Assembly: GCF_000931465.1 (NCBI RefSeq)
Contig: NZ_CP010892.1
Span: forward strand, 434,001 to 498,000
Length of the DNA: 64,000 nt
Direction: 5' to 3'
Origin: Pseudomonas sp. MRSN 12121
GTDB lineage: Bacteria; Pseudomonadota; Gammaproteobacteria; Pseudomonadales; Pseudomonadaceae
The position numbers and the translations under genes are program-made. Shown here one piece after another: positions 1 through 64,000 of this stretch; within the stretch, counting starts at the first letter, position 1; every line of letters starts with the position of its first letter. Under the pieces are notes generated by a model that worked only from the letters and a program-made list of their open reading frames with translations, searched no databases and had not been told where the DNA came from.

Positions 1-426
1 TGGGCGCAACGCCCGCAGGGCTGGCTGGCCCTGGTGCTGTTGCTCGACCAGTTGCCGCGCATGCTCTATCGCGAAACCCCGAAAAGCTTCGCCGGCGACT
101 TGCGGGCCCAGGCCCTGGTAGCCCAGGGCATCGCCGCGGACTTCGACCGGCAACTGTTGCCGTTGCAGCGCAGCTTTATCTACCTGGTGTTCGAGCATTG
201 CGAGAATCTGGCGGTGCAGAACGAAGCGATTTCCCGCTTTGCCGCGTTGCACGATGAACAACCGGCGCAAGACCGGCCGGTGTTCGCCGATCATCTGGAC
301 TACGCCGAACGGCACCAGAAAATCATTGCCCGCTTCGGGCGCTTCCCCCACCGCAACCGGATCCTCGGGCGCGAATCGACGCCGGAAGAGCTGGCGTTCT
401 TGCGTGAGCCGGGTTCCAGCTTTTAA
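1..426 (+). CDS. DUF924 family protein, 3' part only
   Basis: The reading frame is open from base 1, so the 5' end lies outside the window; 141 codons are visible. The visible part begins within the conserved LLLLDQLPRMLYRET-like stretch (Leu-Asp-Gln-x-Pro-Arg) typical of the DUF924 family, followed by a helical C-terminus with FxHCEN and a HxKIIARFGRFPHRN segment. DUF924 proteins are small (about 180-200 aa), soluble, all-helical and of unknown function, with a TPR-like fold. No function can be given. It ends just before a REP inverted pair that separates it from the convergent chemoreceptor gene. Confidence 0.85.
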   Translation, partial: WAQRPQGWLALVLLLDQLPRMLYRETPKSFAGDLRAQALVAQGIAADFDRQLLPLQRSFIYLVFEHCENLAVQNEAISRFAALHDEQPAQDRPVFADHLDYAERHQKIIARFGRFPHRNRILGRESTPEELAFLREPGSSF

Positions 427-450
427 TCCTTCTGCGTTCTATAGATCGCT

Positions 451-528
451 ATCGCGGGCAAGCCTCGCTCCTACAAAGGTATGCGCGCACCTGTAGGAGC
501 GGCCGGTCGACGCTCGATTGCCCGCGAT
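451..528. repeat. REP inverted pair (REPIN), one arm with an insertion
   Basis: Bases 451-474 are a minus-strand copy of the Pseudomonas REP (complement of gtaggagcgaggcttgcc plus cgcga). Bases 493-528 hold a plus-strand copy interrupted by about 13 extra bases around ggtcgacgctcga. The two can form a hairpin between two convergent genes, where REPs usually sit. Confidence 0.85.
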
Positions 529-534
529 GCTTTT

Positions 535-2427
535 TCAGATCCGGAAACTGCCCACCAGTTGCTTCAGCCTTGCTGCTTGCTGTTCCAGGTCGGCGCAGGC
601 GCGCAGGGTGGCCTGGAGGTTTTCCACGCCTTCCTGGTTGAGGGTGTTGATCTGGTTGATGTCGACGTTGATCGACTCGACCACGGCGGTCTGTTCCTCG
701 GTGGCGGTGGCCACGGACTGGTTCATGCCGTCGATCTCGCCGATGCGCTGGGTCACGCTGCCCAGGCGCTCGCCGGCCTGGTTGGCGATGCCGACGCTGC
801 TTTCGCTCTCGCGCTGGCTGCTGGTCATGGTGCTCACCGCCTGGCGGGCGCCGACCTGCAGTTCCTCGATCATCTTCTGCACTTGCTGCGCCGAGTCCTG
901 GGTGCGGTGGGCGAGGTTGCGCACTTCGTCGGCGACCACCGCGAAACCGCGGCCGGCCTCGCCGGCGCGGGCGGCTTCGATGGCGGCGTTGAGCGCCAGC
1001 AGGTTGGTCTGCTGGGAGATGCTGGTGATGACTTCGAGGATCTGCCCGATGTTCACCGTGTTGCTGTTCAGGGTCTCGATATTGCCGCAGGAGTCGCTGA
1101 TCTTCGCCGACAGCTGCTGCATCGCGGCGATGGTCTGGTCGACCACGGCCTGGCCTTCGCTGGCCAGGTTGCGCGCGTCGCTGGAGTGCTGCGAGGCCAG
1201 CGCGGCGTTCTGGGCGATTTCCTGGGCGGCGGCGCCGAGCTGATTGATCGCCGCGGCGACGCTGCTGGTGCGCGAGGCCTGCTGGTCGGAGTTGAGCATC
1301 GATGAGTTCGAGGCGCTGACCACGCGCAGGGCCACTTCATTGACCTGGCCGGTGGCCGAGGCGACTTCGCGGATCGAGGTGTGGATGCGCTCGACGAAGC
1401 GGTTGAACGACACGCCCAGGGTGCCGAATTCGTCGTGGCCATGGATGGTCAGGCGCTTGGTCAGGTCGCCTTCGCCCTCGGCGATATCGTGCATCGCGCG
1501 GCCCATCAGGTGCAGCGGCTGCATCAGCACGCGGATCAGCATGCCCAGCAGGCCGATGATGATCGCCACGGCAATCAGCATGGCGACGATGGCCGAGGTA
1601 CGGAATTCGCTGAGCATCGAGAACGCGGTGTCCTTGTCCAGCACCAGCGCCACGTACCAGTCCGCCGAGGGCACGCCGTTGACGCGGGTGAAGGAGATGA
1701 ACTGGCGCTGGCCGTTCAGCTCGACTTCCTTCAGGCCCGGGCTGACCTGGGGCGCGCCGTTGGGGTAGGCCTCGCTGAGATTCTTGAGCACCAGCTTGCT
1801 GTCCGGGTGGATCAGGATCTTGCCGGCGGCGCTGACGATGAACGCCTGGCCGTGGCCGCCGAAGTTCAGCGAGTTGATGATGGCGCTGATGCTGGACAGG
1901 TCGATGTCGGCCCCGGCGACGCCGATGAAGCTGCCCTGGTGCTGGACCGGCGTCGCGACGGTGATTACCAGCTTGCCGGAAGAGGCCGCGATGTAGGGTT
2001 CGGTGACGATGGTCTGCTGGGCCGCGGTGGCCGCCTTGTACCAGCCGCGGGCGCGCGGGTCGTAGTCGGGCGCGCGGTTGCCTGCCGGAACGGAGAACAT
2101 CAGGCCGTCCTGGCCACCGAAGTAGCTGAGCTGGAAGTTGCTGGCGTAGGCGGGGAGGCCGACGCTGCGTTTCAGGCCGTCGAGGTCGCTGCCGTCCACG
2201 GCGACTTGCTGGGCCAGGGTGTGCAACAACTGGATGCGGCTTTCCAGCCAGGTCTGGATGTTGCTGCTGGTCAGGCTGCCGAGTTCCTGCATGGAGGACT
2301 CGCTGCTGCTGCGCAGGGCCTCGCGCTGTCGATAATCGTTGAACAGGATAAAACAGGCGAACGCGACGGCCACCACAAGAGCGGCGGCCAGCAGGATCTT
2401 GTGGCTGAATTTCATGTTTCTGGTCAT
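535..2427 (-). CDS. Methyl-accepting chemotaxis protein with amino-acid-type dCache domain (PctA-like)
   Basis: Inner-membrane chemoreceptor of about 630 aa. Order: TM1 ([18 protein letters not shown]), periplasmic double-Cache domain, TM2 ([19 protein letters not shown]), HAMP, and a cytoplasmic signalling hairpin with the highly conserved [18 protein letters not shown] tip. Counted from the first Met upstream (base 2469), Tyr136, Arg141, Trp143, Tyr144, Tyr159 and Asp188 have the spacing of the six-residue amino-acid-binding motif of PctA (Y121, R126, W128, Y129, Y144, D173). The ligand is therefore probably L-amino acids sensed by their amino and carboxyl groups. The start at 2427 ([10 protein letters not shown]) aligns with PctA-type N-termini; Met at 2415 is an alternative, and neither has a strong ribosome site. 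The gene is monocistronic and convergent with the DUF924 gene. Confidence 0.93.
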
Positions 2428-2708
2428 TAAGTGAACTACCGCGAGAGGGTGGTCAGCGAGGGGCGTCAATTTGCCATAACGGCGGTTTTTACGCTGCTTT
2501 TATGTCGACTGGCCATCACTCAACATGAGGTGCGCTGACGTTTGTCCGACGAAATGCTTTTTGCCCGCGCAAAGTGGTTGATTCCCGAGGAAATGCTGAG
2601 CGCTGCGTCACAATAAATAGCCATCCGGCTGGGGAACCAGACAGGGCTTTTCTCTTCTAAGCTTCTGGTTGGCAGCATGCCATCCCCCGTCCGTCCAGGA
2701 GTTTCACC

Positions 2709-2963
2709 ATGTCCCTGCGTTCTTTCGCTCTGTTGTCGTTCTGCGTGCTGTTGGCTGCATGCGGCAAGGTCAATCAGGAAAACTATTCCAAGCTGTCGGC
2801 CGGCATGCCCAAGGCCGAAGTTGAAAAACTGCTGGGCAAACCGACCGATTGTTCCGGCGCGCTGGGCATGTCCAGTTGCACTTGGGGCGACAAGAACAGC
2901 TTTATCAGCGTGCAGTACGCCGGTGACAAAGTGCTGATGTTTTCCGGGCAAGGCCTGAAGTAA
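2709..2963 (+). CDS. Small lipoprotein with BamE/OmlA-like fold (DUF3862 type)
   Basis: 84 aa. A lipoprotein signal peptide ends in LLAAC with the lipidated Cys at residue 18. The mature part has the pattern xxxKLxxGMxxAEVEKLLGxPxxC followed by a TWGDxxxxxxVxY strand, which is the short alpha-alpha-beta-beta layout of BamE/SmpA/DUF3862 proteins. Cys48 and Cys57 could form a disulfide. The ribosome site is ccaggag upstream of the ATG. It lies 36 bp ahead of the lipocalin gene in the same direction. Exact role unknown; probably an outer-membrane or periplasmic lipoprotein. Confidence 0.8.
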   Translation: MSLRSFALLSFCVLLAACGKVNQENYSKLSAGMPKAEVEKLLGKPTDCSGALGMSSCTWGDKNSFISVQYAGDKVLMFSGQGLK

Positions 2964-2999
2964 AAAAAACCGGGGCCGTGCGCCCGCGGGAGAAAAATA

Positions 3000-3569
3000 A
3001 TGATGCGTTTGGTAGTCACCCTTCTCGCCGGCCTGTTACTGGCTGGCTGCGCCACGTCCCGGGACGATTCGCTGGCGCCCAAGACCGTTGATCACGTCGA
3101 TCTCAAGCGTTACCAAGGGACCTGGTACGAGTTGGCGCGTTTGCCGATGTATTTCCAGCGCAATTGCGCGCAATCCGAAGCCCGTTACACCCTGCTGCCC
3201 GACGCCAACATGGCGGTGCTCAACCGCTGCCTGACCGCCGACTGGCAATGGGAAGAGGTGCGGGGCACGGCAACGCCACAGGCGCCGGGTAAAACCGACA
3301 AGCTGTGGGTCGAGTTCGATACCTGGTTTTCCCGGCTGATACCGGGCCTGGCCAAGGGCGATTACTGGGTGCTGTACGTGAGCGACGACTACAAGACCGC
3401 GATTGTCGGCAACCCGGACCGGCGTTACCTGTGGCTGTTGTCACGCCGGCCGAATGTCAGCGAGGCGGTTCGTGAGGACCTGCTGAGCAGGGCGCGCCAG
3501 CAGGGTTATGACACCACTCGCCTGATCTGGCGAGTGTCGGACAAGGCGATGGCCAAGACCTCGAAATGA
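3000..3569 (+). CDS. blc: Outer-membrane lipoprotein lipocalin (Blc family)
   Basis: 189 aa. The lipoprotein signal has LLLAGC with Cys17 as the lipidation site. The lipocalin signature G-T-W-Y-E-L-A-R is at residues 40-47, followed by the strand pattern of a single eight-stranded barrel (YTLL, VEFDT, YWVLYVSDDYKTAIVGNPDR, YLWLLSRRP). The family binds lysophospholipids or fatty acids and is anchored to the outer membrane; it is stress- or starvation-induced in E. coli. Two in-frame ATGs (3000, 3003) follow a gggag ribosome site. Confidence 0.9.
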   Translation: MMRLVVTLLAGLLLAGCATSRDDSLAPKTVDHVDLKRYQGTWYELARLPMYFQRNCAQSEARYTLLPDANMAVLNRCLTADWQWEEVRGTATPQAPGKTDKLWVEFDTWFSRLIPGLAKGDYWVLYVSDDYKTAIVGNPDRRYLWLLSRRPNVSEAVREDLLSRARQQGYDTTRLIWRVSDKAMAKTSK

Positions 3570-3612
3570 TCCCCGCGCGGGAGCCAGCCAACTGGCCCCC
3601 GCGTTCGTGGTT

Positions 3613-4977
3613 TCAGCCGAGCAGCTCGCGCAGCACCTGGGTGAAGGCGCGGTTGCTGTCTTCTTCGCCGGCGTGACGGCCGTCGCGCACGACCCACTGA
3701 CCATTGACCAGCACATCGCGCACCTGGCGATCGCCGCCGGCGAACAGCCAGCGGTTGAGGATGCCGTCGCCATCGGCGGTGGCCAGGTAAGGATCGTTGC
3801 CGTCGAGCACCAGCCAGTCGGCGCGCTTGCCCACCTCCAGGGCGCCGATCGGCTGCCCCAGGGCCTGGGCGCCACCGTCCAGCGCGGCGTCGTACAGGGT
3901 CCGGCCGACCATCGGCTGGTCGCTGCGGTACAGGCGGTTGCGGCGCTGGTCGCGCAGGCGCTGGCCGTATTCCAGCCAGCGCAGTTCTTCCACCACGCTC
4001 AGCGACACATGGCTGTCGGAACCGATGCCCAGGCGGCCGCCCTGGGCGAGGAAATCCACGGCGGGGAAAATCCCGTCGCCGAGGTTGGCCTCGGTGGTCA
4101 GGCACAGGCCGGCGATCGCCTTGCTGCGCGCCATGAGGCTGACTTCCTCGGCGTTGGCGTGGGTCGCGTGGACCAGGCACCAGCGCTGGTCGACCTCGGT
4201 ATTTTCATACAGCCATTGCAGCGGCCGGCGCCCGCTCCAGGTCAGGCAGTCGTCGACTTCCTTCTGTTGTTCGGCAATGTGGATATGCACCGGGCACTGC
4301 TGGTCGCTGGCGGCCAACACGTCGCTGATCTGCTGCGGAGTGACCGCGCGCAACGAATGGAAGCACAGCCCCAGTTGCTGAGTCGGTTGTCCGGCCAGCA
4401 GCGGTTGCAGGCGGCTTTGCAGCTTGAGGTAGTTTTCCGTGCTGTTGATGAAGCGGCGCTGGCCGTCATTCGGCGCCTGGCCGCCGAAGCCCGAGTGGCT
4501 GTACAGCACGGGCAGCAGGGTCAGGCCGATACCGGCGGCGCTGGCGGCCTGGCTGATGCGCAGCGACAGTTCGGCCGGATCGGCGTAGGCCTGGCCGCTG
4601 GTGTCGTGGTGCACGTAATGGAATTCGGCGACCGAGGTGTAGCCGCACTTGAGCATCTCGATGTACAGCTGGCGGGCGATGACGCCCAGTTGCTCCGGGC
4701 TGATCTTGCCCACCAGGCGATACATCAGGTCGCGCCAGGTCCAGAAGCTGTCGTTGGGGTTGCCGGCCACTTCCGCCAGCCCGGCCATCGCCCGCTGGAA
4801 GGCGTGGGAGTGCAGGTTGGGCATGCCCGGCAGCAGCGGGCCCTTCAGCCGTTCCGCGCCTTCTGCGCTGGCATTGGCCTGGATGTGGGTCAGCAGGCCG
4901 TCGGCACCGACCTCAAGACGTACGTTGTTGGCCCATCCGTTAGGCAGCAGTGCGCGTTCGGCAAAGAAGGCGGACAT
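3613..4977 (-). CDS. hutF: Formimidoylglutamate deiminase
   Basis: 454 aa amidohydrolase-superfamily enzyme. It converts N-formimidoyl-L-glutamate to N-formyl-L-glutamate and ammonia, the step that defines the five-step histidine pathway of pseudomonads. Metal ligands are visible: His56 and His58 (LHSHAF), His233 (HIHIAEQ), His270 (LVHATH) and Asp321 (IGSDSH). The length matches the family. It is transcribed alone, divergently from hutCD. A HutC-like operator lies in the shared 107-bp upstream region, so repression by HutC with relief by urocanate is expected. Confidence 0.97.
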   Translation of the reverse strand: MSAFFAERALLPNGWANNVRLEVGADGLLTHIQANASAEGAERLKGPLLPGMPNLHSHAFQRAMAGLAEVAGNPNDSFWTWRDLMYRLVGKISPEQLGVIARQLYIEMLKCGYTSVAEFHYVHHDTSGQAYADPAELSLRISQAASAAGIGLTLLPVLYSHSGFGGQAPNDGQRRFINSTENYLKLQSRLQPLLAGQPTQQLGLCFHSLRAVTPQQISDVLAASDQQCPVHIHIAEQQKEVDDCLTWSGRRPLQWLYENTEVDQRWCLVHATHANAEEVSLMARSKAIAGLCLTTEANLGDGIFPAVDFLAQGGRLGIGSDSHVSLSVVEELRWLEYGQRLRDQRRNRLYRSDQPMVGRTLYDAALDGGAQALGQPIGALEVGKRADWLVLDGNDPYLATADGDGILNRWLFAGGDRQVRDVLVNGQWVVRDGRHAGEEDSNRAFTQVLRELLG

Positions 4978-5004
4978 GGTTCAAGCACCCCGTCGTGTGT
5001 TATT

Positions 5005-5020
5005 TGTATATACATATACA
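5005..5020. promoter_or_regulatory. Candidate HutC operator between hutF and hutC
   Basis: TGTATATACA (5005-5014) is a perfect palindrome and matches the core of the site before hutU. An overlapping TATACA follows to 5020. It lies between the divergent hutF and hutC starts, placed to repress hutF and to autoregulate hutC. GntR/HutC-family repressors bind such palindromes and are released by urocanate. Assignment is by similarity of the two sites and by position. Confidence 0.7.
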
Positions 5021-5084
5021 GACGTTTGCCTGCTCGGTAAACTCCGGCAAGCTACCCACTTTTATTCGCCAACAAGGATTTCCC

Positions 5085-5834
5085 GTGCCGACTCCGCCCG
5101 CCAACTCCCCGCTGGCCGCCCAATTGGGCGATAGTCCGGCGCCCTTGTATGCCCGCGTCAAGCAGATGATCACCCAGCAGATCGAGAGCGGAAACTGGCC
5201 GCCGCACTACCGCGTGCCCTCGGAAAGCGAGCTGGTCAGCCAGCTGGGTTTCAGCCGCATGACGATCAACCGCGCGCTGCGCGAGATGACCGCCGAAGGC
5301 ATGCTGGTGCGCATGCAAGGGGTCGGCACCTTCGTTGCCGAGCCCAAGAGCCAGTCGGCGCTGTTCGAGGTGCACAACATCGCCGACGAGATCGCCTCGC
5401 GCGGTCATCGCCATACCTGCAAGGTCATCACCCTGGGTGAAGAAGCGGCCGGCTCCGAGCGCGCCGTGGCCCTGGAAATGCGCGAAGGGCAGCGGGTGTT
5501 CCATTCGCTGATCGTGCATTTCGAGAACGATATCCCGGTGCAGATCGAGGACCGTTTCGTCAACGCGCTGGTAGCGCCGGACTACCTCAAGCAGGACTTC
5601 ACCCTGCAGACCCCCTACGCCTACCTGAACCAGGTCGCGCCGCTGACCGAGGGCGAGCACGTGGTCGAGGCGATCCTGGCCGAGCCCGAAGAATGCAAGT
5701 TGCTGCAGATCGAGCGCGGCGAGCCGTGCCTGCTGATTCGTCGCCGGACCTGGTCCGGCCGCCAGCCGGTAACGGCCGCGCGCCTGATCCACCCCGGTTC
5801 CCGTCATAGCCTGGAAGGGCGGTTTCACAAGTAA
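5085..5834 (+). CDS. hutC: Histidine utilisation repressor, GntR/HutC family
   Basis: 249 aa. An N-terminal GntR winged helix (about residues 20-90; YRVPSESELVSQLGFSRMTI) is followed by a C-terminal UTRA ligand domain (about 110-245). The GTG at 5085, with aaggat about 6 bases upstream, is chosen: it gives the family length and avoids a 45-residue extension that would run through the hutF promoter. HutC binds operators in the hut region and releases DNA on binding urocanate. hutD starts 9 bp after its stop, so the two are co-transcribed. Confidence 0.96.
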   Translation: MPTPPANSPLAAQLGDSPAPLYARVKQMITQQIESGNWPPHYRVPSESELVSQLGFSRMTINRALREMTAEGMLVRMQGVGTFVAEPKSQSALFEVHNIADEIASRGHRHTCKVITLGEEAAGSERAVALEMREGQRVFHSLIVHFENDIPVQIEDRFVNALVAPDYLKQDFTLQTPYAYLNQVAPLTEGEHVVEAILAEPEECKLLQIERGEPCLLIRRRTWSGRQPVTAARLIHPGSRHSLEGRFHK

Positions 5835-5843
5835 GGGGCGTCA

Positions 5844-6416
5844 ATGACTCAATTGAATGTTTTGCGTGCGGCCAGCTACCCGCGTATGCCGTGGAAGAAC
5901 GGCGGCGGCAGCACCGAAGAGATCACCCGGGACGCCGGCGTCGGCCTGGAAGGTTTCGGCTGGCGGTTGTCGATCGCCGATATCGGCGAGTCCGGAGGCT
6001 TTTCCAGCTTCGTCGGCTACCAGCGCATCATCACCGTCTTGCAGGGGGCCGGCATGACCCTGAGCGTGGACGGCCAGGACACCCGCCAGCTGCTAGCGCT
6101 GGATCCCTTTGCCTTCAGCGGCGCCAGCCAGGTGGCCTGTACCCTGGTCGACGGGCCGATTCGCGACTTCAACCTGATCTACGCGCCGGATCGCTACAGC
6201 GCTCGCCTGCAATGGCTGCAAGCGGGACAGCGCTTCTTCACCCAGGCTGGCACGCTGCTGATATTCAGCGTGGCCGACGAAATGCGCGTCGACCTGGGTG
6301 ACGGCATCGCGGCCTCGCTCGAGCGCCATGACTGCCTGCAACTGCTCGATAACCCCGGCTTGCGCGAAGTCAGCGTTGGCGGTGCCTGCTGTGCCATCGA
6401 GCTGACGGCCCTCTGA
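5844..6416 (+). CDS. hutD: HutD family protein, hut operon governor
   Basis: 190 aa bicupin-fold protein with the signature PRMPWKNGGGSTEEI near residue 15-30 and repeated beta-strand segments (GFGWRLSIADI, FNLIYAPDRY). A ribosome site aaggggcg precedes the ATG. In P. fluorescens SBW25, HutD is known to limit the maximum expression of hut genes, probably by binding a pathway intermediate; it is not an enzyme of the pathway. Co-transcribed with hutC. Confidence 0.93.
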   Translation: MTQLNVLRAASYPRMPWKNGGGSTEEITRDAGVGLEGFGWRLSIADIGESGGFSSFVGYQRIITVLQGAGMTLSVDGQDTRQLLALDPFAFSGASQVACTLVDGPIRDFNLIYAPDRYSARLQWLQAGQRFFTQAGTLLIFSVADEMRVDLGDGIAASLERHDCLQLLDNPGLREVSVGGACCAIELTAL

Positions 6417-6423
6417 TCCTGTT

Positions 6424-6440
6424 GTAGCCGCTGCCGCGAG
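6424..6440. repeat. Single arm of the long inverted-repeat family
   Basis: gtagccgctgccgcgag matches the outer arm of the elements at 16224-16323 and 28953-29096. The right arm is not recognisable, so this is probably a decayed copy after hutD. Confidence 0.5.
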
Positions 6441-6538
6441 CTTCGCGAGGTTCCTCGAACCTCGTCGTCGCCCGCGGCGGTGGTCGGATAAAGCGCGTTT
6501 CCCTCTCTCCCTCCTGTTGTTTCCCTCGCGCACCACTT

Positions 6539-6584
6539 TGTTACCGAATGCCCCAGCGTGGCGCAAAGCTACGTCCAAGTAACA
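6539..6584. promoter_or_regulatory. Possible enhancer-binding site (TGTTAC...GTAACA)
   Basis: TGTTAC (6539-6544) and GTAACA (6579-6584) form an inverted pair 34 bp apart, about 110-160 bp upstream of the sigma-54 promoter, the usual place for an activator such as CbrB or NtrC, both of which control hut genes in pseudomonads. No classical NtrC palindrome was seen. The link to a particular activator is inference. Confidence 0.35.
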
Positions 6585-6695
6585 GCCTCTCTTCTTCCAG
6601 CCAGATCCTTCACGAAAAAAACATCGGCCCTGAAACCCTTGCTCCAAAGGGCTTTGCGCCCCAGCGAAAATTTTCTTGTGGGCTCTGATCATGAG

Positions 6696-6712
6696 TTGGC
6701 CGCTTGATTGCA
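6696..6712 (+). promoter_or_regulatory. Sigma-54 promoter of hutU operon
   Basis: TTGGC (6696-6700) and TTGCA (6708-6712) place the invariant GG (6698-6699) and GC (6710-6711) exactly 10 bp apart, matching the -24/-12 consensus. Transcription would start near 6722. The hutU operon of P. fluorescens is known to depend on RpoN with CbrB or NtrC. Confidence 0.8.
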
Positions 6713-6716
6713 TATG

Positions 6717-6730
6717 CTTGTATGTACAAG
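6717..6730. promoter_or_regulatory. HutC operator at hutU start site
   Basis: CTTGTATGTACAAG is a perfect 14-bp palindrome directly downstream of the -12 element. It covers the predicted transcription start, a position that would block promoter escape or open-complex formation. It shares TGTA-N2-TACA with the hutF-hutC site. Confidence 0.8.
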
Positions 6731-6850
6731 TAAAGACGTATGCGTATAAGTCGCAGCGTCGCCCCTGATTCGCTTGCGGCGCAGCCTCTGCGCGCAGGCA
6801 TGCTCGCCCACTGCCTGGGCTGGTTGGATTGATCGCTGAGGAGTTTTTCC

Positions 6851-8533
6851 GTGACTGAGAACAAAGCTACGAAATACCGGAACGTCGAAATTCGCGCTGC
6901 CCGCGGCAACAAGCTGACCGCCAAGAGCTGGCTGACAGAAGCACCGCTGCGCATGCTGATGAACAACCTCGATCCGGAAGTCGCCGAGAATCCGAAGGAG
7001 CTGGTGGTTTACGGCGGCATCGGCCGTGCCGCGCGCAACTGGGAGTGCTACGACAAGATCGTCGAGAGCCTGACCAACCTGAATGACGACGAAACCCTGC
7101 TGGTACAATCCGGCAAGCCGGTCGGCGTGTTCAAGACCCACAGCAACGCACCGCGCGTGCTGATCGCCAACTCCAACCTGGTGCCGCACTGGGCCACCTG
7201 GGAACACTTCAACGAACTGGATGCCAAGGGCCTGGCCATGTACGGCCAGATGACCGCCGGCAGCTGGATCTACATCGGCAGCCAGGGCATCGTCCAGGGC
7301 ACCTACGAAACCTTCGTCGAGGCTGGCCGCCAGCATTACAACGGCAACCTCACCGGCCGTTGGGTACTCACTGCCGGCCTCGGCGGCATGGGTGGCGCCC
7401 AGCCGCTGGCCGCGACCCTGGCCGGCGCCTGCTCGCTGAACATCGAATGCCAGCAGACCAGCATCGACTTCCGCCTGCGCAGCCGCTATGTCGACGAGCA
7501 GGCCAAGGACCTGGACGACGCCCTGGCGCGCATCGCCAAGTACACCGCCGAAGGCCGTGCCATCTCCATCGCCCTGCTGGGCAACGCCGCCGAGATCCTG
7601 CCGGAGCTGGTCCGTCGTGGCGTGCGTCCGGACATGGTCACCGACCAGACCAGCGCCCACGACCCGCTCAACGGCTACCTGCCGGCCGGCTGGAGCTGGG
7701 AGCAGTACCGCGAGCGCGCCAAGACCGAGCCGGCCGCTGTGGTCAAGGCCGCCAAGCAATCGATGGCCGTGCACGTCAAGGCGATGCTCGACTTCCAGAA
7801 GCAGGGCGTGCCGACCTTCGACTACGGCAACAACATCCGCCAGATGGCCCAGGAAGAAGGCGTCGAGAACGCCTTCGACTTCCCGGGCTTCGTGCCGGCC
7901 TATATCCGTCCGCTGTTCTGCCGCGGCATCGGGCCGTTCCGCTGGGCCGCGCTGTCGGGCGATCCGCAGGACATCTACAAGACCGACGCCAAGGTCAAGG
8001 AACTGATCCCGGACGACGCGCACCTGCACAAATGGCTGGACATGGCGCGTGAACGCATCAGCTTCCAGGGCCTGCCGGCGCGGATCTGCTGGGTGGGCCT
8101 GGGCCTGCGCGCCAAGCTCGGCCTGGCGTTCAACGAAATGGTGCGTAGCGGCGAGCTGTCGGCGCCGGTCGTCATCGGTCGCGACCACCTGGACTCCGGT
8201 TCGGTCTCCAGCCCGAACCGCGAAACCGAATCGATGCAGGACGGTTCCGACGCCGTGTCCGACTGGCCGCTGCTCAACGCCCTGCTGAACACCGCCAGCG
8301 GCGCGACCTGGGTTTCCCTGCACCACGGCGGCGGCGTCGGCATGGGCTTCTCCCAGCACTCCGGGATGGTGATCGTCTGCGATGGCACCGACGAAGCGGC
8401 CGAACGTATCGCACGCGTGCTGACCAACGACCCGGGCACCGGTGTCATGCGCCACGCCGATGCCGGTTACCAGATCGCCATCGACTGCGCCAAGGAACAA
8501 GGCCTGAACCTGCCGATGATCACCGGCAAATAA
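6851..8533 (+). CDS. hutU: Urocanate hydratase
   Basis: 560 aa. Converts urocanate to 4-imidazolone-5-propionate using tightly bound NAD+. The sequence is near-identical in layout to the P. putida enzyme: [10 protein letters not shown] near the N-terminus, NAD-binding [15 protein letters not shown], and [12 protein letters not shown], in which Cys413 corresponds to the conserved active-site Cys410 of P. putida. A GTG start at 6851 has gaggag 6-7 bases upstream. First gene of a long operon running to hutG. Confidence 0.98.
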
Positions 8534-8651
8534 GTTCTCGGCGGTTCGCCGCCAGGACCAGGGAAGAAGCCGCCGCACACGGCCGTGCGGTGGCTTGGTC
8601 CATGTAGCAGAGCTTTGACATGACAAAAAATCTCCTGGGAGAACAATAACG

Positions 8652-10115
8652 ATGTCCACGGCCAGCGATAACACCAAACCCCTGATCGAGCGGCGCTCGA
8701 TCAACTACATTCCCGAGGCCGAGCGCCACGGCAAGCTCTATAGCCAGTTCACCCTGTGGCTGGGCGCGAACCTGCAGATCACCGCCATCGTCACTGGCGC
8801 CCTGGCCGTGGTGCTGGGTGGCGATGTGTTCTGGTCGCTGATCGGCCTGCTGATCGGCCAGTTGCTGGGCGGTGGGGTGATGGCATTGCACGCGGCGCAA
8901 GGGCCCAAGCTCGGCCTGCCGCAGATGATCTCCAGCCGGGTGCAGTTCGGCGTCTACGGCGCGGCCATCCCGATCGTGCTGGTCTGCCTGATGTACCTGG
9001 GCTTCACCGCCACCGGCACCGTGCTTTCCGGCCAGGCGCTGGGCCAGCTGTTCGGCGTCAGCGACAGCGTCGGCATCCTGATCTTCGCCAGCGTCATCGT
9101 GCTGGTGACCGTGCTCGGTTACCGCGTGATCCACTTCATCGGTCGCGCCGCCAGCGTCATTGGCGTGATCGCCTTCGTTTACCTGTTCAGCCGCCTGATG
9201 GGCCAGACCGACGTCGGCGCGCTGCTGGAAATCCGCCATTTCAGCTGGAGCAGCTTCCTGCTCGCGGTGTCGCTCGCAGCGTCCTGGCAGATCGCCTTCG
9301 GCCCTTACGTGGCCGACTACTCGCGTTACTTGCCGAGCAAGACGTCCTCGGTGAAAACCTTCCTCGCCGCGGGTGCCGGCTCGGTGATCGGCGCCCAGGT
9401 GGCAATGATCCTCGGGGTGTTCGCCGCGGCCATGGCCAACGGTCAGTTCGCCGGTCGCGAGGTGGCCTACATCGTCGGCCTTGGCGGCAGCGGCGCCACC
9501 GCCGCGCTGCTGTACTTCGCCATCGCCTTCGGCAAGATCACCATCTCGACGCTGAACTCCTACGGCAGCTTCATGTGCATCGCCACCATCATCAGCGGCT
9601 TCCGCGGCCATCTGGAGGTAACGCGCCTGCAACGCCTGGTGTTCGTGCTGGTCATCGTCGGGGCCGCGACCCTGATCGCCTTGCTCGGCCAGCACTCGTT
9701 CCTCGGGGCGTTCAAGTCTTTCATCCTGTTCCTGCTGGCCTTCTTCACCCCGTGGAGCGCGGTCAACCTGGTGGACTACTACTGCATCACCCGCGAGCAC
9801 TACGACGTGCCGGCGCTGGCCGACCCGAACGGCCGCTATGGCCGCTGGAACATCCTGGGGATCAGCGTCTATGTGATCGGCGTGCTGGTACAGCTGCCGT
9901 TCATTGCCACCAAGTTCTACACCGGCCCGCTGGTGGAGGCCCTGGGCGGCGTGGACATCTCCTGGATCGTTGGCCTGGTGGTTCCCGCGGCGCTGTATTA
10001 CGTCTGCGCGAAGAAATGGCACGGCTCCGTACCCGATCGCCTGATCCTGCCGGTAGAGCAGGACCCGATCACAGAACAAAAGCTGAGTGGGGCAGACCGC
10101 GCGACAGCGGTCTAG
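8652..10115 (+). CDS. NCS1-family permease, candidate urocanate transporter
   Basis: 487 aa with about 12 hydrophobic helices and the PINYIPEAERHG-like N-terminal motif and Trp-rich helices of the purine-cytosine permease (CodB/NCS1) family. It lies directly after hutU, 118 bp downstream, and ahead of the ABC transporter genes. A transporter of this type in a hut operon is most simply a urocanate (or other imidazole) importer. In P. fluorescens SBW25 one hut-locus transporter is known to be urocanate-specific, and I infer that this is the equivalent gene. Cytosine transport, as similarity-based naming would suggest, is unlikely from context. Confidence 0.88.
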   Translation: MSTASDNTKPLIERRSINYIPEAERHGKLYSQFTLWLGANLQITAIVTGALAVVLGGDVFWSLIGLLIGQLLGGGVMALHAAQGPKLGLPQMISSRVQFGVYGAAIPIVLVCLMYLGFTATGTVLSGQALGQLFGVSDSVGILIFASVIVLVTVLGYRVIHFIGRAASVIGVIAFVYLFSRLMGQTDVGALLEIRHFSWSSFLLAVSLAASWQIAFGPYVADYSRYLPSKTSSVKTFLAAGAGSVIGAQVAMILGVFAAAMANGQFAGREVAYIVGLGGSGATAALLYFAIAFGKITISTLNSYGSFMCIATIISGFRGHLEVTRLQRLVFVLVIVGAATLIALLGQHSFLGAFKSFILFLLAFFTPWSAVNLVDYYCITREHYDVPALADPNGRYGRWNILGISVYVIGVLVQLPFIATKFYTGPLVEALGGVDISWIVGLVVPAALYYVCAKKWHGSVPDRLILPVEQDPITEQKLSGADRATAV

Positions 10116-10190
10116 ACCTGAATTGGACGTAGACGGGCTGGATGCCTCTTGACTGCCGTAATCCATTTCAATGATTGGGAGCGTCACACA

Positions 10191-11159
10191 ATGAAAACGA
10201 ATAAGACCCTGCTGACCACTTTGCTTTCCATCGGCCTGTTGGCCAGCGCTGGCGCCACCCAGGCGGCCGGCTGGTGCGAATCCGGCAAGCCGGTGAAGTT
10301 CGCCGGCCTGAACTGGGAAAGCGGCATGTTGCTGACCGATGTGCTGCAGGTGGTCCTGGAAAAAGGCTACGGCTGCAAGACCGACAGCCTGCCGGGCAAC
10401 TCCATCACCATGGAAAACGCCCTGAGCAGCAACGACATCCAGGTCTTCGCCGAAGAGTGGGTAGGCCGCAGCGAGGTCTGGAACAAGGCCGAGAAGGCCG
10501 GCAAGGTGGTCGGCGTCGGTGCCCCGGTGGTGGGCGCCATCGAAGGCTGGTACGTACCGCGCTATGTGATCGAAGGCGACGCCAAGCGCAAGCTGGAAGC
10601 CAAGGCCCCGGACCTGAAGAACATTGCCGACCTGGGCAAGTACGCCGCCGTGTTCAAGGACCCGGAAGAGCCGAGCAAGGGCCGTTTCTATAACTGCCCG
10701 GCCGGCTGGACCTGCGAGCTGGACAACAGCGAGATGCTGAAAAGCTACGGCCTGGAAAACGCCTACACCAACTTCCGTCCGGGCACCGGCCCGGCGCTGG
10801 ATGCCGCGGTGCTGTCGAGCTACAAGCGTGGCGAGCCGATCCTGTTCTACTACTGGACCCCGACCCCGCTGATGGGCCAGGTCGACCTGGTGAAGCTGGA
10901 AGAAAAACCGGGCGTGGACAAGAGCGTGAGCATCAAGGTCGGCCTGTCCAAGACCTTCCACGAGGAAGCTCCCGAGCTGGTGGCCGTGCTGGAAAAGGTC
11001 AACCTGCCGATCGACCTGCTCAACCAGAACCTGGCGCGCATGACCAAAGAGCGCATCGAATCGCCGAAGCTGGCGAAAATTTTCCTCAAGGAACATCCTG
11101 AAGTCTGGCACGCATGGGTGAGCGAAGACGCAGCCAAGAAAATCGACGCGGCCTTGTAG
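10191..11159 (+). CDS. hutX: Histidine ABC transporter, periplasmic binding protein
   Basis: 322 aa. A signal peptide (MKTNKTLL... ATQA) is predicted to be cleaved near residue 23-24. The mature part belongs to the OpuAC/ProX glycine-betaine binding superfamily, with aromatic residues for a cationic or quaternary ligand (NWESG, WVGRSEVW, YYWTPTPL). Two Cys pairs (WCES, GYGCKT; NCPAGWTC) may form disulfides. The ATG at 10191 has ggagcg upstream; an upstream in-frame start at 10149 would add 14 residues before the signal peptide and is rejected. Forms HutXWV with the next two genes. Confidence 0.93.
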   Translation: MKTNKTLLTTLLSIGLLASAGATQAAGWCESGKPVKFAGLNWESGMLLTDVLQVVLEKGYGCKTDSLPGNSITMENALSSNDIQVFAEEWVGRSEVWNKAEKAGKVVGVGAPVVGAIEGWYVPRYVIEGDAKRKLEAKAPDLKNIADLGKYAAVFKDPEEPSKGRFYNCPAGWTCELDNSEMLKSYGLENAYTNFRPGTGPALDAAVLSSYKRGEPILFYYWTPTPLMGQVDLVKLEEKPGVDKSVSIKVGLSKTFHEEAPELVAVLEKVNLPIDLLNQNLARMTKERIESPKLAKIFLKEHPEVWHAWVSEDAAKKIDAAL

Positions 11160-11229
11160 GTAGAGCCTTCCCGGCTGCCTGAAGCGCAGCCGGGAACCTT
11201 GCCTCAATCCACTTGATCGAGAGTCTCTT

Positions 11230-12081
11230 ATGTTTCCTGAAAGCTTCACGTTTTCCATCGCCGACTGGGTCAACGGTTGGGTCGATGCGCTGGTAACCAA
11301 CTACGGCGATGTGTTCCGCCACATCTCCGACACCCTGCTGTGGGCCATCGTCAACCTCGAAGGCCTGCTGCGCCTGGCGCCCTGGTGGCTGATGCTGGCG
11401 ATCGTCGGCGGCATCGCCTGGCATTCGACCCGCAAGCTGGTGACCACCGCGGTGATCGTCGGCCTGCTGTTCCTGGTGGGGGCGGTCGGCCTGTGGGACA
11501 AGCTGATGCAGACCCTGGCGCTGATGCTGGTGGCGACCCTGATTTCGGTGCTGATCGGCATCCCCCTGGGCATTCTCTCGGCGCGCAGCAATCGCCTGCG
11601 GTCGGTGCTGATGCCGCTGCTGGATATCATGCAGACCATGCCGAGCTTCGTGTACCTGATCCCGGTGCTGATGCTGTTCGGCCTGGGCAAGGTGCCGGCG
11701 ATCTTCGCCACCGTGATCTATGCCGCACCGCCGCTGATCCGCCTGACCGACCTGGGGATCCGCCAGGTCGACGGCGAAGTTATGGAGGCGATCAACGCCT
11801 TCGGTGCCAACCGCTGGCAGCAACTGTTCGGTGTGCAACTGCCGCTGGCCCTGCCGAGCATCATGGCGGGGATCAACCAGACCACCATGATGGCCCTGTC
11901 GATGGTGGTGATCGCCTCGATGATCGGCGCCCGCGGCCTGGGTGAAGACGTGCTGGTGGGGATCCAGACCCTCAACGTCGGCCGTGGCCTGGAAGCCGGC
12001 CTGGCGATCGTGATCCTGGCCGTGGTCATCGACCGCATTACCCAAGCCTATGGTCGTCCACGCCATGAGGTGAGCAAATGA
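11230..12081 (+). CDS. hutW: Histidine ABC transporter, inner-membrane permease
   Basis: 283 aa ProW/OpuAB-type permease. About six transmembrane segments are visible. The EAA loop that contacts the ATPase begins at about residue 185 (EAINAFGANRWQQLFGVQLP). ProW relatives have a longer N-terminus. It overlaps hutV by 4 bp (ATGA), so translation is coupled. Confidence 0.94.
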   Translation: MFPESFTFSIADWVNGWVDALVTNYGDVFRHISDTLLWAIVNLEGLLRLAPWWLMLAIVGGIAWHSTRKLVTTAVIVGLLFLVGAVGLWDKLMQTLALMLVATLISVLIGIPLGILSARSNRLRSVLMPLLDIMQTMPSFVYLIPVLMLFGLGKVPAIFATVIYAAPPLIRLTDLGIRQVDGEVMEAINAFGANRWQQLFGVQLPLALPSIMAGINQTTMMALSMVVIASMIGARGLGEDVLVGIQTLNVGRGLEAGLAIVILAVVIDRITQAYGRPRHEVSK

Positions 12082-12908
12082 GCAACGCAAGCGTAAGCAA
12101 GATCGAAGTGAAGAACGTCTTCAAGATTTTCGGCAACCGTGCGGCCGACGCGCTGGACATGATTCGCCATAACAAGACCAAGGACCAGGTGCTGGCCGAG
12201 ACCGGCTGCGTGGTCGGGGTCAACGACCTGTCGCTGAGCATCGGCACCGGCGAGATCTTCGTGATCATGGGCCTGTCCGGCTCCGGCAAGTCGACGCTGG
12301 TGCGCCACTTCAACCGCCTGATCGACCCGACCAGCGGCGCGATCCTGGTGGATGGCGTGGACATCCTGCAATACGACATGGAAGCCCTGCGCGAATTTCG
12401 CCGGCACAAGATCAGCATGGTGTTCCAGAGCTTCGGCCTGCTGCCGCACAAGACCGTGCTGGAAAACACCGCCTACGGCCTCAAGGTCCGCGGCGAGAGC
12501 AAGCAGGTCTGTGCCGAGCGCGCGCAGCACTGGATCAACACCGTGGGCCTCAAGGGCTACGAAAACAAATACCCGCACCAGCTGTCCGGCGGCATGCGCC
12601 AGCGGGTCGGCCTGGCCCGCGCCCTGGCGGCGGACACCGACATCATCCTGATGGACGAGGCCTTCAGCGCCCTCGACCCGCTGATCCGTGCGGAAATGCA
12701 GGACCAGTTGCTGGAGCTGCAGAAGACCCTGCACAAGACCATCGTCTTCATCACCCACGACCTCGACGAGGCCGTGCGCATCGGCAACCGCATCGCGATC
12801 CTCAAGGACGGCCGGCTGATCCAGGTCGGCACGCCGAAGGAGATCCTGCATTCGCCGGCGGACGAGTACGTCGACCGCTTCGTGCAGCGGCGCGCGGCGG
12901 TGGTTTGA
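12078..12908 (+). CDS. hutV: Histidine ABC transporter, ATPase
   Basis: 276 aa ProV-type ATPase. Walker A GLSGSGKST at 65-73, Q-loop VFQSFGLLPH, signature LSGGMRQR, Walker B IILMDEAFSALD and switch His in FITHDLDEA are all present. Unlike E. coli ProV (400 aa), it has no C-terminal CBS domains, so osmotic gating is not expected. A single REP follows its stop. Confidence 0.95.
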   Translation: MSNASVSKIEVKNVFKIFGNRAADALDMIRHNKTKDQVLAETGCVVGVNDLSLSIGTGEIFVIMGLSGSGKSTLVRHFNRLIDPTSGAILVDGVDILQYDMEALREFRRHKISMVFQSFGLLPHKTVLENTAYGLKVRGESKQVCAERAQHWINTVGLKGYENKYPHQLSGGMRQRVGLARALAADTDIILMDEAFSALDPLIRAEMQDQLLELQKTLHKTIVFITHDLDEAVRIGNRIAILKDGRLIQVGTPKEILHSPADEYVDRFVQRRAAVV

Positions 12909-12932
12909 AGGGTGGGGCGGGCCTGGCTTCCT

Positions 12933-12955
12933 GTAGGAGCGAGGCTTGCCCGCGA
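12933..12955 (+). repeat. Single REP between hutV and the first hutH paralogue
   Basis: An exact copy of the REP core (gtaggagcgaggcttgcc plus cgcga), with no facing partner, 24 bp after the hutV stop and 50 bp before the next start. It lies inside the operon. Confidence 0.85.
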
Positions 12956-13005
12956 AGGCGGCGATAAGGCTGCATCAATGTTCAAGTCGTACCCTGAGGT
13001 CGAAT

Positions 13006-14529
13006 ATGTCGCAGGCTGAAAAAATCGTTATCGCCGACGCCCCCGTGCGTTGGCAGGATGTGGTCGCCGTGGCACGGCATGGCGCGCAGCTCGAACTGTC
13101 GGCCCGGACCTGGGCGCGGATCGAGAACGCCCAGGGCATTGTCCAGCGCATTGTCGCCAGCGGCGAACGCGCCTATGGCATCAACACCGGCCTGGGCGCG
13201 CTGTGCAACGTCTCGCTGCAGGACGAACAGCTCAGCCAGTTGTCGCGCAACACCCTGCTCAGCCATGCCTGTGGCGTGGGTGCGCCGTTGAGCGACGAGC
13301 AGACCCGGGCGATTCTCTGCGCGGCCATCGTCAATTACAGCCACGGCAAGTCCGGGATTCACCGGCAGGTGGTCGAGGCGCTGCTGGCCTTGCTCAATCT
13401 CGGCATCACCCCGCAGGTGCCGGCCCAGGGCTCGGTGGGCTACCTGACCCACATGGCGCATATCGGCATCGCCTTGCTCGGTGTCGGCCAGGTCAGCTAT
13501 CGCGGGCAGGTCGTGGCGGCCGAGCAGGCGCTGGCGGCGGAGGGCCTGCAACCGGTGCGGCTGGGCGCCAAGGACGGCCTGTGCCTGGTCAACGGCACGC
13601 CGTGCATGACCGGCCTGTCGTGCCTGGCCCTGGCCGATGCCACGCGCCTGGTGCAGTGGGCCGATGTGATCGGCGCCATGAGCTTCGAGGCGCAGCGCGG
13701 GCAGATCGCCGCATTCGATGCCGAGATCATCGCGCTCAAGCCGCACCCGGGCATGCAACAGGTCGGCATCAACCTGCGAGCCTTGCTCGACGGCAGCGAA
13801 GTGATTGCCGCCAGCAAGGGGATCCGCACCCAGGATGCCCTGAGCATTCGTTCCATACCGCAGGTTCACGGCGCCGCCCGCGACCAGTTGGCGCACGCCA
13901 CGCAGCAGATCGAGACCGAACTCAATTCCGTCACCGACAACCCGATGGTGCTGGGTACGCCTGACCACTACCGAGTGGTATCCCAGGCCAACCCCCACGG
14001 CCAGTCGGTAGCGCTGGCGGCAGACCTGCTGGCGATCGCCATGGCCGAGGTCGGCTCGATCGCCGAGCGGCGCCTGGACCGCCTGATCAACCCGCATGTC
14101 AGCGGCTTGCCGGCGTTCCTGGTCAGCAACCCCGGGGTCAACTCGGGAATGATGATCGTGCAGTACGTGGCGGCCTCGCTGTGCGCGGAAAACCGCCAGC
14201 TGGCGCAACCGGCGGTGCTCGACAACTACGTCACCTCGGGCCTGCAGGAAGACCACCTGAGCCTGGGCACCAACGCCGCGCTGAAGCTGCACCGCGCCCT
14301 GGACAACTGCACCCAGATCCTCGCCATCGAATACCTGTTGGCCGCCCAGGCCTTCGAATTCCTCAAGGAGCAGCGTTTCGGCGCCGGCACCGACGCCGCC
14401 TGGAAGCTGCTGCGCCAGCACGTCCCGGCCTATGACCAGGATCGCTGGCTGGCCCCGGACATCGCCCGTGCCGCGGCACTGCTCAAGGTCCCGGCCTTGC
14501 TGCAAGAGGTGTTACCCGGCGTGCACTGA
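13006..14529 (+). CDS. Ammonia-lyase paralogue lacking the MIO triad (hutH1-like)
   Basis: 507 aa, full-length member of the histidine/phenylalanine ammonia-lyase family, intact frame. The start at 13006 has gagg upstream. The family forms its electrophilic MIO cofactor from Ala-Ser-Gly in [14 protein letters not shown]; here the segment reads GSVGYLTHMAH (142-152), so the three cofactor residues are absent. Retained are YGINTG (Tyr57), SHACGVG (His87), Asn196, Gln276, Arg282 and Glu415. Positions equal to HutH Tyr280 and Phe329 are Leu279 and Pro329. Normal MIO chemistry should be impossible. It could be a partner or regulator of HutH, a binding protein, or an enzyme of other chemistry. In P. 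fluorescens SBW25, two hutH copies are known and, to my recollection, only the second is a proven histidase. Confidence 0.92.
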   Translation: MSQAEKIVIADAPVRWQDVVAVARHGAQLELSARTWARIENAQGIVQRIVASGERAYGINTGLGALCNVSLQDEQLSQLSRNTLLSHACGVGAPLSDEQTRAILCAAIVNYSHGKSGIHRQVVEALLALLNLGITPQVPAQGSVGYLTHMAHIGIALLGVGQVSYRGQVVAAEQALAAEGLQPVRLGAKDGLCLVNGTPCMTGLSCLALADATRLVQWADVIGAMSFEAQRGQIAAFDAEIIALKPHPGMQQVGINLRALLDGSEVIAASKGIRTQDALSIRSIPQVHGAARDQLAHATQQIETELNSVTDNPMVLGTPDHYRVVSQANPHGQSVALAADLLAIAMAEVGSIAERRLDRLINPHVSGLPAFLVSNPGVNSGMMIVQYVAASLCAENRQLAQPAVLDNYVTSGLQEDHLSLGTNAALKLHRALDNCTQILAIEYLLAAQAFEFLKEQRFGAGTDAAWKLLRQHVPAYDQDRWLAPDIARAAALLKVPALLQEVLPGVH

Positions 14530-14682
14530 GCCACGCCCTGCAAGAACGTCTTTCATCGACAACGTTTTCCACAAAACCAGCGTGCCAAGGCGCCACCCGC
14601 TCAAAAAGCGGGCAGCGACGGATAACGGACACTTCCGGAGCGACTGGTCGTTAATAAAAAAACTCTCAAAAGGAGCATGAAT

Positions 14683-16215
14683 GTGACTGCGCTAAACCTG
14701 ATCCCCGGCCAACTGACCCTGGCTCAACTGCGAGCCGTCTACCAGCAGCCGGTAACTCTCAGTCTCGACAACAGCGCCTCGGCGCAGATCGATGCCAGCG
14801 TCGCCTGCGTCGAACAGATCCTCGCCGAAAACCGCACCGCCTATGGCATCAACACCGGTTTCGGCTTGCTGGCCTCGACCCGTATCGCCAGCGAAGACCT
14901 GGAGAATCTCCAGCGCTCCCTGGTGCTGTCCCATGCCGCCGGTGTCGGTGCGCCGATCAGCGACGCCCTGGTGCGCCTGATCATGGTGCTCAAGGTCAAC
15001 AGCCTGAGCCGTGGTTTCTCCGGGATCCGCCGCCAGGTGATCGACGCCCTGATCGCCCTGATCAACGCCGAGGTCTATCCGCATATCCCGCTCAAGGGCT
15101 CGGTGGGCGCGTCCGGCGACCTCGCGCCGCTGGCCCACATGTCCCTGGTGCTGCTGGGCGAAGGCAAGGCCCGCTACAAGGGGCAATGGCTGGACGCCAC
15201 CGAAGCGCTGAGTGTGGCCGGCCTCAAGTCGCTGACCCTGGCGGCCAAGGAAGGCCTGGCGCTGCTCAACGGCACCCAGGTGTCCACGGCGTTTGCCCTG
15301 CGCGGCCTGTTCGAGGGCGAAGACCTGTTCGCCGGCGCGCTGGCCTGCGGCGGCCTGACCGTCGAGGCGGTGCTGGGTTCGCGTTCGCCGTTCGATGCGC
15401 GGATCCATGCCGCCCGTGGCCAGAAAGGCCAGATCGATACCGCCGCGGCCTACCGCGACCTGCTGGGCGACAGCAGTGAAGTCTCCAAGTCGCACCAGAA
15501 CTGCGACAAGGTGCAGGACCCGTACTCGCTGCGCTGCCAACCGCAAGTCATGGGCGCTTGCCTGACCCAGTTCCGCCAGGCGGCCGAGGTACTGGTGATC
15601 GAAGCCAACGCTGTGTCCGACAACCCGCTGGTGTTCGCCGCCGAGGGCGATGTGATCTCCGGGGGCAACTTCCACGCCGAGCCGGTGGCCATGGCCGCCG
15701 ACAACATCGCCCTGGGCATCGCCGAAATCGGTTCCCTGAGCGAGCGCCGCATCTCGTTGATGATGGACAAGCACATGTCGCAGCTGCCGCCGTTCCTGGT
15801 GGGCAATGGCGGGGTCAACTCCGGCTTCATGATCGCCCAGGTGACCGCCGCGGCCCTGGCCAGCGAAAACAAGGCGCTGGCCCATCCGCACTCGGTGGAC
15901 AGCCTGCCGACTTCGGCCAACCAGGAAGACCACGTCTCCATGGCGCCCGCCGCCGGCAAGCGGCTGTGGGAAATGGCCGAGAACACCCGCGGCATCCTCG
16001 CCGTGGAATGGCTGGCGGCCTGCCAGGGCCTGGACCTGCGTGAGGGCCTGAAGACCTCGGCCAAGCTGGAGAAGGCCCGCGGCACCCTGCGCGCGAAAGT
16101 GCCGTTCTACGAGAAGGATCGGTTCTTCGCCCCGGACATCGACGCCGCGAGCGAGCTGCTGGCGTCCCGTTGCCTGAACGAGCTGATGCCGGCCAAGTTG
16201 CTGCCGAGCCTGTAA
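14683..16215 (+). CDS. hutH: Histidine ammonia-lyase
   Basis: 510 aa. Deaminates L-histidine to urocanate. The MIO triad Ala143-Ser144-Gly145 in [14 protein letters not shown] is intact, with catalytic Tyr54 (YGINTG), His84 (SHAAGVG), [11 protein letters not shown] and ANQEDHVS. Start choice: aaggag ends at 14674, two bases before an ATG at 14677, which is too close. The GTG at 14683 has ideal spacing and gives 510 aa with the MTALNL... N-terminus, equal to the P. putida enzyme length. This is the second of two tandem lyase genes and the one expected to be active. Confidence 0.97.
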
Positions 16216-16223
16216 TGGCACTC

Positions 16224-16323
16224 GTAGCCGCTGCCGAGGTACGAGGCTGCGATGCGGTCCGCAGGACCGCCCTCGGGGGCCGCTGCGCAGCCCTTCGCAG
16301 CCTCGTGCCTCGGCAGCGGCTAC
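16224..16323. repeat. Long inverted repeat with 29-bp arms
   Basis: The arm gtagccgctgccgag... (16224-16252) is matched by its near-perfect reverse complement at 16295-16323, with about 42 bp between that can also fold. It resembles 28953-29096 in the arms but not the centre. It lies between hutH and hutT inside the hut operon. Confidence 0.8.
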
Positions 16324-16370
16324 AGATACGGTTTTGGGTTTTCTCCGATAAAAATAATTAGGAACGAGAA

Positions 16371-17780
16371 ATGCAACAGCAAGCTCAAGGATTGAAACGC
16401 GGGCTGTCCGCCCGACATATTCGCTTCATGGCACTGGGGTCGGCGATCGGCACCGGGCTGTTCTATGGTTCTGCCTCGGCCATCCAGATGGCCGGTCCCG
16501 CGGTGCTCCTGGCCTACCTGATCGGTGGCGCCGCGGTGTTCATGGTGATGCGCGCGCTGGGCGAGATGGCCGTGCACAACCCGGTGTCCGGTTCCTTCGG
16601 CCAATACGCCAGCACCTACCTGGGCCCCATGGCGGGTTTCCTGCTGGGCTGGACCTACGCCTTCGAGATGGTCATCGTCGGCCTGGCCGATGTCACGGCC
16701 TTCGGCATCTATATGGGCTTCTGGTACCCGGACGTGCCGCGCTGGATCTGGGTGCTGGGCATCGTTTCGCTGATCGGCGGGCTGAACCTGTGCAACGTCA
16801 AGGTGTTCGGCGAGATGGAGTTCTGGCTGTCGCTGCTCAAGGTCGGTGCCATCGTCGCCATGATTCTCGGCGGTTTCGGCATCATGCTGTTCGGCATCGG
16901 CAGTTCGTCGGCTTCGACAGTGACCGGCCTCAGCAACCTCTGGGAACACGGCGGTTTCATGCCCAACGGTGTCGGTGGCCTGATCGCTTCCTTTGCCGTG
17001 GTGATGTTTGCCTTCGGCGGCATCGAGATCATCGGTGTCACGGCGGGCGAGGCCAAGGACCCGGACCGCGTGCTGCCCAAGGCGATCAACGCGGTGCCGC
17101 TGCGGATCCTGCTGTTCTACGTCCTGACCCTGTTCGTCCTGATGGCCATCTTCCCCTGGCAGCAGATCGGCAGCCAGGGCAGCCCGTTCGTGCAGATTTT
17201 CGCCAACCTGGGCATCGGCTCGGCGGCGACCATCCTCAATATCGTGGTGATCTCGGCGGCGGTGTCGGCGATCAACAGCGATATCTTCGGCGCCGGCCGC
17301 ATGATGTACGGCCTGGCCCAGCAAGGCCATGCACCCAAGGGCTTCGCCCAGCTGTCGCGCTACGGGGTGCCGTGGATGACTGTGGTGGTCATGAGCATTG
17401 CCCTGTTGCTGGGGGTGTTGCTGAACTACCTGATTCCGGAGAACGTGTTCCTGCTGATCGCGTCGATCGCGACCTTCGCCACGGTCTGGGTCTGGCTGAT
17501 GATCCTCTTCACTCAGGTGGCCATGCGCCGGTCCATGACCGCCGAGCAGGTGGCGCAGCTGAAATTCCCGGTACCGTTCTGGCCTTACGCGCCCATGGCG
17601 GCGATTGCCTTCATGCTGTTCATCTTCGGCGTGCTGGGCTACTTCCCGGACACCCAAGCGGCGCTGATCGTCGGGGTGGTGTGGATCGCCCTGCTGGTGC
17701 TGGCCTACCTGATCTGGGTCAAGCCCGCCGCCGGGCAGGCCGCGCTGGTCAAGCGCGACCCTTCTTTTTCTCATCGATAA
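16371..17780 (+). CDS. hutT: Histidine permease, APC superfamily
   Basis: 469 aa with about 12 transmembrane helices and typical AAT-family sequence: [20 protein letters not shown] with the GSAIGTGL substrate-backbone motif in TM1, ALGEMA in TM2, [16 protein letters not shown] in TM6. HutT of P. fluorescens SBW25 is a high-affinity histidine proton symporter. It is preceded by ggaacgag and followed 15 bp later by hutI. Confidence 0.94.
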
Positions 17781-17795
17781 CCACGGAGGCCCTGG

Positions 17796-19001
17796 ATGAA
17801 AACTCTCTGGCAACACTGTCATGTCGCAAGCATGGCGCAAGGTACTTACTCGATCATCGAGGATGCTGCCATCGTGACGTCAGGAGCGCTCATAGAGTGG
17901 ATCGGCCCACGCAGCGAAGTGCCGGCCGGCAACTATGCCGAGCGGCATGACCTGGCGGGGGCCTGGGTCACCCCGGGCCTCATCGACTGTCACACCCACA
18001 CGGTGTTCGGCGGCAATCGCAGCGGCGAGTTCGAGCAGCGCCTGCAAGGGGTGAGCTACGCCGAGATCGCCGCCGCCGGTGGCGGTATCGCCAGCACCGT
18101 GCGGGCGACCCGCGCAGCGAGCGAGGACGAACTGTTCGACAGCGCGCGCAAGCGCCTGAAGAGCCTGCTGCGCGACGGCGTCACCAGCGTCGAGATCAAG
18201 TCCGGCTATGGCCTGGACCTGGCCAGCGAACGCAAGATCCTGCGGGTGGTCCGGCGCCTGGGCGCCGAGTTGCCGGTCAGCGTGCGCAGCACCTGCCTGG
18301 CGGCTCATGCCTTGCCGCCGGAATACGCCGAGCGCGCGGACGACTACATCGAACATATCTGCGCCGAGATGCTGCCGGCGCTGGCGGCCGAGGGGCTGGT
18401 GGACGCGGTGGATGCCTTCTGCGAATACCTGGCGTTCTCGCCGGAGCAGGTGGAGCGGGTGTTCATTGCCGCGCAGCGGCTCGGCCTGCCGGTGAAACTG
18501 CACGCCGAGCAGCTGTCGTCGTTGCATGGCTCCAGCCTGGCGGCGCGTTACCACGCGCTGTCGGCCGACCACCTGGAATTCATGACCGAGGACGACGCCA
18601 TCGCCATGGCCCGGGCCGGCACCGTGGCCGTGCTGCTGCCGGGCGCGTTCTATTTCCTGCGCGAAACCCAGTTGCCGCCGATGGAGGCCCTGCGCAAGCA
18701 CGGGGTGAAGATCGCCGTGGCCAGCGACCTCAACCCCGGCACCTCGCCGGCGCTGTCGCTGCGCCTGATGCTGAACATGGCCTGCACCTGTTTCCGCATG
18801 ACCCCGGAAGAAGCCCTGGCCGGCGTGACCCTGCATGCGGCGACCGCGCTGGGCATGGACAAGACCCACGGTTCGCTGGAGGCCGGCAAGGTGGCGGACT
18901 TCGTCGCCTGGCAGATCGATCGTCCCGCCGACCTGGCCTACTGGCTGGGCGGCGACCTGGAAAAACGCGTCGTGCGCCACGGCGTTGAAGTGGATTTATA
19001 G
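17796..19001 (+). CDS. hutI: Imidazolonepropionase
   Basis: 401 aa amidohydrolase. Hydrolyses 4-imidazolone-5-propionate to N-formimidoyl-L-glutamate. Metal ligands: His66 and His68 ([10 protein letters not shown]), His236 (LHAEQL) and Asp311 (ASDLNPG). A cacggagg ribosome site precedes the ATG. hutG starts 10 bp after its stop. Confidence 0.97.
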
Positions 19002-19011
19002 GAGAAGGGCT

Positions 19012-19812
19012 GTGGATAAGGTTCTGAGTTTCAAACAAGGCCGGGTGCCGCTGCTGATCAGCATGCCCCACGCCGGCCTGCGCCTGACGCCGGCGGTCGA
19101 GGCCGGGCTGATCCCCGAGGCGCAAAGCCTGCCGGATACCGACTGGCACATCCCGCGGCTCTATGCCTTTGCCGAAGAGCTGGGCGCCAGCACCCTGGCG
19201 GCGGAATACTCGCGTTTCGTCATCGACCTCAACCGTCCGTCCGACGATAAGCCTTTATATGTCGGCGCCACCACCGGGCTGTACCCGGCCACGCTGTTCG
19301 ACGGTGTGCCGTTGTTTCGTGAAGGGCAGGAGCCATCGAAGCAGGAGCGCGCGACTTACCTGGAGCAGGTCTGGACGCCGTATCACCGGACCCTGCAACA
19401 GGAACTGGCGCGGCTCAAGGCCGAGTTCGGCTATGCCTTGCTGTTCGATGCGCATTCGATCCGTTCGCTGATTCCGCATCTGTTCGAAGGCAAGCTGCCG
19501 GACTTCAACCTGGGTACCTTCAACGGCGCCAGCTGCGATGTCGAGCTGGCCAGCCAGCTGGAGGCGATTTGCGCGCGTCATGATGGCTACAGCCATGTGC
19601 TCAATGGCCGCTTCAAGGGTGGCCATATCACCCGGCACTACGGCAACCCGGCCGAGAACATCCATGCGGTGCAGCTGGAGCTGGCGCAGAGCACCTACAT
19701 GGAAGAGTTCGAGCCGTTCCGCTATCGCGACGATCTGGCGGCGCCGACCCAGGTGGTGCTCAAGCAATTGCTGCAAGGCCTGCTGGCCTGGGGTCAGAAG
19801 CGCTACGGCTGA
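19012..19812 (+). CDS. hutG: N-formylglutamate deformylase
   Basis: 266 aa, N-formylglutamate amidohydrolase family. Releases formate and glutamate, the last step of the pathway begun by HutF. Visible family motifs are SMPHAGL near the N-terminus, FVIDLNRP, LFDAHSIRS and GGHITRHYG. The GTG at 19012 has aggag 7 bases upstream (overlapping the hutI stop) and gives the family length. The longer upstream frame overlaps hutI and is rejected. Last gene of the hut operon. Confidence 0.95.
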   Translation: MDKVLSFKQGRVPLLISMPHAGLRLTPAVEAGLIPEAQSLPDTDWHIPRLYAFAEELGASTLAAEYSRFVIDLNRPSDDKPLYVGATTGLYPATLFDGVPLFREGQEPSKQERATYLEQVWTPYHRTLQQELARLKAEFGYALLFDAHSIRSLIPHLFEGKLPDFNLGTFNGASCDVELASQLEAICARHDGYSHVLNGRFKGGHITRHYGNPAENIHAVQLELAQSTYMEEFEPFRYRDDLAAPTQVVLKQLLQGLLAWGQKRYG

Positions 19813-19817
19813 CCACC

Positions 19818-19876
19818 GCGATCGCTCGCTTCTACTAGGAACGACTCACACCTTGTAGGAGCGAGCTTGCTCGCGA
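19818..19876. repeat. Variant REP pair downstream of hutG
   Basis: gtaggagcgagcttgctcgcga (19855-19876) is a REP variant with a shorter core. A degenerate facing copy (gcgatcgctcgcttctac, 19818-19835) precedes it. It marks the 3' end of the hut operon before pip. Confidence 0.65.
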
Positions 19877-20022
19877 TGGGCCCTCGACGGCAGCGCAAAA
19901 CCCGCAAACAACCCCAAAGTCTCCAAGGACATGCTCATTCCGTGATTCGGGTTTATGATGCCGGACGGCAGAATAATTGAAGTCCCCATCAGGGATGACC
20001 TCGACCCCTTACGGAGCGCGCA

Positions 20023-20994
20023 ATGCAGACTTTGTACCCGCAGATCAAACCCTATGCCCGGCACGATCTGGCTGTCGACGAACCCCATGTGCTGTATGTC
20101 GACGAGAGCGGTTCGCCCGAAGGTTTGCCGGTAGTGTTCATCCACGGCGGTCCGGGGGCCGGGTGCGATGCGCAGAGTCGCCGCTACTTCGATCCGAACC
20201 TGTACCGCATCGTCACGTTCGACCAGCGCGGTTGCGGGCGTTCCACGCCGCACGCCAGCCTGGAAAACAACACCACCTGGGACCTGGTCGCCGACCTCGA
20301 GCGGATCCGCCTGCACCTGGGGATCGAAAAGTGGGTGGTGTTCGGTGGTTCCTGGGGTTCGACCCTGGCCCTGGCGTATGCGCAAACCCATCCTGAGCGT
20401 GTCCACGGCCTGATCCTGCGGGGGATCTTCCTGTGCCGTCCGCAGGAAATCGAATGGTTCTACCAGGCCGGCGCCAGCCGCCTGTTTCCCGATTACTGGC
20501 AGGACTACGTGGCGCCGATTCCGCCGGAGGAGCGCGACGACCTGCTCGGCGCCTTCCACAAGCGTCTGATCGGCAACGACCAGATCGCCCAGATGCACGC
20601 GGCCAAGGCCTGGTCGATCTGGGAAGGGCGCACCGCCACCCTGCGGCCGAACCCGCTGGTGGTCGATCGTTTCTCCGAGCCGCAGCGCGCGCTGTCGATT
20701 GCCCGGATCGAATGCCACTACTTCACCAATCATGCATTCCTTGAGCCGAACCAGCTGATTCGCGACATGGGCAAGATCGCCCATCTCCCCGGGGTGATCG
20801 TGCATGGCCGCTACGACGTGATCTGCCCGCTGGACAACGCCTGGGAGTTGCACCAGGCCTGGCCGAACAGCGAACTGCTGGTGATCCGCGACGCCGGTCA
20901 CGCCGCTTCCGAACCGGGCATTACCGATGCGCTGGTGCGGGCCGCCGACCAGATGGCGCGGCGCTTGCTCGACCTGCCGCCCGAAGAAGCATGA
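20023..20994 (+). CDS. pip: Proline iminopeptidase
   Basis: 323 aa cytoplasmic alpha/beta-hydrolase, peptidase family S33, cleaving N-terminal proline from peptides. Oxyanion motif HGGPG at 41-45, nucleophile elbow GGSWGS with Ser110, acid Asp265 (GRYDVICP) and His293 (AGHAAS). The length equals the family norm. Its stop overlaps the dtd start (ATGA). Confidence 0.96.
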
Positions 20995-21428
20995 AGGGCC
21001 TGTTGCAGCGCGTGCGCGGCGCGCGGGTCGAAGTGGCGGGCGAGATTGTCGGCGCGGTGGACCAGGGGCTGCTGGTGCTGGTCGCGGTAGAGCCCGGGGA
21101 CACCCGCGCCAGCGCCGACAAGCTCCTGCACAAGCTGCTTAACTATCGAGTGTTCAGCGATGCCGAGGGCAAGATGAATTTGTCCCTGGCCGATGTGGAG
21201 GGCGGGTTGCTGCTGGTCTCGCAGTTCACCCTGGCCGCGGACACCAGGAGCGGCCTGCGCCCGAGCTTTTCCACGGCGGCCCCGCCGGCCCTCGGCGAAG
21301 AACTTTTTGACTATTTATTGTGCAAGGCGCAACAGTTGCATGGCAAAGTGGCATCAGGGCGTTTCGGCGCGGACATGCAGGTTCACCTGGTCAATGATGG
21401 CCCGGTAACCTTCCTGTTACAGACCTGA
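20991..21428 (+). CDS. dtd: D-aminoacyl-tRNA deacylase
   Basis: 145 aa. Hydrolyses D-aminoacyl-tRNAs (and Gly-tRNA-Ala), preventing D-residues entering protein. Both family signature motifs are present: SQFTL (about residue 77) and NDGPVTF near the C-terminus. Translationally coupled to pip by a 4-bp overlap. Confidence 0.97.
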
Positions 21429-21705
21429 AAGTGCTTGAAACATCTTTTTCGGTCGAAACCGTCCGAAAATGGGCGTTTTTCGCGATAAATACTTGGTCGC
21501 CCCTGATGCGTTGTAACGCGGCCTACTAGATAATCGCGCGCTACGGGGATCAGCGTTCGTTGGTCCGTTTTTGACTTAGGTAGAGACTTGTTCGGAACCG
21601 TTTGGGGAATCATTTAGCCCCATCGGAGTCGGAACAATGCTCGCCAACCTGGCATATAGATAGCTGGCCGTTGGTTTTTTGATCTGTTTTCGGCGAGGGT
21701 TGCTC

Positions 21706-23493
21706 GTGATTGTTAGTCCCTGTAATGCACCAAAATTGTCTGCCAAACGGTTACGAAACGCACTGCTGACAGGCTCTGCACTGTTGTGCCTGCTCAGCGC
21801 CGGCCAACTCTGGGCATTCAATCTGGATGATGTATCGGCCAAGGCTAAGGATCTGGCCGCGCAGAAGTACGAGGCCCCGCGCAGTAACCTGCCGAACGAA
21901 TTTCGTGAAATGAAATTCGCGGACTATCAGAAAATCCGCTTCCTGACCGAAAAGGCCGAGTGGGCGAAGCAGAAAACCCCATTCAAGCTGTCCTTCTATC
22001 ACCAGGGCATGCATTTCGACACGCCGGTGAAAATCAACGAAATCACCGCGAGCACCGTCGAAGAGATCAAGTACGACCCGTCCCGCTTCGATTTCGGCGA
22101 CCTCAAGTTCGATCCCAAGTCCACCGAACAGCTCGGCTATGCCGGCTTCCGCGTGCTGTACCCGATCAACAAGGCGGACAAGCAGGACGAAATCATGACC
22201 ATGCTCGGCGCGAGCTACTTCCGCGTCGTCGGCAAGGGTCACGTCTATGGTCTGTCGGCCCGTGGCCTGGCCATCGACACCGCGCTGCCGTCCGGAGAAG
22301 AGTTCCCGCGCTTCACCGAGTTCTGGATCCAGCAACCCAAGCCGACCGACAAGCACCTGGTGATCTTCGCGCTGCTGGACTCGCCGCGCGCCACCGGCGC
22401 CTACCGCCTGACCCTGCGTCCGGGCACCGACACCATCGTCGACGTCAAGGCCCGGATGTTCCTGCGTGACAAGGTTGGCAAGCTGGGCATCGCCCCGCTG
22501 ACCAGCATGTTCCTGTTCGGCGCCAACCAGCCGTCGAAAGTCCTCAACTATCGTCGCGAGCTGCACGACTCCAGCGGCCTGTCGATCCATGCCGGCAATG
22601 GCGAGTGGATCTGGCGTCCGCTGAACAACCCGAAACACCTGGCCGTGAGCAACTTCTCGGTAGAGAACCCGCGCGGTTTCGGCCTGCTGCAGCGTGGTCG
22701 CGACTTCAGCCACTACGAAGACCTCGACGACCGCTACGACAAGCGCCCAAGCGCCTGGATCGAGCCGAAGGGCGACTGGGGCAAGGGCACCGTCGACCTG
22801 GTGGAAATCCCGACCGCGGACGAGACCAACGACAACATCGTTGCCTTCTGGAGCCCGGAGAAGCAGCCTGAGCCTGGCCAGCCGTTCGATTTCGCCTATC
22901 GCCTGCACTGGACCATGGACGAAGCGTCCCTGCATTCGCCGGACAGCTCCTGGGTCGAGCAGACCCTGCGCTCCACTGGCGACGTCAAGCAATCCAACCT
23001 GATCCGCCAGCCGGATGGCAGCGTGGCTTACCTGGTGGACTTCGAAGGCCCGTCCCTCGCAGCCCTGCCGGAAGACACCGAAGTGCGTAGCCAGGTCAGC
23101 GTCGGCGACAATGCCGAGCTGGTGGAAAACAGCGTGCGCTACAACCCTGAAACCAAGGGCTGGCGCCTGACCCTGCGGATGAAGATCAAGGACCCGAGCA
23201 AAGCCACCGAGATGCGCGCGGCCCTGGTCAAGAACGCCACGCCTGTCGAGCCGGCCAAGGCCGTGCCGGCTTCCAGCTCCTCCATCGCCAAGGCCGACAA
23301 GGTCGCGGCCAAGCAGCAGGAGAAGAAGGAAGCGGACGCCAAGCAGGCTGACGCCAAGCCGGCCAAGGACGCCAAGCACGCCAAAGACGCCAAGCAGCCT
23401 GCTGCCGAGGCGGCCCCAGCCACACCGGAATCTGTCCCGACCGAGCAAGTCCTGACCGAGACCTGGAGCTACCAGTTGCCTGCCGATGAGTAA
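21706..23493 (+). CDS. opgG: Periplasmic glucan biosynthesis protein OpgG (MdoG)
   Basis: 595 aa. Periplasmic protein needed for osmoregulated periplasmic glucan synthesis, acting on the beta-1,2 glucan made by OpgH. The signal peptide ([19 protein letters not shown]) is followed by FNLDDV, then the OpgG beta-sandwich. The GTG at 21706 is chosen for gaggg 6 bases upstream. Oddity: residues about 512-578 are an Ala/Lys-rich low-complexity stretch with AKxAK repeats, after which TETWSYQLP resumes family-like sequence. P. aeruginosa OpgG is about 525 aa, so this looks like an insertion before the last strand. It overlaps opgH by 8 bp. The 277 bp upstream hold no gene; a promoter is expected there but none was clear. 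Confidence 0.95.
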
Positions 23494-26056
23494 CTCTCAA
23501 GCACAGCCAGAAACTCTTGCCGAGTACCTGGCGCACCTGCCGATGACCGATGAGCAGCGCGCGGAACTCGCGGGCTGCAAGTCCTTCAGTGAACTGCACG
23601 AACGCCTGTCGTCCACGACCTTCGATGCGCCCGCCGATGCCGCCCAGGCCTCGGTGGGCCGCCGGCTGACGCTCAATAGCGCCGAGGAGCTGGAAGACGC
23701 CGAGATGCTCGCGGTCGATGCCGCCGGCCGCGTGTGCCTCAAGGCCACGCCACCGATCCGGCGGACCAAGGTGGTTCCCGAGCCGTGGCGCACCAACATC
23801 CTGGTGCGTGGCTGGCGGCGCCTGACCGGGCGTACCAACCCGCCGGCGCCGAAGAAGGACGAGCGGGTGCTGCCGGCGGCGCGTTGGCGCACCGTCGGTT
23901 CGATCCGTCGCTATATCCTGCTGTTGCTGATGCTCGGCCAGACCATCGTGGCCGGCTGGTACATGAAAGGCATCATGCCGTACCAGGGCTGGTCGTTCGT
24001 CGACCTGGAAGAGGTCCTGCATCAACCGCTGATGCAGACCGCGACCCAGGTCCTGCCGTACGCCTTGCAGACCAGCATCCTGATTCTGTTCGGCATCCTG
24101 TTCTGCTGGGTATCGGCCGGTTTCTGGACGGCGCTGATGGGCTTCCTCGAGCTGCTCACCGGCCACGACAAATACCGCATTTCCGGCAAGAGCGCCGGCA
24201 ACGAGCCGATTCCGCAGGATGCGCGCACCGCCCTGGTGATGCCGATCTGCAACGAAGACGTGCCGCGGGTGTTCGCCGGCCTGCGGGCGACCTTCGAGTC
24301 GGTCGCGGCCACTGGTGACCTGGACCGCTTCGACTTCTTCGTGCTCAGCGACAGTAACGACACCGATATCTGCGTGGCCGAGCAGCAGGCCTGGCTGGAC
24401 GTCTGCCGCGAAACCAAGGGTTTCGGCAAGATCTTCTATCGCCGCCGTCGCCGTCGGGTCAAACGCAAGAGCGGCAACCTCGACGACTTCTGCAGGCGCT
24501 GGGGCGGCGACTACAAGTACATGGTGGTCCTCGACGCCGACAGCGTGATGAGCGGCGAATGCCTGACCAGCCTGGTGCGCCTGATGGAAGCCACGCCGGA
24601 CGCGGGCATCATCCAGACCGCGCCGAAAGCCTCGGGCATGGACACCCTGTATGCGCGCATGCAGCAGTTCGCCACCCGGGTCTACGGTCCGCTGTTCACC
24701 GCTGGCCTGCACTTCTGGCAGTTGGGCGAATCCCACTACTGGGGGCATAACGCGATCATCCGCATGAAGCCGTTCATCGAGCACTGCGCCCTGGCGCCGT
24801 TGCCGGGCAAAGGCGCGTTCGCCGGTGCGATCCTGTCCCACGACTTCGTCGAAGCGGCGCTGATGCGCCGTGCCGGCTGGGGCGTGTGGATCGCCTACGA
24901 CTTGCCGGGCAGCTACGAAGAGCTGCCGCCGAACCTGCTGGACGAGCTCAAGCGCGACCGCCGCTGGTGCCACGGCAACCTGATGAACTTCCGCCTGTTC
25001 CTGGTCAAGGGCATGCACCCGGTGCACCGCGCGGTGTTCCTTACCGGCGTGATGTCCTACCTGTCGGCGCCGCTGTGGTTCTTCTTCCTGGTGCTGTCGA
25101 CGGCCCTGCTGGCGGTCAACACCCTGATGGAGCCGCAGTACTTCCTCGAGCCGCGGCAGCTTTATCCGCTGTGGCCGCAGTGGCATCCGGACAAGGCGAT
25201 CGCGCTGTTCTCGACCACTATCGTGCTGCTGTTCCTGCCGAAGCTGTTGAGCATCATCCTGATCTGGGCCAAGGGCGCGAAAGAGTTCGGCGGCAAGTTC
25301 AAGGTGACCCTGTCGATGCTGCTGGAGATGCTGTTCTCCATGCTGCTGGCGCCGGTGCGGATGATTTTCCACACCCGCTTCGTCCTCGCCGCGTTCCTCG
25401 GCTGGGCCGCGACCTGGAACTCGCCACAGCGTGACGACGACTCCACGCCATGGAGCGAAGCCGTGCGCCGCCATGGCCCGCAGACTCTGCTGGGCTTCTG
25501 CTGGGCGCTGCTGGTGATCTGGCTGAACCCGAGCTTCCTCTGGTGGCTGGTGCCGATCGTCGGTTCGCTGATGCTGTCGATCCCGGTGTCGGTGATCTCC
25601 AGCCGGGTTGGCCTGGGCTTGAAGTCCCGCGACGAGAACCTGTTCCTGATCCCCGAGGAATACGCGCCGCCGCAGGAACTGCTGTCCACCGACCAGTACA
25701 CCCATGAAAACCGTTGGCACGCGCTGAACGACGGTTTCATCCGGGCGGTGGTCGATCCGCAGCAGAACGCCCTGGCCTGTGCCCTGGCGACTTCCCGGCA
25801 CGGCGTGGCCGAACCGATCGAGTGGTTGCGTATCGAGCGGGTGCGCCATGCGCTGAAAGTGGGGCCGGCGGCCCTGAACAACGGCGAGCGCCTGGCGCTG
25901 CTGAGCGACCCGGTGGCCCTGGCCCGCCTGCACGAGCAGGTCTGGAGCGAAGGCCACGCCGAGTGGCTGAGCGCCTGGCGGCAATCGGTGGATGAAGATC
26001 CGCACGCGCCGTTGCTGCCGTTGCGACCGCAAGCGGCAATCGCCCAACCGGCCTGA
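23486..26056 (+). CDS. opgH: Glucosyltransferase OpgH (MdoH)
   Basis: 856 aa inner-membrane family 2 glucosyltransferase that makes and exports the linear beta-1,2-glucan backbone of periplasmic glucans from UDP-glucose. N-terminal cytoplasmic part, two TM helices (about 140-200), catalytic domain with [14 protein letters not shown] (DxD) and [11 protein letters not shown], then RRWCHGN (the R-x-x-R-W-type motif), and about six more TM helices. The ATG lies inside the opgG 3' end. It is followed by a hairpin terminator. Confidence 0.97.
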
Positions 26057-26058
26057 TG

Positions 26059-26094
26059 ACAACGCCCTTGAGTCCGCTCAAGGGCGTTGTTGCT
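26059..26094. terminator. Terminator after opgH
   Basis: A perfect 14-bp stem (acaacgcccttgag / ctcaagggcgttgt) with a 4-base loop starts 3 bases after the opgH stop and is followed by tgctt. The T-run is weak but the stem is strong. Confidence 0.75.
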
Positions 26095-26283
26095 TGTGGG
26101 CCCGGCTTATCGCCCCGTCTGTAACAACAAATCCTGCGTAAACCCTTGTGCAAACGGCCGGGTGAGTTAGCATCGCACCCCGAATTGCCGCGAGCGGGCC
26201 ACCTGCTGTCCGTATCTGCCGGTTTTCCAGGAAAACCGGCCGCGGGTTCGCCTCACAATAAAATGGGTTCAGGGGACTTGAAG

Positions 26284-27081
26284 ATGAAGAAGTATCTCTC
26301 GATGCTGCTGCTCGGCGTCACGGCACTGGTCGCGGTCAATGCCGCCCAGGCTGGCGCCATCGACGACGCGGTCAAGCGCGGCACGCTGAAAGTCGGCATG
26401 GACCCGACCTACATGCCGTTCGAGATGACCAACAAGCGCGGCGAGATCATCGGTTTCGAGGTCGACCTGCTCAAGGCCATGACCAAGGCGATGGGCGTCA
26501 AGCTCGAACTGGTCTCCACCGGTTACGACGGCATCATCCCGGCCCTGTTGACCGACAAGTTCGACATGATCGGCAGCGGCATGACCCTGACCCAGGAGCG
26601 CAACCTGCGCCTGAACTTCAGCGAACCCTTCATCGTGGTCGGCCAGACGCTGCTGATCCGCAAGGAGCTGGAAGGCACCATCAAGTCCTATAAAGACCTG
26701 AACACCGCCGATTACCGCATCACGTCCAAGCTGGGCACCACCGGCGAGCTAGTCGCCAAGAAGCTGATCGCCAAGGCCAAGTACCACGGCTACGACAACG
26801 AGCAGGAAGCCGTGCTCGACGTGGTCAACGGCAAGGCCGACGCCTTCATCTACGATGCCCCGTACAACGTGGTGGCGCTGAGCAAGGTCGGCAACGGCAA
26901 GCTGGTGTTCCTCGACAAGCCGTTCACCTACGAGCCCCTGGCGTTCGGCCTGAAGAAGGGCGACTACGACAGCCTCAACTTCATCAACAACTTCCTGCAC
27001 CAGATCCACGAAGACGGCACCTACGATCGTATCCATGACAAGTGGTTCAAGAGCACCGAGTGGCTCAAGGACATGGAATAA
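26284..27081 (+). CDS. Polar amino-acid ABC transporter, periplasmic binding protein
   Basis: 265 aa. A signal peptide (MKKYLSMLLLGVTALVAVNA) is cleaved near AQA. The mature part is a family 3 solute-binding protein with KVGMDPTYMPFEM, GFEVDLLKAM, YDGIIPALLTDKFD and the MTLTQERNLRLNFSEPF signature. The exact amino acid cannot be read from sequence. The start at 26284 gives a proper signal peptide; an upstream in-frame extension has none. A REP pair separates it from the permease gene, so it may be made in excess over the membrane parts. Confidence 0.92.
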   Translation: MKKYLSMLLLGVTALVAVNAAQAGAIDDAVKRGTLKVGMDPTYMPFEMTNKRGEIIGFEVDLLKAMTKAMGVKLELVSTGYDGIIPALLTDKFDMIGSGMTLTQERNLRLNFSEPFIVVGQTLLIRKELEGTIKSYKDLNTADYRITSKLGTTGELVAKKLIAKAKYHGYDNEQEAVLDVVNGKADAFIYDAPYNVVALSKVGNGKLVFLDKPFTYEPLAFGLKKGDYDSLNFINNFLHQIHEDGTYDRIHDKWFKSTEWLKDME

Positions 27082-27111
27082 CGCTCGCTCAGACAGACCG
27101 GGTCGCCCCGT

Positions 27112-27174
27112 TCGCGGGCAAGCCTCGCGCCTACAGACTTGCGCAATCCCTGTAGGAGCGAGGCTTGCCCGCGA
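27112..27174. repeat. REP inverted pair (REPIN) between binding protein and permease genes
   Basis: Facing REP copies at 27112-27134 (one mismatch) and 27152-27174 can form a hairpin in the transcript, 30 bp after the binding-protein stop. Confidence 0.88.
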
Positions 27175-27231
27175 AGGCGTCCTGATCGGCGATACCGAAC
27201 TTCCCCGCTGCAAACGGCTGGAACCTGCAAA

Positions 27232-28194
27232 GTGATCAAACATAAAAAAGCCCAATGGCCCTGGCACGCGCTGACCGTGCTAGTGCTGATCGGCGTGGCC
27301 GGCGCGCTGTACTACGCCACCTCGCTGATGTCCTACGAATGGCGCTGGAACCGCGTGCCGCAGTACTTCGCCTACCAGGCCGAGGAATCGCAGCGGGCAT
27401 CGGACATCGCCACCGTCAGTGAAGTGGTCCGCCAAGGCGGCAAGGCCGAGGTCACGCTGCGTAACGACGCGGGGAGCGAGCAACGGCTGACGGTCGACGA
27501 GAGCAGCCTGCAGGTCGCCCGTGGCGACGATGTGGCCGAAGGCGATGTGATTGGCGTGACCCGCCACTGGGCGGCCGGGCCGCTGCTGCTGGGGTTGTGG
27601 ACCACCTTGTGGCTGTCCGTGGTTTCCGGCGTGCTGGGCCTGTTCATCGGCCTGGCGACCGGGCTTTGCCGGCTGTCGAACAACCCGACCCTGCGGGACC
27701 TGTCGACTATCTATGTCGAACTGGTGCGCGGTACGCCGCTGCTGGTGCAGATCTTCATTTTCTATTTCTTCATCGGCACGGTGCTGAACCTGTCCCGCGA
27801 GTTTGCCGGGATCGCCGCGCTGTCGCTGTTCACTGGCGCCTATGTGGCGGAAATCGTCCGCGCCGGCGTGCAGTCCATCGCCCGCGGGCAGAACGAAGCT
27901 GCGCGCTCCCTGGGCCTCAATGCCAGCCAGTCGATGCGCCATGTGGTCCTGCCCCAGGCCTTCAAACGCGTGCTGCCGCCGCTGGCAGGGCAGTTCATCA
28001 GCCTGGTCAAGGACACTTCGCTGGTGTCGGTGATCGCCATCACCGAGCTGCTCAAGAGCGGGCGCGAAGTCATCACCACCTCGTTTTCGCCGTTCGAGAT
28101 CCTGTTCTGCGTGGCGGCCCTGTACCTGTTGATCAACCTGCCGCTGTCGAAGATGGCCAGCCGGCTTGAGCGGAGGCTCGCGCAAAGTGATTGA
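27232..28194 (+). CDS. Polar amino-acid ABC transporter, permease with periplasmic insert
   Basis: 320 aa HisM/GlnP-type permease. After the first TM helix (about residues 12-30) comes a stretch of about 80 polar residues (Glu/Arg/Val-rich, about 40-115) before the remaining helices; standard permeases of this class are about 220-250 aa. The family motif [20 protein letters not shown] (EAA loop) is intact. The GTG at 27232 is chosen because the only earlier start would translate through the REP. It overlaps the ATPase gene by 8 bp. Confidence 0.9.
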
Positions 28195-28921
28195 AGTCCG
28201 CGATCTGGTAAAAGTCTTCGACACCCGGGGCCAGGTGGTCCGTGCGGTGGATAACGTCACCACCCGCGTGGCCAAGGGCGAAGTGCTGGTGGTGATCGGC
28301 CCGTCCGGCTCCGGCAAGTCGACCTTCCTGCGCTGCCTCAACGGCCTGGAACAGTTCGATTCCGGCTCGGTGAGCATCGACGGCCTGCAACTGGCCGACC
28401 CGAAGACCGACGTGAACGCCTACCGCCGCGAAGTCGGCATGGTGTTCCAGCACTTCAACCTGTTCCCGCACATGACCGTGCTGGACAACCTCTGCCTGGC
28501 GCAGAAGGTGGTGCGCAAGCGCGGCAAGCAGGAGCGCGAGGCCAAGGCTCTGGCATTGCTGGAGAAGGTCGGTATCGCGCAGAAGGCCCATGAGTTCCCG
28601 TCGCGGTTGTCTGGCGGTCAACAGCAGCGCGTGGCCATTGCCCGGGCGCTGGCCATGGAGCCCAAGGTCATGCTGTTCGACGAGCCGACATCGGCGCTGG
28701 ACCCGGAAATGGTCGGCGAGGTGCTGGACGTGATGAAGACCCTGGCCCAGGAAGGCATGACCATGGTCTGCGTGACCCACGAAATGGGGTTTGCCCGGGA
28801 AGTGGCGGATCGGGTGCTGTTTTTCGATCACGGCAAACTGCTGGAAGACGCCTCGCCAGCGGCGTTCTTCGATGCACCGCAAGACCCGCGGGCCCAGGCG
28901 TTCCTGCGGCAGGTGTTGTAA
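28187..28921 (+). CDS. Polar amino-acid ABC transporter, ATPase
   Basis: 244 aa GlnQ/HisP-type ATPase. Walker [11 protein letters not shown]-loop [10 protein letters not shown], signature LSGGQQQR, Walker [15 protein letters not shown] and switch His in CVTHEMGFA are all intact. The GTG at 28187 (MIEVRDL) is chosen; cggagg lies 10 bases upstream within the permease gene. It completes a three-gene uptake system. Confidence 0.95.
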
Positions 28922-28952
28922 GCCACCAGGTATTGGCCTGGTAATACGTCCT

Positions 28953-29096
28953 GTAGCCGCTGCCGAGCCCGCGAGGCTGCGATCGGGTGCGAAGCGCCCG
29001 CACCCGGGCGATGTGTTCTTTCAGGCAAAGCGCACATTCCGCCCCTGGCGAGGACTTCGTCCTCGTTCGCAGCCTCGCGGGCTCGGCAGCGGCTAC
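28953..29096. repeat. Long inverted repeat with 29-bp arms (second copy)
   Basis: The arm gtagccgctgccgag... (28953-28981) is the reverse complement of 29068-29096. About 86 bp lie between the arms and include a smaller GC-rich hairpin (gggtgc...gcaccc-like). It sits between convergent genes (ABC ATPase and chemoreceptor) and may serve as a bidirectional terminator. Confidence 0.8.
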
Positions 29097-29106
29097 AGGG
29101 ACAGCA

Positions 29107-31023
29107 TCAAACCCGGAAACGCCCGACCAGGGTCTGCAGATGGGTCCCCAGGCGCGCCAGCTCGACGCTGGAGGCCGCCGTTTCCTCGCTGGCGGCCGAG
29201 GTCTGCTCGGACACGTCACGCACGTTCAGCACGCTCCTGTTGATTTCCTCGGCCACCGCGCTCTGCTGCTCGGCCGCGGCGGCGATCTGCTGGTTCATGG
29301 CCTGGATCGCCGAGACGGTGCGGGTAATGCTCTCCAGCGAGCCGCCGGCGCGGCGGGTCAGCTCGACGCTGCTGTCGGTCAGGTTGCGGCTGTTGTCCAT
29401 GATGGTCGCCACTTCCTGGGTGCCGTTCTGCAACCCGAGGATCAATTCCTCGATCTCTTCGGTGGACTTCTGGGTGCGCTGCGCCAGGCTGCGCACTTCG
29501 TCGGCGACCACCGCGAAGCCGCGCCCGGCCTCGCCGGCGCGGGCGGCCTCGATGGCGGCGTTGAGCGCCAGCAGGTTGGTCTGCTGGGCGACCGACTTGA
29601 TCACGTCGAGCACGCTGCCGATCTTGTCGCTTTCCTGCTTCAGGTGGCCCATGGCCTCGGTGGAGTTGCCGACTTCGGCTGCCAGGCGCTCGATCTGCGC
29701 GATGGCCTCGCCCACCACCTTGTCGCCTTCGCGGGCTTGCTGGTCGGCGGCAACCGCCGCTTCCGAGGCTTCCTCGGCGTTACGCGCGACTTCCTGGACC
29801 GTGGCGGCCATTTCGTTCATCGCGGTGGCGACCTGGTCGGTCTCGATCTTCTGGTTGTTGACCCCGGCGCTGGTCTGTTCGGTCACGGCCGACAACTGCT
29901 CCGCGGCGCTGGCGATCTGGGTGACGCCGTCACTGATCCCGCCGATCAGCTCGCGCAGGCCCTGGGTCATGCGTTGCATGGCCCGTTGCAACTGGCCGAG
30001 TTCATCGCGGCGCGTCACCTGCAGGTTCTGGCTGAGGTCGCCGGAGGCGACGCGTTCCACCACCTCAAGGGTCTGGCGCAGCGGGGTAACGATCTGCCGG
30101 GTGATGCTCCAGGCGGCGATCAGGCCGAACAGCAGGGCCAGGGCGGTGACGATGGCCAGGGTGCTCTTGGCCCGGGCGGCGTCGCTGTCGCGTTTTTCGG
30201 TCTGCGCGGCGGTCAGTTGCTTGCTGATGTCCATCAGGCGATCGCCCTGGGCCGCCATGCGTTTGAGCGCGGTGGCGCTGGCCACCTGGGAATCGCGAAA
30301 CTCGCTGACCGCGGCACGGTAGCCCTTCAGCGAGTCGCTGGCCTGTTGCAGGTTGGGCAGGTGTTGTTCCGGCAGCCGGCTCGGCAGGCTGACGAGGTTG
30401 TTCAGGGCGTTGTCGATGGCGTCCAGCGCCGGTTGTTCGGCCTCGGCCTTGCCGCTGTAGGTGTAGCCGCGGACCTGGAAGCGTGCCTGCTGGATCAGCT
30501 TGCTCAGGTCGATGACGCTGTTGAACTGCGCCACGCTGTCGCCCTGCAGCATGGCTTTCTCCACTTCGGCGACCCGAGCCACGGCGTTGTCGGCAGTGGC
30601 GCCGAGCTTGGCGCGAGCGGCCTCGCGGCTGGCGGTGGCACGGGTGATGTCGGCGAAGGCCGCCTTGTATTCGCCGACAGCGGCGAGCTGTTGGTCGATC
30701 ATGGCGATGCTTTCAGGCTGCTCGAGCATCTTGCGGGCGGCCTGCAGGCCCTCGTCGAGTTTGTTCAGGAGATCGCTGACCGGCCCCGGCCCCTGTTCGC
30801 CACGACGCATCTCGTAGTCCAGGCGCGCATTGCGCAGATCCTTGGTCAGCTCGTTGAGGGACGAGATGTAGCCCAGCTTGTCACCGCGCTCGATCACGTT
30901 GCCCAGGCCCGTCCAGCCAGTCGCGGTGATGAGCAGGGTCAGGAGCAGCACCAGGCCGAAGCCGATGCCGAGTTTGAGGTTGACGCTCACATTTCCCAGA
31001 CTCTGGGCTAACCAACGGTACAT
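29107..31023 (-). CDS. Methyl-accepting chemotaxis protein with HBM sensor domain (McpK/McpS-like)
   Basis: 638 aa. TM1 at about 17-37; a long, wholly helical periplasmic domain (about 40-285) of the HBM (helical bimodular) type; TM2 ([19 protein letters not shown]); HAMP; and a signalling hairpin with [18 protein letters not shown]. McpS of P. putida (639 aa) and McpK of P. aeruginosa (PA5072) are HBM receptors for TCA-cycle acids and alpha-ketoglutarate respectively. The neighbours here match those of PA5072, so an organic-acid ligand is likely. Arg64 and Arg67 in LRNARL lie where HBM receptors carry ligand arginines. Ribosome site aagggag. Confidence 0.92.
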
Positions 31024-31103
31024 GCCGCGAACTCCCTTGGACCATTATTCGGTTTTGTAGGGAGACTATCGGCTGCGTCAGATAAATCTGAAGCTGTACA
31101 GAT

Positions 31104-31174
31104 GTAGGAGCGAGGCTTGCCCGCGATGACGTCGTGTCGGGGACACCGCTATCGCGGGCAAGCCTCGCTCCTAC
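31104..31174. repeat. REP inverted pair (REPIN)
   Basis: Two perfect facing REP cores (31104-31126 and 31152-31174) separated by 25 bp, between rsmE (ends 31190) and the chemoreceptor start (31023). It is probably the 3' structure of the tat-rsmE transcript. Confidence 0.9.
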
Positions 31175-31189
31175 CTGTTTAGGTGGGGA

Positions 31190-31897
31190 TCAGAACAGGC
31201 GGGCGAGCAGGGCGGTAACGGCGGTTTCGACCCGCAGGATGCGTTCGCCGAGTTGCACCGGTTGCAGGCCGGCCTTGCCCAGCAGGTCGATTTCATAGGG
31301 AATCCAGCCGCCTTCGGGGCCGATGGCCAATGTCACCGGCTCGTCCAGGCCGCGCGGGCAGGCCGGGTACTGGCCGGGATGGCCGACCAGCCCGAGGGTG
31401 CCCTCGACCAGCGCCGGCAGACGGTCTTCGACGAAGGGCTTGAAGCGTTTTTCGATGACCACTTCCGGCAGCACGCTGTCGCGTGCCTGTTCCAGGCCAA
31501 GGATCAGCTGTTCGCGAATCGCCTCGGGTTCGAGGAAGGGGGTCTGCCAGAAGCTTTTCTCGACCCGGTAGCTGTTCACCAGCACCAGGCGCGGCACGCC
31601 CATGGCGGCGACGGTCTGCAACACCCGACGGAGCATTTTCGGGCGTGGCAGGGCCAGCACCAGGGTCAGCGGCAATTTGGCGGGCGGTGGCTGGTCGAGG
31701 CTGACGCGCAGCTCGGCTTCCCGGGCTTCCAGGCGCAGCAGTTCGGCGGAGCCCATCAGGCCGCCGATCCGGCCCACCCGCAGGCTGTCGCCCACCGCGG
31801 CACGGTGGACTTCCTGCATGTGAGTCAGGCGGCGATCGCGCAGGATCACCCGGTCGGCCGCGATGAAGTCGGCCTCCTCGAGCAGCAGCAGGTTCAC
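31190..31897 (-). CDS. rsmE: 16S rRNA (uracil1498-N3)-methyltransferase
   Basis: 235 aa SPOUT methyltransferase methylating U1498 of 16S rRNA. An N-terminal PUA-like domain is followed by a knotted domain with [21 protein letters not shown] and [11 protein letters not shown] near the C-terminus. The GTG at 31897 overlaps the tatC stop (GTGA) and gives the family length. A longer frame reaching 32140 runs through tatC and is an overextension. Confidence 0.94.
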
Positions 31898-32688
31898 GCT
31901 TGGGTCGCTGGGGGTTGGTCGTCGTGGTCTTCGGCCGGCCGGTCGTCCGGGTGGTCGCCGCGCTTGCTGATCAGGCTGCCGAACAGGATGCCGATCTCGA
32001 ACAGCAGCCACATGGGCACCGCCAGCAGGGTCTGGGAGAAGATGTCCGGCGGGGTGAGGATCATGCCGACCACGAAGCAGCCGATGATCACGTAGGGGCG
32101 GATCTTCTTCAGGTAGGCGACGTCGACCACGCCGATCCACACCAGCAGGACCACCGCCACCGGGATCTCGAACGCCACGCCGAAGGCGAAGAACAGGGTC
32201 ATGACGAAATCGAGGTAGCTGGTGATGTCGGTCATCATCTCCACGCCGGCCGGGGTGGCCGCGGCGAAGAACTTGAAGATCAGCGGGAACACCAGGAAAT
32301 AGGCGAAGGCCATGCCGATGTAGAACAGCAGGATGCTGGAGACCAGCAATGGCACGGCAATACGCTTTTCATGCTTGTACAGGCCGGGCGCGATGAAGCC
32401 CCAGATCTGGTGCAGGATCACCGGGATCGCCAGGAACAGCGAGACCATCATCGTCAGTTTCAGTGGCGTCAGGAACGGCGACGCGACGTCGGTGGCGATC
32501 ATCGTCGCGCCCACTGGCAGGTACTGGCGCAGCGGCGTGGAGACGATGGTGTAGATCTGCTGGGTGAAGGCGAACAGCCCGGCGAAGATCAGGAAGATCG
32601 CCGCCACGCAGCGCAGCAGCCGGGTGCGCAACTCGGTGAGGTGCGACACCAGCGGCATGTGTTGGTCGTTTTCCGGAATATCGCTCAT
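31894..32688 (-). CDS. tatC: Twin-arginine translocase subunit TatC
   Basis: 264 aa, six TM helices. Polytopic receptor for twin-arginine signal peptides. The conserved N-terminal [11 protein letters not shown] includes Glu19 (equal to E. coli Glu15); FAYFLVFPL and the GVAFEIPV region are intact. A short acidic, His-containing cytoplasmic tail ([13 protein letters not shown]) is characteristic of pseudomonads. It overlaps tatB by 4 bp and rsmE by 4 bp. Confidence 0.97.
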
Positions 32689-33110
32689 GGGGCTCGCGGC
32701 GGCAAAGTGGGGTCGTGGGGGGCTGGCGCGACAGGCGTGGTCACGGGCGCAGCCGGTTCGGCAACCGGGCTTGCGGCGCCCGCGCCGGCTGGCGCTTCAG
32801 GCGCCGCGGCGGGGGCATGAATGCTCTGCTCGGCCACGGGCTCCACCGGTGTCGGTTGCTGCTGGGTCGGATTGAGGATTTTCCGCGCTTCCTGTTCCAG
32901 CGACAGAATGTGTTCGTTGTGCAGTTGCCGACGGATTTCATCGGCACCGATTTCCCGCTCAACTTCCTGCTTGATCGCGTTGAAGCTGCGCTTCAGGCGG
33001 CCGATCCACAGACCTGCGGTGCGCGCGGCGCCCGGCAGGCGCTCGGGCCCGAGCACCAGCAGGGCCACCAGGCCGACGAGCAGCAGTTCAGAGAAGCTGA
33101 TCCCAAACAT
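32685..33110 (-). CDS. tatB: Sec-independent translocase protein TatB
   Basis: 141 aa. One N-terminal TM helix ([21 protein letters not shown]) with Glu8 and the Gly-Pro hinge (LGPERLP), an amphipathic helix, then a Pro/Ala-rich tail. Binds TatC and Tat substrates. It lies 10 bp downstream of tatA and overlaps tatC. Confidence 0.96.
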
Positions 33111-33120
33111 TAGTCAGTGC

Positions 33121-33402
33121 TCACGAGTCTTTGCGGGTCGGCTCTTCGACTTTCTGCGCCTGCACGTCGATGGTGTGCGGCTGGTTCAGCGGAGCGCTGG
33201 GCTGCGGCTGGACCGGCGATGTGGCCTGCGCGGTCGGCGGTACGGCTGGTTCGGCCGGCTTCTCGTCATCGTTCATGGCCTTGCGAAAGCCCTTGATCGA
33301 CTCGCCGACATCGGTGCCCAGGTTTTTCAGTTTCTTGGTGCCGAACACCAGCACCACGACAACCAGGATGACGATCCAGTGTTTCCAGTCAAAAATGCCC
33401 AT
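33121..33402 (-). CDS. tatA: Sec-independent translocase protein TatA
   Basis: 93 aa. [21 protein letters not shown] forms the short membrane helix, followed by the conserved [10 protein letters not shown] hinge and amphipathic helix, then a Pro/Gln-rich tail. It forms the translocation pore assembly. The ATG at 33402 has gagagg upstream; a 30-residue upstream extension overlaps hisE and is rejected. First of tatABC. Confidence 0.97.
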
Positions 33403-33427
33403 GCTGCGTTTCCTCTCTAAATGATGT

Positions 33428-33760
33428 TCAGGCGGACGGGCGCGAGGCTTTCTCGGCGTGTCCGGACAATCCGAAGCGGCGGTCCAGTTCATCGAGAACG
33501 GCCTGCGGATGCTGCCCCAACTGGGCGAGCATGACCAGGGTATGGAACCAGAGATCGGCGGTTTCGTAGATCACATCGCTGCAGTCGCCGCTGCTGGCGG
33601 CGTCCTTGGCGGCGATGATGGTTTCCACCGATTCCTCGCCGACCTTTTCCAGAATCTTGTTCAGGCCCTTGTGGTACAGGCTGGCGACATAGGAGGTGTC
33701 GGCGGCGGCGCCTTTGCGCTCCTCCAGCACCTGGGCCAGACGGGTCAGGGTATCGCTCAT
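33428..33760 (-). CDS. hisE: Phosphoribosyl-ATP pyrophosphatase
   Basis: 110 aa, MazG-like all-helical fold with the [15 protein letters not shown] metal-binding motif and the downstream ETADLWFH. Second step of histidine biosynthesis. It starts 2 bp after the hisI stop and is followed directly by tatABC, the usual Pseudomonas order. Confidence 0.97.
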
Positions 33761-33762
33761 GT

Positions 33763-34155
33763 TCAGTGTCCTGCTTGATAGATCGCGTGCGGGTCTTTGA
33801 GTACCGGGTCGACCGTTTTCCAGCCGCCGTTTTCGTAGACACGGTAGAAGCAGCTCTGGCGGCCTGTGTGACAGGCGATGTCGCCGATCTGTTCGACCAT
33901 CAGGATGATGACATCGGCATCGCAGTCCAGGCGCATTTCATGAAGCTTCTGCACATGCCCGGACTCTTCGCCCTTGCGCCATAGCTTGCCACGCGAACGT
34001 GACCAGTAGATGGCACGGTTTTCGGCGGCGGTCAGGCTCAGCGCTTCGCGATTCATCCAGGCCATCATCAGCACGCGTCCGGTCTTGTGATCCTGGGCGA
34101 TGGCCGGCACCAGGCCGTCAGCGTCCCATTTGATCTCGTCCAGCCAATCTTTCAT
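33763..34155 (-). CDS. hisI: Phosphoribosyl-AMP cyclohydrolase
   Basis: 130 aa. Third step of histidine biosynthesis; here a stand-alone protein, not fused to HisE. Motifs: [24 protein letters not shown], metal-binding RLDCDAD and [10 protein letters not shown]. The start is set at the ATG at 34155, because ggag lies 6 bases upstream; an earlier in-frame TTG (34170) lacks a ribosome site. Confidence 0.96.
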
Positions 34156-34236
34156 CTTCGACTCCGACAACAGGGTTCGACGTGCTCGTCGAGCCTCGGC
34201 GATGGGAAACAGTGTGCCAGCCGCTAGCCCGGCTGG

Positions 34237-35841
34237 CTATCGGCGCACGACCAGATACAAGCCCACGGCAACCATGATGCCGGCCGGCCAGTGACCCAGT
34301 TGGTTCAAGGGGCCGCCTGCCGCGAGGATCGCCCCGCCACCCAGGTGCGCCGCGCCGAGCAGGCGCAGGAACCAGTCGTCCTTGCGCCGCTGCCAGGGCG
34401 GTGCCGGGTCCTGGGCATGGGGTTGGGACATGCGCTCGAGCAGGTCGCGGGTCATGTTGGCCAGGTGCGGCAGTTGCTCGACCTGGCTGTGCAGGTTGCC
34501 CAGCAAGGCTTTCGGGCTGACGCGCTCGCGCATCCAGCGTTCGAGGAACGGCTGGGCGGTGTTCCACAGGTCCAGCTCCGGGTACAGCTGACGGCCCAGG
34601 CCCTCGATGTTCAGCAGGGTCTTTTGCAGCAATACCAATTGCGGCTGCACTTCCATGTTGAAGCGGCGAGCGGTCTGGAACAGGCGCATCAGCACCTGGC
34701 CGAAGGAAATATCCTTTAACGGTTTTTCGAAGATCGGTTCGCACACGGTGCGGATCGCCGCTTCGAATTCGTTGAGCTTGGTCTCGGCCGGCACCCAGCC
34801 CGAATCGATGTGCAACTGCGCCACCCGGCGGTAGTCGCGCTTGAAGAAGGCGAACAGGTTGCGGGCCAGGTAGTCCTGGTCTTCCGGGGTCAGGCTGCCG
34901 ACGATGCCGCAGTCGATCGCGATGTACTGCGGGCTCCACGGCTGCACGGTGCTGACGAAAATGTTGCCCGGGTGCATGTCGGCGTGGAAGAAGCTGTCGC
35001 GGAACACCTGGGTGAAGAAGATCTCCACGCCGCGCTCGGCGAGCATCTTCATGTCGGTGCGCTGGTCGGCGAGGGTGGCAAGGTCCGTCACCTGGATGCC
35101 GTAGATGCGCTCCATGACCAGCACTTTCGGCCGGCACCAGTCCCAGTAGACCTGCGGCACGTAGAGCAGCGGCGAGCCCTCGAAGTTGCGCTTGAGCTGG
35201 CTGGCGTTGGCCGCCTCGCGCAGCAGGTCGAGTTCGTCGTAGATGGTCTTTTCGTAATCGCTGACCACATCCACCGGGTGCAGCAGGCGGGCGTCGGCCG
35301 AGAGCTTTTCGGCGGCGCGGGCGAGGATGAACAGCCAGGCCAGGTCCTGGGCGATGACGGGCTTGAGGCCCGGGCGGATCACCTTGACCACCACCTCTTC
35401 GCCGGTTTTCAGCTTGGCCGCGTGGACCTGGGCCACCGAGGCCGAGGCCAGGGGTTCGATGTCGAAGCGGCTGAAGACGTCGCCGATCTTCTTGCCCAGT
35501 TGCTCCTCGATCAGCGCCACCGATTTCTTCGAGTCGAAAGGCGGTACGCGGTCCTGCAGCAGCATCAACTCGTCGGCGATGTCCTCGGGCAGCAGGTCGC
35601 GGCGGGTCGAAAGAATCTGCCCGAACTTGATGAAGATCGGCCCCAGGTCCTGCAAGGCCAGGCGCAGGCGCGCGCCGCGGCTCAGCTCCAGTGGCTTGCG
35701 CGGGAACCAGCGCCAGGGCAGGGCATAGCGCAGTGCCAGGAGGAACCAGGGCAGCGGCAGGGCGAACAGCAGGTCATCGAGGCGGTAGCGGATCACGACG
35801 CGCTGGATGCGCAACAAACGGCGGACGGCAAGCAGCTTCAT
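34237..35841 (-). CDS. ubiB: Ubiquinone biosynthesis regulatory ATPase UbiB
   Basis: 534 aa atypical kinase of the ABC1/ADCK family. The KxGQ motif is at 72-75 (KFGQ), the Ala-rich nucleotide loop is in [12 protein letters not shown], the catalytic-like HADMHPGN and the metal-binding DCG follow. Two C-terminal TM helices anchor it to the inner membrane. It supports the ubiquinone-synthesis complex with UbiJ and UbiK. It overlaps ubiJ by 4 bp. Confidence 0.97.
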
Positions 35842-36461
35842 GCGTTATCGCTTGGGTCAAGGGATCGGGAAAGGCGCTCGAAACGCGCCTCGAGGCGTTC
35901 CAGGTCGAGCTTGACCTGGTCCAGTTCGCTGAAACGGGCTTCGGCTTCGTGCTGGCCCACCAGGGTGCGCGACTCTTCGGCCAGGTATTCGGCCAGGTTC
36001 TGGTTCAGGCTGGCGAAACCCTGGCGATACCAGCGTGCGCGGCTGCGCAGGTGGCCGCTGAGCAGCGGGGTGGCCACCGGGCCCAGCCAGCGCGAGAGTT
36101 CGTACTCCCAGTCCAGCTCCAGGTCCTGGAGGGTGGCGGCCAGTTCCAGCAGTACGCCGCTGTCGCCATCGAGCTCGACTTCGGGGCTGTGCAGCACCGA
36201 GGTCTTGTCCCGGCTCAGGGCCAGGCGCACCAGGCTCGAAGCGGGGGCCCGCAGGGTGCAGTCGACGTCGGCGGCCCAGTGGGCGGCGAGGGTCAGCCCC
36301 TCGTCGCCGGGAATGACGAACAACTGCACGCCCGGATTGCGGCAATCGACGGCGATGACCTTGCCGTGCAACGGCTGCAAGCGTGGCAAGGCCGTGCTGT
36401 CGAGGCGCAGGACACGGTTGAGGCCGTGTTCGACGCTGGCAAGCAGGCCGCTGAACAACAT
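35838..36461 (-). CDS. ubiJ: Ubiquinone biosynthesis accessory factor UbiJ
   Basis: 207 aa. N-terminal SCP2 lipid-binding domain (about 15-115) and a C-terminal coiled coil (about 165-205, Glu/Arg-rich). UbiJ binds polyprenyl intermediates and organises the soluble Ubi complex with UbiK. It sits between ubiE and ubiB with overlapping ends, the conserved order. Confidence 0.95.
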
Positions 36462-37231
36462 CAGGGCTTGATACCGCGGTGCAGGGCGACGATGCCCGCG
36501 GTCATGTTGTGATAGGTCACGCGGTCGAAGCCGGCCTCGACCATCATCGACTTCAGGGTTTCCTGGTTCGGGTGCATGCGGATCGATTCGGCCAGGTAGC
36601 GATAGCTTTCCGAGTCGTTGGTGATCAGCTTGCCGGCCAGCGGCATGAAGGCGAACGAGTAGGCGTCGTAGACCTTGGACATCAGCGTGTTGGTCGGCTT
36701 GGAGAACTCCAGCACCAGCAGGCGGCCACCAGGCTTGAGCACCCGCAGCATCGAGCGCAGGGCATCTTCCTTGTGCGTCACGTTGCGCAGGCCGAAAGCG
36801 ATGGTCACAACGTCGAAATGGTTGTCCGGGAAGGGCAGTTTTTCCGCGTCGGCCTGGACGAATTCGATATTGCCGGCCACGCCTTTGTCGAGCAGGCGGT
36901 CGCGACCGACCTTGAGCATGGAGGCGTTGATGTCCGCCAGCACCACTTGCCCGGAAGGACCTACCAGATGGGAAAACTTGCGGGTCAGGTCACCGGTGCC
37001 GCCGGCGATGTCCAGCACCCGGTTGCCAGGGCGCACCCCGGACAGTTCGATCGTGAAGCGTTTCCACAGGCGGTGCATGCCGCCGGACAGAACGTCGTTC
37101 ATCAGGTCGTACTTGGCGGCTACCGAGTGGAATACCTCAGCGACTTTTTCCGCCTTCTGGCTTTCCGGAACGTTCTTGAAGCCGAAGTGAGTGGTGGGTT
37201 CGGCATCGCTGCCTTTGCGCTGGTCAGTCAT
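36461..37231 (-). CDS. ubiE: Ubiquinone/menaquinone C-methyltransferase
   Basis: 256 aa SAM-dependent methyltransferase acting on the benzoquinol ring. Family signature [17 protein letters not shown] at 41-57, SAM motif [11 protein letters not shown] at 72-81, second signature near [20 protein letters not shown]. The ATG at 37231 gives the family length; a 52-residue upstream extension is rejected. First gene of ubiE-ubiJ-ubiB. Confidence 0.97.
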
Positions 37232-37386
37232 ATCGCGGTCACCAAAAAAGAATGCGGGACATTCTAATCCCGGTGGCGGCCTTTGTCTTGGCAAGGCTGA
37301 ATGTAAGATAGTGAAGCACCGGGGCGTTTTGACGCAGCGCAGTTCAAGACGCTTCAGGCAAGTCCCGATAAAGCAGGAGTCATTCA

Positions 37387-37662
37387 ATGGCCCGTATAAG
37401 TGTTGAGCGTGCCCATGGCCTGGGTAAGGAAGCAGCCCGTGAAAAGGCTGACCAGTTGGCGCAGAAACTGGCCGATCAGTATGGCCTGGAGCCGCAGTGG
37501 TCGGGCGATACCCTGAACCTCAAGCGGTCCGGGGTCAAAGGCGCGGTACAGGTAGGCGACGACTCGATCCGGGTCGATGTCGAGCTGGGCCTGTTGATGT
37601 CCGCCATGAGCGGCATGATCAAGTCGGAAATCGAGAAGGCCCTGGATAAGGCCCTGGTCTGA
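37387..37662 (+). CDS. Polyhydroxyalkanoic acid system family protein
   Basis: 91 aa PHA_gran_rgn-type protein: N-terminal helix [21 protein letters not shown], then a short beta-rich part ([25 protein letters not shown]-like) and a C-terminal helix. The family is found near PHA granule genes and is of unknown biochemical role, possibly a small steroid-isomerase-like or granule-associated factor. It is divergent from ubiE and upstream of phaI. The ribosome site aagcagga lies close to the ATG. Confidence 0.85.
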
Positions 37663-37869
37663 GCTTCTTTATAGAGCGGCCGGGTGGTCGGCGATTCCGG
37701 GCGTCGCAATGACGTCCAGGAGGGGATTTGCCGGCCAGCCTGACGGCCGCGGCTACCACGCCTTGCATGACATTGGTTAGGGTGCCGATTCTAATTTTTC
37801 TCACTACTTTTGTGCCTGAGCCCACTTTCTGCGGGCCGTTCCTCAAACCTTCCGCGCGTGAGGTGCACC

Positions 37870-38292
37870 ATGGCCAAAGCCATTCTGAAGAAAAAAGTTG
37901 ATGCCGCATCAACCACTCTGGGTGAAGTCAGATCCTATGCCCGCAAGATCTGGCTGGCGGGCCTGGGGGCCTACACCAAGGTCGGCCAAGAGGGCAGCGA
38001 GTACTTCCAGGAACTCGTCAAGGCCGGTCAATCCGTTGAAAAGAGAGGCAAAAAGGTTGTGACTGAACAACTTGAGGCCGCCAACAGTCAGATTGACAGT
38101 GTGAAGGGTGATGTCACCAGTCTCAGAGGCAAGGTCGAAGTGCAGCTGGATAAAGTCGAAAGGGCTTTTGACACGCGCGTCGCAAGTGCCTTGAATCGCA
38201 TCGGCATTCCGTCTAAACATGACGTTGAGACACTCTCTGCTAAGCTCGATGAGCTGACGGCATTGCTCGAACGTGTCGCGCGTAAACATTAA
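37870..38292 (+). CDS. phaI: Phasin PhaI
   Basis: 140 aa granule-surface phasin. Contains YARKIWLAGLGAY near residue 22-34, shared with PhaF, and a heptad-rich helical C-terminal half (leucine-zipper-like; SQIDSVKGDVTSLRGKVE). The ATG at 37870 has gagg upstream; a 20-residue upstream extension is rejected. phaF begins 10 bp later. In P. putida these two are co-transcribed and activated by PhaD. Confidence 0.95.
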   Translation: MAKAILKKKVDAASTTLGEVRSYARKIWLAGLGAYTKVGQEGSEYFQELVKAGQSVEKRGKKVVTEQLEAANSQIDSVKGDVTSLRGKVEVQLDKVERAFDTRVASALNRIGIPSKHDVETLSAKLDELTALLERVARKH

Positions 38293-38302
38293 GGAGAACG
38301 GG

Positions 38303-39187
38303 ATGGCTGGTAAAAAGAATACTGAAAAAGAAGGCAGCTCGTGGATCGGGAAGGTCGAAGACTACTCCCGTAAAATCTGGCTTGCTGGTTTAGGCGTGTA
38401 CTCGAAAATCGACACTGACGGCAGCAAGCTTTTCGAGTCGCTGGTCAAAGACGGCGAGAAAGCCGAGAAGCTCACCAAAAGCGCCGTCGGCAAGAAAGTC
38501 GACGCGGCCAAGGACTCTGCGAGCTCGGCCAAATCGCGTATCAGTGGCGTCAAGGAGCGCGCGCTGGGCAAGTGGGACGAACTGGAAGGTGCATTCGACA
38601 AGCGCTTGAACAGTGCCATTTCGCGTCTGGGCGTGCCCAGTCGCAATGAAGTGAAGGCGCTGCACAGCAAGGTCGATACCCTGACCAAGCAAATCGAAAA
38701 ACTCACAGGCGCCAAGGTGGCTCCGGTCGCGGCCAAGACTGCCGCTGCCAAGCCAGCCGCCAAACCCGCAGCCAAGCCCCTGGTAAAGGCCGCCGCGAAA
38801 CCGGCAGCCAAACCGGCCGCCAAGGCACCGGCCAAAGCAGCAGCCAAGCCTGCGGCGAAACCGGCTGCCGCCAAGACTGCCGCCGCCAAGCCGGCTGCAA
38901 AACCTGCGGCCAAACCGGTAGCGGCCAAGCCAGCAGCCAAGCCTGCCGCCAAACCGGCAGCCAAGCCCGCTGCGAAACCCGCAGCCGCCAAGCCCGCCGC
39001 GAAACCTGCGGTAGCCAAGAAACCCGCGGTGAAAAAAACGGTAGCCGCAAAGGCTGCTACGCCAAAGCCAGCGGTCGCCGCCAAGCCGGCGGCACCGGTC
39101 AGTTCGGCGAATTCCGCCGCCGCACCGACTCCCGCTGTGACCCCGACTGCCGCGCCAGCTCCTTCGACGCCAACCAGTCAGTCCTGA
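38303..39187 (+). CDS. phaF: Phasin PhaF with histone-H1-like tail
   Basis: 294 aa. An N-terminal phasin domain (about 1-135, with YSRKIWLAGLGVY and a coiled-coil zipper ending LTKQIEKLTGAK) is followed by a very basic AAKP-repeat domain (about 145-270) like eukaryotic histone H1, then an Ala/Pro/Thr-rich end. In P. putida, PhaF binds both PHA granules and DNA and shares granules between daughter cells. The ribosome site is aaggag. It ends at a strong terminator. Confidence 0.97.
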   Translation: MAGKKNTEKEGSSWIGKVEDYSRKIWLAGLGVYSKIDTDGSKLFESLVKDGEKAEKLTKSAVGKKVDAAKDSASSAKSRISGVKERALGKWDELEGAFDKRLNSAISRLGVPSRNEVKALHSKVDTLTKQIEKLTGAKVAPVAAKTAAAKPAAKPAAKPLVKAAAKPAAKPAAKAPAKAAAKPAAKPAAAKTAAAKPAAKPAAKPVAAKPAAKPAAKPAAKPAAKPAAAKPAAKPAVAKKPAVKKTVAAKAATPKPAVAAKPAAPVSSANSAAAPTPAVTPTAAPAPSTPTSQS

Positions 39188-39203
39188 GTATCTCGGGGCA
39201 TGC

Positions 39204-39238
39204 AAAAACGCCCGGCCTGCCAAGGTCGGGCGTTTTTG
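39204..39238. terminator. Terminator between phaF and phaD
   Basis: aaaaacgcccggcc / ggtcgggcgttttt form a stem (one G-T pair) around tgccaa, with A and T runs on each side, so it can stop transcription of both convergent genes. Confidence 0.9.
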
Positions 39239-39257
39239 TTTGTGGGCCTTGCCAGGC

Positions 39258-39878
39258 TCAGTCGTGCTCGTCGAGGTAACGCAGGGCCATTTGCTCGGTG
39301 GCCAGCCTGGCCGGCAACAGCAGGTGCGGCGCCACCAGCATCATGATCTGGTACACCACCACGCGCACTTCGCCTTCGCGATCGAGAATGCGCTGGTAGT
39401 CCAGCGAGAACAGCAGGGTCATGGTGATCTGTTCGACGAGTTGCCCTAGCGCCTGGGTATCGCTGACCAGTTGTCCCGCGGCCTTGAGCCTGGCCAGCAG
39501 TGAAGCCAGGGTTCGTTTCAGGGCGTTGAGCAGGTTGCGGATGCCCTTGGCCAGCTTCGGCAGGCGCCCGGCCAGGTTGGACAGGTCCTGGAACAGGAAA
39601 CGGTAGTGCGCCAGGCGCTCGACGATCAGGTGCAGGAACAGCCAGTAGTCGTCGGGGGCCAGGTGGGCATCGGCGGGAGGATCGAGCAGCGGCGTCAGTT
39701 CCTGCTGGAAGCGTTCGAACAGCCCGAGCACCAGCGGCTCCTTGCCGTGAAAGTGGTAGTAGAGGTTGCCGGGGCTGATCCCCATTTCATTGGCAACTTC
39801 CATGGTCGAGACATTGGGTTCGCCCTTCTGGTTGAACAACTGCAGGGCACATTCGAGTATCCGGTCGCGGGTTTTCAT
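39258..39878 (-). CDS. phaD: TetR-family regulator PhaD
   Basis: 206 aa. The TetR helix-turn-helix is at about 10-55 (STMEVANEMGISPGNLYYHF), followed by a helical ligand domain. PhaD of P. putida is unusual for its family in acting as an activator of phaC1 and phaI promoters, probably sensing a fatty-acid CoA intermediate. Last gene of phaC1-phaZ-phaC2-phaD. Confidence 0.95.
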   Translation of the reverse strand: MKTRDRILECALQLFNQKGEPNVSTMEVANEMGISPGNLYYHFHGKEPLVLGLFERFQQELTPLLDPPADAHLAPDDYWLFLHLIVERLAHYRFLFQDLSNLAGRLPKLAKGIRNLLNALKRTLASLLARLKAAGQLVSDTQALGQLVEQITMTLLFSLDYQRILDREGEVRVVVYQIMMLVAPHLLLPARLATEQMALRYLDEHD

Positions 39879-39936
39879 CCAGTCTTCTTGGTTGTTCGGT
39901 CAGGCCGCGACCCCGTGGGTCGCGGCACGGGGGAGT

Positions 39937-41619
39937 TCAGCGGACGCGCACGTAGGTGCCAGGCGCCGCTTCCATCGGTGGATAGTTCTGGTTGCCCAGG
40001 GCGGTCAGGGTTTCGCGCTGGGCGCCGGAGCGTTGCTGGATCCATTCCAGCCACTGCGTCCACCAACTGCCTTCGACGTGCTTGGCATCGTAGTACCAGG
40101 CCCGCGGGTCGCTGCTGAGCTTGCCGTTCTCGACATAGTTGGCCTTGGGGTTGCCCGGCGGGTTGAGAATGCTCTGCACATGCCCGCTGTTGGACAGCAC
40201 GAAACGCTTGTCGCCGCCCAGCAGCAGGGTCGAACGATATACCGCGTCCCAGGGGGTGATGTGATCGTTGATCCCGGCGACGCTGAAGCTGTCGACCGTG
40301 ACCTTCTGCAGGTCGATGGGGGTGCCGCAGACTTCCAGGCCACCCGCATGGCCCAGCGGATTGTGCTTGAAGAAGTCCAGCAAGTCGCCGTGGAAGGCCG
40401 CCGGCAGCCGGGTGTTGTCGTTGTTCCAGTAGAGGATGTCGAACGCCGGCGGCTCCTTGCCCAGCAGGTAATTGTTGACCCAGTAATTCCAGATCAGGTC
40501 GTTGGGCCGCATCCAGGCGAACACCTTGGCCATGTCGCGACCGTCGAGCACGCCCTGCTGATAGGAGCGACGCTTGGCCGCCTCCAGGGTCTGCTCGTCG
40601 ACGAACAGGGTCGCCGGGCTGTCCAGCTGGCTGTCGAGCAAGCTGACCAGATAGGTGGAGCTGAACACCCGGCGCAATTGCCGCTTGGCCTGCAGGTGGC
40701 CTTGCAGCGCGGCGATGGTCAGGCCGCCGGCGCAGGCGCCCATGAGGTTCACGTCGCGGCTGCCGGTGATCGCCCGGCAGACATTCATGGCCTCTTCCAC
40801 GGCCTCGACATAACTCGACAGGCCCCATTCGCGATGCCGGACATCGGGGTTGCGCCAGCTGATCATGAAGGTCTGCAGGCCGTTCTTCAGGGCGAATTGA
40901 ACGAAGCTGTTGGTCGGGCTGAGATCGAAGATGTAGAACTTGTTGATCTGTGGCGGCACTACCAGCAAGGGCCGGGCGTACTGTTTTTCGCTCATCGGCT
41001 TGTACTGGATCAGCTCCAGCAGTTCGTTGCGAAACACCACCGAGCCGGGGGTGGTGGCCAGGTTGCGGCCAACCTCGAAAGCCTGTTTGGTGACCTGGCT
41101 GGGCAGGCCGTTGTTGTGCAGCAGGTCGTCGACCAGATGACCGATGCCGCGGATCACGCTGTTGCCGCCGGAGTTGAATATCTCCTTGATCGCCAGCGGG
41201 TTGAGCAGGGTGTTGGAGGGCGCGACGGCATCGTTGAGCAGGCTGAAGACAAAGTGGGCGCGGGCCTGGTCGTCCGGGCTCATGCCGCTTTCGTCGATCC
41301 AGTGCTTGATTTGCTTCTGCCAGCTCAGATAGGCCTGCAGGCCGCGGCGGTAGAACGGATTGAGGCTCCAGGTCGGATCGGCGAAGCGGCTGTCCTGGGG
41401 GTTGGGCTTGTGCAGCGTTTCCCCCAGCAGCACGCGGCCCAGCTGGCCACCGAGAGCCAAGGCGTGGCGAGCGCTGTGGATCGGATTGCGCAGGCCGTGG
41501 GTGGCCACGCTGCGCAGGGTCGACAGCAGGTCACGGCCACGCAAGCCGGTGATGGCACTCTGGGCATTGATGTACGCGGCGGATGTGGGTAACGAGCCCG
41601 TCGCTGGTTTGTCTCGCAT
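39937..41619 (-). CDS. phaC2: Class II PHA synthase 2
   Basis: 560 aa. Polymerises medium-chain 3-hydroxyacyl-CoA at the granule surface. The lipase-like box GACAGG has catalytic Cys296; Asp452 (GINDHITPW) and His480 (SNSGHVQS) complete the triad. WMRPNDLIWNYWVNNYLLG is conserved. Full length and similar throughout to PhaC1 (42657-44336), from which it arose by duplication. Confidence 0.97.
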   Translation of the reverse strand: MRDKPATGSLPTSAAYINAQSAITGLRGRDLLSTLRSVATHGLRNPIHSARHALALGGQLGRVLLGETLHKPNPQDSRFADPTWSLNPFYRRGLQAYLSWQKQIKHWIDESGMSPDDQARAHFVFSLLNDAVAPSNTLLNPLAIKEIFNSGGNSVIRGIGHLVDDLLHNNGLPSQVTKQAFEVGRNLATTPGSVVFRNELLELIQYKPMSEKQYARPLLVVPPQINKFYIFDLSPTNSFVQFALKNGLQTFMISWRNPDVRHREWGLSSYVEAVEEAMNVCRAITGSRDVNLMGACAGGLTIAALQGHLQAKRQLRRVFSSTYLVSLLDSQLDSPATLFVDEQTLEAAKRRSYQQGVLDGRDMAKVFAWMRPNDLIWNYWVNNYLLGKEPPAFDILYWNNDNTRLPAAFHGDLLDFFKHNPLGHAGGLEVCGTPIDLQKVTVDSFSVAGINDHITPWDAVYRSTLLLGGDKRFVLSNSGHVQSILNPPGNPKANYVENGKLSSDPRAWYYDAKHVEGSWWTQWLEWIQQRSGAQRETLTALGNQNYPPMEAAPGTYVRVR

Positions 41620-41726
41620 GCGTCAACACTCCTTCGTCAAGCCATCAACAAGCACACCAAGACAACACCATAGTCGGTCCTGGACCATCCTGCGCGCGCG
41701 ACGATCCTGTCGGCAGGCGCTTTTTG

Positions 41727-42584
41727 CTAGATGCCGCTGAACGGTGTCGGATGGGGGTGCATCACCGCTCGCTGTCGTTCTTCCTGGAGGAATTTCATGA
41801 TGATCGGCGCGACGGCTTCGGCCCGGGTAATCAGGAACAGATGGCCGTCGTCGATTATGTGCAACTGAGCGTTGGGTATGCGCCAGGCCAGCATGCGCAT
41901 GTTGATCAGCGGGATCAGTGGGTCGTCGTCGCCGGCCAGTACCAGGGTCGGCTGATGGATCTTGTGCAACCAATGGATACTGGTCCAGCCAAGGCCGGCG
42001 AACAGCTGCCAGTAGTAGCCCAGCTTGCCCGCCGAACGGACCTTGCTGGCGTGCTCGGCGGCGAGGTTGGGATCGCGGCGGAACGAACCGCCGTAGATCA
42101 GCGGCGCAATGCGGATCACGTGGGAAGGCTGGATGTAGCGCCGGGGGCTGGCCATCATCCAGAGCACCTTGGGTTTGCCCGGCACCATGAAGGCCCCCGC
42201 GGCGGTGGCGGCCAGCACCAGTTTCTTGCAGCGCTCGGGGTAGTCATAGGCGAACTGCTGGGCCAGCGCCCCGCCCCAGGACACGCCGACGGCATTGACC
42301 TGCCCGTAGTCGAGGTAGTCGAGCATGCGCGCGGTCAGCTTGGCCAGGCCGGGAAAGCGATACGGCCGGCTCGGCGTCGAGGAACCGCCCACGCCCGGTA
42401 CGTCGAAGGCGATGACTTCCAGGTCCGGGTCCAATGCCTGGACGAACGGGAACACCAGCTCCAGGTTGGCGCCGATGCCATTGAAGATCAGCAAGGGAGT
42501 CAGATGAGGCTTGCCGGGTCGTACCGCGGTGCGGATGGTCTGCCCATCCAGGTCGACGGTGCGGAATATGAATGGTTGTGGCAT
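41727..42584 (-). CDS. phaZ: Intracellular PHA depolymerase
   Basis: 285 aa alpha/beta-hydrolase that degrades medium-chain PHA inside the cell. Triad Ser102 (GVSWGG), Asp221 (GDDDP) and His248 (DDGHLF), the same numbering as P. putida PhaZ. It lies between the two synthase genes. Confidence 0.97.
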   Translation of the reverse strand: MPQPFIFRTVDLDGQTIRTAVRPGKPHLTPLLIFNGIGANLELVFPFVQALDPDLEVIAFDVPGVGGSSTPSRPYRFPGLAKLTARMLDYLDYGQVNAVGVSWGGALAQQFAYDYPERCKKLVLAATAAGAFMVPGKPKVLWMMASPRRYIQPSHVIRIAPLIYGGSFRRDPNLAAEHASKVRSAGKLGYYWQLFAGLGWTSIHWLHKIHQPTLVLAGDDDPLIPLINMRMLAWRIPNAQLHIIDDGHLFLITRAEAVAPIIMKFLQEERQRAVMHPHPTPFSGI

Positions 42585-42656
42585 GCCTTGGCCCTGTTGG
42601 TGGAATCGTTGCCGGCGCGGCGATGAGCAGGTTCGCCGCGCCGGCGGTGCTAGCGG

Positions 42657-44336
42657 TTAACGTTCATGGACATAGGTGCCCGGTGCCGCCTCGGCTGCCG
42701 GGTAGGCCTTGTTGCCGAGCGTGGTCGGGGCCTTTTTCAGCTTGCCGGAGCGCTCCGCCTGCCAGGCCTGCCAGTGCAGCCACCAGGAGTCGGTGTGCTT
42801 GGTGGAGTTTTCCTGCCAGTCATCGGCCAGGGGCGGCATCTCTTCGCTGGTCATGTAGCGCGCCTTGGGGTTGCCCGGCGGGTTGAGGATGCTCTGGATA
42901 TGCCCGCTGTTGGACAGCAGGAATTCGACCTTGCCGCCAAACAGCTGGGCCGACTTGTAGCAGGACTTCCACGGGGTGATGTGGTCGTTGGTGCCGGCCA
43001 CGGAGAAGATGTCGGCGGTCACCTGTTTCAGGTCGATCGGCGTGCCGCACACTTCCAGTGCATTGGGCCGGGTCAGCGGGTTGTTCTTGAACATTTCGAT
43101 CAGGTCGCCGTGGAAGGCCGCGGGCAACCGGGTGGTGTCGTTGTTCCAGAACAGGATGTCGAATACCGGCGGCTCGTTGCCCAGCAGGTAGTTGTTGACC
43201 CAGTAGTTCCAGATCAGGTCGTTGGGCCGCATCCAGGCGAAGACCTTGGCCATGTCCCGCCCTTCCAGCACACCGGCCTGGTAGGAGTGGCGCTTGGCAG
43301 CTTCCAGGGTCTGCTCGTCGACGAACAGCGCCACCTGGGTATCCAGGGTGGTGTCGAGCACGCTGACCAGCAGCGTCAGGGCATTGACCTTTTTCTCGCC
43401 CAGGGCGGCGTAGTGTCCCAGCAGCGCGGTGCAGGTGATGCCGCCCGAGCAGGCGCCGAGCATGTTCACGTCCTTGCTGCCGGTGATGGCGGTCACCACG
43501 TCGACCGCTTCCTTCAGCGCTTCGATATAGGTCGACAGGCCCCACTCGCGTTGCGCCTTGGTCGGGTTGCGCCAGCTGATGATGAAGGTCTGCACGCCGT
43601 TGCGCAGGCAGAACCGCGCGAGGCTCTTGTCCGGGCTCAGGTCGAAGACATAGAACTTGTTGATCTGCGGCGGCACCACCAGCAGCGGGCGCTCGTGCAC
43701 CTGCTCGGTCACCGGGCGGTACTGGATCAGTTCCAGCACATCGTTGCGAAACACCACCGCGCCTTCGCTGGTCCCCAGGTTCTTGCCGATTTCGAAGGCG
43801 TCCATGTTGACCTGGCTCGGCATGCCGCCGTTGTGCACCAGGTCCTTGGCCAGGTGGGAGAGGCCGTCGAGCAGGCTCTTGCCGCCGGTCTCGAAGAAAC
43901 GCTTGACTGCCGCCGGGTTGGCGGCGCTGTTGGTGGGCGCCATGGCCTCGGTCATCAGGTTGATGACGAAATGCCCGCGGCTGATGTCCTGTTCGGAGAG
44001 GTTGCTCTGGCCGATCCAGTCGTGAAGCTCCTTGCGCCACGCCAGATAGGTTTGCAGATAACGTTTGTACAGGGGGTTCTGGCTCCAGGCCGGATCGTTG
44101 AAGCGACGGTCATCGCTCTCCGGTTGCAGCGTCGATTTGCCGAATACCACGTTCTTCAGTTCGATGCCGAAATGGGCCACGTGTTTGGCGCTGTGCAAGG
44201 GTTGTTTGATGGCCTGGGCAAGCACCATGCGAGCAGAGGTAAGCAGATCTTTCCGACGTAAACCGATGACAGGATTCAAACCCAGGGTGTTTTCCGCGGC
44301 TTGGCGTTTCAGGTCATCGTTGTTCTTGTTACTCAT
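42657..44336 (-). CDS. phaC1: Class II PHA synthase 1
   Basis: 559 aa. Main medium-chain PHA synthase. Box GACSGG with Cys296, Asp451 (GTNDHITPW) and His479 (SNSGHIQS). First gene of phaC1ZC2D. The 258 bp upstream, shared with nothing else, hold its promoter and contain no gene; no clear sigma-54 or sigma-70 elements could be assigned. The ATG at 44336 follows caggacaatggagcgtcgtag with a ggag-like site. Confidence 0.97.
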   Translation of the reverse strand: MSNKNNDDLKRQAAENTLGLNPVIGLRRKDLLTSARMVLAQAIKQPLHSAKHVAHFGIELKNVVFGKSTLQPESDDRRFNDPAWSQNPLYKRYLQTYLAWRKELHDWIGQSNLSEQDISRGHFVINLMTEAMAPTNSAANPAAVKRFFETGGKSLLDGLSHLAKDLVHNGGMPSQVNMDAFEIGKNLGTSEGAVVFRNDVLELIQYRPVTEQVHERPLLVVPPQINKFYVFDLSPDKSLARFCLRNGVQTFIISWRNPTKAQREWGLSTYIEALKEAVDVVTAITGSKDVNMLGACSGGITCTALLGHYAALGEKKVNALTLLVSVLDTTLDTQVALFVDEQTLEAAKRHSYQAGVLEGRDMAKVFAWMRPNDLIWNYWVNNYLLGNEPPVFDILFWNNDTTRLPAAFHGDLIEMFKNNPLTRPNALEVCGTPIDLKQVTADIFSVAGTNDHITPWKSCYKSAQLFGGKVEFLLSNSGHIQSILNPPGNPKARYMTSEEMPPLADDWQENSTKHTDSWWLHWQAWQAERSGKLKKAPTTLGNKAYPAAEAAPGTYVHER

Positions 44337-44594
44337 CTACGACGCTCCATTGTCCTGAGACGAGTACCGGACCTGCCGTGTAGTCACACAGCGAGGCTGC
44401 CAGGTACTACTGCTCGGGTGACCGTTGATTCTGCATGACTGCCTTTTTGTGCACAGGACACTGCAGGGAACTTGCCAGCTCCATTGGTTACCCGAGTTTA
44501 ATTTTTTTCGCAAGCAGGCCAATCGTTGACCATGCAGCCCAGCATTCAAACAGATGAATCTAGAAAATGCGCTCTAAAGCGCCGGATGTCCGGT

Positions 44595-44972
44595 CTAGAG
44601 CATCAGCTTGACGATAGACTCGTTCGGATCGCGGGATTTTCCGGCAGCCGCAAGTTCGGCGAGATAGTCGCTCCACAGCGCGTCCTGGCGCACCGCCAGC
44701 TGGTACAGGTAGTCCCAGGTGAACAGGCCGCTGTCATGGCCGTCGTCGAAGGTCAATTTCAGTGCGTACTGGCCGGCCGGTTCGATCTTGCTCAGGCCGA
44801 CGCCGAGCTTGCCGAATTGCAGGATGGGTTTGCCGTGGCCCTGGACCTCGGCGGAGGGGGAATGTACCCGCAGGAATTCGGCGGGCAGGTGGTAGACCTC
44901 GTCCGGCCCGTAGGTCAGCGTCAGGGTCTTGGAGGCTTTGTGCAGGTTGATGGCGGTGGGGAGTCTGTTCAT
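44595..44972 (-). CDS. DUF971 domain protein
   Basis: 125 aa. A whole-length DUF971 domain (the N-terminal domain of gamma-butyrobetaine hydroxylases): LHKASKTLTLTYGPDEVYHLPAEFLRV, then FDDGHDSGLFTWDYLYQLA. Stand-alone proteins of this type are small and of uncertain role; a link to iron-sulfur cluster handling has been suggested for relatives. The ATG at 44972 (MNRLPTA) is preferred over an upstream one at 45017 because of family length. It lies downstream of hslU in the same direction. Confidence 0.88.
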   Translation of the reverse strand: MNRLPTAINLHKASKTLTLTYGPDEVYHLPAEFLRVHSPSAEVQGHGKPILQFGKLGVGLSKIEPAGQYALKLTFDDGHDSGLFTWDYLYQLAVRQDALWSDYLAELAAAGKSRDPNESIVKLML

Positions 44973-45031
44973 GTCCTGTAGTCCGTCTTGCAGGAGCCGG
45001 CGAGCCGACTCCTGCATGGGTGGCGAATGCC

Positions 45032-46372
<1,341 letters not shown>

Positions 46373-46421
46373 AATAATTGGCGGTCCTCAAGCAAGAATG
46401 AATGCCGTGGCGAGCACAGGA

Positions 46422-46952
46422 TTATTCTGCGAGATCCTGCTCCTCAATGGTCTGGGTGTGGTTGGTGAATACGCAGATGTCGCCGGCGATGCCCAGGGCG
46501 GTCTCGACGATTTCCCGGGCCGACAGGTCGGTCTTCTTCAGCAGGGCGCTGGCTGCGGCCTGCGCGTAGGCGCCGCCGGAGCCCATGGCGATCAGGCCGT
46601 CTTCCGGCTCGACCACGTCACCGTTGCCGGTGATGATCAGGGACGCGTCCTTGTTGGCGACCGCAAGCATGGCTTCGAGGCGGCTGAGGGAGCGGTCGGT
46701 GCGCCATTCCTTGGCAAGTTCGACGGCGGCGCGAACCAGATGCCCCTGATGTTTCTCAAGCTGGCCTTCGAAGCGTTCGAACAGGGTGAAGGCATCGGCG
46801 GTCGCCCCGGCAAAGCCGGCGATGACCTGGCCGTGGTACAGGCGGCGAACCTTTTTCGCGTTGCCTTTCATCACGGTGTTGCCGAGGGAAACCTGGCCGT
46901 CGCCGCCCATGACGACTTTGCCGTGGCGGCGGACTGAAACGATGGTGGTCAA
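46422..46952 (-). CDS. hslV: ATP-dependent protease peptidase subunit HslV (ClpQ)
   Basis: 176 aa N-terminal-nucleophile threonine protease. The start is assigned to TTG at 46952: translation gives Met-Thr-Thr-Ile-Val, so that removal of Met exposes the catalytic Thr1, and GGAG is 9 bases upstream. The in-frame GTG at 46967 would add five residues (ETLPL) and bury the nucleophile. [21 protein letters not shown] and the catalytic Lys33-type position are conserved, and [14 protein letters not shown] is intact. Operon with hslU; usually heat-shock controlled. Confidence 0.95.
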
Positions 46953-47091
46953 GGGGAGAGTCTCCACGCTGCGGGGCGAAAGTGCCCTGATGGAAGCTCA
47001 TATGGGGGTGGTGCGGGGTTTTTCAACTGTGGCGGGGGGAGTAGGACGAGCGGTATTTCCTGCTGGAGGGAGGGTGCCAGTGAGGGGGCTA

Positions 47092-47134
47092 TCGCGGGCA
47101 AACCTCGCTCCTACAGAGCGAGGCTTGCCCGCGA
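47092..47134. repeat. REP inverted pair, tight hairpin
   Basis: Two facing REP cores (47092-47114 with one mismatch, and 47115-47134) abut directly, so they form a near-continuous hairpin. It lies between the SPOR-protein gene and hslV. Confidence 0.88.
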
Positions 47135-47143
47135 TTGATTGCG

Positions 47144-47863
47144 CTAGCGGCTCTGGCGCTGTTGTAACAGCAGATTGCTGAAGCCGGCGCCGGCCAGTTG
47201 CTTCTGCGCAGTGGTCAGTTGTTCGCGGTTGCTGAACGGGCCGACCAGCACCCGGTACCAGGTCTCTTCCTTGACCGTGCCGGATTCGACCGACACCGAT
47301 TGCCCCAGCAGGATGATCTGCGCGCGGACCTTGTCGGCATCGGCCTGCTTGCGGAATGAGCCGGCCTGCAGGAAGAACTTGGTCACCGGGGCGGCCTTGG
47401 CGACTTGCGCCACCGGTGGTGCGGGTGGCGGAGTGATGCCGGCCAGGGCGGCCTGGGCCCGCGCGGTGTCGATCTTTGCCGCTTCCGCCGGGGTCACTGG
47501 CGTGGTCGGCACCACCGGCGCGGTCTGTGGCGTCGGCAGGGTTTTCTCCGGCACCGCTTCCGGCGGCACTATCACTTCCGACTCCGGCAGCAGGGTATAG
47601 AAGTCGTACTTCGGCTTCACCGGTTGCTGCGGGCTCGGCGGGGTCTTGTTGGCCTCGGCGATCTTGGTGGTTTTCTGCTGTTCCACCCGCTCGCGCTTGA
47701 CGCTGTCGCCGCCCTTGCCTGGCTCCAGCTTCATCAGGAACACGATGAAGGCGCCCACGGCCAGGCCGATGGCCATCCACAACCAGCCCGGGATCGGCTG
47801 CTTCGCAGGAGCTTGGTAACGGCTGGCGCCACGCTTGGGTGCAGGTTTTTTCTTGGCAGCCAA
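47144..47863 (-). CDS. ftsN: SPOR-domain cell-division protein (FtsN-like)
   Basis: 239 aa. A short basic cytoplasmic N-terminus (MAAKKKPAPKRG), one TM helix (WLWMAIGLAVGAFIVFLMKL, about 27-46), a long Pro/Val-rich periplasmic linker and a C-terminal SPOR domain (about 160-235; FFLQAGSFRKQADADKVRAQ) that binds denuded glycan strands at the septum. Topology and neighbourhood between argS and hslV match FtsN in gammaproteobacteria. It is 1 bp away from the argS stop. Confidence 0.9.
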   Translation of the reverse strand: MAAKKKPAPKRGASRYQAPAKQPIPGWLWMAIGLAVGAFIVFLMKLEPGKGGDSVKRERVEQQKTTKIAEANKTPPSPQQPVKPKYDFYTLLPESEVIVPPEAVPEKTLPTPQTAPVVPTTPVTPAEAAKIDTARAQAALAGITPPPAPPVAQVAKAAPVTKFFLQAGSFRKQADADKVRAQIILLGQSVSVESGTVKEETWYRVLVGPFSNREQLTTAQKQLAGAGFSNLLLQQRQSR

Positions 47864-47864
47864 C

Positions 47865-49601
47865 TTACATTTGCTCCAGGACTTTCAGGCCCAGCAGTTC
47901 CAGGCCTTGCTTGAGGGTACGACGGGTCAGCTCGGTGAGGCGCAAGCGGCTCTGCATCTGCGTCGGCGATTCGGCACTGAGGATCGGGCAGTTTTCATAG
48001 AAGCTGGAGAACAGCCCGGCGACATCGTACAGGTAGGTGCACAGGGTGTGCGGCGTACCCTTGTCGGCCACGTTGTTCAGCACTTCGCCGAACTGTGCCA
48101 GCTTGGCCGCCAGTTCCAGCTCATGGGCGGCTTGCAGGGCGATCTGGCCCTGTACTTCGCTGAAATCCTTGCCCAGCTTGCGGAACACCCCGGCGGCGCG
48201 GGTGTAGGCGTACAGCAGGTAGGGGGCGGTGTTGCCTTCGAAGTTCAGCATCAGGTCGAAGTTGAAGCTGTAGTCGCTGGTGCGGTGCTTGGACAGGTCG
48301 GCATATTTCACTGAGTCGATGCCCACGACCTTGGCGATGCTGCGCAGGTCGGCCTCGGCCAGCTCCGGGTTCTTTTCCTTGACCAGGCTGTAGGCGCGCT
48401 CTTCGGCTTCGGTGAGCAGGTCGATCAGCTTCACCGTGCCGCCGTCGCGGGTCTTGAAAGGACGGCCGTCGGCGCCGTTCATGGTGCCGAAGCCCATGTG
48501 CTCCATTTCCATCGGATGGGTCACGAAACCGGCCTTGCGGGCCACCGCGAACACTTGCTGGAAGTGCAGGGCCTGGCGCTGGTCGACGAAGTACAGCGCG
48601 CGGTCGGCCTTGAGGGTGCCGCTGCGGTAGCGCACGGCCGCCAGGTCGGTGGTGGCGTACAGGTAGCCGCCATCGGCCTTGACGATGATCACCGGCAGCG
48701 GCTCGCCTTCGGCGTTCTTGAACTCGTCGAGGAACACGCACTGGGCGCCGTTGCTCTCGACCAGCATGCCCTTGGCCTTGAGGTCGTTGACCACGTTGAT
48801 CAGGTCGTCGTTGTAGGCGCTTTCGCCCATCACGTCGGCCATGGTCAGCTTGACGTTCAGCAGTTCGTAGATTTTCTGGCAGTGGGACAAGGAAATGTCC
48901 TTGAACTTGGTCCACAGCGCCAGGCAATCCGCGTCGCCGGCCTGCAGCTTGACCACCAGGCCACGGGCGCGGTCGGCGAATTCTTCGGACTCGTCGAAGC
49001 GCTGCTTGGCGGCGCGGTAGAAGTTCTCCAGGTCGGACAGCTCGTCGCTGGTAATCGGGTTTTCCTGCAGGTAGGCCATCAGCATGCCGAACTGGGTGCC
49101 CCAGTCGCCGACGTGGTTCTGCCGGATCACTTCGTCGCCGAGGAATTCCAGGACCCGCGCCACGCCGTCGCCGATGATGGTCGAGCGCAGATGGCCGACG
49201 TGCATTTCCTTGGCCAGGTTCGGCGCCGACAGGTCGATCACGGTGCGCTGCGGCGCGCCGGCCTTGCGTACGCCGAGGCGCGCGTCGGCCAGGGCGGCGT
49301 CCAGGCGGTTGGCCAGGGCCTGGGTGTTCTGGAAGAAGTTGATGAAGCCGGGGCCGGCGATCTCGGCCTTGCTGACCTGTTCGTCGGCGGGCAGGGCGGC
49401 GATGATTTTTTCCGCCAGGTCGCGTGGCTTCATGCCGGCCGGCTTGGCCAGCATCATGGCGATGTTGCTGGCGAAGTCGCCGTGGGTCTTGTCGCGGGAG
49501 TTTTCTACCTGGATCGCCGGCGTCAGGCCTTCTGGCAACACACCTTCGGTGACGAGTTGGGTGATGGCTTGCTGGATGAGCTGGCGAATGGTGTCTTTCA
49601 T
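47865..49601 (-). CDS. argS: Arginyl-tRNA synthetase
   Basis: 578 aa class I synthetase. N-terminal additional domain (1-100), HIGH-type motif HVGH at 134-137 ([11 protein letters not shown]), catalytic core with [15 protein letters not shown] in place of KMSKS as usual in ArgRS, and the C-terminal anticodon-binding helical domain ending LGLKVLEQM. Full length. Confidence 0.98.
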
Positions 49602-49735
49602 GGTCTTCTCTTTCGACCGCTGGCGCGGCGGCGCTTCGATGCGCAGGTGGAAAAACTGGGCATTATCCGTTGCGAAGACGGGCTTGCCAACTATAGCGGG
49701 CCGCCTGTGGATATGCGGTGGCTATTCGGGCCATA

Positions 49736-49758
49736 TCGCGGGCAAGCCTCGCTCCTAC
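49736..49758 (-). repeat. Single REP between argS and priA
   Basis: One exact minus-strand REP core between argS (start 49601) and the end of priA (49793). No facing copy is recognisable. Confidence 0.85.
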
Positions 49759-49792
49759 AGCGGCGCGCTTGCCTGAGATGGCGGTTTTTCTA

Positions 49793-52027
49793 TCAATACA
49801 GGTCCACAGGGTCAACATCCAGCGACCAGCGTACCTGGCGCCCGCTGGGCATCTGTTCGAGGAGCAGCAGCCAGTGGCTCAGCAACTTGTGCAGCGGCGC
49901 CCGGGCGCTGGCCTGCAATAACAGTTGCGCGCGATAGCGTCCGGCACGCCGCTCCATGGGCGCCGGCACCGGCCCCAGCAACTCGATGCCGCCCAGGTTC
50001 ATCTGCGCCAGCAGGCGTTCGGCCTCGCTGCAGGCTTCGTCGAGAAAGCCTTCGGCCTGTCCCGGCTTGTGCGCCTCGGCGCGCAACAGGGCCAGATGGG
50101 CGAACGGCGGCAGGCCGGCGGCGCGGCGTTCGCTCAAGGCTTGCTCGGCAAAGGCGAAATAGCCCTGCTCGGTCAGTTGCACCAGCAGCGGATGGTCGGC
50201 CAGGTGTGTCTGGATAATCACCTTGCCGGGCTCTTCGGCTCGCCCGGCCCGTCCGGCGACCTGGACGATCAACTGCGCCATGCGCTCGCTGGCGCGGAAG
50301 TCGCCGGAGAACAGGCCGCCGTCGGCGTCGAGGATCGACACCAGGGTCACCCGTGGGAAGTGGTGCCCCTTGGCGAGCATCTGGGTGCCCACCAGGATGC
50401 ACGGCTGGCCCTTCTGGATCGTGGCGAACAGCTGGTTCATCGCGTCCTTGCGCGAAGTGCTGTCGCGGTCGACCCGCAGCACCGGGTAGTCCGGGAACAG
50501 GATCGCCAGCCGCTCTTCGGCGCGCTCGGTGCCGGCGCCGACCGGGCGCAGGTCGACCTTGCCGCACTGCGGGCAATGCCGCGGCACGCGTTCGCTGTGG
50601 CCGCAATGGTGGCAGCGCAGCTCGCCGTAGCGCTGGTGCACGGTCATCCGCGCATCGCAGCGCTCGCACTCGGACATCCAGCCGCAGTCATGGCACAGCA
50701 GGGTCGGCGCGAAACCCCGGCGGTTGAGGAACACCAGCACCTGCTGGCCCGCCGCCAGGGTCTGGCCGATGGCTTGTTGCATGGGGCCGGAGATGCCGCT
50801 GTCCAGCGGCCGGCTTTTCACGTCCAGGCGCAGGAAGCGCGGCTGCTTGGCGCCGCCGGCCCGCTCGTTCAGCCGCAGCAGCCCGTAGCGGCCGCTGTAG
50901 GCGTTGTGCAGGCTTTCCAGCGACGGTGTAGCGGAACCCAGCACGATGGGGATGTTTTCCTGGCGCGCGCGGACCAGGGCCAGGTCGCGCGCGTGGTAGC
51001 GCAGGCCTTCCTGCTGCTTGTAGGAGCCGTCGTGTTCTTCGTCGATGATGATCAGCCCGGGATTCTTCATCGGGGTGAACAGCGCCGAGCGGGTGCCGAT
51101 AATAATGTCGGCCTCGCCGTCGCGTGCCGCCAGCCAGGCGTCCAGGCGCTCACGGTCATTGACGGCCGAGTGCAGCAGGGCGATGCGGGCATTGAAGCGC
51201 TGCTCGAAGCGCGCCAGGGTCTGCGGGCCGAGGTTGATTTCCGGGATCAGCACCAGGGCCTGCTTGCCGGCCTCCAGGGTTTCGCGGATCAGTTGCAGGT
51301 AGACCTCGGTCTTGCCGCTGCCGGTGACCCCGGCCAGCAGGAAGGCGTGATAGCTGTCGAAGCCCGAGCGAATGGCTTCATAGGCGGCGCGCTGTTCGCT
51401 GTTGAGCGGCAGTTCCGGTTGGGCCAGCCAGTGTTCGTGGCGTTCGCCGGGGGCGTGCCGGCGAACCTCCACCTGGACCAGATCCTTGGCCAGCAACAGG
51501 TCGAGGCTGTCCTTGCTCAGCATCAGTTTGCTCAGCAACGCATGGGGAACGCCGTGTGGATGCTGGGCCAGGGTCGCCAGTGCCTCGCGCTGGCGAGGGG
51601 CGCGGGCGATGCGCGGGTCGTCGAGGCGGGCGCCGGGGCTGACCGACCAGAAGCGCTCCTGGCGCACCTCGGCCGGCTCGCCCTGGCGCAGCAGTACCGG
51701 CAGCGCCCAGCTCAGGGTGTCGCCGAGGCTGTGCTGGTAATACTGCGCCGTCCACAGGCACAGCTTGAACAGCGTGGGCGGCAGCGGCGGGGTGGCATCC
51801 AGCAGGGCCAGCGCCGGCTTGAGCTTGTCGGCCGGGACTTCGCTGCTGTCGGTCACCTCGACCAGGATGCCGATCATCTCCCGGCGCCCGAACGGCACGC
51901 GCAGGCGCATGCCCGGATGCAGTTGGGCGCGCCGCACGCCGGCCGGGGCCCGATAGTCGAACAGGCGGCGCAGGGGCGAGGGCAGGGCGAGGCGCAAGAT
52001 GGCGTCGGGCACGCGGGGAAGTCTCAT
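49793..52027 (-). CDS. priA: Primosomal protein N' (replication restart helicase)
   Basis: 744 aa superfamily 2 helicase that restarts stalled replication forks. N-terminal 3'-end-binding domain, Walker A GVTGSGKTE (GSGKT at 236-240), DEEH at 329-332, eight Cys of the zinc domain (CHDCG...CERC...CHHCG...CPQC, about 448-490), then helicase motifs IV-VI (QVAGRAGR). Start at the ATG at 52027; a GTG five codons in is possible. No strong ribosome site is visible for either. Confidence 0.97.
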   Translation of the reverse strand: MRLPRVPDAILRLALPSPLRRLFDYRAPAGVRRAQLHPGMRLRVPFGRREMIGILVEVTDSSEVPADKLKPALALLDATPPLPPTLFKLCLWTAQYYQHSLGDTLSWALPVLLRQGEPAEVRQERFWSVSPGARLDDPRIARAPRQREALATLAQHPHGVPHALLSKLMLSKDSLDLLLAKDLVQVEVRRHAPGERHEHWLAQPELPLNSEQRAAYEAIRSGFDSYHAFLLAGVTGSGKTEVYLQLIRETLEAGKQALVLIPEINLGPQTLARFEQRFNARIALLHSAVNDRERLDAWLAARDGEADIIIGTRSALFTPMKNPGLIIIDEEHDGSYKQQEGLRYHARDLALVRARQENIPIVLGSATPSLESLHNAYSGRYGLLRLNERAGGAKQPRFLRLDVKSRPLDSGISGPMQQAIGQTLAAGQQVLVFLNRRGFAPTLLCHDCGWMSECERCDARMTVHQRYGELRCHHCGHSERVPRHCPQCGKVDLRPVGAGTERAEERLAILFPDYPVLRVDRDSTSRKDAMNQLFATIQKGQPCILVGTQMLAKGHHFPRVTLVSILDADGGLFSGDFRASERMAQLIVQVAGRAGRAEEPGKVIIQTHLADHPLLVQLTEQGYFAFAEQALSERRAAGLPPFAHLALLRAEAHKPGQAEGFLDEACSEAERLLAQMNLGGIELLGPVPAPMERRAGRYRAQLLLQASARAPLHKLLSHWLLLLEQMPSGRQVRWSLDVDPVDLY

Positions 52028-52083
52028 CGAACGGGCGGCAAAGAAGGCCCGGAGCCTAGCAGACGGTCGGTGCGAGGGACAGC

Positions 52084-52111
52084 TTGCGTGATCGCAAAGG
52101 TCTGGTAGAAT
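52084..52111 (+). promoter_or_regulatory. Sigma-70 promoter of rpmE
   Basis: TTGCGT (52084-52089) and TAGAAT (52106-52111) are 16 bp apart, a near-consensus pair about 60 bp upstream of the rpmE start. Confidence 0.65.
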
Positions 52112-52136
52112 TCGCGCCCTAATTACGTGCGGTATT

Positions 52137-52150
52137 CAACAATAGTGTTG
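52137..52150 (+). promoter_or_regulatory. Hairpin in rpmE leader
   Basis: CAACA atag TGTTG forms a 5-bp stem and 4-base loop in the short untranslated leader. Ribosomal-protein L31 leaders that bind L31 are known in bacteria; whether this is one cannot be told from the sequence alone. Confidence 0.35.
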
Positions 52151-52181
52151 GGTGGCGGCACGCTAGCCTGAGGAAGACACC

Positions 52182-52400
52182 ATGAAAGCCGATATCCATC
52201 CAGAATACCCAGCAGTTGCCGTAACCTGCAGCTGCGGCAACAAGTTCGAAACCCGTTCGACCTTCGCCAAGCCACTGGCGATCGACGTTTGCAACGAGTG
52301 CCACCCGTTCTACACCGGTAAGCAGAAGACTCTGGACACCGGTGGTCGCGTTCAGAAGTTCGCCGACCGTTTCGGTGCTTTCGGCGCGAAAAAGGCCTAA
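52182..52400 (+). CDS. rpmE: 50S ribosomal protein L31, zinc-binding form
   Basis: 72 aa. Four cysteines (Cys16, Cys18, Cys37, Cys40; CSC...CNEC) mark the zinc-containing (C+) form. The ribosome site gaggaag precedes the ATG. Followed by a small hairpin (52414-52435) and a strong terminator whose stem covers the start of the next gene. Confidence 0.98.
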
Positions 52401-52441
52401 GGCTGACCAGTCTGGAAAGCTGCTCCAGCTTTTCCTCGCTG

Positions 52442-53224
52442 ATGAAAAAGGCGTCCCTCGCGGGCGCCTTTTTTATGTCCGCGATTTGGCTCTCCAGCGC
52501 CCAGGCGTTTTGCCCGGCGCCTGCCGGGCTGGCCTCCGCGCAGGTTCAGCGAGTGGTCGACGGCGACACCCTGCGCCTGGCCGATGGGCGCAGTGTGCGG
52601 ATGATCGGCCTCAACGCCCCGGAGCTGGGCAAGAAAGGCCGTACCGACGAACCCTTCGCCGTGGCGGCCCGCCAGCGCCTGCAGGCATTGGTGAAGGCCA
52701 GCGATGGCCGAGTGGGCTTGCTCCCCGGCCGTGAAGCCAAGGATCGTTATGGGCGCACCCTGGCCCATGTCTATGGCGCCGATGGCGCCAATCTCGAAGC
52801 GCAATTGCTGGCCGAAGGCCTGGGATACCAGGTGGCCGTGGCGCCGAACGTCGATTTGTTCGATTGCCAGCAGGCCGCCGAGCGCAGCGCTCGTCAGGCC
52901 CGGCTGGGGGTGTGGCGGCAGTCGTCTGTGCTGAAAGAGGATCAGATCGCCAGGTCCGGATTCGCCGTGCTCAGTGGGCGGGTGAGCAAGGTGCAGCGCA
53001 ATCGCGGTGGCATCTGGATCGAGTTGCAGCACTCGGTTGTATTGCACATTGCACCCAATCTGCTCGGTCAGTTCGATACCGCGTTGCTGGAACGCCTGCC
53101 GGGGCAGCGGATCGAGGCGCGTGGCTGGGTGCTCGACCGTTCGCGCAAGGGTGGCTTGCAATCAGGCCAGGCGCGCTGGATGTTGCCACTGACGCACCCC
53201 GGAATGTTCCAATTGGTTCAATGA
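52442..53224 (+). CDS. Secreted thermonuclease-like protein (SNase family)
   Basis: 260 aa. Signal peptide MKKASLAGAFFMSAIWLSSA cleaved near AQA; SNase domain about 33-160 with calcium Asp40/Asp42 (VVDGDTLRL), Arg53 (VRMIGLNAPE), Glu61 and Arg105 (DRYGRTLAH), the catalytic set of staphylococcal nuclease. A further about 100-residue OB-like C-terminal part (SGRVSKVQRNRGGIWIEL) has no known function. The first ATG gives the best signal peptide, yet it lies at the foot of the rpmE terminator and has no ribosome site; ATG 52475 (12th codon) is the alternative, with a shorter signal. Confidence 0.88.
   Translation: MKKASLAGAFFMSAIWLSSAQAFCPAPAGLASAQVQRVVDGDTLRLADGRSVRMIGLNAPELGKKGRTDEPFAVAARQRLQALVKASDGRVGLLPGREAKDRYGRTLAHVYGADGANLEAQLLAEGLGYQVAVAPNVDLFDCQQAAERSARQARLGVWRQSSVLKEDQIARSGFAVLSGRVSKVQRNRGGIWIELQHSVVLHIAPNLLGQFDTALLERLPGQRIEARGWVLDRSRKGGLQSGQARWMLPLTHPGMFQLVQ
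52443..52474 (+). terminator. Terminator after rpmE, overlapping the next start
   Basis: aaaaaggcg-t-ccc / ggg-cgccttttt with a tcgc loop gives a 12-bp stem with one bulge and ends in six T. It lies entirely within the first 11 codons of the downstream thermonuclease-like gene. Confidence 0.88.
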
Positions 53225-53409
53225 ATAAAAAATTGTAGACATTTTTTATTTGGATTGTGAACAGTTGCAAGCCTTGTGTTCCGTGGCTCTTGGCCCAAAG
53301 TCGTAGGCTACGGGCCTTGACAGGGGTGACCGGTCAGTCTTGTGGGGACTATGCGACACGCGTATCCTCGGCGGTCCGTCTGTCCAACAGTAAAAAGCGG
53401 AATGCCCAC

Positions 53410-54678
53410 ATGTCTGATTTGAAAACTGCCGCTCTCGAATACCACGCCAATCCCCGTCCAGGGAAACTGAGTGTCGAGCTCACCAAGGCCACCGCTACCG
53501 CCCGCGACCTGTCGCTGGCCTACAGCCCCGGCGTAGCCGAACCAGTACGCGAAATCGCCCGCGATCCTGAGCTGGCCTACAAATACACCGGCAAGGGCAA
53601 CCTGGTTGCAGTCATTTCCGATGGCACCGCGATTCTCGGCCTGGGCAACCTCGGCCCTCTGGCTTCCAAGCCGGTGATGGAAGGCAAGGGCGTGCTGTTC
53701 AAGCGCTTTGCCGGCATCGACGTATTCGACATCGAAGTCGACTCCGAAAGCCCGCAAGCCTTCATCGACACCGTCAAGCGCATCTCCATCACCTTCGGTG
53801 GCATCAACCTGGAAGACATCAAGGCGCCAGAGTGCTTCGAGATCGAGCGCGCCCTGATCGAACAGTGCGACATTCCGGTGTTCCACGATGACCAGCATGG
53901 CACCGCGATCGTGACCGCGGCCGGCATGATCAACGCCCTGGAAATCGCCGGCAAGACCCTGTCGGAAGCCAAGATCGTCTGCCTGGGCGCCGGCGCAGCC
54001 GCCATCTCCTGCATGAAGCTGCTGGTGAGCATGGGCGCCAAGATCGAAAACATCTTCATGGTCGACCGTACCGGCGTGATCCACTCCGAGCGCGACGACC
54101 TGAACCAGTACAAGGCCGTGTTCGCCCACGCGACCGACAAGCGCACCCTGGCCGACGCCCTGCAGGGCGCCGACGTGTTCGTCGGCCTGTCCGGCCCGAA
54201 CCTGCTGAGCGCCGAAGGCCTGAAATCCATGGCGGCCAACCCGATCGTGTTCGCTTGCTCGAACCCCGATCCGGAAATCGCTCCGGAGCTGGCGCACGCC
54301 ACCCGCGACGACGTGATCATGGCCACCGGTCGTTCGGACTACCCGAACCAGGTCAACAACGTACTGGGCTTCCCGTTCATCTTCCGTGGCGCCCTGGACG
54401 TTCGCGCCAAGCGCATCAACGAAGAAATGAAGATCGCCGCGGCCAACGCCCTGAAGGACCTGGCCAAGCTGCCAGTGCCGAAGGAAGTTTGCGCAGCCTA
54501 TGGCGTCGACGCGCTGGAGTTCGGCCGTGAGTACATCATTCCGAAGCCAATGGATGCGCGCCTGATCACCGTGGTTTCCGATGCCGTGGCCAAGGCCGCG
54601 ATCGAGACCGGCGTGGCGACCCTGCCGTATCCGAAGAACTACCCGCTGAAAAGCGTGGACGACGTGTTCAACGGCTAA
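53410..54678 (+). CDS. maeB: Malic enzyme, NADP-dependent short form
   Basis: 422 aa. Oxidatively decarboxylates malate to pyruvate. Malic N-terminal domain (about 10-150; SLAYSPGVAEP with the conserved Tyr, and VAVISDGTAILGLGNLG), NAD(P)-binding domain (about 165-400; CLGAGAAAISC). It lacks the phosphotransacetylase domain of E. coli MaeB, as in other pseudomonads of this group. The ATG at 53410 (MSDLKTAALEYH) is chosen; a 51-residue upstream extension runs through the promoter region. Followed by a terminator. Confidence 0.94.
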   Translation: MSDLKTAALEYHANPRPGKLSVELTKATATARDLSLAYSPGVAEPVREIARDPELAYKYTGKGNLVAVISDGTAILGLGNLGPLASKPVMEGKGVLFKRFAGIDVFDIEVDSESPQAFIDTVKRISITFGGINLEDIKAPECFEIERALIEQCDIPVFHDDQHGTAIVTAAGMINALEIAGKTLSEAKIVCLGAGAAAISCMKLLVSMGAKIENIFMVDRTGVIHSERDDLNQYKAVFAHATDKRTLADALQGADVFVGLSGPNLLSAEGLKSMAANPIVFACSNPDPEIAPELAHATRDDVIMATGRSDYPNQVNNVLGFPFIFRGALDVRAKRINEEMKIAAANALKDLAKLPVPKEVCAAYGVDALEFGREYIIPKPMDARLITVVSDAVAKAAIETGVATLPYPKNYPLKSVDDVFNG

Positions 54679-54689
54679 CAGCAGCGCAT

Positions 54690-54720
54690 AAAAAACCCGG
54701 CCTTCGAGCCGGGTTTTTTT
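54690..54720. terminator. Terminator between maeB and ponA
   Basis: aaaaaacccggc / gccgggtttttt with loop cttcga and flanking A/T runs; can act for both convergent genes. Confidence 0.92.
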
Positions 54721-54799
54721 ATGGGAAAGTTTCAAGCCTCAAGCGAAAGCCGGTGTTGCGCTTTCCTGCAGCTTGAGGCTCGTAGCGTGCCGCGGCTCT

Positions 54800-57238
54800 T
54801 TAGAACAGATCGATCGGTGCTGACTCGTCCGCCGGCAGCGGGCTGCCAGGCGCATAGCCGTTGCCCAGTTCGTTGACCGAAGGCGGCGTGTCTTCGCTCT
54901 TGAACAGCTCGAAATAGGCATTGGGCGTGCCTGGCGCGGCGGCGCGACCGCTGACCGGATCGACCCGCAGGCTGAGGATGCCTTCCGGTTCGGCCTGGGT
55001 ATGCGCCGGCTTGTCCTTGAGGGCCGCGCCCATGTAGTTCATCCAGATCGGCAGGGCCACGGTGCCGCCGTACTCGCGGCGTCCCAGGCTTTCCGGCTGG
55101 TCGAAGCCGGTCCAGACCGTGGTCACATAATCGGCGTTGTAGCCGGAGAACCAGGCGTCCTTGGACTCGTTGGTGGTCCCGGTCTTGCCGGCCAGGTCGC
55201 TGCGGCCCAGGGCCAGCGCGCGTCGCCCGGTGCCGAGCTTGATCACGTCTTCCAGCATGCTGTTGAGAATGTAGGTCGTGCGGCCGTCGATGATGCGCTC
55301 GGCCACCGCAGGTGCCTGCACGGCAGCCTGGCCCGGGGTTTCGCCAGGCACGCTGTTCACGGTGAAGCCCTGTGGTTCCGGCGCGGCGATCCCGCTGCTG
55401 GCCGTGCCGCCCGCAGGCACGCTCGGCGGGTTGGCGGTGAACAGGGTTTCGCCGTTGCGGCTTTCGATCTTGTCGATGATGTACGGCGTGACCTTGTAGC
55501 CACCGTTGGCGAACACGCTCCAGCCAGTGGCGATTTCCATCGGCGTCAGGGTCGCGGTGCCCAGGGCCAGCGACAGGTTGCGCGGCAGGTCCTGCTTGTT
55601 GAAGCCGAACTTGCTGATGTAGTCGATGGTGCGGTCCACGCCCAGGCTTTGCAGGAGGCGGATCGAAACCAGGTTGCGCGATTTGTACAGCGCTTCGCGC
55701 ATGCGGATCGGGCCGAGGAAGGTGTTGGTGTCGTTTTTCGGGCGCCAGACCTTGTCCAGGTACTCGTCGACGAACACGATCGGCGCATCGTTCACCAGGC
55801 TGGCAGCGGTATAGCCGTTGTCCAGCGCGGCGCTATAGATGAATGGCTTGAAGCTCGAGCCGGGCTGGCGTTTGGCCTGCATCGCCCGGTTGTAGTTGCT
55901 CTGCTCGAAGGCGAAACCGCCCACCAGCGAGCGGATGGCGCCGTTCTGCGGATCGAGGGATACCAGCGCGCCCTGCACGACCGGGATCTGCCGGAACTTC
56001 AGCGAATTGTCGGCCTGGCGCTGCACGCGAATCAGGTCGCCGACCTGGGCGACATCGCTCGGCTGCTTGGGCGCGGCGCCCATGCTGTTGGTGTTCAGGA
56101 ACGGACGCGCCCATTTCATGCTGTCCCAGTCGACATGCTCCGTGCCGGTACGGGTCAGCACCTGCAGGCCATTCTTTTCGACCTGGGTGACGATCGCCGG
56201 CTCCAGGCCGCTGATGGTGCGTTGCTTGGTCAGTTCAGTGGCCCAGGCGGCGTGCGTCTTGCCTGGCAGGCGCGACTCGGGGCCCCGGTAACCATGGCGT
56301 TGGTCATAGGTGATCAGGCCCTCGTGGATGGCGTTGTTGGCCATCTCCTGCAGGTTGCTCGGCACGGTGGTCGTGACGCGGAAGCCTTCGGTGTAGGCGT
56401 CGCTGCCGTAGCGGCCGACCATCTCGGCACGGGCCATTTCGGCGACGTAGGGAGCGTTCACTTCCGGCGTCGGCACGTGATAGCTGGCATTCAACGGCTC
56501 GGCGATAGCCGCCTGGTAGTCGGTCTCGCTGATCTTGCCGAGCTTGTACATGCGCCCGAGGATCCAGTCGCGGCGCTCCTTGCTGCGCGCCGGGTTGGCC
56601 AGCGGGTTGAAGCGTGACGGGGCCTTGGGCAGGCCGGCGATCATGGCCATCTGCGCCAGGCTGACGTCGCGGATCGACTTGCCGTAGTACACCTGGGCCG
56701 CGGCCTCGATGCCGTAGGCGCGGTTACCCAGGTAGATCTTGTTGACGTACAGCTCGAGGATCTCGTCCTTGGTCAGCTGGCGCTCGATTTGCAGGGCCAG
56801 GAGGATCTCGGTGGTCTTGCGCGAGAAGCTGCGTTCGCTGCTCAGGAAGAAGTTCTTCGCCACCTGCATGGTGATGGTGCTGCCGCCGGACTGGATGTGC
56901 CCGCTCTTGACCAGCTGGGTCGCGGCACGCATCAGGCTGCTGGGATCGACGCCGTAATGGTTGGCGAAGTTGTCGTCTTCAGCACTTAGTAACGCATTGA
57001 TGAAGTTGGGGGGAATGTCGGCGAAACGGATCGGAGTACGGCGCATTTCACCGAATTCTGCGATCAACTTGCCGTCGCTGCTGTACACCCGCAGGGGAAT
57101 CTGCAACTGGATACTTCTGAGCGCCTCTACCGATGGCAAGCCAGGACTAAGATAGAGAAACGCACCGGAGAGAGCGAGGAGCAGCCCGCAGAACACAGCG
57201 ACGATGGACCACCCGAAAAACTTCAGCAGACGAATCAA
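54800..57238 (-). CDS. ponA: Penicillin-binding protein 1A
   Basis: 812 aa bifunctional class A PBP. Cytoplasmic start, one TM helix (about 9-30), glycosyltransferase domain (GT51) with catalytic Glu87 (SAEDDNF) and GGSTITMQVAKN, an OB-like domain about 320-420, then transpeptidase with SSFK (Ser461), SRN-type motif and KTGTT. Makes and cross-links glycan strands. Divergent from pilM, the conserved Pseudomonas arrangement. Confidence 0.98.
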   Translation of the reverse strand: MIRLLKFFGWSIVAVFCGLLLALSGAFLYLSPGLPSVEALRSIQLQIPLRVYSSDGKLIAEFGEMRRTPIRFADIPPNFINALLSAEDDNFANHYGVDPSSLMRAATQLVKSGHIQSGGSTITMQVAKNFFLSSERSFSRKTTEILLALQIERQLTKDEILELYVNKIYLGNRAYGIEAAAQVYYGKSIRDVSLAQMAMIAGLPKAPSRFNPLANPARSKERRDWILGRMYKLGKISETDYQAAIAEPLNASYHVPTPEVNAPYVAEMARAEMVGRYGSDAYTEGFRVTTTVPSNLQEMANNAIHEGLITYDQRHGYRGPESRLPGKTHAAWATELTKQRTISGLEPAIVTQVEKNGLQVLTRTGTEHVDWDSMKWARPFLNTNSMGAAPKQPSDVAQVGDLIRVQRQADNSLKFRQIPVVQGALVSLDPQNGAIRSLVGGFAFEQSNYNRAMQAKRQPGSSFKPFIYSAALDNGYTAASLVNDAPIVFVDEYLDKVWRPKNDTNTFLGPIRMREALYKSRNLVSIRLLQSLGVDRTIDYISKFGFNKQDLPRNLSLALGTATLTPMEIATGWSVFANGGYKVTPYIIDKIESRNGETLFTANPPSVPAGGTASSGIAAPEPQGFTVNSVPGETPGQAAVQAPAVAERIIDGRTTYILNSMLEDVIKLGTGRRALALGRSDLAGKTGTTNESKDAWFSGYNADYVTTVWTGFDQPESLGRREYGGTVALPIWMNYMGAALKDKPAHTQAEPEGILSLRVDPVSGRAAAPGTPNAYFELFKSEDTPPSVNELGNGYAPGSPLPADESAPIDLF

Positions 57239-57423
57239 GGCTTTTGGATTTCCAGAGAAAGGAATGAATTTGGCGTCAGGGCATTCATGTTCGGGATCGG
57301 CCCACGCGGCAGATAAAAGCGGAAAAAACGCCGGGCATTATAAGCATTTTTCCGTGGAGGGCGTCATTTGCGCGTCTGTCAAGACGTAGTGATTGAACGC
57401 AATGGACATTACAGAGTCCGTAA

Positions 57424-58502
<1,079 letters not shown>

Positions 58503-58503
<1 letters not shown>

Positions 58504-59069
58504 TGGCTCGGATCAACCTTCTTCCCTGGCGCGAAGAACGGCGCGAGCGCCGCCGGCGTCATTTCCTGCTGGGCGTGGCCGCGGCCGCGGCGCTGGCATT
58601 GGCGGCGGTACTGGTGGGCGACCGGATCATCGACCGGGCGATCGACAGGCAGCTGGCGCGCAACAATCACGTGGGGGCACAGATCGCCTTACTCGATCAG
58701 CGAATTGCCAAGATCGGCGAGCTGAAGCTGCATCGCGAGCAGTTGCTGGAGCGCATGAAGATTATCCAGGACTTGCAGGGCAATCGATCCACCCGTGCGC
58801 GGGTGTTCGACCAGTTGGCCCGGAGCCTGCCGGACGGGGTGTATTTCACCGATGTCAGGATGAGCGGGCAAACCCTCTCGATTGTCGGTGCGGCGGAATC
58901 GAACCACCGGGTTTCGGACCTGATGCGCAACCTGGACGCGTCCGACTGGTTCGATACGCCAAGTCTCACCGAGGTCAAGGCCGCCGGGGCGGACAACGCC
59001 GACCAGATGAATGTGTTCCAGCTGACCGTGCACCAGACCCGGCCTGCCCTGGAGGAGGTTGGGCAATGA
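58503..59069 (+). CDS. pilN: Type IV pilus inner-membrane protein PilN
   Basis: 188 aa bitopic protein. The cytoplasmic N-terminus MARINLLPWREER has the INLLP motif that binds PilM. TM helix about 22-40, coiled coil, then a periplasmic ferredoxin-like domain that pairs with PilO. Confidence 0.97.
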
Positions 59070-59683
59070 GCCTGGCTGGCTGGTGGGAGCAGATGCGCCG
59101 GGTCGATCCCGGCGAACTGGAAATGAGCAATATGGGGGCGTGGCCGGCGCCGGTCAAAAGCCTGGTCGCGGCGCTGGCGATGCTGCTGGTGCTGGCTCTC
59201 GGCTACCAGCTGTACCTCAAGGATCTGCTGTTGCAGCTCGACCAGCGCCGGGCGGACGAGATCGTGTTGAAACAACAGTTCGCCAGCAAGGCGAGCCAGG
59301 TGGCCAATCTGTTGCCCTACGGTGAGCAGATGAAGGCCATGGAAAGCGCCTTCGAGCAGATGCTGCGCCAACTGCCGAGCGATACCGAGGTGCCGGGCCT
59401 GCTCGAAGACATCAGTCGCACAGGGCTTGGCAGCGGGTTGGAGTTCGAAGAGATCAAGCTGCTGCCGGAAGTGGTCCAGCCGTTTTATGTCGAGCTGCCG
59501 ATCCAGATCACGGTGACCGGCGGCTATCACCAACTGGCGACGTTCGTCAGTGGCGTGGCCGGGTTGCCGCGAATCGTCACCCTGCATGATTTCGAGATCA
59601 AGCCGGTCGCCCCGCAGGTCGGCTCTAAGCTGCGCATGAACGTTCTGGCCAGGACCTATCGCTACAAGGTGCCTCGTCCATGA
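59066..59683 (+). CDS. pilO: Type IV pilus inner-membrane protein PilO
   Basis: 205 aa. TM helix (LVAALAMLLVLALGYQLY), coiled coil, periplasmic ferredoxin-like fold with ELPIQITVTGGYHQLATF. Heterodimer with PilN; part of the alignment complex. It overlaps pilN and pilP by 4 bp each. Confidence 0.97.
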   Translation: MSLAGWWEQMRRVDPGELEMSNMGAWPAPVKSLVAALAMLLVLALGYQLYLKDLLLQLDQRRADEIVLKQQFASKASQVANLLPYGEQMKAMESAFEQMLRQLPSDTEVPGLLEDISRTGLGSGLEFEEIKLLPEVVQPFYVELPIQITVTGGYHQLATFVSGVAGLPRIVTLHDFEIKPVAPQVGSKLRMNVLARTYRYKVPRP

Positions 59684-60207
59684 AGCGCATTCATGGCCTG
59701 CTGCTGGTGCTGATCGGTCTCGGGCTGGCCGGGTGCGGCAGCGATGACGACTTCAGCGATCTGGACGCCTACATGAACGAGGTGCGGGCGCGGCCGCCCG
59801 GCAAGATTGAACCAATGCCGGTATTCGGGTCTTACCCAACGTTCACCTACGACGCCTCGCTTCTGCGCAGTCCGTTCCAGCCAGCGGTCCGGGTAGACCT
59901 GGCGAGCCGTCGGGCAGGTTCGTCCGCGGTCCGGCCGGACCCGAACCGCAGCAAGGCGTTTCTCGAGGGGTTCAGCATCGAGCAGTTCGAGATGGTGGGC
60001 ACGCTTTCCAACGCTTCCGGCGTCTTTGCGCTGCTGCGGGGAGCGGGGGGGGTACATCGGCTGAAGGTCGGCGACTACCTGGGGCGAAACGATGGGCGGA
60101 TTGTCGCGATCAGCGATTCACAGGTCGACGTGGTCGAGATTGTTCCCGATGGAGCGGGAGCGTGGCTGGAACGACCGCGGACCATTCCATTAAAAGAGCA
60201 TTCATAG
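59680..60207 (+). CDS. pilP: Type IV pilus lipoprotein PilP
   Basis: 175 aa. Lipobox LAGC with Cys19, an unstructured N-terminal part, and a C-terminal beta domain (about 95-165; FEMVGTL, RLKVGDYLG) that docks on PilQ. Links PilNO to the secretin. Confidence 0.96.
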   Translation: MKRIHGLLLVLIGLGLAGCGSDDDFSDLDAYMNEVRARPPGKIEPMPVFGSYPTFTYDASLLRSPFQPAVRVDLASRRAGSSAVRPDPNRSKAFLEGFSIEQFEMVGTLSNASGVFALLRGAGGVHRLKVGDYLGRNDGRIVAISDSQVDVVEIVPDGAGAWLERPRTIPLKEHS

Positions 60208-60220
60208 TGGAACTCGCATC

Positions 60221-62278
60221 ATGAACAGGATCTTTTCAGCCCTCGGTATTGCGCTAGGGATGGCGCTGCTTTCGCCGATGGCCATGGCGGCCACTCTCAA
60301 GGCCCTGGATGTCGCGACGCTGTCGGGAGACCGCCTGGAGTTGAAGCTGACCTTCGATGGGCCGGTTCCCGAGCCCCGTGGCTATAGCACCGACCAGCCG
60401 GCACGGATCGCCCTCGACTTGCCGGATGTCGTCAGTGGGCTCAAGAGCAAAAGCCGTGACCTGGGGAGCGGCAATGCGCGCAGCGTCACCGTGGTCGAGT
60501 CGGGGCAGCGCACCCGTGTGGTGGTCAATCTGCTGGCGCTGGCGCCCTATAGCACCCGGATCGCGGGGAACCAGCTGTTCGTGGTGATCGGTCAGGGCGC
60601 GACGGTGGCGCACGATGTGCCGCAGCGTCCTGCTGCCTCCGGACGAGTCGGGGCGGGCCGGTCGATTCGCAGCGTGGATTTTCAGCGGGGGGAGCGGGGT
60701 GAAGGCAATGTCCTGATCGACCTTTCCGATGCGCAGATGAGCCCCGATATCCAGGAGCGCGACGGCAAGCTGGTGATCGCCTTTGCCCGGGCCCGCCTGC
60801 CCGAACCCTTGCGCGTCAGGCTGGACGTCAAGGATTTCGCTACGCCTGTGCAGTTTGTCAGCGCCCGCGCGGAATCGGACAAGGCCATCATTACCATCGA
60901 GCCCGGTGGCACCTTCGATTACTCGACCTACCAGACGGACAACAAATTGACGGTCAGCGTCAGGCCGATGAGTGTTGACGACCTGCAGAAACGTAATGCC
61001 GAGCGCTCGACCTATGACGGTGAAAAGCTCTCGCTGAACTTCCAGGACATCGAGGTCCGCTCGGTACTGCAACTGATTGCCGACTTCACCCATCTCAACC
61101 TGGTGGCCAGCGATACGGTCCAGGGCGGGATTACCCTGCGTCTGCAGAATGTGCCGTGGGACCAGGCCCTGGACCTGGTGCTCAAGACCAAGGGGCTGGA
61201 CAAGCGCAAGGTCGGCAATGTGCTGCTAGTGGCGCCGGCCGATGAAATCGCCGCTCGTGAACGCCAGGAGCTGGAGTCGCAGAAGCAGATTGCCGATCTC
61301 GAGCCGTTGCGCCGCGAACTGTTGCAGGTCAATTACGCCAAGGCTGCGGAGATCGCCAAGCTGTTCCAGTCAGTCACCCGCGCCGAGGATAAATCCGATG
61401 AGCGTGGTTCGATCACGGTCGATGAGCGGACCAACAACATCATTGCCTATCAGACCCGGGATCGCCTGGACGAACTGCGGCGCATCGTCAGCCAGCTGGA
61501 TGTTCCGGTACGCCAGGTGATGATCGAGGCGCGGATCGTCGAGGCGAACGTCGACTATGACAAGAGCCTGGGCGTGCGCTGGGGTGGCTCGATCCAGAAC
61601 CAGGGCAACTGGAATGCCTCGGGGGTCAGCAATGGCGCCAATGGTTCCTCCACCATCGGCACGCCGGGCAGCACCAGCAGTAATGCACCGTTCGTCGACT
61701 TGGGCACTACCGCCAATACCTCCGGGCTGGGGATCGCCTTCATCACCGACAACGTGTTGCTGGACCTTGAGCTGACGGCGATGGAAAAGACCGGCAACGG
61801 GGAAATCGTCTCCCAGCCCAAGGTCGTCACTTCCGACAAGGAGACCGCGAAAATCCTCAAGGGCACGGAAATCCCCTATCAGGAAGCCGCGTCCAGCGGG
61901 GCGACCTCGGTGTCTTTCAAGGAGGCCTCGCTGTCGCTGGAGGTGACGCCGCAGATCACTCCGGACAACCGCATCATCATGGAGGTCAAGGTCACCAAGG
62001 ACGAGCCGGACTACCTGAACAAGGTCCAGGATGTACCGCCCATCAAGAAGAACGAGGTCAACGCCAAGGTCCTGATCAACGACGGAGAGACCATCGTGAT
62101 CGGTGGGGTTTTCTCCAATACGCAAAGCAAGGTTGTAGATAAAGTGCCATTTCTCGGCGATGTGCCGTATCTTGGCCGCCTTTTCCGGCGTGACGTGGTG
62201 TCGGAGAAAAAATCCGAGCTGCTGGTATTTCTCACTCCGCGTATCATGAACAACCAGGCGATTGCTGTGAGTCGTTGA
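60221..62278 (+). CDS. pilQ: Type IV pilus secretin PilQ
   Basis: 685 aa. Signal peptide ([12 protein letters not shown]), two N-terminal AMIN domains that bind peptidoglycan, secretin N-domains (N0/N1), and a C-terminal secretin pore with [15 protein letters not shown]. Forms the outer-membrane channel for the pilus. It follows pilP by 13 bp; aroK starts 4 bp after its stop, so pilus and shikimate genes are probably co-transcribed. Confidence 0.97.
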
Positions 62279-62282
62279 TTCT

Positions 62283-62801
62283 GTGCGAAATTTGATTCTT
62301 GTTGGGCCGATGGGGGCTGGAAAAAGCACCATCGGTCGCTTGCTGGCCAAAGAGCTGCGCCTGCCATTCAAAGATTCCGATAAGGAAATTGAGTTGCGCA
62401 CGGGCGCCAATATCCCGTGGATCTTCGATAAGGAAGGCGAGCCAGGCTTTCGCGATCGCGAGCAGGCCATGATCGCCGAGTTGTGCGCCGCCGATGGCGT
62501 GGTCCTGGCCACCGGCGGTGGTGCGGTGATGCGGGAAGCCAATCGCCTGGCGCTGCATGCCGGCGGTCGCGTGGTCTATCTGCATGCCTCGGTCGAACAG
62601 CAAGTGGGGCGCACCGCCCGGGATCGCAACCGGCCGCTGTTGCGCACCGCCGATCCGGCGAAAACCCTGCGTGACCTGTTGGCGATCCGCGATCCGCTCT
62701 ATCGGGAAATCGCCGATCTGGTGGTTGAAACCGATGAACGGCCACCACGCCTGGTGGTGCTGGACATACTGGACCGCCTGCAGCAACTGCCTCCCCGTTA
62801 A
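62283..62801 (+). CDS. aroK: Shikimate kinase
   Basis: 172 aa. Walker [10 protein letters not shown] at 8-16; DSD in FKDSDKEIE binds Mg and shikimate; [10 protein letters not shown] and the lid RDRNRPLL are intact. GTG start, no spare space after pilQ. Fifth step of the shikimate pathway. Confidence 0.97.
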
Positions 62802-62948
62802 TGCGCGGCGCGAAATGCGCTATCCTCGGCGCCTCGCCATGATCGCTGGAGATTGTGGCGCAGAGCTATCGCGTGACGTCAATAAACCAGGCGATGCCGT
62901 TGTCAATGCAAGGCAGGACACCAGCTTCCATCTTCACTGTGGGGACAC

Positions 62949-64000
62949 ATGCAGACACTTAAGGTCGATCTAGGCGAGCGCAGCTACCCGATTCATATTG
63001 GCGAAGGTTTGTTGGACCGGCCCGAATTGCTGGCGCCGCACATCGCCGGGCGGCAGGTGGCGATCGTTTCCAATGAAACTGTCGCGCCGCTCTACCTTGA
63101 GCGTTTGAAACGCAGCCTTGCGCAGTTCTCGGTGATCTCGGTGGTCCTGCCCGATGGCGAAGCGTTCAAGAACTGGGAAACCCTGCAGCTTATTTTCGAT
63201 GGCCTGCTGACCGCACGGCACGATCGACGCACCACGATCATTGCCCTCGGTGGCGGCGTGATCGGCGACATGGCGGGTTTTGCCGCGGCCTGCTACCAGC
63301 GCGGCGTCGATTTCATCCAGATTCCTACCACCTTGCTGTCCCAGGTCGATTCATCGGTGGGTGGCAAGACCGGTATCAACCATCCGTTGGGCAAGAACAT
63401 GGTCGGTGCCTTCTATCAGCCGAACGTGGTCCTGATCGACACCGCCTCGCTCAACAGTCTGCCGGCTCGCGAGCTGTCGGCGGGCCTGGCGGAAGTCATC
63501 AAGTACGGCCTGATCTGCGACGAGCCGTTCCTTACCTGGCTCGAAGCCAGCGTCGACCGCTTGCGGGCCCTGGACCAGCAGGCGCTGACCTATGCCATCG
63601 AGCGTTCCTGTGCGGCCAAGGCGGCCGTGGTCGGTGCCGATGAGCGCGAATCCGGCGTGCGCGCCACGCTGAACCTGGGGCATACCTTCGGCCACGCCAT
63701 CGAAACCCACATGGGCTACGGTGTGTGGCTGCATGGTGAGGCGGTTGCCGCGGGTACCGTAATGGCGCTGGAAATGTCCGCGCGCCTTGGCTGGATCACC
63801 GCCGAAGAGCGTGACCGCGGGATTCGCCTGTTCCAGCGTGCGGGCTTGCCGGTCGTGCCCCCCGAGGAGATGACCGAGGCCGATTTTCTCGAACACATGG
63901 CAATTGACAAGAAAGTGATCGACGGTCGCTTGCGTCTGGTGCTGTTGCGCCGCATGGGCGAAGCCGTAGTGACCGACGATTATCCGAAAGAGGTTTTACA
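62949..64000 (+). CDS. aroB: 3-dehydroquinate synthase, 3' end outside window
   Basis: 350 codons are visible and no stop is reached; the family is about 365-370 aa, so only about 15-20 residues are missing. NAD and metal motifs: [55 protein letters not shown], and zinc-binding [11 protein letters not shown] with LHGEAVAAG. Second step of the shikimate pathway. ATG at 62949 with gggga upstream. Confidence 0.97.

Follow-up and report, generated by a model that had tools for sequence, protein, structure and literature searches.

HutH1, a MIO-free homologue of histidine ammonia-lyase in Pseudomonas hut operons, is probably a hercynine trimethylamine-lyase

The hut operon of Pseudomonas sp. MRSN 12121 carries, beside the histidase gene hutH2, a second gene of the histidine ammonia-lyase (HAL) family, hutH1, whose product is probably a MIO-free lyase that converts L-hercynine (N-alpha-trimethylhistidine, histidine betaine) into trans-urocanate and trimethylamine and so feeds the hut pathway. 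We also lean towards the broader view that HutH1 founds a new class, hercynine trimethylamine-lyase, i.e., a MIO-free HAL lineage apart from ergothionase that would serve proteobacterial use of histidine betaine via hut, is carried on chromosomes and plasmids (including those of Klebsiella), is associated with three or more unrelated kinds of betaine transporter and would be an unrecognised source of trimethylamine. MIO-free elimination of trimethylamine is already known from ergothionase, and the hut-linked lineage is separate in the tree. The open literature searched yielded no description of a hut-operon hercynine lyase or of a hut-linked MIO-free lineage. The window, a stretch of 64,000 nucleotides (contig NZ_CP010892.1, positions 434,001 to 498,000), contains the features collected in Table 1.

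Table 1. Features of the hut region, in positions of the window
Feature	Position	Strand	Basis
hutC: GntR-type repressor	4950..5834	+	ORF; position, similarity to annotated plasmid hutC relatives
HutC-operator-like site TTGTATATACAT	5004..5015	.	motif match
HutC-operator-like site TTGTATGTACAA, upstream of hutU	6718..6729	.	motif match
hutU: urocanate hydratase, proposed next enzyme	6851..8533	+	TIGR01228 1027.7 bits
NCS1-type permease (HutTu)	8652..10115	+	Pfam Transp_cyt_pur
hutX: OpuAC/ProX-type quaternary-amine binding protein, three-Trp cage conserved	10191..11159	+	Pfam OpuAC 208.8 bits; Trp positions
hutW: ChoW/ProW-type permease	11230..12081	+	NCBIfam TIGR03416 293.7 bits, below cut-off
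hutV: ProV-type ATPase	12078..12908	+	NCBIfam TIGR01186 368.7 bits, above cut-off
hutH1: MIO-free HAL-family lyase, 507 aa, proposed hercynine trimethylamine-lyase	13006..14529	+	open frame; identity to HutH2; fold match to HAL and ergothionase
Triad-less MIO site GSVGYLTHMAH; Tyr146 (13441-13443) replaces ASGD	13429..13461	+	codons; Y146 invariant in alignment
Leu279 at HAL Tyr280 position; ergothionases also Leu	13840..13842	+	alignment, codons
hutH2: canonical MIO histidase	14677..16215	+	TIGR01225 727.4 bits
hutT: APC-family amino acid permease	16371..17780	+	profile match
hutI: imidazolonepropionase	17796..19001	+	TIGR01224 491.4 bits

Translation of hutH1 runs through all 507 codons with zero stops, confirming the original prediction of a clean, full-length lyase frame in the hut operon, and the product shares 40% identity with the adjacent HutH2 across 489 residues. 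The codons of its MIO site (GGC TCG GTG GGC TAC CTG ACC CAC ATG GCG CAT) leave the site exactly nine bases, or three residues, shorter than that of hutH2, with the Ala-Ser-Gly triad absent; formation of MIO is therefore impossible. Of the in-frame Ala-Ser-Gly deletion first proposed, the absence of the triad stands, while the choice of ASG or SGD as the deleted unit depends on the alignment. Alignment and codons also bear out the residues that had been listed as kept: Y57, H87, N196, Q276, R282 and E415 correspond to HAL Tyr53, His83, Asn195, Gln277, Arg283 and Glu414, and the two listed replacements are HAL Tyr280 to Leu279 and HAL Phe329 to Pro330. HutH1 scores 543.1 bits against the NCBIfam hutH model, barely above its cut-off of 539.15, and these four bits explain why automatic annotation names it a histidine ammonia-lyase. 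Between hutV and hutH1, the sequence TGTAGGAGCGAGGCTTGCCCGCGAAGGCGGC (12932-12970) is similar to a Pseudomonas REP element.

Across a sample of 99 genomes of the genus, 71 encode a HutH1 orthologue scoring at least 849 bits, none of them listed with an internal stop; these orthologues are 80-92% identical (own copy apart), and three further genomes hold copies at 59-71% identity. Since the orthologue is this common and GSVGY[LI] is read in all 45 HutH1-type copies from the loci read out, loss of the triad reflects neither chance nor sequencing error. The gene is open in 80/80 named Pseudomonas loci, and pairwise Nei-Gojobori comparison of these loci (3,240 pairs) gives a median dN of 0.064, a median dS of 0.715 and a dN/dS of about 0.09, the ratio for HutH2 being 0.056. 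In a 15-member HutH1 alignment reaching 47% identity, the six retained catalytic positions are invariant, as are Y146, at the former place of the triad, and L279. Together, selection, open frames and invariant residues argue that HutH1, which is spread from Gamma- to Alphaproteobacteria, is a maintained enzyme rather than a relic. The checks proposed at the outset thus came out in favour of a protein kept for another job: the triad loss is common to relatives, dN/dS is low and, in the 80 named loci, the wide frameshifts expected of a decaying gene were not found. None of the 21 genomes tested clearly has HutH1 without a MIO histidase, as all keep a histidase match; the match is split between two frames in G034 and lies in two pieces in G080, so neither is a clean loss. 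In G034 (L087, 12653-14211), the split hutH2 lies beside an intact hutH1, owing to a sequencing error or a fresh frameshift.

The 12-bp motif TTGTATATACAA, which we take to be the HutC operator of the family, has its two best matches in the window at hutF/hutC and 5' of hutU, and a match with at most two mismatches arises by chance in 2 of 500 random 200-bp stretches. The hutU product is not a thiourocanate hydratase, scoring 690.7 bits against the thiourocanate model, below the cut-off of 930. In the literature, HutC responds to urocanate, HutTu is a urocanate transporter, HutXWV participates in histidine uptake, and hutH1 is listed as a histidase but is dispensable for growth on histidine (PMC8871633).

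HutXWV lies directly upstream of hutH1 in 80/80 named Pseudomonas loci, with HutV the recognised gene preceding and HutH2 the next. HutX, of the OpuAC family, has Trp at each of the three positions (W65, W140 and W188) that form the cage of E. coli ProX; it thus resembles the ProU/ProX-type quaternary-amine ABC transporters, although HutXWV differs from these in belonging to a hut module that accompanies HutH1 and in its reported uptake of histidine. A HutX orthologue occurs in 55/60 HutH1-positive and 1/20 HutH1-negative Pseudomonas genomes (Fisher p 7e-13, uncorrected for shared ancestry). Among the five HutH1-positive exceptions, a BCCT betaine-type carrier lies between hutU and hutH1 in G041 and G063, an SBP_bac_3 ABC system is found instead in G080, and hutW and hutV adjoin hutH1 with no hutX recognised there in G023 and G051. 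The sole HutX-positive genome among the 20 HutH1-negative ones (L088, 6581-10224) carries hutC followed by hutXWV without hutH1. The loci with a BCCT carrier next to HutH1 are L036, L037 and L078, the last from a genome of the same order, and HutXWV itself precedes HutH1 in another proteobacterial family (L082) and on a Sinorhizobium plasmid (L193). On plasmids of Aureimonas and Klebsiella, OsmF/OpuAC-type ABC systems lie next to the MIO-free lyase, whereas HutH1 units on Erwinia, Rhizobium and Burkholderia plasmids, together with L076 and L079, have an SBP_bac_3 ABC system, not of betaine type, and no uptake system is found next to HutH1 in L077. As a control, 18 hut loci with HutH2 and without HutH1 contain zero HutXWV, BCCT or OsmF-type genes, and hutH2 there generally follows hutU directly, indicating that the betaine transporter goes with HutH1 and not with the histidase.

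Plasmid-borne copies point to the product. An Aureimonas cassette (L204) is ordered hutC-hutF-lyase-hutI-hutG-hutU-hutD, and a Klebsiella cassette (L202) hutI-hutU-ABC-lyase-hutD-hutC-hutF; in both, within the stretch read (one Klebsiella record in detail), the sole lyase is MIO-free (GSVGYL, QD[PA]LS), and the HutU scores well above the TIGR01228 cut-off and below that for thiourocanate hydratase. The Klebsiella lyase has a long branch and is not placed within the HutH1 clade proper. Its plasmid, from Klebsiella pneumoniae (NZ_CP138682.1), carries the hut cassette in complete form together with an OsmF-type transporter, the lyase (7947-9479) reading GSVGYLIATAH with Tyr280 replaced by Leu, and HutH1 matches at E<1e-100 occur in 125 Klebsiella plasmid records. 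HutH1 is distant from HutH2 in some other genomes, and stand-alone transporter-lyase units include hutC in L192 and L193 and a HutC-like operator in L192 and L190; the Burkholderia pyrrocinia ABC-lyase unit includes its own hutC, and the Burkholderia and Erwinia units have an upstream 12-bp site with one mismatch to the operator motif. No thiourocanate hydratase above the cut-off is encoded in the MRSN 12121 genome. Taken together, the sole-lyase cassettes, their genuine HutU, the hutC- or operator-bearing units and the lack of a thiourocanate hydratase make urocanate, as judged from gene content, most likely the product of HutH1.

Ergothionase is a MIO-free HAL homologue that cleaves ergothioneine to thiourocanate and trimethylamine (PMC13405746, PMC7653990), and the original premise that every characterised HAL, PAL and TAL needs MIO overlooked it. 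The MIO site of the Treponema denticola enzyme (PDB 6s7j) reads SSIGEGDI, and that of four further ergothionases, taken from four genomes within a single proteobacterial family, where they adjoin thiourocanate hydratases, GS[IM]GCADIG; 6s7j is the best solved-structure match for one of the four, and the HutH1 copies of the same genomes are nearly identical to that of Rhizobium etli. All these ergothionases share with HutH1 the HAL fold without MIO and Leu at HAL Tyr280, and ergothionase keeps the positions of Tyr53, His83, Arg283 and Glu414; trimethylamine, known as its leaving group, would be the leaving group of HutH1 as well. However, the MIO site is shortened by one residue relative to HAL in ergothionases and by three in HutH1, identity in the fold match is 28%, and ergothionase is linked to thiourocanate hydratase whereas HutH1 is linked to hutU and betaine transporters. 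A tree of 46 rows places HutH1 in a clade of its own (100/99), apart from histidases (99/99) and from a deep ergothionase clade (99/93); because of this separation, HutH1 looks to have lost MIO independently of ergothionase, within the limits that long branches and an arbitrary root set on the tree. An AlphaFold model of the HutH1 monomer (mean pLDDT 77.9, active-site loops <50), informative on the fold and not on the pocket, matches HAL first (TM 0.85-0.86) and ergothionase at 0.84. With the histidase HutH of P. putida (PDB 1b8f), HutH1 shares the fold, 40% identity, the majority of the active-site residues, the operon and the proposed product, yet HutH1 differs from it in lacking the triad, in its Leu and Pro replacements, in its betaine-transporter linkage and, according to the literature, in not being needed for growth on histidine.

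A urocanate-yielding, MIO-independent lyase fed by a quaternary-amine transporter fits L-hercynine as its substrate, a compound produced by, among others, fungi and mycobacteria (PMC9103826). We infer the substrate and products, as well as what Tyr146 and Leu279 do, and assign the trimethylamine leaving group by analogy, since HutH1 does not group with ergothionases. In the proposed route, hercynine would be imported via HutXWV and HutH1 would expel trimethylamine from it, leaving trans-urocanate for conversion to glutamate by HutU, HutI and the remaining hut pathway; the urocanate so formed would also relieve repression of the operon by HutC. Because trimethylamine is already a good, quaternary leaving group, MIO, the electrophile that aids departure of the amino group in HAL, would be dispensable. 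Tyr57 would act as the base and His87, Asn196, Gln276, Arg282 and Glu415, all kept, would bind the imidazole and carboxylate, with the MIO loop and the positions of HAL Tyr280 and Phe329 rebuilt.

Against hercynine speak the SBP_bac_3 systems at several HutH1 units, the lack of an uptake system at L077 and the report of histidine uptake by HutXWV. The SBP_bac_3 transporters beside many copies would suit a MIO-free lyase that supplies HutU with urocanate from a different histidine derivative, for example one N-methylated in another way or otherwise activated, as would the HAL Phe329 position, which is Pro or Ala according to HutH1 subclade, so that specificity may vary; we regard this as rather unlikely, given that three unrelated quaternary-amine transporter types adjoin HutH1 and that a quaternary leaving group best explains the dispensability of MIO. 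The active site of the HAL family is assembled from several subunits, and hutH2 is adjacent in 80/80 named loci, as would befit a non-catalytic subunit or chaperone that tunes histidase in mixed HutH1/HutH2 tetramers. Such a role is nonetheless very unlikely for a protein that is far from HutH2 in other genomes, forms stand-alone units, travels with betaine transporters and keeps its own catalytic residues invariant, its MIO-free kin being the sole lyase of plasmid cassettes. A histidine or urocanate sensor regulating hut genes would account for the operon location and the kept substrate-binding residues, but is scarcely credible when HutC already responds to urocanate (PMC8871633) and HutH1 has no DNA-binding or signalling domain and an invariant catalytic base and Glu415. 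Given that MIO-free lyases are found in stand-alone units and as the sole lyase of complete plasmid hut cassettes, two of the three options in the original prediction, mixed tetramers and a sensor, suit the evidence poorly, and the third, a MIO-free enzyme, fits best. The original prediction neither noted the decisive association with quaternary-amine transporters nor proposed a substrate.

Activity as an ergothionase, yielding thiourocanate from ergothioneine, would agree with the shared lack of MIO and the shared Leu at position 280; it is highly improbable, as ergothionases form a separate clade, the MRSN 12121 genome lacks an above-cut-off thiourocanate hydratase, and in G141, G204 and G349 a genuine ergothionase cluster exists separately from the HutH1 copy. 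The label ergothionase was accordingly rejected for HutH1 on clade and genomic context. The idea that HutH1 is a duplicate in decay, or a histidase that turns over histidine itself weakly and without MIO, is hardly worth entertaining: automatic models do call HutH1 a histidine ammonia-lyase and the gene is dispensable on histidine, but the low dN/dS, the uniformly open loci and the wide phylogenetic spread contradict decay, and histidase chemistry requires MIO.

If hercynine is indeed the substrate, hutH1, known as a histidase unneeded on histidine, would gain a function, and the widespread label of histidine ammonia-lyase, which current models pass, would be corrected. It would also provide a catabolic route for hercynine, the ergothioneine precursor of fungi and mycobacteria, show that MIO loss accompanies a change of leaving group, and possibly add a further bacterial source of trimethylamine.

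Several other lyases lack the canonical MIO site. Another MIO-free clade (L031, 4832-6370; L032, 5983-7521; L033, 5932-7521; L034, 5944-7482; L200, 5458-7032) reads GSVGYLAVEGH or GSVGYLGPEGH, keeps Tyr280 and, in four aligned members, Phe329, and lies mostly beside an amino-acid ABC transporter. The lyases of L194 (5304-6956), L195 (5229-6890) and L196 (5894-7879), with GSIGAADL or GSIGAGDL, an ergothionase-like one-residue shortening and Leu at Tyr280 (QDPLS), are possibly further MIO-free enzymes. In L035 (4951-10988), a HutH1-like lyase (50%) seems to share an operon with a GbcA-like Rieske oxygenase, a reductase bearing a DmmA-like domain and an Ldh_2 dehydrogenase, which may belong to a broader pathway for betaines or methylamines.
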